A DNA stretch of 40,725 bases from Erysipelotrichaceae bacterium. GTDB lineage: Bacteria; Bacillota_I; Bacilli_A; Erysipelotrichales; Erysipelotrichaceae. The position numbers and the translations under genes are program-made. The DNA lies in contig JAEEHC010000025.1 in NCBI GenBank assembly GCA_016280635.1, positions 1 to 40,725 of the forward strand, given 5' to 3'. Under the pieces are notes generated by a model. That model saw only the letters and a program-made list of their open reading frames with translations. It was not told the origin of the DNA and searched no databases. This document shows, piece after piece, positions 1 to 40,725 of this stretch. Each line of letters begins with the position of its first letter. The stretch's first letter is position 1.

Positions 1-1
1 A

Positions 2-75
2 TGGAGCAGGTAAGGGGAATCGAACCCCCATACCCAGCTTGGGAAGCTGGTGTTCTGCCATTGAACTATACCTGC
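2..75 (-). tRNA. tRNA-Gly (anticodon TCC)
   Basis: The minus strand reads as a complete 74-nt cloverleaf. The acceptor stem is GCAGGTA with TACCTGC, the T-arm holds GGTTCGAATCC, the anticodon loop is CTTCCCA with anticodon TCC, and CCA is encoded at the 3' end. It decodes GGA/GGG glycine codons. It is separated from the three-tRNA cluster at 991-1258 by a protein gene on the other strand, and it has its own -10 box at 84-89. Confidence 0.95.
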
Positions 76-83
76 GTGAAATC

Positions 84-92
84 ATTATAGCA
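84..92 (-). promoter_or_regulatory. Extended -10 promoter of tRNA-Gly(TCC)
   Basis: Read on the minus strand this is TGC followed by a perfect TATAAT, about 8 nt upstream of the mature tRNA 5' end. No good -35 box is visible, which fits an extended -10 promoter. Confidence 0.5.
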
Positions 93-153
93 CACAATGA
101 GATCTTGGACGGACATTTTTGAAAAGCACTGATCGTTCAATGCCCTGTAGAAT

Positions 154-159
154 TATAAT
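154..159 (+). promoter_or_regulatory. -10 box of the YoaP-type gene
   Basis: A perfect TATAAT lies 44 nt before the start codon at 204. No convincing -35 box can be seen, so the assignment rests on the -10 and on position. Confidence 0.4.
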
Positions 160-203
160 GGAATCAGGCATCTGACATTTAAAATAACAGAAAGGGCAGA
201 GTC

Positions 204-947
204 ATGAACGAATACATCAATCTGAATTTCCAAAACCTTGCTGATGAGCATATCTGCTGCGCTATCGGTGATCCCAAGCATCAGCACGGTGTCAGCATGA
301 AGAAGCAGTGGATCAGGGACCGGCTGAATGACGGCCATGTTTTCCGCAAACTGAATGCCCGGGGCAAGATCTTCATCGAATATGAGCCGGTTGAAACGGC
401 CTGGACACCGGTTATCGGCAGCGGTTATGAATACATATATTGCCTGTGGGTTGCCGGAAGTTTCAAGGGTAAGGGCATTGCCGGGGAACTGCTGGAATAT
501 GCTATCTCTGATTCCAGGGCCAAGAAGATGAGCGGCCTGTGCACGGTCGTTGCCCAGAAGAAGAAACCGTTTCTGGGAGAAAAGAAATTCTTTCTGCACT
601 ATGGTTTCAGAGTCGTTGACAGCATCGATGACTATGAACTGCTGGCTCTGTCATTTGATGATGCCGAAACGCCCCGCTTCAGTGAGTCGGCCCGGAAGAT
701 GAAAATCGACAGTGAAAACTTTACCATCTTCTACAGTAATGAGTGTCCTTATGTCGAACATGAGGTTCAGGAACTCAGGGAGTACGCAGCCAGCAGGGAG
801 ATGAAGATCGACTTCATTAAGATCGATTCCCTGGAAAAGGCCAAGAATGTTCCCTGCGTCTTTAACAACTGGGCAAATTTCTATCAGGGCAGATTCATCT
901 CCAACACCATTATCAATACCAATGCCCTGGAAAAACTTCTAAGGTAA
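204..947 (+). CDS. GNAT N-acetyltransferase with C-terminal YoaP-like domain
   Basis: 247-aa cytosolic protein. Residues 1-150 have a GNAT fold: the segment WVAGSFKGKGIAGELL (about 82-97) matches the acetyl-CoA pyrophosphate-binding motif Q/RxxGxG/A. The C-terminal part (about 165-247) starts with a beta strand and YSNECPY, then a helix and a second strand; this resembles the thioredoxin-like YoaP domain that follows GNAT domains in Firmicutes. The substrate is unknown. The ATG at 204 is preceded by AGAAAGGG-type sequence as a moderate ribosome binding site. The gene stands alone between tRNA genes on the other strand and ends at a strong terminator at 960. Confidence 0.8.
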   Translation: MNEYINLNFQNLADEHICCAIGDPKHQHGVSMKKQWIRDRLNDGHVFRKLNARGKIFIEYEPVETAWTPVIGSGYEYIYCLWVAGSFKGKGIAGELLEYAISDSRAKKMSGLCTVVAQKKKPFLGEKKFFLHYGFRVVDSIDDYELLALSFDDAETPRFSESARKMKIDSENFTIFYSNECPYVEHEVQELREYAASREMKIDFIKIDSLEKAKNVPCVFNNWANFYQGRFISNTIINTNALEKLLR

Positions 948-959
948 ATGACATAACAA

Positions 960-988
960 AAGAGCTCTTTCCGAGCTCTTGTTTTTTT
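960..988 (+). terminator. Intrinsic terminator of the YoaP-type gene
   Basis: AAGAGCTC and GAGCTCTT form an 8-bp stem around TTTCC, followed by GTTTTTTT. It lies 12 nt after the stop codon. On the minus strand the same stem is followed by TTTTGTT, so it may also end the tRNA transcript coming from the right. Confidence 0.88.
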
Positions 989-990
989 GA

Positions 991-1064
991 TGGAGCAAGT
1001 GAGGGGAATCGAACCCCCGTGTCGACCTTGGCAAGGTCGCGTTCTACCATTGAACTACACCTGC
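991..1064 (-). tRNA. tRNA-Gly (anticodon GCC)
   Basis: Complete 74-nt tRNA on the minus strand with acceptor stem GCAGGTG/CACTTGC, anticodon loop CTTGCCA (GCC), T-arm GGTTCGATTCC and encoded CCA. It is last in a Ser-Asp-Gly cluster. It shares most of its body with the TCC isoacceptor at 2-75. Confidence 0.96.
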
Positions 1065-1071
1065 ATGGTAA

Positions 1072-1148
1072 TGGCGGTCCAGACGAGGATCGAACTCGCG
1101 ATCTCCTCCGTGACAGGGAGGCATGTTAAACCACTACACCACTGGACC
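1072..1148 (-). tRNA. tRNA-Asp (anticodon GTC)
   Basis: Complete 77-nt tRNA on the minus strand: acceptor GGTCCAG/CTGGACC, discriminator G, encoded CCA, anticodon loop CTGTCAC (GTC) and T-loop TTCGATC. It is the middle member of the cluster and is separated from the Gly gene by 7 nt. Confidence 0.96.
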
Positions 1149-1167
1149 AAATATTTAACAGGATCGA

Positions 1168-1258
1168 TGGCGGAGAAAGAGGGATTTGAACCCTCGCGCC
1201 AGTTTCCCGACCTACACCCTTAGCAGGGGCGCCTCTTCGACCACTTGAGTATTTCTCC
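1168..1258 (-). tRNA. tRNA-Ser (anticodon GCT)
   Basis: A 91-nt tRNA on the minus strand with a long variable arm, as expected for serine. Acceptor GGAGAAA/TTTCTCC, anticodon loop CTGCTAA (GCT, reading AGC/AGU), T-loop TTCAAAT, encoded CCA. It is first in the Ser-Asp-Gly transcript. Confidence 0.96.
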
Positions 1259-1281
1259 ATGCCAAGGTTCCGTGCTCATAT

Positions 1282-1311
1282 ATATTAGCATAGACAATCA
1301 AATCATTGCAA
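1282..1311 (-). promoter_or_regulatory. Promoter of the tRNA Ser-Asp-Gly cluster
   Basis: On the minus strand: TTGCAA (1306-1311), an 18-bp spacer and TAATAT (1282-1287) preceded by TGC as an extended -10. It sits 24 nt upstream of the tRNA-Ser 5' end. Confidence 0.6.
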
Positions 1312-1384
1312 GTACTAAAACGCAATTTTTTTCACCCCTGCCGGCGGGCTTTGTTCGCATTTCTTCATGCCTAAGTGGTAAAAA

Positions 1385-1393
1385 TGCTATAAT
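1385..1393 (+). promoter_or_regulatory. Extended -10 promoter giving a leaderless mRNA
   Basis: TGC plus a perfect TATAAT ends 6 nt before the ATG at 1400. Transcription would start at or next to that ATG. No ribosome binding site exists between the box and the start codon. Confidence 0.6.
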
Positions 1394-1399
1394 GAAATC

Positions 1400-1834
1400 A
1401 TGAAGGGCGAAGTTGATTTCCCGCAGCAGCATGAAACACTGACAGACGGAACCGTAAGGCTTAAGCTGGTCTCCAACTACGACAATCAGCTGATGTATGA
1501 GATCTATGAAACTGATGGCAGTGAGATAATCGGCTATTGCGACTTGCGGATCGGCCACTCTCCGTACCTTTATTACTACGGTAATATCGGCTACCGGATC
1601 AAGCCGGACTATCAGGGCCATAACTATGCCCTGAAGGCCGTCATGCTTCTTTTAAATGTGGCCCGGGACTATCACCAGCAATATCTCCTTCTGACCGTTT
1701 CCCCTGACAACCCGGCTTCCGAAAGGACCATTGAAAAATCGGGAGCTCAGTACCTCAAAACCGTCAGGGTGCCGCTGTGGCATCCGCTTTATCACAGCGA
1801 AAGAATCAAGAAGATCTACCGCATTGACTTATAG
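1400..1834 (+). CDS. GNAT family N-acetyltransferase
   Basis: 144-aa single-domain GNAT enzyme. Residues 39-52 (GSEIIGYCDLRIGH) give the beta2-beta3 region, and YRIKPDYQGHNYALKAV (about 65-81) holds the acetyl-CoA loop in the variant form QGHNYA. SPDNPASERTIEKSGA (about 101-116) is the usual helix that follows the substrate cleft. The acceptor substrate is unknown. The start follows a TATAAT box by six bases with no Shine-Dalgarno, so the mRNA is probably leaderless. It is followed after 11 nt by an oxidoreductase gene that has a good ribosome binding site; the two are likely co-transcribed. Confidence 0.8.
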   Translation: MKGEVDFPQQHETLTDGTVRLKLVSNYDNQLMYEIYETDGSEIIGYCDLRIGHSPYLYYYGNIGYRIKPDYQGHNYALKAVMLLLNVARDYHQQYLLLTVSPDNPASERTIEKSGAQYLKTVRVPLWHPLYHSERIKKIYRIDL

Positions 1835-1845
1835 GAGGACCGTTT

Positions 1846-2835
1846 ATGCGTTTTGGCGTCGTAGGAACAAATTTCGTATCCGATTACTTCATGACCGGCG
1901 CAAGTTTTGTGCCGGAGATTGAAGTCACTTCCGTGTGCTCGGGGCATCGGGAAAACGCGGAGAAATTTGCGCAGAAGTATCACATTCCCCATGTCTATGA
2001 TGACTACATCCAGATGATCGAAAGCGGCAGCATTGACGCCATTTACCTGGCCGTGCCCAACCGCGCCCATTATGAAATGACGCTGGAATGCCTGAAGCGC
2101 CGCATCCCGACTTTCTGCGAAAAGCCGATGGGCGGTAATTACCGCCAGGTCAAAGAGATGATCCAGTGTGCCCTGGACAATGATACCTATCTTCATGACG
2201 GTACCATCCCGCTGTATTCCCCCAACCTGGCGGTGATCAGGGAATATCTGGGAAAGATCGGCCGGGTGCGCCGGGCTGTCTTCACTTTCGGCAAGTATTC
2301 CTCCCGCTATGACGCTTATCTGCGGGGAGAGAACCCGACGACCTTCCGGGCGGAATTATATAACGGATCACTGATGGATCTGGGCATTTACGTGATCGCC
2401 GACATCGTTGCCCTGTTTGGCAAGCCGCAGGAGATCTACTCCGAGGCCAGCCTGTTGGAAAGCGGTGCCGACTGCATGGGCGTTTCCGTTTTCAAGTACG
2501 ACGGCTTTGACGCTCTGGCCTGGCACTCCAAGGTTACCGATACCGAAATCTGCTCAGAGATTCAGGGTGAGCAGGGGACCTTGTTCATCCCCCATCCTTC
2601 CCTTCTTGATGAAGTCTATTACAAGCCCAGGGGCGGCGAGAAGGTACAGGTTGGCCAGCGCTTTGACCACCATTTCGCCAACGAGCTGCGCGATTTCCTG
2701 AATGTTGTCAGCTCTGGTATGAAGGAATCAGCGCTTAATCCCTATCAGCAGGTTCTGGATATCCATGAAGTTATGACTGACTGCCGCCTTAAGGCCGGTA
2801 TCATCTTTGATTGTGATGGTGAGAATCATGGATAA
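1846..2835 (+). CDS. Gfo/Idh/MocA family oxidoreductase (paralogue 1)
   Basis: 329-aa NAD(P)-dependent dehydrogenase. The N-terminal Rossmann domain begins MRFGVVGTNF; its glycine motif is changed from GxGxxG to GVVGTNF. The EKPMGG motif (about 92-97) carries the family's catalytic lysine. The C-terminal beta-sheet domain includes GSLMDLGIY, the strand with the second active-site region. Substrates of this family are usually sugars, inositols or dihydrodiols; the dihydrodiol-dehydrogenase-like subgroup fits best but the substrate is open. The start has AGGAGG 6 nt upstream. It overlaps the patatin-like gene by 8 bp and is paralogous to the gene at 3691 (both share the LMDLxxY strand, a YDGF segment and a similar C-terminal AGIxF). 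Confidence 0.85.
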   Translation: MRFGVVGTNFVSDYFMTGASFVPEIEVTSVCSGHRENAEKFAQKYHIPHVYDDYIQMIESGSIDAIYLAVPNRAHYEMTLECLKRRIPTFCEKPMGGNYRQVKEMIQCALDNDTYLHDGTIPLYSPNLAVIREYLGKIGRVRRAVFTFGKYSSRYDAYLRGENPTTFRAELYNGSLMDLGIYVIADIVALFGKPQEIYSEASLLESGADCMGVSVFKYDGFDALAWHSKVTDTEICSEIQGEQGTLFIPHPSLLDEVYYKPRGGEKVQVGQRFDHHFANELRDFLNVVSSGMKESALNPYQQVLDIHEVMTDCRLKAGIIFDCDGENHG

Positions 2836-3691
2836 GCGCTATGGTTTGGTACTGGAAGGCGGCGGCTTCAGGGGCTCCTATACCTGTGGGGCATTGAAGT
2901 GGCTCAACGACCACGACATTCGCTTTGACTACGCGGTGACCATTTCCGCGGCCGCACCTTATGGCTTTGATTACATGGCCGGGCTTGACGATGTCAACAA
3001 GAGCCTTTCCATTGACGGGGTTACCGATAAGGGCGTCTTTGGCCTGAAGGCCCTGGTAAGAGAAGGAAGCATCGTTTCCTTCTCCTATTTGATCGAACAT
3101 TATTTCAGTCCGACATATAAGAAGGCGCTGGAAGAACTGCGCCAGCGCGACTGCCGCATTGAGGTTGGGGTCTTCAACATGACCAAGCAGCAGTTGGAAT
3201 ACTATGACCAGCATCAACTGGATGATGGCATGCAGATCATTCAGGCAGCCTGTTCCCTGCCGATCGTCAGCAAGATGATCGAAGTAAACGGTCAGAAGTT
3301 CCTGGATGGCGGCATCCGCCACATGGTCTCCATTGACCGCAGCAAGGAAACCGGCCATACCAAGCATCTGGTAATCGTAACCAAGGACAAGAACTATGTC
3401 CGCAAGCCCAACAGTGCTCCGGTCAACCTGCTGCTGAGGACCCTCTATCATAAGTATCCGAAGATGCTGGAGACCCTGGATCATCGGGTCGAGACCTATT
3501 ATCAGGAAATGAATGACGTCTATGAACTGGAAAAGAGCGGCGATGCCGTTCTGATCAGACCGAGCCGGGATACCGGCGTTGACCGGTTCTCCGGAACCAG
3601 GGAACAGATCGAAGAGATGTATTACCTGGGCTATCAGGACATGGAAGACAGAAAAGCGGAACTGTTCAGGTTCTTGGAGGTGAAACAGTAA
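2828..3691 (+). CDS. Patatin-like phospholipase family protein
   Basis: 287-aa protein beginning MDKRYGLVLEGGGFRGSY; GGGFRG (11-16) is the oxyanion-hole motif of patatins. The nucleophile elbow, normally GxSxG, reads TISAA (serine at 40), so both flanking glycines are replaced. The dyad aspartate is present in LDGGIRH (Asp160). The overall layout resembles the bacterial YjjU/RssA-like group, cytosolic lipid acyl hydrolases of mostly unknown substrate. I chose the ATG at 2828 rather than one further upstream because homologues begin directly at the first strand and it overlaps the previous gene by only 8 bp. The stop overlaps the next start as TAATG, which suggests translational coupling. Whether the altered elbow is active is open. 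Confidence 0.82.
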   Translation: MDKRYGLVLEGGGFRGSYTCGALKWLNDHDIRFDYAVTISAAAPYGFDYMAGLDDVNKSLSIDGVTDKGVFGLKALVREGSIVSFSYLIEHYFSPTYKKALEELRQRDCRIEVGVFNMTKQQLEYYDQHQLDDGMQIIQAACSLPIVSKMIEVNGQKFLDGGIRHMVSIDRSKETGHTKHLVIVTKDKNYVRKPNSAPVNLLLRTLYHKYPKMLETLDHRVETYYQEMNDVYELEKSGDAVLIRPSRDTGVDRFSGTREQIEEMYYLGYQDMEDRKAELFRFLEVKQ

Positions 3692-4683
3692 TGAAACTGG
3701 GTATTGCCGGTGCCGGACTGATCGTGGAAACACTGATGCAGTTCATCGATGAAGTCAGGGAAGTTGAAAAGGTGGCGATCTGCTCGCTGCCTGTCGATCT
3801 TGAGCGGATGGAAAAGTTCGCCCGGGAACATTCAATCCGAAAGATCTATTGTGATTATGAGGAAATGCTGAAGGACGGGGAAATCGAGACCGTCTATCTG
3901 GGCGTTCCCAATTTCATGCACTATACCATGGGCAAGAAGGCCCTGGAAGCGGGCAAGAATGTCATCATGGAAAAGCCGTTCTGCTCCAATTATGACCAGG
4001 CCCAGAACCTGCGCCGACTAGCGCAGGAAAACGACCTGATCATCGTTGAGGCGATTACCAATCAGTTCAATCCCAACTATCTGAAGATGAAGGAGATGCT
4101 GCCGGATCTGGGTGAGATAAAGATCGTCAACCTCAACTACACCCAGTATTCCTCCCGCTATGACGACTTCCGCAAGGGCATTATCAAGCCGGCCTTTGAC
4201 GTAACCAAATCGGGTGGGGCCCTGATGGACCTTAATGTCTACAACATTCATGTCTGCGTCGGTTTGTTTGGCCGGCCCAATCATGTTGAATACCACCCCA
4301 ACATCGAAAAGGGCATTGATACCTCCGGCATCCTGATCATGGACTATGACGGCTTCAAGGCTTCCCTGGTAGCGGCCAAGGACTGCGGGGCTCCGCTGCT
4401 CAACTGCCTGCAGGGTAATAAGGGATGCATGTATACCTCTTCGCCCCTGTTTACCTTTACTGATTTCTCTTATAAGCTCAATGGCCAGCCGGCCCGCCAC
4501 TACAAACTGACCGGTGACGTGCATCGCATGAAGCCGGAATTTGAGCGCTTTGTCCGGATCATGGACGATCATGATACCGCTCAGGCCAATGAACTTCTGC
4601 AGCACACCATGGATGTCATGGAGGTGCTGACGCTGGCCCGTCAGTCAGCCGGCATCGTCTTCCCTGACGACGCCAACCTGTAG
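3691..4683 (+). CDS. Gfo/Idh/MocA family oxidoreductase (paralogue 2)
   Basis: 330-aa paralogue of the gene at 1846. It has a cleaner Rossmann start (MKLGIAGAGLI), the catalytic-lysine motif EKPFCS at about residues 93-98, and the strand GGALMDLNVY in the C-terminal domain. The two copies differ throughout, so they are an old duplication or separate subfamily members with different substrates, not a recent tandem repeat. It is coupled to the patatin-like gene by a 1-bp overlap, preceded by GGAGG, and followed 16 nt later by a lipoprotein gene. Confidence 0.85.
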   Translation: MKLGIAGAGLIVETLMQFIDEVREVEKVAICSLPVDLERMEKFAREHSIRKIYCDYEEMLKDGEIETVYLGVPNFMHYTMGKKALEAGKNVIMEKPFCSNYDQAQNLRRLAQENDLIIVEAITNQFNPNYLKMKEMLPDLGEIKIVNLNYTQYSSRYDDFRKGIIKPAFDVTKSGGALMDLNVYNIHVCVGLFGRPNHVEYHPNIEKGIDTSGILIMDYDGFKASLVAAKDCGAPLLNCLQGNKGCMYTSSPLFTFTDFSYKLNGQPARHYKLTGDVHRMKPEFERFVRIMDDHDTAQANELLQHTMDVMEVLTLARQSAGIVFPDDANL

Positions 4684-4699
4684 AAGGCAGGTGAAAAGA

Positions 4700-5194
4700 A
4701 TGAAGAAGATTGCCTTGATGATCACCCTGGCGCTGGCTCTGATACTGACCGGCTGCGCCGGTAAGACCTTTGACACCGGCAAGGGCATCAGATTCACGCT
4801 GCCCAAGGAATTCGCTGAGGATGCCGCCGGAGGCTATGACTTTGCCTTCAGTAATGAATTATCCCTGAAGGATGCCACCCTTGAGGAATATCAGGAGAAG
4901 ACCATCATCATTGCCGGTCTGCGCGACAGCTTTGCCGACCTGGCGAAAAGCGAACCGGAGATTGGTGAGGATCTGAAGAAGTATGTTGATTTCCAGATGG
5001 AGATGGGCGATTACCGTAACCTTAAGGAGCTTAAGAACGGCTACAGCGCCGATAATGTGATTGGCGAGTACTATTACCGCTATGTCTTCCTTAAGGGCAG
5101 TGAGGCTTTCTACATGGTGACCTTCAGCTGCTACGACGCCTCTTCAGCTGCCAAGGCGGCCATCGATGGCTACATTGAAAAGATAAAGGTATAG
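4700..5194 (+). CDS. Small lipoprotein of unknown function
   Basis: 164-aa predicted lipoprotein: positively charged start MKK, a hydrophobic stretch and the lipobox LTGC at about residue 15-18, so the mature protein should be anchored to the outer face of the membrane. The rest is soluble and strand-rich with no motif I recognise. I chose the ATG at 4700 rather than the in-frame GTG at 4691 because AGG precedes it at ideal distance and the GTG lies inside that ribosome binding site. Last gene of the operon; a bidirectional terminator follows 6 nt after the stop. Confidence 0.75.
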   Translation: MKKIALMITLALALILTGCAGKTFDTGKGIRFTLPKEFAEDAAGGYDFAFSNELSLKDATLEEYQEKTIIIAGLRDSFADLAKSEPEIGEDLKKYVDFQMEMGDYRNLKELKNGYSADNVIGEYYYRYVFLKGSEAFYMVTFSCYDASSAAKAAIDGYIEKIKV

Positions 5195-5200
5195 AAAACA

Positions 5201-5230
5201 ATGATGCCTGCCGGATTCGGCAGGCATCAT
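5201..5230. terminator. Bidirectional terminator between convergent genes
   Basis: A perfect 13-bp stem, ATGATGCCTGCCG with CGGCAGGCATCAT around GATT, lies between the stops of the lipoprotein gene and the minus-strand aminotransferase gene. The stem's own A/T ends give short T-rich tails in both directions. Confidence 0.85.
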
Positions 5231-5240
5231 TTCATTATGG

Positions 5241-6695
5241 CTATTTCTGTTTATAGACCGATAAGAAGTCGGCAATTTTTTCCATGCATTCGCTCAGTAT
5301 TTCGATCCGGGGCAGATAGACAATGCGGAAGTGGTCGGGATCGGGCCAGTTGAAGCCCTTGCCGTGGACGATCAGCACCTTCTTTTCCTTCAGCAGATCC
5401 AGAGCGAACTGCTCGTCATCATGTATATTGAATCGCTTGATGTCGAGTTTGGGGAAGATGTAGAAGGCGGCCTGCGGTTTGACAGCGCTTAAGCCGGGAA
5501 TCCTTTCAATGGCATCGTAGATGAAGTTGCGCTGCTGGTAGAGCCGGCCGGTGGGAATAATGTAGTTATTGACACTTTGGTGGCCGCCCAGAGCGGTCTG
5601 AATGATCGACTGGCCGGGCACGTTGGAGCACAGCCGCATGTTGGAGAGCATGTTGATGCCCTGAATGTAGTCGCTGGCCAGTTTCTTATTGCCGCTTAGG
5701 ATCATCCAGCCGACGCGGTAGCCGGCGATCATGTGGGACTTGGAAAGTCCGGAGAAGGTCACGCAGAACAGATCATCAGCCAGTGAGGCGATTGAGGTGT
5801 GCTGCAGGTCATCCATGACCAGCCGGTCATAGATCTCATCGGAGAAGATGATCAGCTTATGTTCTCTGGCCAGATCGACGATCTGCTGGAGGATCTCTAA
5901 CGGATAGAGTACCCCGGTAGGATTATTGGGGTTGATCACGACGATGGCCTTGGTGCGGGAGTTGATCTTGGCCCGAATGTCATCGATGTCGGGATACCAG
6001 TTGTTTTCCTCGTTACAGATGTAGTGCACGGCCTTGCCGCCGGCCAGAGTGGCGCAGGCGGTCCAAAGGGGGTAATCCGGTGAAGGAATCAGAATCTCAT
6101 CGCCGTTATCCAGAAGAGCGCTCATCGACAGGTTGATCAGCTCGCTGACGCCGTTACCGGTATAGATGTCCTCCATGGTCACATTAGGCAGTTTCTTGAG
6201 CTGGGCGTACTGCATGATGGCCTTACGGGCGGAGAAGAGCCCCTTGGAATCGGAATAGCCCTCGCATTCGGTCAGTTGGCTGGACATGTCGTAGATGATC
6301 TCATCGGGAGTCCGGAAGCCGAAGGGAGCGGGGTTACCGATGTTGAGTTTGAGAATGTGGGTGCCGGCCAGTTCCATCTGCCGGGCCAGTTCCACGACCG
6401 GTCCGCGGACGTCATAGAGGACATTGTCGAGCTTGCTGGACTTGCGGAAGTAGGAGGAGGGTTCCTCCGGCTTGCGGTCCTCGTCGTCGAAGTAGTCAGG
6501 ACTTACTTCCAGGGCAAAGGTCAGCCAGTTAAGGACGTCCCGGCGCGGCCTGACCTTGCCGGAAAGATACTGGCTGATGTGGCTCTTGCCTAAAGGAATG
6601 CCTTCCTTTTGGGCCAGATTGACCAGGTCGATCTGCTTGTAGCCCATGTTGTTCATTGCTGTTTTTAACTTTTCCGCGAAGTTTTCCGGAGTCAT
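5241..6695 (-). CDS. XRE-type HTH fused to class I aminotransferase (AlaT/AspC-like)
   Basis: 484-aa fusion. Residues about 5-70 form a lambda-repressor/XRE-like helix-turn-helix (QIDLVNLAQKEGIP then SHISQYLSGKVRPRRD). Residues about 85-484 are a complete fold-type I PLP aminotransferase of the alanine/aspartate group: NPNNPTG (255-261), SDEIYD (285-290), PLP lysine Lys319 in SGLSKSHMIAGYRVGW and a C-terminal FRIVYLP with the substrate-carboxylate arginine. All catalytic residues expected are present, so it could be enzyme, regulator or both. The start at 6695 is chosen because AGAGGTG precedes it at good distance; an in-frame GTG at 6704 lies inside that site. Single-gene transcript from the promoter at 6767-6795, whose -35 is one of several TTGAAC repeats. 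Confidence 0.88.
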   Translation of the reverse strand: MTPENFAEKLKTAMNNMGYKQIDLVNLAQKEGIPLGKSHISQYLSGKVRPRRDVLNWLTFALEVSPDYFDDEDRKPEEPSSYFRKSSKLDNVLYDVRGPVVELARQMELAGTHILKLNIGNPAPFGFRTPDEIIYDMSSQLTECEGYSDSKGLFSARKAIMQYAQLKKLPNVTMEDIYTGNGVSELINLSMSALLDNGDEILIPSPDYPLWTACATLAGGKAVHYICNEENNWYPDIDDIRAKINSRTKAIVVINPNNPTGVLYPLEILQQIVDLAREHKLIIFSDEIYDRLVMDDLQHTSIASLADDLFCVTFSGLSKSHMIAGYRVGWMILSGNKKLASDYIQGINMLSNMRLCSNVPGQSIIQTALGGHQSVNNYIIPTGRLYQQRNFIYDAIERIPGLSAVKPQAAFYIFPKLDIKRFNIHDDEQFALDLLKEKKVLIVHGKGFNWPDPDHFRIVYLPRIEILSECMEKIADFLSVYKQK

Positions 6696-6748
6696 CTTGA
6701 ACACCTCTTTCCCTGAAACATAACTTTTCGCACCTTAAAGCGGTTAAT

Positions 6749-6852
6749 TTGAACTTTTCAGCCTTGATTTTAACACTTTGCGGCGAGTTGTTCAACGAAA
6801 AGTTCAAAAATAATTCAAAATGAAATTGAACTAACAAAACAAAAAATTGAAC
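6749..6852. promoter_or_regulatory. Array of TTGAAC/GTTCAA operator-like sites
   Basis: Five exact TTGAAC or GTTCAA hexamers lie in 104 bp: 6749-6754, 6790-6795, 6802-6807, 6826-6831 and 6847-6852. Two are extended to the mirror pair TTGAACTTTT (6749-6758) and AAAAGTTCAA (6798-6807). GTTCAA at 6802 and TTGAAC at 6826 form the arms of a 30-bp imperfect palindrome. One hexamer is also the -35 box of the aminotransferase promoter. Most simply this is the binding region of that protein's own HTH domain. Confidence 0.6.
6767..6795 (-). promoter_or_regulatory. Promoter of the HTH-aminotransferase gene
   Basis: On the minus strand: TTGAAC (6790-6795), 17-bp spacer, TAAAAT (6767-6772). The -35 coincides with one of the repeated hexamers, so a protein bound there would compete with RNA polymerase. 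The leader is about 65 nt. Confidence 0.65.
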
Positions 6853-6857
6853 TTCTG

Positions 6858-6877
6858 CCGGTGTGACGCCGGTTTTT
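6858..6877 (+). terminator. Possible short terminator or attenuator hairpin
   Basis: CCGGTG and CGCCGG form a 6-bp stem (one G-T pair) around TGA, followed by TTTTT. It lies upstream of the gene at 6950 in the same direction, but no clear promoter upstream of it was found, so its role is uncertain. Confidence 0.35.
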
Positions 6878-6949
6878 CTTCCATTTGGGAAAGAATAAGG
6901 GTATTAAGAGGCTCCGGTATTATATTGGAGTGCGAAAAGAGGGGTATTT

Positions 6950-7273
6950 ATGGAATTCAGAGAATTGGATGAAAGAGTCAGATCAGTATTTGAACTGTAT
7001 AACCGGACAGCTTTCATCAGCTTTACCCTTAGGGAAAGCGATGAGAACTTCCGGTTTTATCAGTGCGTAAACTATGTGATGTCCTGCCTTTGTGAAGAGT
7101 ATCAGTTCATCCTGGAAAGAGAGTATGTGGACCGGGCTCCGCATAACTGGTGGATGCTCTACTATTCCCGGACGACCTATTACCGGCTCAAGAAACGGGC
7201 CATGACGGAATTCGTCCGTCGCTTGAAATGGCAGGGTATAAATGATAAGATTAACTTAACAGATAACATATGA
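6950..7273 (+). CDS. Small ArpU/MG284-like (sigma region 4-like) protein
   Basis: 107-aa protein. The C-terminal half ([16 protein letters not shown], then [21 protein letters not shown] at about 72-92) has the spacing of a sigma-70 region 4 or ArpU-type helix-turn-helix: a helix ending in an acidic residue, a short aromatic turn, then S/T-x-x-x-YRLKKRA as recognition helix. This resembles phage ArpU/RinA-type regulators and the MG284/MPN403 family of mollicutes. Function is not known from the sequence. An AGAGGGG site precedes the ATG. It is 16 nt upstream of ptsI and probably shares its mRNA. Confidence 0.65.
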
Positions 7274-7289
7274 ACACAGGAGGATAAAT

Positions 7290-8996
7290 ATGTTAAAAGG
7301 TATTGCGGCCAGCAGCGGTATTACCATTGCCAAGGCCTATAAACTCGAGACACCGGAAATCATAATTGAGAAAAAGGAAGGCTGCGATCCGGCAGCCGAA
7401 TATGCCCGCTTTGAAGCTGCCCTCGAGCAGAGCAAGCAGGATATCCAGCACATCAAGGAAGCGGCCACCGGACGGCTTTCCGATGAGGAACTGGCCATCT
7501 TTGACGCCCATCTGATGGTTGCCGAAGACCCGGCCATGGCTTCTGAAGTCAAGATGATGTGTGAAAACGAAAAGGTCAACTGCGACTACGCTCTTGACAA
7601 GGTAGCCGGCAATTACATTGCCATGTTTGAGTCTCTCGATGATGAATACATGAGAGAAAGAGCCGCGGACATCCGCGATGTTACCACCCGAATCAAGTAT
7701 CACATCCTCGGCGTCAAGATCGCTGACCTGTCGCTGATCGATGAGGAAAGCATCGTCGTAGCTCACGACCTGACGCCTTCCGATACCGCCCAGCTAAATA
7801 AGAAGTACACCAAGGGCTTCGCTACTGAAGTCGGCGGCCGTACCTCCCACTCCGCCATCATGGCCAGAAGCCTGGAGATCCCGGCCATCGTCGGCATCGA
7901 GCATGTCATGAGTGAAGTCAAGCACGGCGATACCCTGATCCTGGATGCCATCAAGGGTGAACTGCTGATCAATCCTGATGAGGCAACCATTGCAGAATAT
8001 CAGAAGAAAGCCGAAGCCTATCGTGAAGAAGTTGAAGCGCTCAAGGTCCTCAAGGATGCCAAGAGCTGCACGACTGACGGCCATAAGGTTCTGTTAGTTG
8101 CCAATATCGGTACCCCCAATGATGTCGAAGGCGTCATCGCCAATGGCGCCGAGGGTGTCGGTCTGTACCGTACCGAATTCCTGTACATGAATGCTCAGGC
8201 TCTGCCAACCGAAGAAGAGCAGTATCAGGCCTATAAGAAGGTTCTGGAAGCCATGAATCCCAAGCCGGTTGTTGTCCGTACCCTGGACATCGGTGGCGAC
8301 AAGAAGCTGCCCTATCTGCCCATCGATCCGGAAATGAACCCCTTCCTGGGCTACCGGGCTATCAGACTGTGCCTGGACCGTAAGGACATCTTCCGCACCC
8401 AGCTGAGAGCCCTGATCAGAGCCAGCGCTTACGGCAAGCTGGAGATCATGTTCCCGATGATCGCCACCTTAGGCGAATTCCGGGAAGCCAAGAAGGTCTT
8501 TGAGGAAGAAAAGGCCAAGCTGGTCGCTGAAGGCGTCAAGATCGGTGAAGACATCGAAGTCGGCATGATGGTCGAAATCCCGGCCGCGGCCGTTCTGGCT
8601 GATCAGTTTGCCAAGGAAGCTGACTTCTTCTCCATCGGCACCAATGACCTGATCCAGTACTCGATGGCGGCTGACCGTATGAGCGAAAAGGTATCCTACC
8701 TCTATCAGCCGTTCAACCCCTCCATCCTGAAGCTCATCAAGATGACCATTGACGGCGCTCATAAGGAAGGCAAGTGGTGCGGCATGTGCGGTGAAATGGC
8801 CGGCGAACCCGATGCCATCAGCGTACTGATGGGCTTAGGCCTGGATGAGTTCTCCATGAGCGCAACCAGCGTTCTGAGAGCCAGAAAGGTCGCCAACAGC
8901 GTCTGTTATGAGGAAATGAAGAAACTGGCTGACAAAGCCCTGCAGTGCTGCACGGCTGAGGAAGTCCTCGACCTCATCCACGCTACTGTTAAATAG
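7290..8996 (+). CDS. ptsI: Phosphoenolpyruvate-protein phosphotransferase (PTS enzyme I)
   Basis: 568 aa, full length for enzyme I. It transfers phosphate from PEP to HPr in the cytoplasm, the first step of all PTS sugar uptake. The N-terminal domain carries the phosphorylated histidine in [12 protein letters not shown] (His187); the C-terminal PEP-binding barrel shows [18 protein letters not shown] and the [13 protein letters not shown] motif, and the active-site cysteine is in [10 protein letters not shown]. The start has a strong AGGAGG 7 nt upstream. No ptsH gene lies next to it. A terminator follows 26 nt after the stop. Confidence 0.97.
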
Positions 8997-9022
8997 GAAA
9001 ACAGCGGATATAATGATTAATT

Positions 9023-9054
9023 AAGACCAAGGGTTGTTGCCTTTGGTCTTTTTT
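9023..9054 (+). terminator. Terminator of ptsI
   Basis: AAGACCAA pairs with TTGGTCTT around a 12-nt loop, followed by a run of six Ts. Confidence 0.85.
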
Positions 9055-9060
9055 AGGGGA

Positions 9061-9457
9061 GTTACCTCAGGCAATTTGTCAGAGTAGTCGCGGGCAAAAA
9101 GACAGGTGAGGAGTTAGTTTAAGACCTAAATATGTTTGTTCAGACGTGTAAGGACACATTTGGAAAGTACTGTGCAACTTAGAAGAACAAATAAATCTAT
9201 TTCTTCCCTTGAAAAAATACAGATTAATTGCATTTAGCCGTTTAAAAAATACAAATATGAAGAAGTAAATATTACTTCAAAATATAATGCTTTGGCTGGT
9301 TTTCAGGTCATTTGCCTTTCAACCATACACGATATACCCTGACAGCTTGTTTTATGTCTACCGACTCCTTTAAAATCTCAGGCTAGAAGCATGATGATGC
9401 CAGGACGACTTAAGTCATTATCCGAACTACTTGTAACAATTCTTTAATGTACTTAAA
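9061..9457. other. Non-coding AT-rich gap, no gene recognised
   Basis: About 400 bp between the ptsI and mgtE terminators with no open frame longer than about 30 codons that has a ribosome binding site, and no tRNA-like structure. The only ordered element I see is a 17-bp perfect palindrome, GAAGTAAATATTACTTC, at 9262-9278. The composition is AT-richer than the flanks, so it may be decayed DNA. Confidence 0.5.
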
Positions 9458-9481
9458 AACGGCCTGTCTGGACAGGCCGTT
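9455..9481 (-). terminator. Terminator of mgtE
   Basis: Two perfect 11-nt arms, AACGGCCTGTC (9458-9468) and GACAGGCCGTT (9471-9481), are followed on the minus strand by TTTAAG. It lies 55 nt beyond the mgtE stop. Confidence 0.82.
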
Positions 9482-9536
9482 GAATATGTCATTGCTGACT
9501 AACTGCGGCAGGATACGACCTGCAACGCTATGGTTA

Positions 9537-10931
9537 TTAATATAACTTGAAGATTTCAACCAGTAACAGCCAGGCCAGCGAGTAGTAGCTGACGACGGCG
9601 ACCAGGTCGTTGATGGTGGTAATCAGCGGTCCGGAAGCAACGGCCGGGTCGACGTTGATCTTATGGAAGAACAGCGGCACGATGGTGCCGATGAAACTGC
9701 TTATCAGCATTGCCAGCACCAGAGCAGCGGCTACGCACAGGGAAATCAGAATGCTGTGGTGGAAGGGCTGGCCCTTGGCCAGCATGATGTAGCCGGTGAT
9801 GAAGGTGATGACCATGGCGCCTAAGATCAGACCGTTGAACAGACCGACCCGGATCTCCTTGAAGACCAATCCCAGCTTGTCCTTGCCGGTCAGCTCCTCA
9901 TCGGTAAGCACGCGGATGGTGACCGCCAGCGACTGGGTGCCGACGTTACCGGCCATGTCCAGAATCAGCGACTGGAAGCAGACCAATAGCGGGATCAGGT
10001 CAACGACATGCTCGAAAGTGCCGACTACGGAACTGACGCCTAAGCCTAATACCAGTAAGACGATCAGCCAGGGAATGCGCTTCTTGACAGAGGTCAGGGT
10101 CTTTTCATGCAGGTCTTCCTCTCCGGTAAGACCGGCGAGCTTGGCATAGTCTTCACCTAACTCTTCGTCAGTGGCTTCAATGATGTCCTGAGCGGTAATG
10201 ACGCCGAGGATGTGATCGTCCTTATCGAGAACTGGGAAGGAATCTTCCGCGTAGTCCTGCAGGTCGGAGAGCAGATCGCTGATCTTCTCGTGATCGTAGA
10301 CGGTCGGATAGGAATTGGTAATGATGCTTTCTAGTGGCGTATTGGCCCGGGCAATGATCAGATCCGGCAGGCTTATTGCCCCGTAGAATTTATCGTTATC
10401 ATCAAGTACGTAAAGAGTAGAAATGTTGTCGTTTTCCTCAGCCTGTTCCACCAGTGAGCGCATGGCCTGCTTGACGGTCATGTTATTGTGAATGACGACA
10501 TAGTTGGTCGTCATCTTTGAGCCGATCTCCTTGTCATCATAGGACTGGATCAGTTTGACGTCTTCGGAGGATTCGTCATCCATCAGGTCAACGATCTTGT
10601 CCTCAATGGTATCGTCAATTTCCTCCAGAACGTCAACCGCATCATCGGAGTCCATCCAGGAGACCACTTCCGCGGCTCTTTCGATCGGTAGTTCCTCAAT
10701 GTACTGGCCAACATCTTCCAGATAGGCGAAGATCTCCGCCAGTTCCTCATCGTTGACGACACTATAGATCTTCTCGCGCTGATCGTGGGTCAGTTTTTCC
10801 AGAGCATCGGCGATGTCACAGGCATGGTAATCGGTGATGATCTTTTCCAGTTCTTCAGCGGAAATGTCCTCAGCTAATAGCTGGACCAGCTGTTCAACAT
10901 ATTCGGGATTGGTTGAATGTTCCTTTGGCAT
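9537..10931 (-). CDS. mgtE: Magnesium transporter MgtE
   Basis: 464-aa membrane channel for Mg2+ (family also passes Co2+). Order: acidic N-terminal superhelical domain (about 10-115), two CBS repeats (about 120-245) that sense cytoplasmic Mg2+, a plug helix, then five membrane segments from about 270 to the end. Family signatures are present: LDMAGNVGTQS in the first half of the pore domain, and DPAVASGPLITTINDLV near the end with the aspartate that lines the pore. I start at 10931, preceded by GGGAGG, rather than at an in-frame codon 43 residues upstream, because the extra residues are not MgtE-like. Single-gene transcript, no M-box seen in the roughly 70-nt leader. Confidence 0.95.
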   Translation of the reverse strand: MPKEHSTNPEYVEQLVQLLAEDISAEELEKIITDYHACDIADALEKLTHDQREKIYSVVNDEELAEIFAYLEDVGQYIEELPIERAAEVVSWMDSDDAVDVLEEIDDTIEDKIVDLMDDESSEDVKLIQSYDDKEIGSKMTTNYVVIHNNMTVKQAMRSLVEQAEENDNISTLYVLDDNDKFYGAISLPDLIIARANTPLESIITNSYPTVYDHEKISDLLSDLQDYAEDSFPVLDKDDHILGVITAQDIIEATDEELGEDYAKLAGLTGEEDLHEKTLTSVKKRIPWLIVLLVLGLGVSSVVGTFEHVVDLIPLLVCFQSLILDMAGNVGTQSLAVTIRVLTDEELTGKDKLGLVFKEIRVGLFNGLILGAMVITFITGYIMLAKGQPFHHSILISLCVAAALVLAMLISSFIGTIVPLFFHKINVDPAVASGPLITTINDLVAVVSYYSLAWLLLVEIFKLY

Positions 10932-11008
10932 AATAATCCTCCCTGAATCAGCGAAAGCGGAAGGCAGCCTCCCGGATAATGCTGATGTACTTTCAAACTC
11001 TAAAATAC

Positions 11009-11038
11009 ATTTTACCCCACTTGGGAAATCTCTTTCAA
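11009..11038 (-). promoter_or_regulatory. Promoter of mgtE
   Basis: On the minus strand: TTGAAA (11033-11038), 18-bp spacer, TAAAAT (11009-11014). The predicted leader is about 70 nt, too short for an M-box riboswitch. Confidence 0.6.
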
Positions 11039-11060
11039 TCTTAAAAGCTTCCCGTCGCAC

Positions 11061-11085
11061 AAGAAAAGCGGCCGGAGCCGCTTTT
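11061..11085 (-). terminator. Terminator of the P-type ATPase gene
   Basis: AAAAGCGGC (11064-11072) and GCCGCTTTT (11077-11085) pair around a 4-nt loop; on the minus strand the stem ends in TTTTCTT. It lies 6 nt past the stop codon and upstream of the mgtE promoter, so the two transporters are separate transcripts. Confidence 0.82.
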
Positions 11086-11090
11086 AATGA

Positions 11091-13820
<2,730 letters not shown>

Positions 13821-13837
13821 ATTACCTCCTAGATAAT

Positions 13838-13861
13838 AAAAAACTCAGTACTGTGCCTGAG
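13838..13861 (-). terminator. Riboswitch-controlled terminator in the ATPase leader
   Basis: On the minus strand CTCAG and CTGAG enclose GCACAGTA and are followed by six Ts, 18 nt before the ATPase start codon. An upstream 12-bp hairpin (13868-13895) has a 3' arm ACTGTG that can pair instead with CACAGT inside this element, so the two folds exclude each other. Mn2+ binding to the aptamer would be expected to favour readthrough. Confidence 0.65.
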
Positions 13862-13867
13862 AATTGT

Positions 13868-13895
13868 ACTCAACACAGTAAACACTGTATTGAGT
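13868..13895 (-). promoter_or_regulatory. Switching hairpin of the riboswitch expression platform
   Basis: On the minus strand ACTCAATACAGT and ACTGTGTTGAGT pair over 12 bp (one G-T) around GTTT. It sits between the aptamer and the terminator and its arms overlap in complementarity with the terminator region. Confidence 0.6.
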
Positions 13896-13905
13896 CTCAC
13901 TATTT

Positions 13906-13984
13906 AAGATATGCCAGGATTCTCTCCGTGTTGGTGACATACCGCACTAGTGTGCCAGTTACTCCCTCAATTCGGTTGTATCTT
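13906..13984 (-). ncRNA. yybP-ykoY manganese riboswitch aptamer
   Basis: The minus strand leader of the P-type ATPase gene has the family's conserved parts in order: closing stem AAGATA with TATCTT, then GAGGGAGTAAC (consensus GGGGAGUAGC), then a hairpin, then TGTCACCAACACGG (consensus GUCANCA), then CCTGGCA just before the closing strand. This class binds Mn2+ and controls metal export. The predicted transcription start, from the promoter at 13985-14013, falls at the 5' edge of the closing stem, and a terminator follows downstream. Assignment is by eye; a covariance-model match would settle it. Confidence 0.85.
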
Positions 13985-14013
13985 ATCATAAGGGGGCCGG
14001 TTTTACAACACAA
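13985..14013 (-). promoter_or_regulatory. Promoter of the riboswitch/ATPase transcript
   Basis: On the minus strand: TTGTGT (14008-14013), 17-bp spacer, TATGAT (13985-13990). Transcription would begin at the start of the aptamer closing stem. Confidence 0.65.
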
Positions 14014-14038
14014 ATCGTAAAAATCAATATTAATATAG

Positions 14039-14044
14039 TATAAT
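14039..14044 (+). promoter_or_regulatory. -10 box of the MBL-fold gene
   Basis: A perfect TATAAT lies 30 nt before the start codon at 14075. The -35 region is AT-rich without a clear match. It diverges from the ATPase promoter 26 bp to the left. Confidence 0.45.
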
Positions 14045-14074
14045 CATCTTAAGAAAATGAAGGAGAGAAGAACA

Positions 14075-14698
14075 ATGATCATCCAATGGTTAGGACATGC
14101 CTGTTTCAAGATAACCGGCAATGATGAAGCGGTCATCATTGACCCCTATGAGGACGGTTCTGTTCCCGGCTACCGGCCGCTAAGGGAGCAGGCCAACATG
14201 GTGCTGTGCTCCCACAACCACCATGACCATAACGCCGTGGGCTGCGTCAGACTCTTGCCGCAGATCCGGGGCGAATTTGAAGTGGAAAAGCTGGAAAGCT
14301 ATCACGATGACTGCCTGGGCGAAAAGCGGGGTCCCAATACCATCCACCTGCTTACTGCTGAGGGCTACCGGATCGCTCATCTGGGCGATCTGGGTTGCTC
14401 ACTGACCGGGGAGCAGATTGGAATGCTTCAGGACCTCGACGTACTGATGATTCCGGTGGGTGGCCATTTCACCATTGACGCCAGGCAGGCGGCCCGGATC
14501 GTCAGCCAGCTAAGGCCCCGCATTACCATCCCGATGCACTACCGCGAGGGAGCTTTGGGTTATGAAGTGCTGAGCGAGGTGGGCGAGTTTACCCGGCAGT
14601 TTGACAAGGTTTTGTGGCTGACGACTGATACGCTGGAGCTTTCCGATGAACTGCAGGATGAGATTGTGGTGCTTGACTATCCCCAGACGCTTAACTGA
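14075..14698 (+). CDS. MBL-fold metal-dependent hydrolase (UPF0173/lactamase_B_3-like)
   Basis: 207-aa cytosolic protein with the metallo-beta-lactamase fold. SHNHHDHNAV (about 45-54) is the metal motif HxHxDH; GHACFKI near the N-terminus, HLGDLG (about 108-113), GGHFTID and IPMHY supply the remaining ligands and the typical UPF0173-type order. Substrate unknown. Start at 14075 chosen because AAGGAG precedes it at good distance; an in-frame ATG at 14057 overlaps that site. Single gene, ended by a terminator 9 nt after the stop. Confidence 0.82.
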   Translation: MIIQWLGHACFKITGNDEAVIIDPYEDGSVPGYRPLREQANMVLCSHNHHDHNAVGCVRLLPQIRGEFEVEKLESYHDDCLGEKRGPNTIHLLTAEGYRIAHLGDLGCSLTGEQIGMLQDLDVLMIPVGGHFTIDARQAARIVSQLRPRITIPMHYREGALGYEVLSEVGEFTRQFDKVLWLTTDTLELSDELQDEIVVLDYPQTLN

Positions 14699-14707
14699 AG
14701 AGTGAAG

Positions 14708-14730
14708 GACCGGTTTTTCACCGGTCTTTT
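14708..14730 (+). terminator. Terminator of the MBL-fold gene
   Basis: GACCGGT and ACCGGTC form a perfect 7-bp stem around a 5-nt loop, followed by TTTT. Confidence 0.85.
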
Positions 14731-14747
14731 CTGCGGCTTTCCTGCTG

Positions 14748-14775
14748 TTCACTTTTCGCCTTTTTGGTCTATAAT
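14748..14775 (+). promoter_or_regulatory. Promoter of the tsaE operon
   Basis: TTCACT (14748-14753), 16-bp spacer, perfect TATAAT (14770-14775). The leader to the tsaE start at 14792 is only about 10 nt but contains GGTGAG as ribosome binding site. Confidence 0.55.
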
Positions 14776-14791
14776 GAAGGCGGTGAGAAAA

Positions 14792-15250
14792 ATGAAGGAA
14801 GCAAGACTGATTACTGACAGCGCTGAACAGACCCGTCAGCTGGGGGAAAGGCTGGCTTCTTTTCTGTCAGCCGGCGCGTTGCTGACCCTTTCCGGTCAGC
14901 TGGGAGCCGGTAAGACGACCTTTACCCAGGGCTTGGCCAAGGGGTTAGGCGTCAGCCGAAAAGTGACCTCCCCGACCTTTACCATCCTGAAGATTTACCA
15001 GGGCCGGCTGCCGCTGTATCACATCGACGCCTACCGCCTGGAAGGTCTGGACCAGGATCTGGGCTTTGAGGAATACATCGGCGGCGATGGTGTCTGCGTC
15101 ATCGAGTGGTCGAATTTCATCGCTGACATGTTGCCCCAAGAGTGCATCGACATTGAGTTTTCCATCAATGATGATGACAGCCGGACGCTGGTCATTAGGG
15201 GTAAGGGAGAAGAGAATGAAAGGATCGTGGAGCAGTTATGCACGCATTAG
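14792..15250 (+). CDS. tsaE: tRNA threonylcarbamoyladenosine biosynthesis ATPase TsaE
   Basis: 152 aa, the usual length. TsaE is the P-loop ATPase that activates the TsaB-TsaD complex for t6A37 formation in ANN-decoding tRNAs. The Walker A motif is GQLGAGKTTFTQG (about 36-48); SPTFTILKIYQG and YHIDAYRL are diagnostic, and VIEWSNFI is the Walker B-like segment. Start chosen at 14792 because GGTGAG lies 5 nt upstream. Overlaps tsaB by 13 bp. Confidence 0.93.
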   Translation: MKEARLITDSAEQTRQLGERLASFLSAGALLTLSGQLGAGKTTFTQGLAKGLGVSRKVTSPTFTILKIYQGRLPLYHIDAYRLEGLDQDLGFEEYIGGDGVCVIEWSNFIADMLPQECIDIEFSINDDDSRTLVIRGKGEENERIVEQLCTH

Positions 15251-15834
15251 GAATTGATACATCTCATCTGTTTCTTTTGATCGTTTTGATGAATGATGAA
15301 GGCGTCGTGGATGCCATTCAGTTGGACTGCTTCAAGCAGCAGTCGGAATACATCATCGGTCAGATGGATGAACTGCTTAAGCGCAACGCGCTGACCATTG
15401 AAGATATTTCAGACATCGTGGTGACCCGGGGACCGGGATCCTATACCGGCGTGCGCATCGGTATGACGGTGGCCAAGGTTCTGGGTTCGATCACCGCAAA
15501 GACGGTCCATACTCTTTCCACCCTGCAGCTTTATGCCGGTCTGAAAGACTGTCTGGTACTGATGGACGCCCGGGCCAAGCGCTGTTATGTTGGCCGCTAT
15601 TGCGCCGGCCAGGCGCTGCAGCCTGAGGAAATCATGACTAATGAAGAGATCGGAAAACTGCTGGAAGAGTGCCGGTGTGAACTGATCGGTGACCTCCATC
15701 TCTTTGGTCAGACCGATCATTACGAACAACTAGCCGGGAACTTCTTTGCCCTGAAGCCTTACTGGCAGAAGGAAGAAGACGTAGACCGGCTGGCTCCGGA
15801 ATACTTCAAGAGCCGGAAAGAGTATCTGAAATGA
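15238..15834 (+). CDS. tsaB: tRNA threonylcarbamoyladenosine biosynthesis protein TsaB
   Basis: 198-aa inactive ASKHA-fold partner of TsaD. It begins HALGIDTSH, the degenerate phosphate-1 motif, and has the conserved VTRGPGSYTGVRIGMTVAK segment used to pair with TsaD. Overlaps tsaE by 13 bp and rimI by 4 bp (ATGA), so the four genes are translationally coupled. Confidence 0.92.
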   Translation: MHALGIDTSHLFLLIVLMNDEGVVDAIQLDCFKQQSEYIIGQMDELLKRNALTIEDISDIVVTRGPGSYTGVRIGMTVAKVLGSITAKTVHTLSTLQLYAGLKDCLVLMDARAKRCYVGRYCAGQALQPEEIMTNEEIGKLLEECRCELIGDLHLFGQTDHYEQLAGNFFALKPYWQKEEDVDRLAPEYFKSRKEYLK

Positions 15835-16274
15835 TCAGAAAGATGAAGGTCAGTGACCTGGACGAGGTGCTGGCCATTGAAGAAGTCTGCTTTCCGGATG
15901 GGGCCTGGAACCGCGATCAGTATCTCTATGAGCTCAATGAAAATCCCTACGCTGAACTCTGGGTTCTGGAGCTCCAGGGCAAGATCATCGGCTATTACGA
16001 TCTCTGGATCATCTTTGAACGGGCGGAGATCGCAACCATCGCGGTGGCCAAAGAGCATCAGCACAGCCATCAGGGCGCCACGCTGATGCAGCATCTGGTC
16101 CAGCAGGCCAGAAATCACAATTGCGAAAACATATCGCTGGAGGTCCGTCAATCCAACCAGCCAGCGATCGGTCTATATGAACACTTTGACTTCATAGTCA
16201 TCAATACCCGACCGGGCTACTACCGCAAGGGCGATGGCTATGAGGACGCTTATCTGATGATGAGGGGTATATGA
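15831..16274 (+). CDS. rimI: Ribosomal protein alanine acetyltransferase RimI
   Basis: 147-aa GNAT enzyme acetylating the N-terminal alanine of ribosomal protein S18 in the family. The order of strands and the C-terminal YYRKGDGYEDAYLMMRGI match RimI well. The acetyl-CoA loop is HQHSHQGATL rather than the usual RGxGxG, a mild divergence. Its place between tsaB and tsaD is the standard Firmicute arrangement. Confidence 0.88.
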   Translation: MIRKMKVSDLDEVLAIEEVCFPDGAWNRDQYLYELNENPYAELWVLELQGKIIGYYDLWIIFERAEIATIAVAKEHQHSHQGATLMQHLVQQARNHNCENISLEVRQSNQPAIGLYEHFDFIVINTRPGYYRKGDGYEDAYLMMRGI

Positions 16275-17296
16275 AAATGGAAAAAGATGTAACACTGCTG
16301 GCAATCGAATCAAGCTGTGATGAAACAGCCTGTGCCGTTGTCCGCAATGGCAGGGAAATACTGTCCAATGTCGTGGCCAGTCAGATCGATGTCCACACCC
16401 TTTACGGCGGCGTTGTCCCCGAAGTGGCCAGCCGCATCCATGTGGAAAACATCTCGGTCGTCATCTCTGAAGCCCTGAAGCAGGCCGGCATTTCCGTCAG
16501 CGATGTTGACGGTATTGCCTTTACCCAGGGGCCGGGTCTGATCGGTTCCCTGCACGTCGGCGTGCTGGCGGCCAAGACGCTGGCTCTGGCCTATCATAAG
16601 CCCTTAATCCCGGTCCAGCATCTGACCGGACACATCTATGCCAATGCCTTTGTGGGCGAACTGAAGTTCCCTCTTCTGGCCCTGGTGGTTTCCGGCGGTC
16701 ACACCGAACTGGTACTGATGAAGGAAGACTACGACTTCAACGTCATCGGTACCACTAATGACGACGCCGTTGGTGAAGCCTATGACAAGGTCGGACGGGT
16801 CCTCAACCTTCCCTATCCCGGCGGTCCCAAGATCGACAAGCTGGCTAAGGAAGGCAAACCGGTCTACCGGCTTCCCAAACCGAAGACCGAAAATGAACTG
16901 GACTTCTCCTTCAGCGGGCTTAAGAGCGCGGTCATGCAGTACATCAACCGCCTGGAAAGAAACGGCGAGCAGCTGAATGTAGCCGACATGTGTGCCTCCT
17001 TCCAGGAGACCGCCTTAGGCGCTTTATGGGAGCGGGTTGAACTGGCCCTGCAGCGATATGAGGTACGCCAGCTGGTTCTGGCCGGCGGCGTTGCCGCCAA
17101 CTCCCGGTTAAGGGAGATCGTCGTGGAAAAGATGCGGAAACATCCGCAGGTAAAATACATCATTCCGCCCTTATCCTGCTGCACCGATAACGCGGCCATG
17201 ATCGGGGCTTCCGGCTATGTCGCCTATAACAAGGGCATCAGAGCCGGCTATGACATCGCGGCTGACGCCTCGTTGGAGATGCCGGGAACGGAGTAA
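16271..17296 (+). CDS. tsaD: tRNA N6-adenosine threonylcarbamoyltransferase TsaD
   Basis: 341-aa ASKHA-fold enzyme that transfers the threonylcarbamoyl group to A37. AIESSCDETACAVV at the N-terminus is the phosphate-binding start; the iron ligands are His117 and His121 in HLTGHIYAN; VSGGHTEL, the GEAYDKVGR segment and VAGGVAANSRLR follow as in all family members, and CTDNAAMIG supplies the C-terminal aspartate ligand. Overlaps rimI by 4 bp. Full length. Confidence 0.96.
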   Translation: MKMEKDVTLLAIESSCDETACAVVRNGREILSNVVASQIDVHTLYGGVVPEVASRIHVENISVVISEALKQAGISVSDVDGIAFTQGPGLIGSLHVGVLAAKTLALAYHKPLIPVQHLTGHIYANAFVGELKFPLLALVVSGGHTELVLMKEDYDFNVIGTTNDDAVGEAYDKVGRVLNLPYPGGPKIDKLAKEGKPVYRLPKPKTENELDFSFSGLKSAVMQYINRLERNGEQLNVADMCASFQETALGALWERVELALQRYEVRQLVLAGGVAANSRLREIVVEKMRKHPQVKYIIPPLSCCTDNAAMIGASGYVAYNKGIRAGYDIAADASLEMPGTE

Positions 17297-17297
17297 G

Positions 17298-18500
17298 ATG
17301 AAGAAACTGTTATTTGCCGTCCTGTGCCTGCTCAGCTGCCTTCCCTGCGGCTGTCAGAAGAAGAGCGAACTGCAGGCTGACCATCGGGAAGGACGCGGTG
17401 AGCTGATGGACAGACAATACTACATTGAAGAACAGATGATGACCCTTGATCAGAAGATCGGCCAGCTGCTTTTCATCGAATATCGCCATAAGGCAATGGA
17501 TGAAAAACTGGACAGCCTGTTAACGACCATTCAGCCCGGCGGCTTCATCCTTTTCGGGGAGAATTTCTCGGATTACGAGAGAACCCTTAAGCTGGTCAGA
17601 GCCATCAAGGAAAGAGTAGAAATCCCCCTTTTCATCGGCTGCGATGAGGAAGGCGGCAAGGTCCAGCGCATTCATAACCTGAAGGACAGCAAGTATCCGA
17701 CCTATGAGATCCCATCAATGCTGACGGTGGGTAATAAGGGCGATGTTGAATACGCCCGCCAGATCGGCGAAAAGATCGGGGCCATGTGCCGGGTCTTTGG
17801 CATCAATATGGACTTCGCTCCGGTAGCCGACATCAACATTCGCAGCGGCAATAAGATCGTCTCCACCCGCAGTTTCGGCGCTGACGCCAAGCTGGTATCG
17901 GAAATGGCCAACGCGGTGGCGGAAGGTCTGCAGAGTCAGGGCGTCATGGCAGTCTACAAGCACTTCCCCGGCCACGGTTCTTCCGTTGAGGATTCCCATA
18001 AGGCTTTGGCCATCAACTTCCGTAAGATGGCGGAAATTGAGCAGTTTGAACTGGTCCCCTTTGCCCGGGCCATCGCCACTGGCGGCCGGGCCATCATGGT
18101 CGGCCACATTGCCCTGCACGACCTGCATCAACAGACTGATAAGCATTACCTGCTTCCGGCAACCCTGGACAAGGACGTCATCACCGGCATTCTGCGTCAG
18201 AAGATGGGCTTTGAGGGCCTGGTGATCACCGATTCTTTGCAGATGAACGGCCTTTCCAACAGCATCTATAAAACCGATGCCGACATCGCTCAGGCGGCTC
18301 TGGAAGCCGGATGCGATCTGCTGCTGTGTCCGAAGGACGCCTTGAAGCTTTTCAATGAGCTTAAGCAGCGGGTGGAAAACGGCCAGCTTGACATTGCGGT
18401 AGTTGACGCTGCGGTGACCAGAATTTTGAAATACAAGCACCTTTACATTTACGAAAACTATGACGAATACTATGACCCGGCAAATCTGGCCGGAAATTAG
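17298..18500 (+). CDS. nagZ: Glycoside hydrolase family 3 beta-N-acetylhexosaminidase, lipoprotein (NagZ-like)
   Basis: 400 aa. The N-terminus MKKLLFAVLCLLSCLPCGC is a signal peptide ending in a lipobox-like PCGC, so the enzyme is probably anchored outside the membrane, as in Bacillus NagZ. The single GH3 catalytic barrel shows DEEGGKVQR, MDFAPVADIN, KHFPGHGSSVEDSH (the His-Asp general acid pair on a loop) and VITDSLQM with the nucleophile aspartate. It should release N-acetylglucosamine from muropeptides or wall fragments. Start at 17298, directly after the tsaD stop, is chosen because it gives a complete signal peptide. Last gene of the t6A operon. Confidence 0.9.
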   Translation: MKKLLFAVLCLLSCLPCGCQKKSELQADHREGRGELMDRQYYIEEQMMTLDQKIGQLLFIEYRHKAMDEKLDSLLTTIQPGGFILFGENFSDYERTLKLVRAIKERVEIPLFIGCDEEGGKVQRIHNLKDSKYPTYEIPSMLTVGNKGDVEYARQIGEKIGAMCRVFGINMDFAPVADINIRSGNKIVSTRSFGADAKLVSEMANAVAEGLQSQGVMAVYKHFPGHGSSVEDSHKALAINFRKMAEIEQFELVPFARAIATGGRAIMVGHIALHDLHQQTDKHYLLPATLDKDVITGILRQKMGFEGLVITDSLQMNGLSNSIYKTDADIAQAALEAGCDLLLCPKDALKLFNELKQRVENGQLDIAVVDAAVTRILKYKHLYIYENYDEYYDPANLAGN

Positions 18501-18507
18501 CGGAAGT

Positions 18508-18561
18508 TTGTTAAAAAGAAAAAGAATGTTCACAAGTTAAGCGGGTTATGCTAAACTTAAC
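18508..18561 (+). promoter_or_regulatory. rex promoter with Rex-like half-sites
   Basis: TTCACA (18529-18534), 17-bp spacer and TAAACT (18552-18557) preceded by TGC. TTGTTAA (18508-18514) and TTCACAA (18529-18535) are the two half-sites of a Rex operator but 14 nt apart rather than 4. GTTAAG (18536-18541) and CTTAAC (18556-18561) form a second inverted pair, also 14 nt apart, across the -10. Autoregulation is plausible. Confidence 0.5.
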
Positions 18562-18566
18562 ACGTG

Positions 18567-19211
18567 ATGAACATGAATAAAGCGACTATTGTACCAAAAG
18601 CAACCATGCAGCGCTATCCGATCTATCTGAAGGCACTGCGCAAACTGTCCGCTCAGGGCGTCAAGAGGATCCTGTCGCCGCAGCTGAGTGAATACGTCAA
18701 CATCCCCTCCACAACCATCAGGCGGGATTTCTCCCTGATCGGTCGCTTCGGCAAGCAGGGGTATGGCTATGACGTGGACAATCTTATTTCCATCTTCAAC
18801 GAGGTGCTGGGAACCGGCTTTGATGAGAAGATCATCCTGATCGGTGTCGGCAACCTCGGTCAGGCCCTGCTCAACTACAACCGCTGGGATTACGTGGTTG
18901 GTGAGATAGTCATGGCCTTCGACATCGACCCCAACCTGATCGGCAAGAAGATCAAGGGCATTGATGTCTATTCCATCGATCAGCTGGAAGAGAAGATGCC
19001 GGCTGAATGCAACCTGGCCATTCTGGCCATTAACGGCGATGCCCAGCCGATCGTCGACCGCCTAAAGGAGGCCGGCATCATCGGAATTCTGGACTTCACC
19101 CACATGCATATCAGGGCCCCCAAGGGCATGATCATCAAGAGCGTTGATGTCATCGCCAACATTCAGGAACTGGTATTCGAAGCCAATACGATCAAGAAAT
19201 TCAAAGACTGA
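18567..19211 (+). CDS. rex: Redox-sensing transcriptional repressor Rex
   Basis: 214 aa. The N-terminal winged helix contains LSEYVNIPSTTIRRDFSLIGRFGKQGYGYDV, diagnostic of Rex; the Rossmann domain has GVGNLGQALL and the C-terminal swapped helix with VFEANTIKKFK. Rex binds DNA when NADH/NAD+ is low. No Shine-Dalgarno precedes the start: the -10 box ends at 18557 and a GTG at 18564 and ATGs at 18567 and 18573 follow, so the mRNA is probably leaderless or nearly so. I report 18567; 18564 is equally possible. The asnS T-box begins 2-3 nt after its stop codon. Confidence 0.93.
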   Translation: MNMNKATIVPKATMQRYPIYLKALRKLSAQGVKRILSPQLSEYVNIPSTTIRRDFSLIGRFGKQGYGYDVDNLISIFNEVLGTGFDEKIILIGVGNLGQALLNYNRWDYVVGEIVMAFDIDPNLIGKKIKGIDVYSIDQLEEKMPAECNLAILAINGDAQPIVDRLKEAGIIGILDFTHMHIRAPKGMIIKSVDVIANIQELVFEANTIKKFKD

Positions 19212-19212
19212 G

Positions 19213-19424
19213 AACAGAGAATCCGAAGAAACGGGAACAACTCAGCGAGAAGCGGACGGTGTGAGCGCTTCAGTTACCCCTCTTCAGGAGAACGCTCTGC
19301 GAGTCGGACCGGAGAAAGGAAACGAGTAGACGGTCCCGAGGACGCCGCGTTAAGGCAAAGAGAACAAAGTAGGATGGTACCGCGGTAAAGAATCGCTCCT
19401 TGCACAGGGAGTGTTTTGTTTTTT
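19213..19424 (+). ncRNA. T-box leader of asnS (Asn specifier)
   Basis: Stem I is closed by CAGAG (19214-19218) and CTCTG (19295-19299), with the apical motif GGTGTGAGC at 19258-19266. On the descending strand GAGAACGC offers AAC (19291-19293) as asparagine specifier codon, matching the gene. The T-box sequence AGGATGGTACCGCGGT is at 19371-19386, followed by a terminator (CGCTCCTTG with CAGGGAGTG, then a T-rich run to 19424). Uncharged tRNA-Asn would allow readthrough into asnS. Confidence 0.92.
19394..19424 (+). terminator. T-box terminator before asnS
   Basis: The 9-nt arms 19394-19402 and 19405-19413 pair (two G-T), then TTTTGTTTTTT. It is the off-state of the T-box and lies just upstream of AAGGAGG for asnS. 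Confidence 0.85.
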
Positions 19425-19438
19425 AAGGAGGAAAATGT

Positions 19439-20815
19439 ATGTTTGAATTCATGACGATCAGAGAACTGTTTGAACTGGTCAGAGCTAACAATGTGATGCA
19501 GCTTGACGGCCTGCAGTATGTTCAGCTGCAGGGCTGGGTACGCACCAACCGCAATAACGGTTCGGTCGGCTTCATTGAGCTTAATGACGGCACTTACTTC
19601 AAAAACTGCCAGCTGGTCTATACCCCGGCTTTGGAGAACTTTGAACAGCTCGGCCACTGCCTGACCGGAACGGCCCTGACGGTCGTCGGCAAGTTCAAGC
19701 TTACTCCGGAAAACAAGCAGCCCTTTGAACTGGAACTGACTGAAGTCCAGGTGGAAGGCGAATGTACCGCTGACTACCCGCTGCAGAAGAAGAGGCACTC
19801 CTTTGAGTATCTGCGTGAACTGGCGCACCTGCGCCCGCGCACCAATACCTTCTCCGCTGTCTTCAGAGTCAGAAGCACTCTGGCGATGGCCATTCACGAA
19901 TTCTTCCAGGATCAGGGCTTCGTCTACGTTCATACCCCGATCATCACCGGCAACGACGCTGAAGGTGCCGGCGAGGTGTTTACGGTAACTACCCGGACGG
20001 ACGACAAGTACGAAGAGGACTTCTTCGGCAAGCGCGCTTCCCTGACCGTTTCCGGCCAGTTGCACGTCGAGGCCTACGCTTTGGCCTTCCGCGATGTCTA
20101 CACCTTCGGACCGACCTTCCGGGCGGAGAACTCCAACACCAAGAAGCATGCCAACGAATTCTGGATGTGCGAGCCGGAAATCGCTTTTGCCGATCTGGAA
20201 GACGACATGAACCTGATGGAAGACATGGTCAAGTACTGCATTGACTACGTCTTTGACAACTGCCCGGAAGAAATGGAATTCTTCAATAACATGATCGATA
20301 AGACCCTCAAGGAAAGGCTGAATCATGTCCTCAATACTCCCTTTGCCCGCATCAACTATGAAGATGCCCTGAAGGAACTCAAGGAAGTGGAAAGCCAGTT
20401 TGAAAACAAGGTCTTCTGGGGCATGGACATCCAGACCGAGCATGAGAAGTACCTGACCGAAAAGCATGGACCGGTCTTCGTCATGAACTATCCCAAGGAA
20501 GCCAAAGCCTTCTACATGCGGCTGAACGATGATGATAAGACGGTCGCGGCTACCGACCTGCTGATGCCGGTGGTTGGCGAACTGTGCGGCGGTTCACAGA
20601 GAGAAGAGCGCTATGATGTGCTGCTTAAGCGCATGAATGAAATGCACGTGCCGGTCAAGAGCCTGCAGTGGTATCTCGATTTGAGAAAATACGGCTGCTG
20701 CAAGCATTCCGGTTTCGGTGTCGGCTTTGAAAGATTGCTGATGTATCTCACCGGTATGGAAAACATCCGTGACGTTCTCTCCTACCCCCGTACCCCGAGG
20801 AATCTGGATTTCTAG
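19439..20815 (+). CDS. asnS: Asparaginyl-tRNA synthetase
   Basis: 458-aa class IIb synthetase charging tRNA-Asn with asparagine. The N-terminal OB anticodon-binding domain (about 20-110) contains [24 protein letters not shown]; the catalytic core has motif 2 with [21 protein letters not shown], and motif 3 with [47 protein letters not shown] separates it from aspartyl enzymes. Controlled by the T-box at 19213-19424; ribosome binding site AAGGAGG. The antisense strand is open for nearly 400 codons but that frame is a shadow of the coding bias. Confidence 0.97.
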
Positions 20816-20831
20816 TTTGAATGAAAATGCA

Positions 20832-20855
20832 AGGCCTGCCTGTTCCGGCAGGCCT
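20832..20855 (+). other. Strong hairpin after asnS without a T tract
   Basis: AGGCCTGCC and GGCAGGCCT form a perfect 9-bp stem around TGTTCC, but GATCATTG follows, not Ts. It may stabilise the asnS 3' end or be an imperfect terminator; transcription could continue into the small frame at 20880. Confidence 0.55.
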
Positions 20856-20879
20856 GATCATTGAAAGGAGATTTTGCCC

Positions 20880-20996
20880 ATGGAAACAAACAACGAACTA
20901 AAGTGTTTTCCTGCCTATAAACTGATAAAAAATCATGTCAGTGAGGAAAAAATGGAAAAGATCATCGACCGTTATCCGGAAGAGTTACTGGCTTAA
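20880..20996 (+). CDS. Putative 38-aa small protein
   Basis: An ATG with AAAGGAG about 10 nt upstream opens a frame of 38 codons rich in charged residues (ending in RYPEELLA), without membrane segment or signal peptide. Its predicted helices suggest a small soluble protein or the remnant of a larger one. It lies between a hairpin and a terminator that follows at 21027. I do not recognise the product. The ribosome binding site and flanking terminator are the only support. Confidence 0.4.
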   Translation: METNNELKCFPAYKLIKNHVSEEKMEKIIDRYPEELLA

Positions 20997-21026
20997 CTTG
21001 AAAGGGATAACGTGGAGAGAATAATT

Positions 21027-21062
21027 GCTCTTCTGCAAGGACAACAGACAGGAGGGCTTTTT
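21027..21062 (+). terminator. Terminator after asnS and the small frame
   Basis: GCTCTTCTG pairs with CAGGAGGGC (two G-T) around a 13-nt loop, followed by TTTTT. Confidence 0.65.
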
Positions 21063-21082
21063 GTTTGCCGAAGATCCTCATT

Positions 21083-21106
21083 AAAAGACGGGCATTTCTG
21101 TCCGTC
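21083..21106 (-). terminator. Terminator of the MDR dehydrogenase gene
   Basis: GACGGGCA (21087-21094) and TGTCCGTC (21099-21106) pair around TTTC; on the minus strand TTTT follows. It is 26 nt past the gene's stop codon. Confidence 0.75.
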
Positions 21107-21131
21107 CTGATTGATGTAATGAGGGGATGAT

Positions 21132-22133
21132 TTACCAATTTATGATGACTCCGGTGTAGTTGTCCTTATCGTACATCAAGCCGCGATAGGCCTGAAGGAG
21201 TTCATCAGCATCAGGTTTGATCTGATGGCTGGTGAACAGTTCCACCGGTAAACTGCCATCATTAATGAGCCCTTCAAGGTAGCCGAGATAGCGTTTCATG
21301 CTGATACGGCTGCCCGGCTGCGGCTCAAAACTGTAGCGGCGGTTAAGAGCGCCGATGATCTTAAGCATCTTGGAATGAACGGCGTAGAAGGACGCCGAGG
21401 CATTGGTCTGATAGGGCTGCCGGGGCGAACCGAGCAGCACCACCTGTCCGTTCTTGCCGGTGATCGCAATGGCCTTTTCAATGCAGGCGGAAATGCCGGT
21501 AGCGTCAATGGCGATGTCGGCCCCATCCGTGAGGCTCAGTTCAGTCAGGCGGCTCAGCTGCTGGTCAGCCGGGCAGCAGATTACTTCCCTGACCCCGGCC
21601 TGGCGGGCCAGTCTGGCCCGGGTCTCACTTGGCTCCAGGGCGATCAGCCGGCAGCCGGCCATCTGGTAATACAGGGCGGTGATGATGCCCAGAGTGCCTA
21701 AGCCAAACAGGACCACGGTATCACCTAATTTGACCTCAGCCGGCAGGATGCCGTTGAGGGCGATCCAGCCCATGACCATGTAGGGGGCCTTTTTCATGTC
21801 TGTATTGCGGTCCAGCTTGTAGAGAATTGAACCGTCACTTTTCTGAGGGTCAAAGTTGTGCAGACTGGCATGCGGCCCGCTGAAAAGGACGTGATTACCG
21901 GCTTCAAAGCCTTCGATCCGGCTTTCCAGAACGGTTCCGGTGCTGCAATAGCCGGGATAGGCCGGATAGGATGCCCCTTCCTTCAATTTAAAGACCCGGG
22001 AAAGCTCGGTCCCGGCACTGATCAGAGAGTACGCTGTCTGGATGCGGCACTCGCCCGGCTGCAGTTGCCCTAAGGGAAATTCCTCAATGGCGACGACTTC
22101 CTTGTCCTTGATGACCACCTTTTTGCTTAACAT
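21132..22133 (-). CDS. Medium-chain (zinc-type) alcohol dehydrogenase-like oxidoreductase
   Basis: 333-aa MDR-superfamily protein. The N-terminal GroES-like domain has LISAGTELSRVF and YPGYCSTGTV; the Rossmann domain has FGLGTLGIITALYYQMAG (about 142-160) for NAD(P)H. The cysteine and histidine ligands for catalytic zinc of alcohol dehydrogenases (CGxDxH, GHE) are absent, as in the group of sugar- or chlorophyllide-type MDR proteins. Substrate unknown. AAGGAGTC lies upstream of the ATG; monocistronic. Confidence 0.82.
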   Translation of the reverse strand: MLSKKVVIKDKEVVAIEEFPLGQLQPGECRIQTAYSLISAGTELSRVFKLKEGASYPAYPGYCSTGTVLESRIEGFEAGNHVLFSGPHASLHNFDPQKSDGSILYKLDRNTDMKKAPYMVMGWIALNGILPAEVKLGDTVVLFGLGTLGIITALYYQMAGCRLIALEPSETRARLARQAGVREVICCPADQQLSRLTELSLTDGADIAIDATGISACIEKAIAITGKNGQVVLLGSPRQPYQTNASASFYAVHSKMLKIIGALNRRYSFEPQPGSRISMKRYLGYLEGLINDGSLPVELFTSHQIKPDADELLQAYRGLMYDKDNYTGVIINW

Positions 22134-22155
22134 GATGACTGACTCCTTTTATTGA

Positions 22156-22164
22156 ATTATAGCA
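22156..22164 (-). promoter_or_regulatory. Extended -10 promoter of the MDR gene
   Basis: On the minus strand TGC plus perfect TATAAT, 22 nt before the start codon at 22133, with no clear -35 box. Confidence 0.5.
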
Positions 22165-22180
22165 CAACTGTCCTGCCGGA

Positions 22181-22207
22181 AGAGAAAGGGAAGGCCGCGG
22201 CCTTCCC
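22181..22207 (-). terminator. Terminator of the hexokinase gene
   Basis: GGGAAGGCC and GGCCTTCCC form a perfect 9-bp stem (22188-22207), and on the minus strand TTTCTCTT follows. Confidence 0.82.
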
Positions 22208-22232
22208 TGAATCTCGTATATGAATTCTTTGA

Positions 22233-23528
22233 TTAACTGTTGAGCAGTACGGCAATGGCGCTGCCGGCCAGATTGGCGTCATCAGCGGTGACGAACTGGT
22301 AATGACGGCCCAGTTCTTCATTGACGAACCGGCGCATCCAGTAATCAAGTCTGGCAAAATAACTGTAACCCTTCAGCAGGGTGGTGCCTTCGGCAACGAT
22401 GCGCACCGGTGCCGAAGCCTTGCGGCCGCCATCCATCTTGACGATGCAGGCCGCCAGGTTGACGGTGATCAGACGGGCCGCCCGGTCCAGAGCCTGTTCG
22501 ATGAACTGATACATTAATTCAACGTCTTCCTCATTGCCGCAGGCGTTAGCCAGAAGGTTATTGCCATAGGGGTTGCGCAGGAAGGCATCGACTCTGGCCA
22601 TTGAGAATTCCGGCAGTTCGGCAATCTTATTATCCGGGGAGAACAGGCCTTCCTTGCTGGCCTGCAACAGGGTCTGACCGATGACATGGCCCAGATAGAG
22701 ACCGGAGATGCACTTTTCCAGCGGGTGAACACCCGGGCTGGAACTGGCGGCATCCATGCGTTTTTCAAACTCACCCATTTCGAAGCGGTCAAATCCGGCT
22801 GATTCCATGTTGATGATCATTGAGCCGTCCCCTTCCAGATGAGCTTTGGTGATGTTCTGATAGCTGTCGCTGTAGGCGGTATTGGAACCGGTGCCGACGA
22901 TCAGGCCGATCTGGCCGTCAACGGCCCGGATGTCGCGGATGGCCGGCCCGCCTAACAGGGTAGCTACGGTATCGTTGAGAACGGCGATGGAGATCTCCTT
23001 TTCCATGCCGTTATCCCTGAACCACTTCTTCATGTCGCTGCCCAGCATCCGGCCTTCAGCGCCGGTGATCTTGACATCCTTATTGAAGCGGATGACCTTG
23101 CCGTCCTTATCGGGCTGGATCTCACAGGGGAAGGAGAAACAGAAGCCGATCTTGTCAGCCTGCTTGAGCAGGGGCTTTACCAGAAGGCAGATGCCTTCGA
23201 TGAATTCTTCCCAGCTCATCTGTCTTTCCACGCCCAGCATCGGCTGCTTGGCCAGCTGACTGACCTGCATCTTGCCGTTTTCATCGAAGCAGACCAGAGC
23301 CGTACGCAGGTTGGTGCCGCCGGCATCGATGGCGATGACCGGCTCGCCCAGCTTGGCGGCGCCGTTGGCGGACAGGTAGGTGGGAATCATCATCAGCGAT
23401 GACTGCGAGCCTTCCAGGCCCTGCTTCATTTCCTGCAGCATGCCTTCCAGGCACTTGTTCAGGTCAACGTCTTCTGGCAGCTGTCTGTATCTGGCCAGAA
23501 AATCTCTTGCTTTCTGTTTTGGATCCAT
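22233..23528 (-). CDS. Eukaryotic-type hexokinase
   Basis: 431 aa, about the size of one eukaryotic hexokinase unit, clearly larger than the bacterial ROK or GlcK glucokinases. Phosphate-1 motif IDAGGTNLR (68-75), substrate segment FSFPCEI (131-137), phosphate-2 with catalytic aspartate in VLNDTVATLL (Asp186), and GLIVGTGSN as the following glycine loop. It should phosphorylate glucose or another hexose with ATP in the cytosol. The start at 23528 is preceded by GGAGG; in-frame codons further upstream overlap the promoter. Monocistronic. Confidence 0.88.
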   Translation of the reverse strand: MDPKQKARDFLARYRQLPEDVDLNKCLEGMLQEMKQGLEGSQSSLMMIPTYLSANGAAKLGEPVIAIDAGGTNLRTALVCFDENGKMQVSQLAKQPMLGVERQMSWEEFIEGICLLVKPLLKQADKIGFCFSFPCEIQPDKDGKVIRFNKDVKITGAEGRMLGSDMKKWFRDNGMEKEISIAVLNDTVATLLGGPAIRDIRAVDGQIGLIVGTGSNTAYSDSYQNITKAHLEGDGSMIINMESAGFDRFEMGEFEKRMDAASSSPGVHPLEKCISGLYLGHVIGQTLLQASKEGLFSPDNKIAELPEFSMARVDAFLRNPYGNNLLANACGNEEDVELMYQFIEQALDRAARLITVNLAACIVKMDGGRKASAPVRIVAEGTTLLKGYSYFARLDYWMRRFVNEELGRHYQFVTADDANLAGSAIAVLLNS

Positions 23529-23556
23529 ATTATACCTCCGGATATCTTGCAAGACC

Positions 23557-23565
23557 ATTATAGCA
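23557..23565 (-). promoter_or_regulatory. Extended -10 promoter of the hexokinase gene
   Basis: On the minus strand TGC plus TATAAT (23557-23562); TTCAGC lies 18 bp further upstream as a weak -35. The leader is about 22 nt with GGAGG. Confidence 0.5.
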
Positions 23566-23733
23566 TGTTTCCCCGCCTTGGCTGAACTATCGCTCGCTGA
23601 GGGAATTTCTGATAAATTTTCCAATAAAAAAAGAAAAATTTACAGTGGCGTGAAAGAATAAAAAAGACTGTCATGACAATGCTTTTTGAAGTTTCAGTCA
23701 ACAACGGCAACTTATCGTGTTCAGTTTTTTAAC

Positions 23734-23762
23734 TTGTATAAAAATCAGCGGACATATATAAT
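23734..23762 (+). promoter_or_regulatory. Promoter of the pyrophosphatase-like gene
   Basis: TTGTAT (23734-23739), 17-bp spacer, perfect TATAAT (23757-23762). An ATG follows exactly 6 nt after the box, and a GTG with a strong ribosome binding site 27 nt after it. Confidence 0.65.
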
Positions 23763-23789
23763 ACCATTATGGCTCGGGAGGTGAAAACC

Positions 23790-24170
23790 GTGGAGTTTGA
23801 AAATAACGCCTATTTCTGGCAGAAAGTCGATACGCTGTTTCTTTCCAGCGATCTGACGATCAACAATCCCAAGGGCAGCACGCATGCTGTCTACAACAAT
23901 CTCATCTACCCGGTAGACTACGGTACACTGGGGGACGACAATTCAAATGAGAGGATCAGTGTCTATGTCGGCTCGCTCAACACTTCCCGCGTTGATGCCA
24001 TGGTCGTCTGCGCTGACATCCTGAAGAAGGACATCGAAGTAAAACTGTTGGCCGGATGCACGGAAGATGAGACTCTGCGCATTCTGGAATTCCTCAACCA
24101 GACGGATTTCCAGAAGTCGGTCATCCTGCGCCGGGGCAAGAGTACGCCAAGCTGGGCCGTTAAAGAGTAA
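23790..24170 (+). CDS. Family I inorganic pyrophosphatase-like protein, degenerate active site
   Basis: 126 aa. NPKGSTHAVYNNLIYPVDYGTLGD matches the substrate-binding strand of soluble family I pyrophosphatases (K/RGS...YPxxYG), and VKLLAGCTEDE with the following helix matches the Firmicute subgroup. The metal-binding DxDPxD motif that should follow is replaced by DDNSNERISV, so only one acidic pair is left. Catalysis of PPi hydrolysis is therefore doubtful. Start: GTG at 23790 preceded by GGGAGGTG; the alternative ATG at 23769 sits at the predicted transcription start and would add seven residues. The 3' end overlaps the convergent rluA-family gene by 11 bp. Confidence 0.68.
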   Translation: MEFENNAYFWQKVDTLFLSSDLTINNPKGSTHAVYNNLIYPVDYGTLGDDNSNERISVYVGSLNTSRVDAMVVCADILKKDIEVKLLAGCTEDETLRILEFLNQTDFQKSVILRRGKSTPSWAVKE

Positions 24171-25029
24171 AGCTGTCCTCAGCCGGACAGGTTACCGTGA
24201 TCATTTCATTGACAAGAGGACTGAAGAACTCCACCTTATGGGAGTGCAGCATCAGCCTCTTGTTTTCCTTTGCCCCATACAGCACATCTCCGACGATCGG
24301 ATGGCCGATGGAAGCCAGGTGAACGCGGATCTGATGGGTCCGGCCGGTGGCCAGCCGGCATTCAACCAGCGTTGAGGTCTTATCGTGCTTCAGCGGTGTC
24401 ACCTCAGTGCGGGCGGCTTTTCCGGTAGCGGAAACGCGGAAGCGGTTGGAGACATGGCGGTCCCGGCCAATGGGCTTATCGATGATCCTGGACTTGCGCA
24501 TGATCCCTTCAACTTTCGCCAGGTAGGTCCGCTTAATGGCCTTGGTCTCCATGGCGTGGGAAAAACAGGCGACCATAAGGCTTTCCTTGCAGTAGAGCAG
24601 ACAGCCGGAAGTATCGCGGTCCAGCCGGTGAAGATTATAGACGCCGTGCTTCTGGCCGGTCTTCTTATAATACCAGGCCACGAAGTTGTTGACGTTCTGC
24701 GGGTTTTCGTTGCGGCACTGCTCGGTGCCGTCGGAGTGGATGATGTAGCCGATGGGCTTATCAACCACCAGGATCAGGTCGTCTTCATAGAGGATCTTAA
24801 GGTCAAATTCGATCGGACGGCAGTTGAGCGGCTCTTCCTTCTGATAGTAAAACAGCAGCCGGTCGCCGGGATGCAGGTCGCAGTCCTGAAGGACCGCGGT
24901 GCCGTTGAGCACCAGCCGGCCCTCCTTTTTGCAGAGGTAAAGAGTATGGCGGGAAAAAAAGAACTGCTGCCTCAGCAGTTCATCCAGCCGGCAATCCTTA
25001 CTGATATCAACGGTCAGATAGCTGTTCAT
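24160..25029 (-). CDS. RluA family pseudouridine synthase
   Basis: 289 aa. An S4-like N-terminal part (about 13-60) precedes the catalytic domain with HRLDRDTSG (134-142, catalytic Asp137), the RTYLAKVEG strand and ATGRTHQIRVHLASIGHPIVGD near the end. It isomerises uridine in rRNA or tRNA; the target cannot be told from sequence. The start overlaps the stop of the small membrane protein gene (ATGA), so it is the second gene of a two-gene operon. Confidence 0.92.
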   Translation of the reverse strand: MNSYLTVDISKDCRLDELLRQQFFFSRHTLYLCKKEGRLVLNGTAVLQDCDLHPGDRLLFYYQKEEPLNCRPIEFDLKILYEDDLILVVDKPIGYIIHSDGTEQCRNENPQNVNNFVAWYYKKTGQKHGVYNLHRLDRDTSGCLLYCKESLMVACFSHAMETKAIKRTYLAKVEGIMRKSRIIDKPIGRDRHVSNRFRVSATGKAARTEVTPLKHDKTSTLVECRLATGRTHQIRVHLASIGHPIVGDVLYGAKENKRLMLHSHKVEFFSPLVNEMITVTCPAEDSFTL

Positions 25030-25256
25030 CGGTTCAGCTTCCGCAGGGTGACAAACAGATAAATGGTCACCGCCGTCAGGGCAATGACGATCAGCGCCAG
25101 CATGATGGTCGCAAAGCTGCGCGTCCGGCGCAGCTGGTCAGCGTCCAGCTCATCGCCTTTTCTGATCAGCCGATGGAAGACACTCATGACGATCAAAGAG
25201 AGAAGCACCAGAATGCCGCACAGGGGAACCAGAATGAGACTGAGTCTTGGTGACAT
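25026..25256 (-). CDS. Small membrane protein, two transmembrane helices
   Basis: 76 aa with two hydrophobic segments (about 5-27 and 49-69) joined by a charged loop that holds RKGDELDADQLRRTRSF; the tail is basic. I do not recognise a family. AGGAGG precedes the ATG, and a 4-bp overlap couples it to the rluA-family gene. The charged loop and tail would lie on the same side or opposite sides depending on topology, which cannot be fixed here. Confidence 0.7.
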   Translation of the reverse strand: MSPRLSLILVPLCGILVLLSLIVMSVFHRLIRKGDELDADQLRRTRSFATIMLALIVIALTAVTIYLFVTLRKLNR

Positions 25257-25278
25257 GATACTACCTCCTTTTATTCTG

Positions 25279-25322
25279 GCTAAATTATATCACAGCGGCC
25301 AAAGGGGATGATATAATTTAGC
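25279..25322. promoter_or_regulatory. Diverging extended -10 promoters in a 14-bp inverted repeat
   Basis: GCTAAATTATATCA (25279-25292) and TGATATAATTTAGC (25309-25322) are perfect inverted copies separated by 16 bp. Each arm holds an extended -10 (TGATATAAT) pointing outward: right to tdk, left to the membrane protein/rluA operon. Each promoter's -35 position falls on the other promoter's -10, so both cannot be occupied at once. Confidence 0.7.
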
Positions 25323-25341
25323 TGGAGAGAAGGTAACCACA

Positions 25342-25926
25342 ATGGCTAAACTGTATTTTAAGTTTGGGGCAATGGACTCATCCAAGACCGCCAATGCCCT
25401 GATGACCAGATTCAACTACATGGAAAAGGGCAAGAAGGTCTGGCTGATCAAGCCGGCGACCGATAACCGCGATGGAGCGACCATCCTGAAGTCCCGCATT
25501 GGTCTGCAGGCTGAGGCGGATGTCATCGCCTATGGCGACAGCATCCTTTCCCGCTGTCCTAAGGATATTGATGTCATCATTTGCGATGAGTGTCAGTTTC
25601 TGACCCCTGAACAGGTAGACGATCTGCGCATCATCGTTTCCGAGCATGACATTCCGGTACTGTGCTTCGGCTTGAGAGCTGACTTCCAGACCCATCTGTT
25701 CCCCGGCAGCAAGCGTCTGTTGGAACTGGCGGATTCGATCACCGAGATCAAGAGCATCTGCCGCTGCGGCGCCAAGGCCACGGTCAATGCCCGCTTTGAT
25801 GAAAAGGGCTATGTGTGCGTGGATGGCGACCAGGTGGTCATCGGCGGCAACGACGTCTATGAGGGCGTCTGCTGGAGCTGCTGGCATAAGATGATCAAGT
25901 ATCATAAGACCAGATACGAGAAATAA
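25342..25926 (+). CDS. tdk: Thymidine kinase
   Basis: 194-aa type II thymidine kinase, ATP + thymidine to dTMP, nucleotide salvage. Walker A FGAMDSSKT (8-16), Walker B VIICDECQFL with catalytic Glu, FGLRADFQTHLFPGS as lasso region, and a zinc site formed by CRCGAKA and CWSCWH near the C-terminus. AGAAGG is the ribosome binding site. Single gene, ended by a strong terminator. Confidence 0.95.
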   Translation: MAKLYFKFGAMDSSKTANALMTRFNYMEKGKKVWLIKPATDNRDGATILKSRIGLQAEADVIAYGDSILSRCPKDIDVIICDECQFLTPEQVDDLRIIVSEHDIPVLCFGLRADFQTHLFPGSKRLLELADSITEIKSICRCGAKATVNARFDEKGYVCVDGDQVVIGGNDVYEGVCWSCWHKMIKYHKTRYEK

Positions 25927-25932
25927 AAAAGA

Positions 25933-25967
25933 ATGAGGCAGGACATCGCGTCCTGCCTCATCTTCTT
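25933..25967 (+). terminator. Terminator of tdk
   Basis: Perfect 12-bp stem ATGAGGCAGGAC with GTCCTGCCTCAT around ATCGC, followed by CTTCTTT. Confidence 0.85.
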
Positions 25968-25976
25968 TAAGGGGGA

Positions 25977-26109
25977 TATAATATTCAAAAATAGAAAGGA
26001 GAATATTCTGCAAGCACTCTCTTTACTTGCACCTTTATGGTAGCAGACAATATCATACACAATTATGTAAACTATATGTGAAATAATGTGATTTTGAAAG
26101 AAATTGTGT
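25977..26109 (+). other. Intergenic stretch with an orphan -10 box and inverted repeats
   Basis: TATAAT at 25977-25982 is followed by AAAGGAG at about 25996, a normal promoter and ribosome binding site spacing, but no start codon or open frame follows. AATATTC/GAATATT and TGCAAG/CTTGCA form small hairpins. ACACAATT (26057-26064) and AATTGTGT (26102-26109) form an 8-bp inverted repeat before the HAD gene promoter. It may be a decayed small gene or an untranslated RNA. Confidence 0.35.
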
Positions 26110-26117
26110 GATATGAT
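26109..26117 (+). promoter_or_regulatory. Extended -10 promoter of the HAD gene (leaderless)
   Basis: TGA plus TATGAT ends at 26117, exactly 6 nt before the ATG at 26124. No ribosome binding site fits between. Confidence 0.55.
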
Positions 26118-26123
26118 TACCGT

Positions 26124-26687
26124 ATGAACGTATACGATTTTGATAAGACGATCTACCACCGCAACTCGACGGCGGATTTCTATTTTTACTGTCTGCGCCG
26201 TCATCCCGGCATTCTCAAGTGCCTTCCGGTCCAGCTGAAGGGCTTTGTACTCTATGGGCTGAAGCTCATCGACATTACCGAAATGAAGAAGCATCTTTAC
26301 CGCTTTCTGCCCTGCCTGGATGATGTCGACAGGGATTTGGCGGATTTCTGGGATAATAATATAGGGAAGGTCCATGAGTGGTACCGTCAGAAACAGCGCG
26401 ATGACGATCTGGTGATCTCCGGGTCGCCGTACTTTCTGGTTGAAGGTGCCTGCCAACGGCTGGGCATCAGCCATCTGATCGCTTCCGATGTCGACAAGAA
26501 GAGCGGTGAGGTGAGAATGCCCAACTGCTCCAGAGGACAGAAGGTCATCGAGCTGCGCCGGCAGGGCTATGATGAAAGCAAGATCGAGGAGTTTTATTCC
26601 GATTCCCATTCCGATGATCCACTGGCCGCTTTGGCCCGTAAGGCTTATCTGGTAAAAGGGGAAAGGCTGGAAGACTGGGGAAAATAA
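26124..26687 (+). CDS. HAD-IB family phosphatase
   Basis: 187 aa. Motif I is YDFDKTIYHRNST at the very N-terminus (nucleophile Asp5, general acid Asp7), motif II VISGSP, and motif IV FYSDSHSDDPLAALA. The helical cap between about 20 and 95 is of the SerB-like IB type. Probable cytosolic phosphomonoesterase; substrate unknown (phosphoserine-like or lipid phosphate in relatives). No Shine-Dalgarno; the mRNA is probably leaderless. It precedes recX by 1 nt. Confidence 0.82.
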   Translation: MNVYDFDKTIYHRNSTADFYFYCLRRHPGILKCLPVQLKGFVLYGLKLIDITEMKKHLYRFLPCLDDVDRDLADFWDNNIGKVHEWYRQKQRDDDLVISGSPYFLVEGACQRLGISHLIASDVDKKSGEVRMPNCSRGQKVIELRRQGYDESKIEEFYSDSHSDDPLAALARKAYLVKGERLEDWGK

Positions 26688-26688
26688 G

Positions 26689-27498
26689 ATGGAACTGAGC
26701 GTTACCGCAATCAGAATCGACGGGGAAACGGTCTCACTGAAATGTGAGGACGAGGAGAGTGTGCGCACCTTTAAGATCCTGCTTGACGACTATCTCGCCC
26801 AGCCGCTTTCTCAAGGCCAGTTGCTGGATGACCGGCAGGTCATTAGGCTGGACCGCCAGCATCTTTACTGCTACGCCTACCGGCGCTGTCTGCGTTTTCT
26901 GGCCGGTGCCGATCATACCGAAAAAGAAGTAAGAAACAAACTGGACCGCATCGAGGGTCTGGCGGAAGAAGATGGTGAAAAGATCGTCAGCCAGCTGAAG
27001 CAGCTGGGTTATCTCAATGATGACAACGCCGCCGCGGCTCAGCTTTACAGCGACCAGAATAAACTGTTAGGCCGCCGGAAAACATTGTATAATTTAACCG
27101 GACGGGGAATTGAAAAGAATAAGGCTCAACAACTGTTAAGCCAGGTCAGCGACAGCCAGGAAACGGAGCGGGGAAAGCTCCGGGCGATGAAGATCTGGCA
27201 GCGCGACCGCAGCCGTCCCTACCGCCAGCGGCTGGCTCATCTGCGCCGGCAGCTGATCATCGATGGCTATGAGGATGTCGATGCCATCCTGCAGGATCTG
27301 GACCTGCCAAGCGACAGCGCGGCTGAGGAAGCGCTGCTGCGAAAGGATCTGGAAAAGGCCATCCGGAAATACGAAAGAAAAGCTCAAGGCCAGAAGCTGC
27401 GCAGTCAGGTGGTTCAGTATCTGCTGGCCAGAGGCCATGAATATGAAATGATTCAGAAATACTACCGTCAGGAAGGGGAAGAATATGAAGATCAGTGA
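26689..27498 (+). CDS. recX: Recombination regulator RecX
   Basis: 269 aa, the long form seen in Firmicutes. Repeats of three-helix units are visible: AYRRCLRFLAGADHTEKEVRNKL, the LKQLGYLNDDNAAA segment, and LAHLRRQLIIDGYEDVDAIL. RecX modulates RecA filaments. Starts 1 nt after the HAD stop and overlaps yhaM by 14 bp. The neighbourhood gives no recA. Confidence 0.82.
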   Translation: MELSVTAIRIDGETVSLKCEDEESVRTFKILLDDYLAQPLSQGQLLDDRQVIRLDRQHLYCYAYRRCLRFLAGADHTEKEVRNKLDRIEGLAEEDGEKIVSQLKQLGYLNDDNAAAAQLYSDQNKLLGRRKTLYNLTGRGIEKNKAQQLLSQVSDSQETERGKLRAMKIWQRDRSRPYRQRLAHLRRQLIIDGYEDVDAILQDLDLPSDSAAEEALLRKDLEKAIRKYERKAQGQKLRSQVVQYLLARGHEYEMIQKYYRQEGEEYEDQ

Positions 27499-28417
27499 AT
27501 TTGTCAGTAAGATGCAGGTCAACGGACCGATGCTGGTGGTCGCCTGCAAGAGCGGGGTCACCAACGCCAATGCCCCCTATCTTTCCATTACCTTCCGCGA
27601 TAATACCGGTACCATTGAAGGCAAGCTCTGGGATGTCCGGGACTTCCAGAATGAAATCGTCAAGCCGGGCCGGGTCATCATGGTCCGGGGTGAAGTCATC
27701 TCCTACCGCAACCAGCTGCAGCTGAAAGTCATTGAAGTGCAGGAAATGGACAATGAGAACATCGACATGAGCGAATATGTCCTGACCGGTCCCTACAGCC
27801 AGGCTCAGCTTAAGGCGATGATCGATGAGGCCATTGCTTCCCTGAACAATCAGGACATCTTCCGCATCGTCTCCGACATCTACCGCTGTTACGAAAAACA
27901 GATCTACAGTTCGGCGGCCGCCGTGCGCAACCACCATGAATACTATGGCGGTCTGGCGACCCACGTCTGCGGGATGCTGAAGCTGGCGGACATGATGATC
28001 GTCAACTACCCCTATCTCAACCGCGATTTGCTGATCGCCGGTGTGCTTCTGCACGACATCGGCAAGGTGATCGAACTTTCCGATGGCACGGTCACGGAAT
28101 ACACCCTGGAGGGCAAGCTGATCGGCCATATCTCGATTGCCCAGACCATCATCAAGCAGACCGCCGACAAGCTGGCCATCGATTCGGAAGCCGTATTGTT
28201 ACTGCGCCACATGGTGCTGGCTCACCATGGCGCTCATGAATTCGGTTCACCGGTCCTGCCGGCGACCATTGAGGCTGAGGCGCTGCACTACATCGATGAC
28301 ATTGACGCCAAGATGACGATGATCGAAAAGGAATTGTCAGCTGTGGGACCGAAGGAATTCACCCAGCGGAATTTCGCGCTGGAAAACCGCAGCTTCTATA
28401 ATCACAACATTAAGTAA
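27485..28417 (+). CDS. yhaM: 3'-5' exoribonuclease YhaM
   Basis: 310 aa. N-terminal OB fold (about 12-95) for nucleic acid binding, then an HD domain with HHEYYGGLATHV, LLHDIGK and HHG/DIDAKM as metal ligands. In Bacillus YhaM degrades short RNA and DNA 3' ends. Ribosome binding site GGGGAAG lies inside the recX end; overlap 14 bp suggests coupling. Confidence 0.92.
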   Translation: MKISEFVSKMQVNGPMLVVACKSGVTNANAPYLSITFRDNTGTIEGKLWDVRDFQNEIVKPGRVIMVRGEVISYRNQLQLKVIEVQEMDNENIDMSEYVLTGPYSQAQLKAMIDEAIASLNNQDIFRIVSDIYRCYEKQIYSSAAAVRNHHEYYGGLATHVCGMLKLADMMIVNYPYLNRDLLIAGVLLHDIGKVIELSDGTVTEYTLEGKLIGHISIAQTIIKQTADKLAIDSEAVLLLRHMVLAHHGAHEFGSPVLPATIEAEALHYIDDIDAKMTMIEKELSAVGPKEFTQRNFALENRSFYNHNIK

Positions 28418-28434
28418 GAAGGCAGGATGGAAAC

Positions 28435-29880
28435 ATGAAAGTTGTAAGCAGTTCACAGATGCGCTTGATTGAAAGCCGCGACATCAGCGAGGGGCGCTAC
28501 TCCCCGCAGGATTATACCGTTCTGGTGGCGCAGGCTCTGCAGAACATCGTTACGGCCGATGAAGCCCGCGACATTCTGATCCTGGCTGGCGATAACGCCA
28601 ACGGCAACTACGGCCTGATGCTGGCCTATCTTCTGCTGAAGAACAGCCACCTGACTCCCCGGATCATCTACCACGGCAGCCGGGAAAACACCTACTACCA
28701 ACTGGTCAATCAGAACGGGCTGGAGATCATTGACAATCCCCGGCTGATGATGGCGGCCATCAATGAGAGCCGCTATGTCGTTGACTGCCTTTTCGGCAGT
28801 GAACTCGATGAGATGGTCAGCTACCCCGATAACTACATCATCAACTGGGTCAATGAGGCGGACTGCTACGTGCTCAGCTGCGATCTGCCCAGCGGTCTGG
28901 ACGGCAATGACGGCACCCTTTACGGCAGCTGCATCAAGGCGGACAAGACCATGACCATTGAACTGCCCAAGCTGGGACTGTATCTGCAGCCGGGCTGCGA
29001 ATATGTCGGTGAACTGGTCATTCAGCCGGTCGGTCTGAGCTATGACGCCATCGGCTCGATCACCTCTCCGGTCATGACTCTGGATGAGGCTGACCTCAGC
29101 CAGCAAATCGGCAAGATGACCAATCACTGCCGCGTGCTGCTGTTTGCCGGCGGAAATCTGCCCACTTCCGGCTACCTGCTTACCTGCAAGAGCCTTTTGG
29201 CGGCAGGCTGCGATCGGGTTACCCTGGCGGGCGAAAAGGCCAGCTTTGAAATGACCGGAAACAACCTCTTTGAAGTGGAACGAATCCTTCTGGAAGACGG
29301 CAGTCTGACCGGTGATCTGAAGAACATCGATTACGGGAGCTATGATCTGATCATCTATGCCGGCGGTTTCAGCCGCGGCCAGCTGATCGTGGAAAAACTG
29401 ATGGAAAGCGGCCGCCCGCTGCTGTTTGCCCCGCAGGGCATCGACGATCTCAGCCGGCAGCGCCAGCTGCTGGAAAGAAGGGCGAGCACGGCTCTGATGC
29501 TGGACCAGCCGGCCTACGAAGAACTCTTCGGCAGCGTTTCCCCCTCCAGTTTTCTGGAAGAGGCCATCGGCAACAGCCGGCGTTACGCTGATCTGAAGAT
29601 CCTCTACCGCTTTGCCAACTCACTGGCCATTGACCATAACGGCGTAGTGATCGGCCACAGCTGCGAGCAGCTCTACCACAAGGCCGGGCTGACCGACGTG
29701 CTGGTGGGAGTCATCGGCGCCTTCCTGGCTCAGGACAATGACCGTCTGGCCTTAAGCTGCGCCAATGAGCTCTGTTACCAGGCGGTGAGCGAGTATGAGC
29801 GTGAGCACTACCGCTACGGCTTAAGCGCCGATAAGCTGATCGAGCAGGTCAGCGATTTGCTGTACAGGCTGAGCAAATAG
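28435..29880 (+). CDS. Bifunctional NAD(P)H-hydrate epimerase/dehydratase-like protein (divergent)
   Basis: 481 aa with the two-domain layout of Nnr, the repair enzyme for hydrated NAD(P)H. The N-terminal YjeF-like part keeps VDCLFGSE and CDLPSGLDGNDG, but the nucleotide loop (usually GxGNNGGDG) reads GDNANGNYG. In the C-terminal ribokinase-like part the GTGDVLAG motif is GLTDVLVGVIGAFLAQ and no HPGE motif is found. Epimerase activity is possible; the dehydratase half may be inactive. Start ATG at 28435; the small gap to yhaM (17 nt) suggests the same operon. Confidence 0.72.
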   Translation: MKVVSSSQMRLIESRDISEGRYSPQDYTVLVAQALQNIVTADEARDILILAGDNANGNYGLMLAYLLLKNSHLTPRIIYHGSRENTYYQLVNQNGLEIIDNPRLMMAAINESRYVVDCLFGSELDEMVSYPDNYIINWVNEADCYVLSCDLPSGLDGNDGTLYGSCIKADKTMTIELPKLGLYLQPGCEYVGELVIQPVGLSYDAIGSITSPVMTLDEADLSQQIGKMTNHCRVLLFAGGNLPTSGYLLTCKSLLAAGCDRVTLAGEKASFEMTGNNLFEVERILLEDGSLTGDLKNIDYGSYDLIIYAGGFSRGQLIVEKLMESGRPLLFAPQGIDDLSRQRQLLERRASTALMLDQPAYEELFGSVSPSSFLEEAIGNSRRYADLKILYRFANSLAIDHNGVVIGHSCEQLYHKAGLTDVLVGVIGAFLAQDNDRLALSCANELCYQAVSEYEREHYRYGLSADKLIEQVSDLLYRLSK

Positions 29881-29897
29881 AAAAGACATTAATGTTA

Positions 29898-29906
29898 TGG
29901 TATAAT
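29898..29906 (+). promoter_or_regulatory. Extended -10 promoter of the flippase operon
   Basis: TGG plus perfect TATAAT, 34 nt before the start codon at 29940. No convincing -35 box. Confidence 0.45.
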
Positions 29907-29939
29907 CATCATTGTCAGTAACCGCAACGAGGTGTGATG

Positions 29940-31493
29940 ATGAAGATTGAAAGAACCAAAAAGACAATATCGGGCAGCTTCTGGGGGATGATGGAAAAGA
30001 TCACCCGCCTGATCGGCCCTTACATACTCAGGATCATCGTCCTGAAGAAACTGGGAATCGACTATCTGGGATTAAGCGGCATGTTTAATTCCATTTTGCA
30101 TGTTCTCTGTCTTTCGGAACTGGGCTTCGGCATCGCCGTCGTCTACTACCTCTATAAGCCGATCGCTGAGGATGACCAGGAGGCGATCTGTCAGATCGTT
30201 ACCTATCTGCGCAAGATGTATCTGCTGATCGGCACCTTTGTCATGGTGGCCGGAATCATCATCATGCCCTTTCTGCCCCATCTGATCAACGGTACGGTAC
30301 CGGAAGACATCAACCTCTATTTGTTATATCTGATCTATCTGGTCCATACGGCCCTGTCCTATCTGTTATTTGCCTATAAGTCATCACTGTTAAGCGCCAT
30401 GCAGAGCAACGACATCGTTTCCGGTGCCGGCTTCATCTCCATGGTGATCCTTTACGGCGGCCAGATCGTCGCTTTGTATCTGACCCAGAACTTCTACATC
30501 TATGCCTTCATGCTGCCGGTGACCACTACCCTAAGGGGCATTCTGGTTTCCCTGTATGTCGATAAGCACTATCCTCATCTGATCAAACGGGCGCAGATCA
30601 CCGAAGAGCGCAAGGCGGAGATCAAGAGCAAGATCATGCCGTTAATGTCCGTGAAGATCTCCAGCATGCTGATGACTTCCATCGATACCATCGTGATCAC
30701 GGCGGCCATCTCCCTGGAGGTTTCAGCCATCTACAATAACTATTACTATGTCCTCAGCGGCGTGCTGGGACTGCTGACGGTCATCTATGAGTCAATGCTG
30801 GCGGGAGTCGGCAACTCGATGGTCGTGGAAAGCCGTGAGAAGGTCATGGATAACTTCCACAAGTTCAGCTACATCAACAGCTGGCTGATTACCGTCTGCT
30901 CAGCGGCGCTGTTATGCCTCTATCAGCCCTTCATCAGGCTGTCCTTCGGCAGTGAAAGCGTGCTGCCGATCGGTCTGGTCGTACTGTTTGTGCTGTATTT
31001 CTACTTTACGGTCATGGAAAAGATCGTCATGCTCTACAAGGATGCCGCCGGTTTATGGCGGGAAGACATGATCAGGCTTTACGCCGCCAATCTGGCCAAT
31101 ATCGTCCTTTCCATCGCCCTGGTCAAACCCTTTGGCCTCTACGGGGTCATCGGGGCTTCCGTCGTGGCTTACGCCGTCAGCGTTCCCTTCCTGGACAAGG
31201 TACTGTTCAAGCACTATTTCAACCGACCGGTAGGCAGCTACTACCTCTGGGAGATCCGGGAAGTGACCGTTTCACTGGTCGTCTGTGCCGCCTGTTATTT
31301 TGTGACCTCCTTCTTACCGGAAGGCCTGCTGGGTTTATTAGTCAGAGGCGTCTGTGTCGTAGTCATCTCCCTGGCCCTGCTGTTTGCCTTCTATTGGCAT
31401 GACGCAGCTTACCGCCAGGCCATCCGCTGGTTTACCGCCAAGCTCATGGGCTTTGCCAGAGGTCTTTTCAGAAAACTGGGAATAAAACTGTAA
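29940..31493 (+). CDS. Polysaccharide flippase-like membrane protein (MOP superfamily)
   Basis: 518 aa with about 12-14 hydrophobic helices across the whole length and a basic N-terminal tail (KIERTKKTISGS), as in Wzx/PST-type lipid-linked oligosaccharide exporters. No substrate motif can be read. Start at 29940, chosen because GAGGTG lies 5 nt upstream; ATG 29937 and GTG 29934 are closer than normal. It is the first gene of a run ending in coaD, without other glycan genes nearby, so its cargo is open (a wall or membrane precursor is possible given the ftsW/rodA gene downstream). Confidence 0.75.
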   Translation: MKIERTKKTISGSFWGMMEKITRLIGPYILRIIVLKKLGIDYLGLSGMFNSILHVLCLSELGFGIAVVYYLYKPIAEDDQEAICQIVTYLRKMYLLIGTFVMVAGIIIMPFLPHLINGTVPEDINLYLLYLIYLVHTALSYLLFAYKSSLLSAMQSNDIVSGAGFISMVILYGGQIVALYLTQNFYIYAFMLPVTTTLRGILVSLYVDKHYPHLIKRAQITEERKAEIKSKIMPLMSVKISSMLMTSIDTIVITAAISLEVSAIYNNYYYVLSGVLGLLTVIYESMLAGVGNSMVVESREKVMDNFHKFSYINSWLITVCSAALLCLYQPFIRLSFGSESVLPIGLVVLFVLYFYFTVMEKIVMLYKDAAGLWREDMIRLYAANLANIVLSIALVKPFGLYGVIGASVVAYAVSVPFLDKVLFKHYFNRPVGSYYLWEIREVTVSLVVCAACYFVTSFLPEGLLGLLVRGVCVVVISLALLFAFYWHDAAYRQAIRWFTAKLMGFARGLFRKLGIKL

Positions 31494-31504
31494 AAGCGAA
31501 AAAA

Positions 31505-32380
31505 ATGAACATCATTGTTTCTCTTAACGATATTGAAAACCTGGTCTCAGCTGCCCGCTTTCCCATCAGCCATCTGCTGATCGGCGACGGGCATTTTTCC
31601 AGTGATCCCTTAGCGAAAAAGCGCGATCAGATCAGCCGCTTCATCGCTGAAGCCCACAAGCTCAGCCTGAAGGTTATCATCAGAGTCGATAGGCTTTATG
31701 AAGAACATGAACTGGAAGCGCTCCGGGACTATCTGCGCTTTCTCAATGCGGAAAGAGCGGACGGCTTACTGATCAGCGATCTGGCCGTGGCAATGTTGGC
31801 GGAAGAGGAAGGATTGAACCTGGCTTGCCTGTATGCTCCGGAGACACTGCTGACTAACAGCAGCGATGTCCGTCAGCTGCTGCAGTCAGGCATGAAGGGC
31901 TGCGTCATCTCCAAGGACATTCCCCTATCAGCCATGAAACAGATTGCCCTTAATAATCCCGAAGGCTGCTGGCTGAGAGTCTACGGGCCGCAATTGATCG
32001 CCTATAGCCGGAGACGCTTTGTTGAACTGTACCTTCAGGATGGCCGTGAACATCCGAAAAACTACTTTCTGCAGGAGGAAAGCCGGCCGCAGAAACTGCC
32101 GATTATCGAAAAAAGCACCGGCAGCTGGCTTTACGGTCCCTGCCTGCAGTCACTGACAGAAATCAAGGACATCATGACCTGGCCTCTGCATGGCATCATC
32201 TTTGATGGGGCGTTCAGCGCGGACCGGGAGGTGCTGCAGGCTCTGCGGCTTCATCTGGAAGTTTTGCAAGGCCAGCTGAGCGCTGAAGAGGCGGCCGGTC
32301 AGCTGCCTGCCCAGCAGGCTGGCTATCAGGCCCTTTCGGCGATCCGCCGGACGGTCATGGACAAGGAGGATCTGGCATGA
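31505..32380 (+). CDS. U32-like protein, small subunit type (YrrN/TrhP1-like)
   Basis: 291 aa, the shorter partner of the U32 protein encoded next. It has a TIM-barrel-like pattern (LLIGDGHFSSD, KVIIRVDRLYEEHE, ADGLLISDLAVA, YAPETLLTN) without the cysteine cluster of its partner. In Bacillus, YrrN and YrrO (TrhP1/TrhP2) act together in prephenate-dependent 5-hydroxylation of U34 in tRNA. Overlaps the next start by 4 bp (ATGA), fitting a complex. Confidence 0.72.
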   Translation: MNIIVSLNDIENLVSAARFPISHLLIGDGHFSSDPLAKKRDQISRFIAEAHKLSLKVIIRVDRLYEEHELEALRDYLRFLNAERADGLLISDLAVAMLAEEEGLNLACLYAPETLLTNSSDVRQLLQSGMKGCVISKDIPLSAMKQIALNNPEGCWLRVYGPQLIAYSRRRFVELYLQDGREHPKNYFLQEESRPQKLPIIEKSTGSWLYGPCLQSLTEIKDIMTWPLHGIIFDGAFSADREVLQALRLHLEVLQGQLSAEEAAGQLPAQQAGYQALSAIRRTVMDKEDLA

Positions 32381-33567
32381 GAACCGAACTTCTGGCTCCG
32401 GCCGGTGATCTGGAGAGAGCGAAGATTGCGGTAATGTATGGGGCGGATGCCGTCTATTTCGGCGCCGCACAGTTTTCTCTGCGGGCCAAGGCGTCCAACT
32501 TCTCCCTGGACGACATTGCCCAGGCCGCGGACTTTGCCCACCGCCATGGCAGCAAGGCCTATGTAACCGTCAACATGATCCCTCATGACAGCGACTTTGA
32601 GGGACTGGAAGAATATCTGAAAAAACTGCAGCGCTTTGGCGTTGACGCCATCATCTGCGCTTCCCCGGCCATCATGGCACTTTGCCGTCAGGCGGCCCCG
32701 GGGATGGAGGTCCACATTTCCACCCAGCAGACCACCCTTAATTCCCCCGCCCTGGCCTGGTGGAAAAAGCAGGGAGCTGAGCGCATCGTATTGGGCCGGG
32801 AGGTACAGTACGATGACCTCTGTCAGATCATGAAAAAGGCGGAAGTACCCGTTGAGGTTTTCATCCACGGCGGCATGTGCGCCAACTTCTCCGGCCGCTG
32901 TACCATCTCCAATCTTCTGACCAACCGGGACGCCAACCGGGGCGGCTGCGCCCAGTCCTGCCGCTGGAATTATCATCTTTACGAAGGACAGAAATGTCTG
33001 GACAGGGAAGATTACCTGTTGTCGATGGGGTCAAGAGATCTGTGCGCGGCAGACTGGCTGGAAGCCCTGCTGAAACTCGACGTTGCTTCCCTGAAGATCG
33101 AAGGGCGGATGAAGACGGCTTATTATCTGGCAAATGTCATAAAAGCGTACCGCTTTCTGATCGATGAATATTATAATAAAGGTGAGATAAGCCAGACTGC
33201 GCTGGCGTATGGAAAGCAGCTGCTGGCCCGGGTGGCCAACCGGCCGACTTATAATGGTTTCCTTGGCGGCATAAGTGAGGAAAGCCAGATTTACAATCTG
33301 CCCTCGCAGGTTTCCCAGAACTACGTCGCTTCCGTCATTGCTTACCGTGACGGCCGCGGCCTGTTGCAGACCCGCAACAATTACCGTCAGGGTGACCGGC
33401 TGGCCTTAATGAGGCCGCAGGGTCAGGACATCAGTTTTACGGTGGATCAGATGGTCGATGAGGACGGTCAGCAGGTGCCTGTCGCCAACCGGCCGATGCA
33501 GAGATTATGGGTCCGCCTTCCCGCAAAAGCGGACCAGTACTGTTTCATAAAGATGAGTGAGGATTAG
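32377..33567 (+). CDS. U32 family protein (YrrO/TrhP2-like), tRNA hydroxylation
   Basis: 396 aa. LLAPAGDLERAKIAVMYGADAVYFG opens the U32 barrel, and HISTQQTTLNSPALAWWKKQGAERIVLGREV is the family signature. Cys168, Cys175, Cys191 and Cys195 (GGMC, GRC, GGCAQSC) form the cluster ligands of the active enzyme. Although annotated as peptidases, this group acts in 5-hydroxyuridine synthesis at tRNA position 34. No TrmR-type methyltransferase lies next to it; a SpoU enzyme follows instead after 3 nt. Confidence 0.85.
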   Translation: MRTELLAPAGDLERAKIAVMYGADAVYFGAAQFSLRAKASNFSLDDIAQAADFAHRHGSKAYVTVNMIPHDSDFEGLEEYLKKLQRFGVDAIICASPAIMALCRQAAPGMEVHISTQQTTLNSPALAWWKKQGAERIVLGREVQYDDLCQIMKKAEVPVEVFIHGGMCANFSGRCTISNLLTNRDANRGGCAQSCRWNYHLYEGQKCLDREDYLLSMGSRDLCAADWLEALLKLDVASLKIEGRMKTAYYLANVIKAYRFLIDEYYNKGEISQTALAYGKQLLARVANRPTYNGFLGGISEESQIYNLPSQVSQNYVASVIAYRDGRGLLQTRNNYRQGDRLALMRPQGQDISFTVDQMVDEDGQQVPVANRPMQRLWVRLPAKADQYCFIKMSED

Positions 33568-33570
33568 CAC

Positions 33571-34311
33571 ATGAGCATTATCGAAGGCGCGATTGCTGTC
33601 AAGGCAGCGCTGGCCAGCCGCTATCGGCGCGTCAGCAAGGTTTACATTTCCTATAACAAGAGCGGTTCAGACGTCAATTTCATCATCCGTCAGGCCCAGC
33701 TTAAGCACATTGAGGTGGAAAAGGTTTCCCCTGAGGTGGTTGACAATCTGGCCAAGGGCAAGACCCATGGCGGCATTATGGCCGAGGTCTCCGAGCGCAA
33801 GTTGCAGTCGCTGACATCACTTTTATATAAGGAGAAGCCCTTTCTGGCCCTGATCGAAGGGGTGGAGGACAGCTATAATCTGGGCTATGTGATCCGTAGC
33901 CTGTACGCTTTCGGGTGCGACGGCATCATCATGAAGGATCACATCGTTGACTTTGACGATTCGACGATTATCAAGTCCTCAGCCGGGGCTTCGGAGATGC
34001 TGCCGATCTGCCACATCGGCGATCTGCAGATGGCTTTGGATGTCCTGAAGGAAAACGGCATCCAAATCATCTCCGCCTACCGGGGCGGTGATCCCATCTG
34101 CCTTTATGACTATGACTTTACCCAGGGCGGATTTCTGGTCTGCCTGGGCGGACCGCTGCGCGGGCTTTCCAAGACGATTCTGGACAACAGCGATGACTTC
34201 ATCTACATTCCCTATGCCAATGATTTCCGCAACGCCCTTAACGGCTCCAGCGCCATGGCGGTCATCGCCTCAGAGATCTTCCGGCAGAAATACATGGAGA
34301 GCAATCAATGA
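33571..34311 (+). CDS. SpoU-family RNA 2'-O-methyltransferase (RlmB/TrmH-like)
   Basis: 246 aa. N-terminal L30e-like part (about 1-75), then the knotted SPOUT domain with motif I NLGYVIRSLYAFG (N and R conserved), motif II LVCLGGPLRGLSKTI and motif III ALNGSSAMAVIASEI. The usual motif III reads NVSVAAG; here NGSSAMA. Uses SAM to methylate ribose in rRNA or tRNA; target unknown. Overlaps the following gene by 4 bp. Confidence 0.85.
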   Translation: MSIIEGAIAVKAALASRYRRVSKVYISYNKSGSDVNFIIRQAQLKHIEVEKVSPEVVDNLAKGKTHGGIMAEVSERKLQSLTSLLYKEKPFLALIEGVEDSYNLGYVIRSLYAFGCDGIIMKDHIVDFDDSTIIKSSAGASEMLPICHIGDLQMALDVLKENGIQIISAYRGGDPICLYDYDFTQGGFLVCLGGPLRGLSKTILDNSDDFIYIPYANDFRNALNGSSAMAVIASEIFRQKYMESNQ

Positions 34312-36020
34312 AGGAGGATGTCTATCTTTCAACGGATACGGTCATCGTAAATCTGTCTGCCCAGTCCTGCCGTTCAGTTGATGAGCTGGTCGGATGCCTG
34401 GGCTTCAGTACCTTTCTGCAACTTTACTTCAAGCAGCTGGCGGTCCGGGACATCCGGGTCTACCGCTGGCTGACCAACGGCAGAACCCTGGAAGAGACCA
34501 TTCCCTCTCTGATCGAACTGGCCGGTCAGCTGCTGGTGTCAGGACCGCAGGTTGATCTGACTGAAGAGATGAACGAACTGGACCGCCTGAAGGCCCTTTA
34601 CATCGTGGAAGATTGTTATCGATGCTGGCGCAGCAAGAAGCGCTTTACCGTCCTAAACGGTAATCGCTCCGATGCCATGGCCGGCAGTTTTGCTGAATAC
34701 GACGAAAAATACAATGCCCTGGTATGGCAGTTATACCGCACCTGCCGGCAGAAACTGACCGGTCAGGATGAACTGGTCTGCCGCAAGAGTGACGCCGGTT
34801 CCAATGCCAGCTGTCTGCTGACTAAGTACCGCATCAAGCTGCCAGCGGGCTATGGTTTACTGCGCAATGTGCCGTTTATCAACCGGCTGCTTTTGCGCAC
34901 GCCGATCTTAATGGACTTTGAGGCGGCATCAGAAGACAACCGGCCGCAATGGCTGGACGTTAATCCGCTGGCCAGTCTGCCTTTGGACAGCCGGGATTAC
35001 CTCTGCCTGCCGCTGAAGGTGGGCGAGTTTCTTTGCCTGACCTATTTTCACCGCGATTATCTGGCTCAGGCCGTCTGCCTGGTCAATCTGTTTGAACTGG
35101 CCAGTGAGAGTGAATGTCTGAGCCGGAAGCCGGAACTGATCTGCCTGTTCGGCCTGCCCGGCGATCACGGTAGTACTGGCTATTATTGGGACAGCAATAA
35201 TGATGTGCATCTGGCCGCGGTCAGCGGCAACTATAATGCCGAGCATTTCACTAACTTCCGCAATGTCATCCTGACCCTGCACAGCCTGACCCTGATGGAC
35301 CGGGGGATGCTGCCGGTACGCGGGGCGATGATGGAGATATTCTTCCGTGACGACAGCCGCAAAAGGCTGCTGCTGATCGGAGAAATGGGGGCGGGAAAGA
35401 GCGAGACCATTGAGGCTCTGCGCACCCTGTCCAATGAAGTCAGGACTGACAAGAGCATCCGGCGCATTGAAATGGTCTTTGATGAAATCGGCTCGCTCAG
35501 AATCAGCGCTGATGGAGCAGTAGCCCGGGGCAGTGCCATCGGCTCCCTGGAAAGGATCAATGACCTCTGGCCGGGCATCTACCGGGACATTGAAAAGGGC
35601 ATTTTCATCAATCTGCAGAAGGATGACCCCAAGGTGCTGCTTCCGATCACCGGTTATGAAATGGTCAATAGCGACCATCCGGTCGATATGGTGCTTTACG
35701 CCAACAATTACCAGGAGCGCATTGGCCTGGAGCGCTTTACTGATTACCGGGACTGCCGCCGCTGCCTTCTGGAAGGACGGCATGCCGTCAGCAGTTCGGA
35801 AGGCCAGCCGCAGCTGGTGGAGACCAGCTTCGCTAATCCATACATTCCTGAGGAAAAAAAAGAGCAGTATCTGGCAATCATGGACGAAGTCTTTGGCCGG
35901 ATGTATGAAGACGGTGTGTTTGTCGGCCAGCTGTTTACCAATCTGGCTTGCGGACGGAAGGAAGATCTGGCAGAAAGCGCCCGATGCCTTTGGGATTTGT
36001 TAAGACAACTCGACAGTTAA
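34308..36020 (+). CDS. PEPCK/HprK-like P-loop protein of unknown function
   Basis: 570 aa. The C-terminal half resembles the HprK/PEP carboxykinase fold: LTLMDRGMLPVRGAMMEI, then the P-loop GEMGAGKSET (358-367), IEMVFDEIGSLRI as Walker B-like strand, and WPGIYRDIEKGIFINL, similar to the EPxIYxAI..G..LENV region of ATP-dependent PEPCK. The first 300 residues show no domain I can name; LPLKVGEFLCLTYFHRDY and CLFGLPGDHGST may form the PEPCK N-lobe. True PEPCK arginine and lysine substrate residues are not evident, so decarboxylation should not be assumed; a kinase of unknown substrate is as likely. Coupled by 4-bp overlap to the SpoU gene. Confidence 0.6.
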   Translation: MKEDVYLSTDTVIVNLSAQSCRSVDELVGCLGFSTFLQLYFKQLAVRDIRVYRWLTNGRTLEETIPSLIELAGQLLVSGPQVDLTEEMNELDRLKALYIVEDCYRCWRSKKRFTVLNGNRSDAMAGSFAEYDEKYNALVWQLYRTCRQKLTGQDELVCRKSDAGSNASCLLTKYRIKLPAGYGLLRNVPFINRLLLRTPILMDFEAASEDNRPQWLDVNPLASLPLDSRDYLCLPLKVGEFLCLTYFHRDYLAQAVCLVNLFELASESECLSRKPELICLFGLPGDHGSTGYYWDSNNDVHLAAVSGNYNAEHFTNFRNVILTLHSLTLMDRGMLPVRGAMMEIFFRDDSRKRLLLIGEMGAGKSETIEALRTLSNEVRTDKSIRRIEMVFDEIGSLRISADGAVARGSAIGSLERINDLWPGIYRDIEKGIFINLQKDDPKVLLPITGYEMVNSDHPVDMVLYANNYQERIGLERFTDYRDCRRCLLEGRHAVSSSEGQPQLVETSFANPYIPEEKKEQYLAIMDEVFGRMYEDGVFVGQLFTNLACGRKEDLAESARCLWDLLRQLDS

Positions 36021-36044
36021 ATGATAAAATTATCTTGAGGTGAA

Positions 36045-37265
36045 ATGACCGTGCGAAAGTTTATCCGCTCCATCTTTGTCTGCGGCCGACGCAGCGATAC
36101 CATCCTTTCTCTGGCAATCTACGGATTGCTGATTTTCGGCATCGTGGTCACTTCCAGTGCTGGCATATCCACTAACTCCACGGTTAAGGGGACCGTTTTG
36201 GCCTTAGCCAAGAGCATTTTAGTTGTTGTCGGCAGCGTGGTTGTCTATCATCTGGTTTCCAACTATTTCCGGATGGAAAAGATGACCATTGGCTTAATGT
36301 ATCTGCTGACCGGCATCGAGATCGCTTTGCTGATCGGCGCTTTTGTCTGGTGCCGATTCATTTACAAACCTCTTAACGGCAGCTATGCCTGGTTTCATTC
36401 CGAACATCTGCCCATGAGTTTTCAGCCCAGTGAGCTTGCCAAGATCGTGACCATTCTGATGATTGCCGTTTTCTATTGTGACAAGCGCTTCAAGGATTTC
36501 AGTCCGTTTTCCCGCATCGTCATGAGACCAATATTCATCATTCTGGTGATGGTCGGTATCGTCGCCGCCCTTCAGAAGGACATCGGTACGGCGCTAATCA
36601 TCAGCATGATTGCCGTACTGGTCTTCCTGCTGCCATCCAACCGCGTTTTGATCCCCTGGCAGGTATTTGCCGTTCTGGCGATGGTGGCGGTGGTATTTGC
36701 CTATGTCTTCCTGCTGGGCGATTCCGGCCAGCAGTTTCTCAAAGACATCGGTCTGGCCCATGTTGCGGCCCGTTTCAAAGCGGTCTTCAATCCCAGCTAC
36801 ACTTCTGATGAGACACGGGAAATCTTCTATTCGCTTCTGGGCATCTCCAAGGGATCGATCTTCGGGGTCGGTCTGGGTGAATCCGTACAGAAATTCGGTT
36901 ATCTGGTTTCGGCGGAGGCGGACTACATCTTCGCCATCATTGCCGAAGAGCTGGGATTATTGGGAATCACCATCGTCTTTACCGGCTATTTCATCATCAT
37001 CTGGCGGCTTCTGCGTTTCAGCCGCAAGGTTACCACTGAGGCTGACAAGGCAATCCTGTTCGGTACGGCCTGTTATCTGTTTGTCCACTTCTTCATGAAT
37101 ATCGGCGGTGTCAGCGGTTTGATTCCGCTGACCGGTGTCCCGCTGTTATTGATCTCCCACGGCGGCAGTGCCATGATCTCCATTATGGCCTGTCTGGGCA
37201 TGTGCCAGGGAGTCATTGATAAATATCAGAAAAGCCGCGATGACCGGCGCAAGCTCATCGCCTAG
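36045..37265 (+). CDS. FtsW/RodA/SpoVE family peptidoglycan polymerase
   Basis: 406 aa, about ten membrane helices. Family signatures: FQPSELAKIV (about 127-136), QKDIGTALI (catalytic Asp region), AEADYIFAIIAEELGLLG and GLIPLTGVPLLLISHGGSA. It polymerises lipid II together with a class B PBP. I cannot tell FtsW from RodA on sequence alone. GAGG precedes the ATG by 4 nt, which is short; a GTG at 36051 is an alternative start. No PBP gene is adjacent. Confidence 0.9.
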   Translation: MTVRKFIRSIFVCGRRSDTILSLAIYGLLIFGIVVTSSAGISTNSTVKGTVLALAKSILVVVGSVVVYHLVSNYFRMEKMTIGLMYLLTGIEIALLIGAFVWCRFIYKPLNGSYAWFHSEHLPMSFQPSELAKIVTILMIAVFYCDKRFKDFSPFSRIVMRPIFIILVMVGIVAALQKDIGTALIISMIAVLVFLLPSNRVLIPWQVFAVLAMVAVVFAYVFLLGDSGQQFLKDIGLAHVAARFKAVFNPSYTSDETREIFYSLLGISKGSIFGVGLGESVQKFGYLVSAEADYIFAIIAEELGLLGITIVFTGYFIIIWRLLRFSRKVTTEADKAILFGTACYLFVHFFMNIGGVSGLIPLTGVPLLLISHGGSAMISIMACLGMCQGVIDKYQKSRDDRRKLIA

Positions 37266-37277
37266 AAGGAGAATAAC

Positions 37278-37769
37278 ATGATCGCAATTTATCCCGGTTC
37301 CTTTGATCCCATTACCTATGGACATATCGACATAATTGAAAGAGCAGCTTCGCTGGTTGACAAGCTGATCATCGTCATCATGGCCAACGATGAGAAGTCC
37401 GGTACCTTTACCTTTGCGGAAAGAAAGCAGATGATTGAACATACGACTTCCCATCTTTCTAACGTTTCCGTCGTGGTTGGCGAAGGCCTGACTGCCGAGT
37501 TCGCCCAGAAGATGGGCGCCAGGGTCATGATCAGAGGCATTCGGGCTGTCTCCGATTATGAGTATGAGATGCAGCTGGCAACGGCCAACATGACCATTGC
37601 TCCGGACGTGGAGACGGTCTTTATCTTGGCCAAGCCGCAGTATTCCTTCCTGTCATCATCGACCGCCAAGACCATTGCCCGCAATAACGGCAAATTGGAT
37701 AGCTTTGTCGACGACTATGTGGCGGAAAAACTGATGGAGAAATACCGGAAAGGTGTGGAAATTTATTAG
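37278..37769 (+). CDS. coaD: Phosphopantetheine adenylyltransferase
   Basis: 163 aa, full length. Catalyses 4'-phosphopantetheine + ATP to dephospho-CoA. AIYPGSFDPITYGHIDIIERA holds the TxGH motif of nucleotidyltransferases, IRGIRAVSDYEYEMQLA is diagnostic of CoaD, and FLSSSTAK is the ISSTxxR/K-type motif. AAGGAG precedes the ATG; last gene of the core operon before the AT-rich island. Confidence 0.96.
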   Translation: MIAIYPGSFDPITYGHIDIIERAASLVDKLIIVIMANDEKSGTFTFAERKQMIEHTTSHLSNVSVVVGEGLTAEFAQKMGARVMIRGIRAVSDYEYEMQLATANMTIAPDVETVFILAKPQYSFLSSSTAKTIARNNGKLDSFVDDYVAEKLMEKYRKGVEIY

Positions 37770-37815
37770 TGAGTAGCACATACAGTGTCTAATTACTGGC
37801 CATGAGTTTAGAAAG

Positions 37816-37849
37816 ACAGATATGTCTTTTCGAAAAATGACATATCTGT
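37816..37849. repeat. 11-bp perfect inverted repeat at the island boundary
   Basis: ACAGATATGTC (37816-37826) and GACATATCTGT (37839-37849) around 12 bp that include TTTTCGAAAA. It follows coaD by 46 nt. There is no T tract after it on either strand, so a classical terminator is unlikely but a 3' hairpin for coaD mRNA is possible. Confidence 0.6.
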
Positions 37850-38021
37850 ATGTGCATAGATGTTGTCTAGATATTGTAAACTGGTTGTGCTTCCTGAAAA
37901 AAGAACAAAGCTAGTGAACACTCTCTTAGTACCTGTTTTTTGTGAAATAGAGAGGTTATTATTATGAAAACACAAAATTGGACGGTATGGAAAAGTATAA
38001 GGTAGTAGGGGGTTATAAGTA

Positions 38022-38534
38022 GTGTTAAGTGGTGGTTGTGTAAAAATAGATAAATATCGAGAGTGTACATGCATTGAGTTGTATCAAAATGAAGAAGGAT
38101 ACAAAGATGATTTGATGTTGATTCAAATAATATATGAGTCTACAGAAGGGAAAAAACTGTTCGTTGATTTGTATGGCGATATTGATGACAAGGAAAAGAA
38201 GTACATTATTGCTCAAAAGCCACAAAAGCAGAGATTTAGAACAGATTTATGGATGAGAAGAGAATGGATTAAAGACACTGTGAGTATAGAGGAAGATGAA
38301 CTCAGCCTCTTTTTCTGCGATAACGATTATGAATGGGAAAGGTACTTGTGTGATGTGTACAGATATGGCTTTTCCATATTGCGTAAAGAAACTCGGTTGT
38401 ATCTTATTGCTTCATTTGGTGAGTGCACTCCACCAACAATTTATTGTAGAAACGACAATCCAATAATTGATAATATCATTAATATTTTTGGCACTAAAGG
38501 ATATCGAATTGTTAGAAAGTCCCACTGGTTCTAG
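38022..38534 (+). CDS. Hypothetical protein, AT-rich island
   Basis: 170 aa from a GTG start with GGGGG about 9 nt upstream. Soluble, strand-rich, with many acidic and aromatic residues (DLYGDIDDKEKKY, SLFFCDNDYEWERYLCDVYRYGF). No motif recognised. The codon use is AT-rich, unlike the operons to the left. Size and setting resemble immunity proteins stored next to polymorphic toxin genes, but that is inference from context only. Confidence 0.55.
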   Translation: MLSGGCVKIDKYRECTCIELYQNEEGYKDDLMLIQIIYESTEGKKLFVDLYGDIDDKEKKYIIAQKPQKQRFRTDLWMRREWIKDTVSIEEDELSLFFCDNDYEWERYLCDVYRYGFSILRKETRLYLIASFGECTPPTIYCRNDNPIIDNIINIFGTKGYRIVRKSHWF

Positions 38535-38907
38535 TGAATTTCCGTAATGAGAGCTTGTTTTATAATTGCCAGTACAAGACATCTGACAAAAACGAGGGAT
38601 CTTCCATCTTGTACAAAACTACCCTTGTAAAAGGAGACATCATTGGAGATGATGCTTAAGTATTTTGTCTGTTGGATGAATGTGTTTGATGGAGATCTTT
38701 CACCATGCAAAGGAATTCAGTATGCATATGTTAAAAACAGAAGGCATTACAATATGAAGGTTTAAAGCCCCATAGATAATTCAATTCAAAGACCCTGGAT
38801 ATAGTATTGTTTTTTCACAAAGTTTCATAATGTTTTAACTGACAGGTGATTTGGTTTGATTTATATATTATTATCTTAATGGTATTATTCTTAAGCGAGG
38901 AAAAAGT
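38535..38907. other. Gap with decayed coding fragments
   Basis: No full gene. A 41-codon frame (38534-38659, GTG start overlapping the previous stop) and a 38-codon frame (38649-38765, MMLKYFVCWMNVFD...) overlap in different frames, as if one small gene were broken by a frameshift; AAAAGGAG at about 38627-38634 could serve the second. The last 100 bp are AT-rich and precede a gene with a good ribosome binding site. Confidence 0.35.
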
Positions 38908-39213
38908 ATGTCAAATAGTAATTGGTTAGCCGATGTTAAGTGGGTCCCATATGAAAAAGGTGGACGCAAAACGATACCTGTCAGTGATAAGTATGCACCA
39001 ATTATCCTGATCTCAAACGAAGAAAACACTCGAGAATACTGGAGCGCTTTTGTCACTGTTATTCAGTTTCTTGACAATTGGGAAACGGTTGCCGTAATTA
39101 GATACCTATCTGAAAACGCACCCGACAATCTCAAAGAAGGGGTTGAATTCGGGCTGTTTGAAGGGAATAAGTTAGTAGCAAAGGGAGTTATACTTAAGCA
39201 GATAGATAAATGA
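38908..39213 (+). CDS. EF-Tu beta-barrel-like small protein
   Basis: 101 aa. ADVKWVPYEKGGRKTIPVSDKYAPIILI, then FGLFEGNKLVAKGVILKQI, follows the pattern of a small family with the beta-barrel of EF-Tu domain II/III (GGR near the start and an FxxxEGxxxVAxGxI end). No GTPase domain is present. Function unknown. GCGAGG precedes the ATG. Base composition is that of the island. It may be an accessory or immunity-type gene. Confidence 0.6.
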   Translation: MSNSNWLADVKWVPYEKGGRKTIPVSDKYAPIILISNEENTREYWSAFVTVIQFLDNWETVAVIRYLSENAPDNLKEGVEFGLFEGNKLVAKGVILKQIDK

Positions 39214-39235
39214 TGATTTGAATTGGCATGGGTGA

Positions 39236-39466
39236 GAACACTTAAGTGTTATTTCTGGAATAATAGGATCTTCTGCTTTTGTAGTTGTTGGATATGTAAT
39301 TCTTGGTGTTACAGTAACTGTTTCTATATTATACATGGGTCATAGGAGTACAAAAAATGGCTCGAAAAGAAAAACACACGATAAGCACACAAAACCACGA
39401 TCTGGCCGCTTGACTGAAAAGAAAAGATTAATGCCCGGTTGGAGACAATATAGAAAGAATAAATGA
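39236..39466 (+). pseudogene. Start-less C-terminal fragment, polymorphic-toxin-like tail
   Basis: A frame open for 76 codons after a stop at 39233-39235, with no usable start or ribosome binding site at its beginning. It encodes a hydrophobic stretch (SSAFVVVGYVILGVTVTVSILYM, about 12-34) then a very basic tail with DKHTKPRSGR and EKKRLMPGW. Tails of this DKHTKPRxGR type are, as I recall them, common at the end of RHS/LXG-like secreted toxins. Read as the surviving 3' end of a larger gene; the 5' part is missing from the window. The gene at 39477 follows 10 nt later. Confidence 0.5.
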
Positions 39467-39476
39467 GGTGAAATGT

Positions 39477-39998
39477 ATGGAAGAAAAAGATTTGTTACTA
39501 AATCAGATATGCAGTTTGTACTTTGATAAAGAAGAAAATTCAGCACATTTAACAGGGTATATAATTGCTAAAAACAATGATGAATTAATTTGCAAGCATA
39601 TTAATCAAAGGGGTGAATACGACGGCTATATTTGGTCGCGCGTTTCAGATCTTTATCGTATTAGTTATAATGGAAAATATGATAGGAAAATTGCCAAACT
39701 ATATAACTACAAGAAGCAAAAACATCCAGATTATAATCCCAAGGGAAAATCATTGGCAAAAGATCTTTTAGCATATGCAAGGCAAAATGGGTATTTAGTA
39801 AGTATAGAATTAAACACGGATGGAATAACCGGATGGGTGCGTGACTTTTCAAACACCAAGGTTGTTATTGAATGTCTTGACTCATATTACGCTGATAGTG
39901 ATGGTATAGAAACTGTATCTATTGACGAAGTTAACACAATATCATGTGACACTGATTTTGAGCAAGATTTATTAATCATATCAAAAATGAAAAAGTAG
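39477..39998 (+). CDS. Hypothetical two-lobed LSm-like protein, possible immunity protein
   Basis: 173 aa with two similar halves: about 10-65 (AHLTGYIIAKNNDELICKHINQRGEYDGYIWSRVSDLYRIS) and about 105-173 (VSIEL...ITGWVRDFSNTKVVIECLDSYYADSDGIETVSIDEVNTISCDT). Each has the strand order of an LSm/Sm-like barrel, with a GY/GW turn, a long hairpin and an S-DI/EV-I end. Start at 39477 is chosen for GAGG 8 nt upstream. It follows the toxin-like tail fragment directly, the usual place of an immunity gene. Function unproven. Confidence 0.58.
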   Translation: MEEKDLLLNQICSLYFDKEENSAHLTGYIIAKNNDELICKHINQRGEYDGYIWSRVSDLYRISYNGKYDRKIAKLYNYKKQKHPDYNPKGKSLAKDLLAYARQNGYLVSIELNTDGITGWVRDFSNTKVVIECLDSYYADSDGIETVSIDEVNTISCDTDFEQDLLIISKMKK

Positions 39999-40075
39999 AA
40001 ATACACAAACTCAAAATGATCTGAAACAGTTATAAAAACATGTGGAAGAAAATCGTTAAGAAAATCGGGTATTAT

Positions 40076-40101
40076 CCAAACTGTGTGGACACAGAGTTTG
40101 G
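40076..40101. repeat. 26-bp near-palindrome
   Basis: CCAAACT and AGTTTGG enclose TGTG and CACA with single mismatches between; no T tract follows. It lies 78 nt after the LSm-like gene. Confidence 0.5.
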
Positions 40102-40117
40102 CAATGTCAAATTGTGG

Positions 40118-40137
40118 ATCTCTTAAATTAAAGGTGG
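40118..40137 (+). repeat. Insertion-sequence end-like repeat, copy 1
   Basis: ATCTCTTAAATTAAAGGTGG matches the IS left end at 40551-40570 at 17 of 20 positions. A relic of an earlier insertion is likely. Confidence 0.5.
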
Positions 40138-40175
40138 AAAAAAGGTGGAATGCACCACTAACCCACCAAAAACTG

Positions 40176-40222
40176 TTAAATTAAAGGTGGACACCCAAGT
40201 GAACGAAAATCACTTGGGTTTT
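40176..40222 (+). repeat. Insertion-sequence end-like repeat, copy 2, with terminator hairpin
   Basis: TTAAATTAAAGGTGG (40176-40190) is followed by ACCCAAGTGA and TCACTTGGGT (10-bp perfect stem, 40193-40219) and TTTTCC. The same order of motif, hairpin and TTTTCC occurs at the IS left end at 40551, with a different stem sequence. Confidence 0.55.
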
Positions 40223-40349
40223 CCATAGGTGATAATGAATAAAACACGGTTCCTGAAGCGCTTGAAACTGTGATATCCATAGGCTGATTTGATTATGGTT
40301 TTCAGCTGGTTGTTCAGTGATAAGCTTTGTAAACACTGTGGCATCGATA

Positions 40350-40499
40350 CTAAAGAAATGATTCTTCATCTGTTATTTCATTAACATATTTAGCTGCCTC
40401 TGCTATTGCATCGTTGTATAAGTGCTTTCTAATTTTCTCTTTATTATATTGATCTCTTTCATTCCTAAATAATTGCAATTTACAAAGTGATAATTGTGC
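40350..40499 (-). pseudogene. Remnant open frame without start codon
   Basis: 49 codons open between two stops on the minus strand. The product (containing NERDQYNKEKIRKHLYND and AEAAKYVNEITDEESF) looks like a real helical protein end, but there is no ATG or ribosome binding site. Probably a decayed gene cut by rearrangement; identity unknown. Confidence 0.28.
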
Positions 40500-40514
40500 T
40501 CAGTAATTCCATGT

Positions 40515-40537
40515 AAAACACCCAGGTATCTGGGTGT
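40515..40537 (-). terminator. Terminator-like hairpin
   Basis: ACACCCAG and CTGGGTGT form a perfect 8-bp stem around GTAT (40518-40537); on the minus strand TTTAC follows. It lies between the remnant frame and the IS end. Confidence 0.5.
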
Positions 40538-40550
40538 CAACATAATATGG

Positions 40551-40725
40551 GGCTCTTAAATTAAACGTGGTCGAAAAAATTAAAGACCACGTTTTCCTTA
40601 AGAGATTTGACAAGGTTGGGAAATAAAAATGGACCTCGTTTATACTGGATTTGCACATAAAGTATAAGGAGGGCCAAATGAATTTTAACACAATACTGTA
40701 CCGTCTGGGCATAGCTCCGGATAAT
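40551..40725 (+). mobile_element. Left end of an ISL3-like insertion sequence (partial)
   Basis: Terminal sequence GGCTCTTAAATTAAACGTGG at 40551-40570; GGCTCTT is typical of ISL3-family ends. AACGTGGTC and GACCACGTT (40564-40593) with TTTT form an internal terminator that would block outside transcription. A transposase-like start follows at 40678 with a strong ribosome binding site. The element runs off the window. Confidence 0.6.
40678..40725 (+). CDS. Transposase, N-terminal end only (ISL3-like)
   Basis: Sixteen codons are present (MNFNTILYRLGIAPDN) before the window ends. AAGGAGG lies 5 nt before the ATG. The N-terminus resembles transposases of the ISL3 family, which bear a zinc-binding N-terminal domain further on; too little is present for certainty. 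Confidence 0.5.
   Translation, partial: MNFNTILYRLGIAPDN

Follow-up and report, generated by a model that had tools for sequence, protein, structure and literature searches.

An alanine aminotransferase fused to a phage CI-type DNA-binding domain, a probable autorepressor with an array of half-sites at its own promoter

Introduction

What does a DNA-binding domain do on an aminotransferase, and does it act on the repeated hexamers in front of its own gene? This question is raised by one locus in a 40,725-nucleotide stretch of Erysipelotrichaceae DNA (the window), whose source genome is a MAG of 1.87 Mb with 91% completeness. The initial annotation set the gene beside the MocR/PdxR regulators, assigned its DNA-binding part to the lambda/XRE type instead of the GntR type, and proposed a self-controlled enzyme that reads its substrate or PLP level. 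In the open-access literature we found no description of such an XRE-AlaA fusion. Here, we argue that the protein is, with good probability, a working AlaA-type enzyme carrying a phage CI-type DNA-binding head, which would repress its own gene through its own array of half-sites.

Results and Discussion

Domain composition of the fusion protein

The fusion gene encodes 484 aa and occupies positions 5241-6695 on the minus strand. The best start codon is the ATG at 6695, preceded by the Shine-Dalgarno sequence AGAGG at 6704-6708, and a GTG at 6704 in the same frame is also possible. The protein consists of an HTH domain (residues 1-74; 6474-6695, minus strand), a short low-confidence linker (about residues 72-83; 6447-6482, minus strand) and an AlaA-type fold I aminotransferase domain (residues 84-484; 5244-6446, minus strand). 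Its AlphaFold model likewise displays two separate domains and an uncertain linker (mean pLDDT 73). This linker measures about 12 aa in the window protein, and in some homologues it reaches about 160 aa.

The best PDB match of the aminotransferase part is E. coli AlaA (PDB ID: 4cvq; E=6e-170), with 59% identity over 404 aligned residues. The Aminotran_1_2 match (E=3e-56) falls to the AlaA family, and the NCBIfam alanine aminotransferase profile is the top match, but under its strict cut-off. The statement that the catalytic residues are kept proved correct: NPNNPTG (255-261) and SDEIYD (285-290) are present, and Lys319 corresponds in the alignment to Lys240, the catalytic lysine of E. coli AlaA. 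The equivalents of AlaA Gly41, Tyr68, Ser105, Tyr129, Asn179, Tyr210, Lys240, Arg248 and Arg378, whose roles are described in the structure paper (PMC4094517), are all identical. These kept active-site residues predict that the window protein is apparently a working alanine (glutamate-pyruvate) aminotransferase. The fusion shares with E. coli AlaA not only the catalytic residues but also the N-terminal plug motif (YDVRGP, residues 94-99 in the window protein), whereas E. coli AlaA has no DNA-binding domain and the TTGAAC array described below is missing from unfused AlaA genes.

The combination of an HTH with a fold type I PLP domain is also found in MocR, GabR and PdxR, with which the fusion may share the sensing of PLP or an amino acid. 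This similar general architecture raises the alternative that the aminotransferase part just senses a ligand (PLP or an amino acid) and contributes little or nothing to metabolism, while another enzyme makes alanine; GabR and EnuR of the MocR group are described as being mainly regulators. We consider this improbable, since the active site of AlaA is preserved in all its residues at the given overall identity and the aminotransferase core of the fusions is conserved as strongly as in unfused AlaA. Furthermore, the closest paralogue in the same genome is only 23% identical, and a genome usually contains no second array, so that little else would be left to regulate. The MocR-type proteins carry a GntR-type winged helix, whereas the fusion combines an HTH of the XRE type with a member of the AlaA family that has a complete active site. 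Judged from these sequences, the fusion is not a MocR/PdxR member and its origin is independent. A catalytically working enzyme is the preferred reading.

Relationship of the HTH domain to phage CI repressors

In the window protein, Pfam detects the HTH only as HTH_31 with an E-value of 0.015, under the cut-off, so that a plain aminotransferase label would be expected from family annotation alone. In contrast, a profile built from 20 members of the fusion family matches TP901-1 CI in the PDB at E=4e-16, the sole other match being a short stretch of a repetitive DNA-binding protein. The AlphaFold model of the HTH is a lambda-repressor-like four-helix bundle (mean pLDDT 84) with the recognition region GKSHISQYLSGK, and Foldseek places TP901-1 CI at ranks 1-4. 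PHROG transcription-regulation families, i.e., phage repressors, are matched by the HTH in 20/20 members, while the search for a GntR-type winged HTH in the window protein gave no GntR match. The assignment to the lambda/XRE type is thereby confirmed.

The half-sites of TP901-1 and phi13 CI fit AGTTCAYR (PMC8516035; see also PMC7250872), and phi13 CI binds poorly to AGTTGAYR mutants (PMC8516035). In all six related phage repressors examined, GTTCA-N4..9-TGAAC dyads were located in the switch regions. The consensus of 147 sites in the fused representatives is AAATTGAACT, with the same core as the phage CI half-site. By profile and fold, the CI proteins of TP901-1 and its relatives (phi13, O1205, Lj928) are thus the nearest to the fusion HTH and share its half-site core GTTCA/TGAAC, and the fusion HTH would be expected to bind DNA as well. 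The two systems differ in that phage CI has its own oligomerisation domain and uses paired inverted half-sites, whereas the fusion possesses the aminotransferase instead and its half-sites are mostly unpaired and phased.

The putative operator array in the window

The five exact TTGAAC/GTTCAA sites counted previously within 104 bp (6749-6852) are indeed present, and a sixth was found from 6697 onwards. One of the hexamers had been proposed to be the -35 element of the gene's own promoter, which also holds: TTGAAC (6795-6790, minus strand) is separated by 17 bp from the -10 element TAAAAT (6772-6767, minus strand). Another putative half-site (6802-6807, minus strand) precedes the -35 site by 12 bp, roughly one helical turn, and two more at 6826-6831 and 6847-6852 (both plus strand) are 21 bp or two turns apart. 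Downstream of the -10 element, one putative half-site falls into the predicted 5' UTR (6749-6754, plus strand), and the sixth is situated between the Shine-Dalgarno sequence and the start codon (6697-6702, plus strand). When 6696-6860 was dinucleotide-shuffled 20,000 times, the mean was 0.34 sites and no shuffle reached 5, compared with the 6 observed. When three-site TTGAAC patterns in all orientations were searched across the 1.87-Mb genome, every match fell inside the upstream intergenic region of the fusion gene; there is no other such cluster anywhere in this genome.

The presence of sites on both sides of the promoter would also be compatible with activation, in which the fusion switches on its own promoter and the upstream sites recruit polymerase; GabR is reported to switch on transcription of GABA-related genes. 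Nevertheless, with one site coinciding with the -35 element and others within the 5' UTR and next to the start codon, the layout is that of repression, and the phage relatives of the HTH are repressors. Activation is therefore judged rather unlikely, and repression of the own promoter would be the expected outcome.

The ArpU-like/ptsI unit on the other side of the array had been suggested as a second target. This found no support, as the gene neighbours of the fusion are not conserved, which also indicates that the array moves together with the fusion gene. The small ORF upstream of ptsI (6950-7273) gave a match to the MG284/MPN403 family and a weak one to the phage ArpU family; it is kept beside ptsI in a sister genome.

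Co-occurrence of the sites with the fusion

To compare fused and unfused relatives, representatives were thinned to under 93% identity (37 fused, 45 unfused) and 300 bp upstream were scored. The fused representatives contain a mean of 3.97 sites per 300 bp versus 0.24 in shuffles, while the unfused relatives contain 0.20 versus 0.18. Ranked against all 2080 hexamer pairs, TTGAAC comes first upstream of the fused representatives. The array is present in nearly all of the 99 fused loci analysed, although such simple counts are inflated by the relatedness of the members. Two additional bifidobacterial members have five sites each, and the fused loci L024 and L025 contain 4-5 copies each of ATGAAC in place of TTGAAC. 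L003, a close relative from another Erysipelotrichaceae MAG, has fewer sites than the window, at different positions. A -35 role for a site in all members was rejected: it applies, with a good -10, to only 10/37 fused representatives. No TTGAAC was detected in the roughly 180 bp of upstream contig sequence of L269, an XRE-AlaA locus whose record is labelled bacteriophage, and this locus may be a true exception to the pairing of fusion and array.

Thus, conservation of the hexamers upstream of orthologues was confirmed, as the sites accompany the fusion in different phyla and are missing from unfused relatives. The array could still be read by a separate regulator, the fused HTH having another job or none. 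This is very unlikely: the sites go with the HTH and not with the AlaA core, both are gone together in L030, the relatives of the HTH are known to bind AGTTCA, and the array stays while the neighbours vary. That the array is a chance or compositional artefact, as the AT-rich upstream regions of Firmicutes members might suggest, has a negligible probability and is refuted by the comparative counts, because the observed number was never reached in shuffles, unfused controls are at chance level, and TTGAAC also occurs upstream in bifidobacteria and Coriobacteriia, many of them with an upstream GC content near 50% or above. The proposal of a self-controlled DNA-binding enzyme is strongly supported by the co-occurrence of sites and fusion and by the kinship of the HTH to repressors of AGTTCA half-sites. 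Since the fusion gene carries an array of the target sites of its own HTH, control of this gene by the enzyme it encodes is very probable, as far as sequence comparison can tell.

Distribution and history of the fusion

The first search for related loci yielded 68 loci, part of them with the HTH and part with AlaA only. The fusion occurs in Clostridia, Erysipelotrichaceae, Bifidobacterium and Coriobacteriia. A close homologue was found in 77/151 Bifidobacteriaceae genomes and in 54/150 genomes of the class of G065 (Collinsella), most of the open frames being longer than 500 aa and thus fusion-sized in both cases, as well as in 44/391 genomes of the class of G067.

In a phylogeny of the AlaA core, the fused proteins group in a single well-supported clade, indicating one origin of the fusion, with the window gene and L003 placed among the Clostridia members. 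Within the genus of the window, only 2/7 genomes contain the fusion, and horizontal transfer of the gene is therefore likely. L030, nested in the fusion clade, has neither HTH nor sites, a case of joint loss. No phylogenetic contrast of fusion versus sites was significant, because the independent gains or losses are few.

HTH loss was also considered for L161 (G674) and rejected: in this Collinsella-type fusion gene, a stretch of Ns in the linker region hides the HTH from automated reading. Of the 'phage' records with 62-68% identical HTH, the two examined, L269 (MT839381.1) and L270 (MT838394.1), proved to be bacterial XRE-AlaA loci. These 'Bacteriophage sp.' records are probably bacterial contigs; in L270, the HTH-bearing open frame stops ahead of the aminotransferase motifs.

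Arrangement of the half-sites

A compact inverted pair of sites is present in only 4/38 fused representatives. Spacings between adjacent direct repeats recur with a period of 10.5-10.75 bp (Rayleigh p of about 1e-5, uncorrected for kinship), and the half-sites of the fusions are mostly unpaired and in phase with the helix. With its two tethered HTHs, a dimeric enzyme could use half-sites in any orientation.

In Bifidobacterium criceti, B. choerinum, B. italicum and their relatives, 4-11 extra sites lie inside the linker-coding DNA; in the three named species most of them share one frame, and many are translated as IEH/VEH repeats. In each of the nine genes concerned (L029, L027, L067, L103-L107 and L120), 0/2000 draws from a null model of the gene's codon usage reached the observed count, while shuffling codons within the linker gave p from 0 to 0.05; the intragenic sites are thus in excess over both synonymous-codon nulls. 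With slightly more confidence than doubt, we regard the family as a widespread, fully catalytic and self-repressing PLP aminotransferase, derived from one ancestral fusion to a phage head, in which two HTHs linked flexibly to a dimeric enzyme allowed palindromes to be given up for phased half-site arrays, with the array of one Bifidobacterium clade extended into the gene, where its copies are translated as VEH/IEH linker repeats.

Proposed mechanism and relation to known systems

In AlaA, which is dimeric, the N-terminal arm forms a plug that covers the active site; this arm is ordered with substrate mimics and disordered in some related structures (PMC4094517). The HTH of the fusion is joined to exactly this arm. 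If the fusion enzyme is dimeric, as expected, its two HTHs on flexible linkers would dock on half-sites (A/T)TGAAC(T) that are about 10.5 bp or multiples thereof apart, over and around the own promoter. The occupied sites would block the -35 element and the start region, resulting in autorepression. Because the HTH hangs on a plug that becomes ordered upon substrate binding, DNA binding is expected to depend on the state of the active site, which could set the affinity through the position or freedom of the HTHs. The protein may read the level of its substrate or of PLP. The sign of this coupling may be such that abundant alanine or an idle enzyme shuts the gene.

Such a protein would resemble an autoregulating trigger enzyme such as PutA of enteric bacteria, a metabolic enzyme that represses its own operon. 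The DNA-binding domain of PutA is a ribbon-helix-helix, and both this domain and the enzyme differ from those of the fusion. Besides MocR, the fusion offers a second, independent route to an HTH-PLP-enzyme protein; as the enzyme is apparently still working, catalysis and gene control become testable in one protein. It would also mean that common gut bacteria (bifidobacteria, Collinsella, Lachnospiraceae) have reused a phage repressor head in their core nitrogen metabolism, and it offers a testable operator code of half-site arrays, helical phasing and intragenic operators.

An amino-acid permease as second target

In the B. saguini group, 3-6 sites occur at an amino-acid permease gene whose top match is CycA, under the cut-off of that model. 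In B. saguini itself, six TTGAAC/GTTCAA sites were located upstream of the CycA-like permease (L190, G063:C17, 3926-4056). At least three sites at the permease are present in 15/48 bifidobacterial genomes with XRE-AlaA, whereas the 21 genomes without the fusion never have more than one. The permease of some bifidobacteria is thus the sole second target found, predicted from its sites, and its array was gained in a Bifidobacterium clade other than that with the linker arrays.

A general regulon was rejected, as most three-site matches outside the alaA locus are no commoner than the reversed-pattern control. The match at G003:C33 was discarded since it lies inside a coding region, and those at C3, C4 and C6 of B. 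saguini belong to a dispersed repeat of 21 bp and not to a TTGAAC array. This repeat, as far as seen unrelated to the array, is found at several sites of the B. saguini genome (e.g., L191 2362-2443 and L192 1683-1772) and consists of 21-bp units like TTGAACACTGACTGTAGGTTTT.
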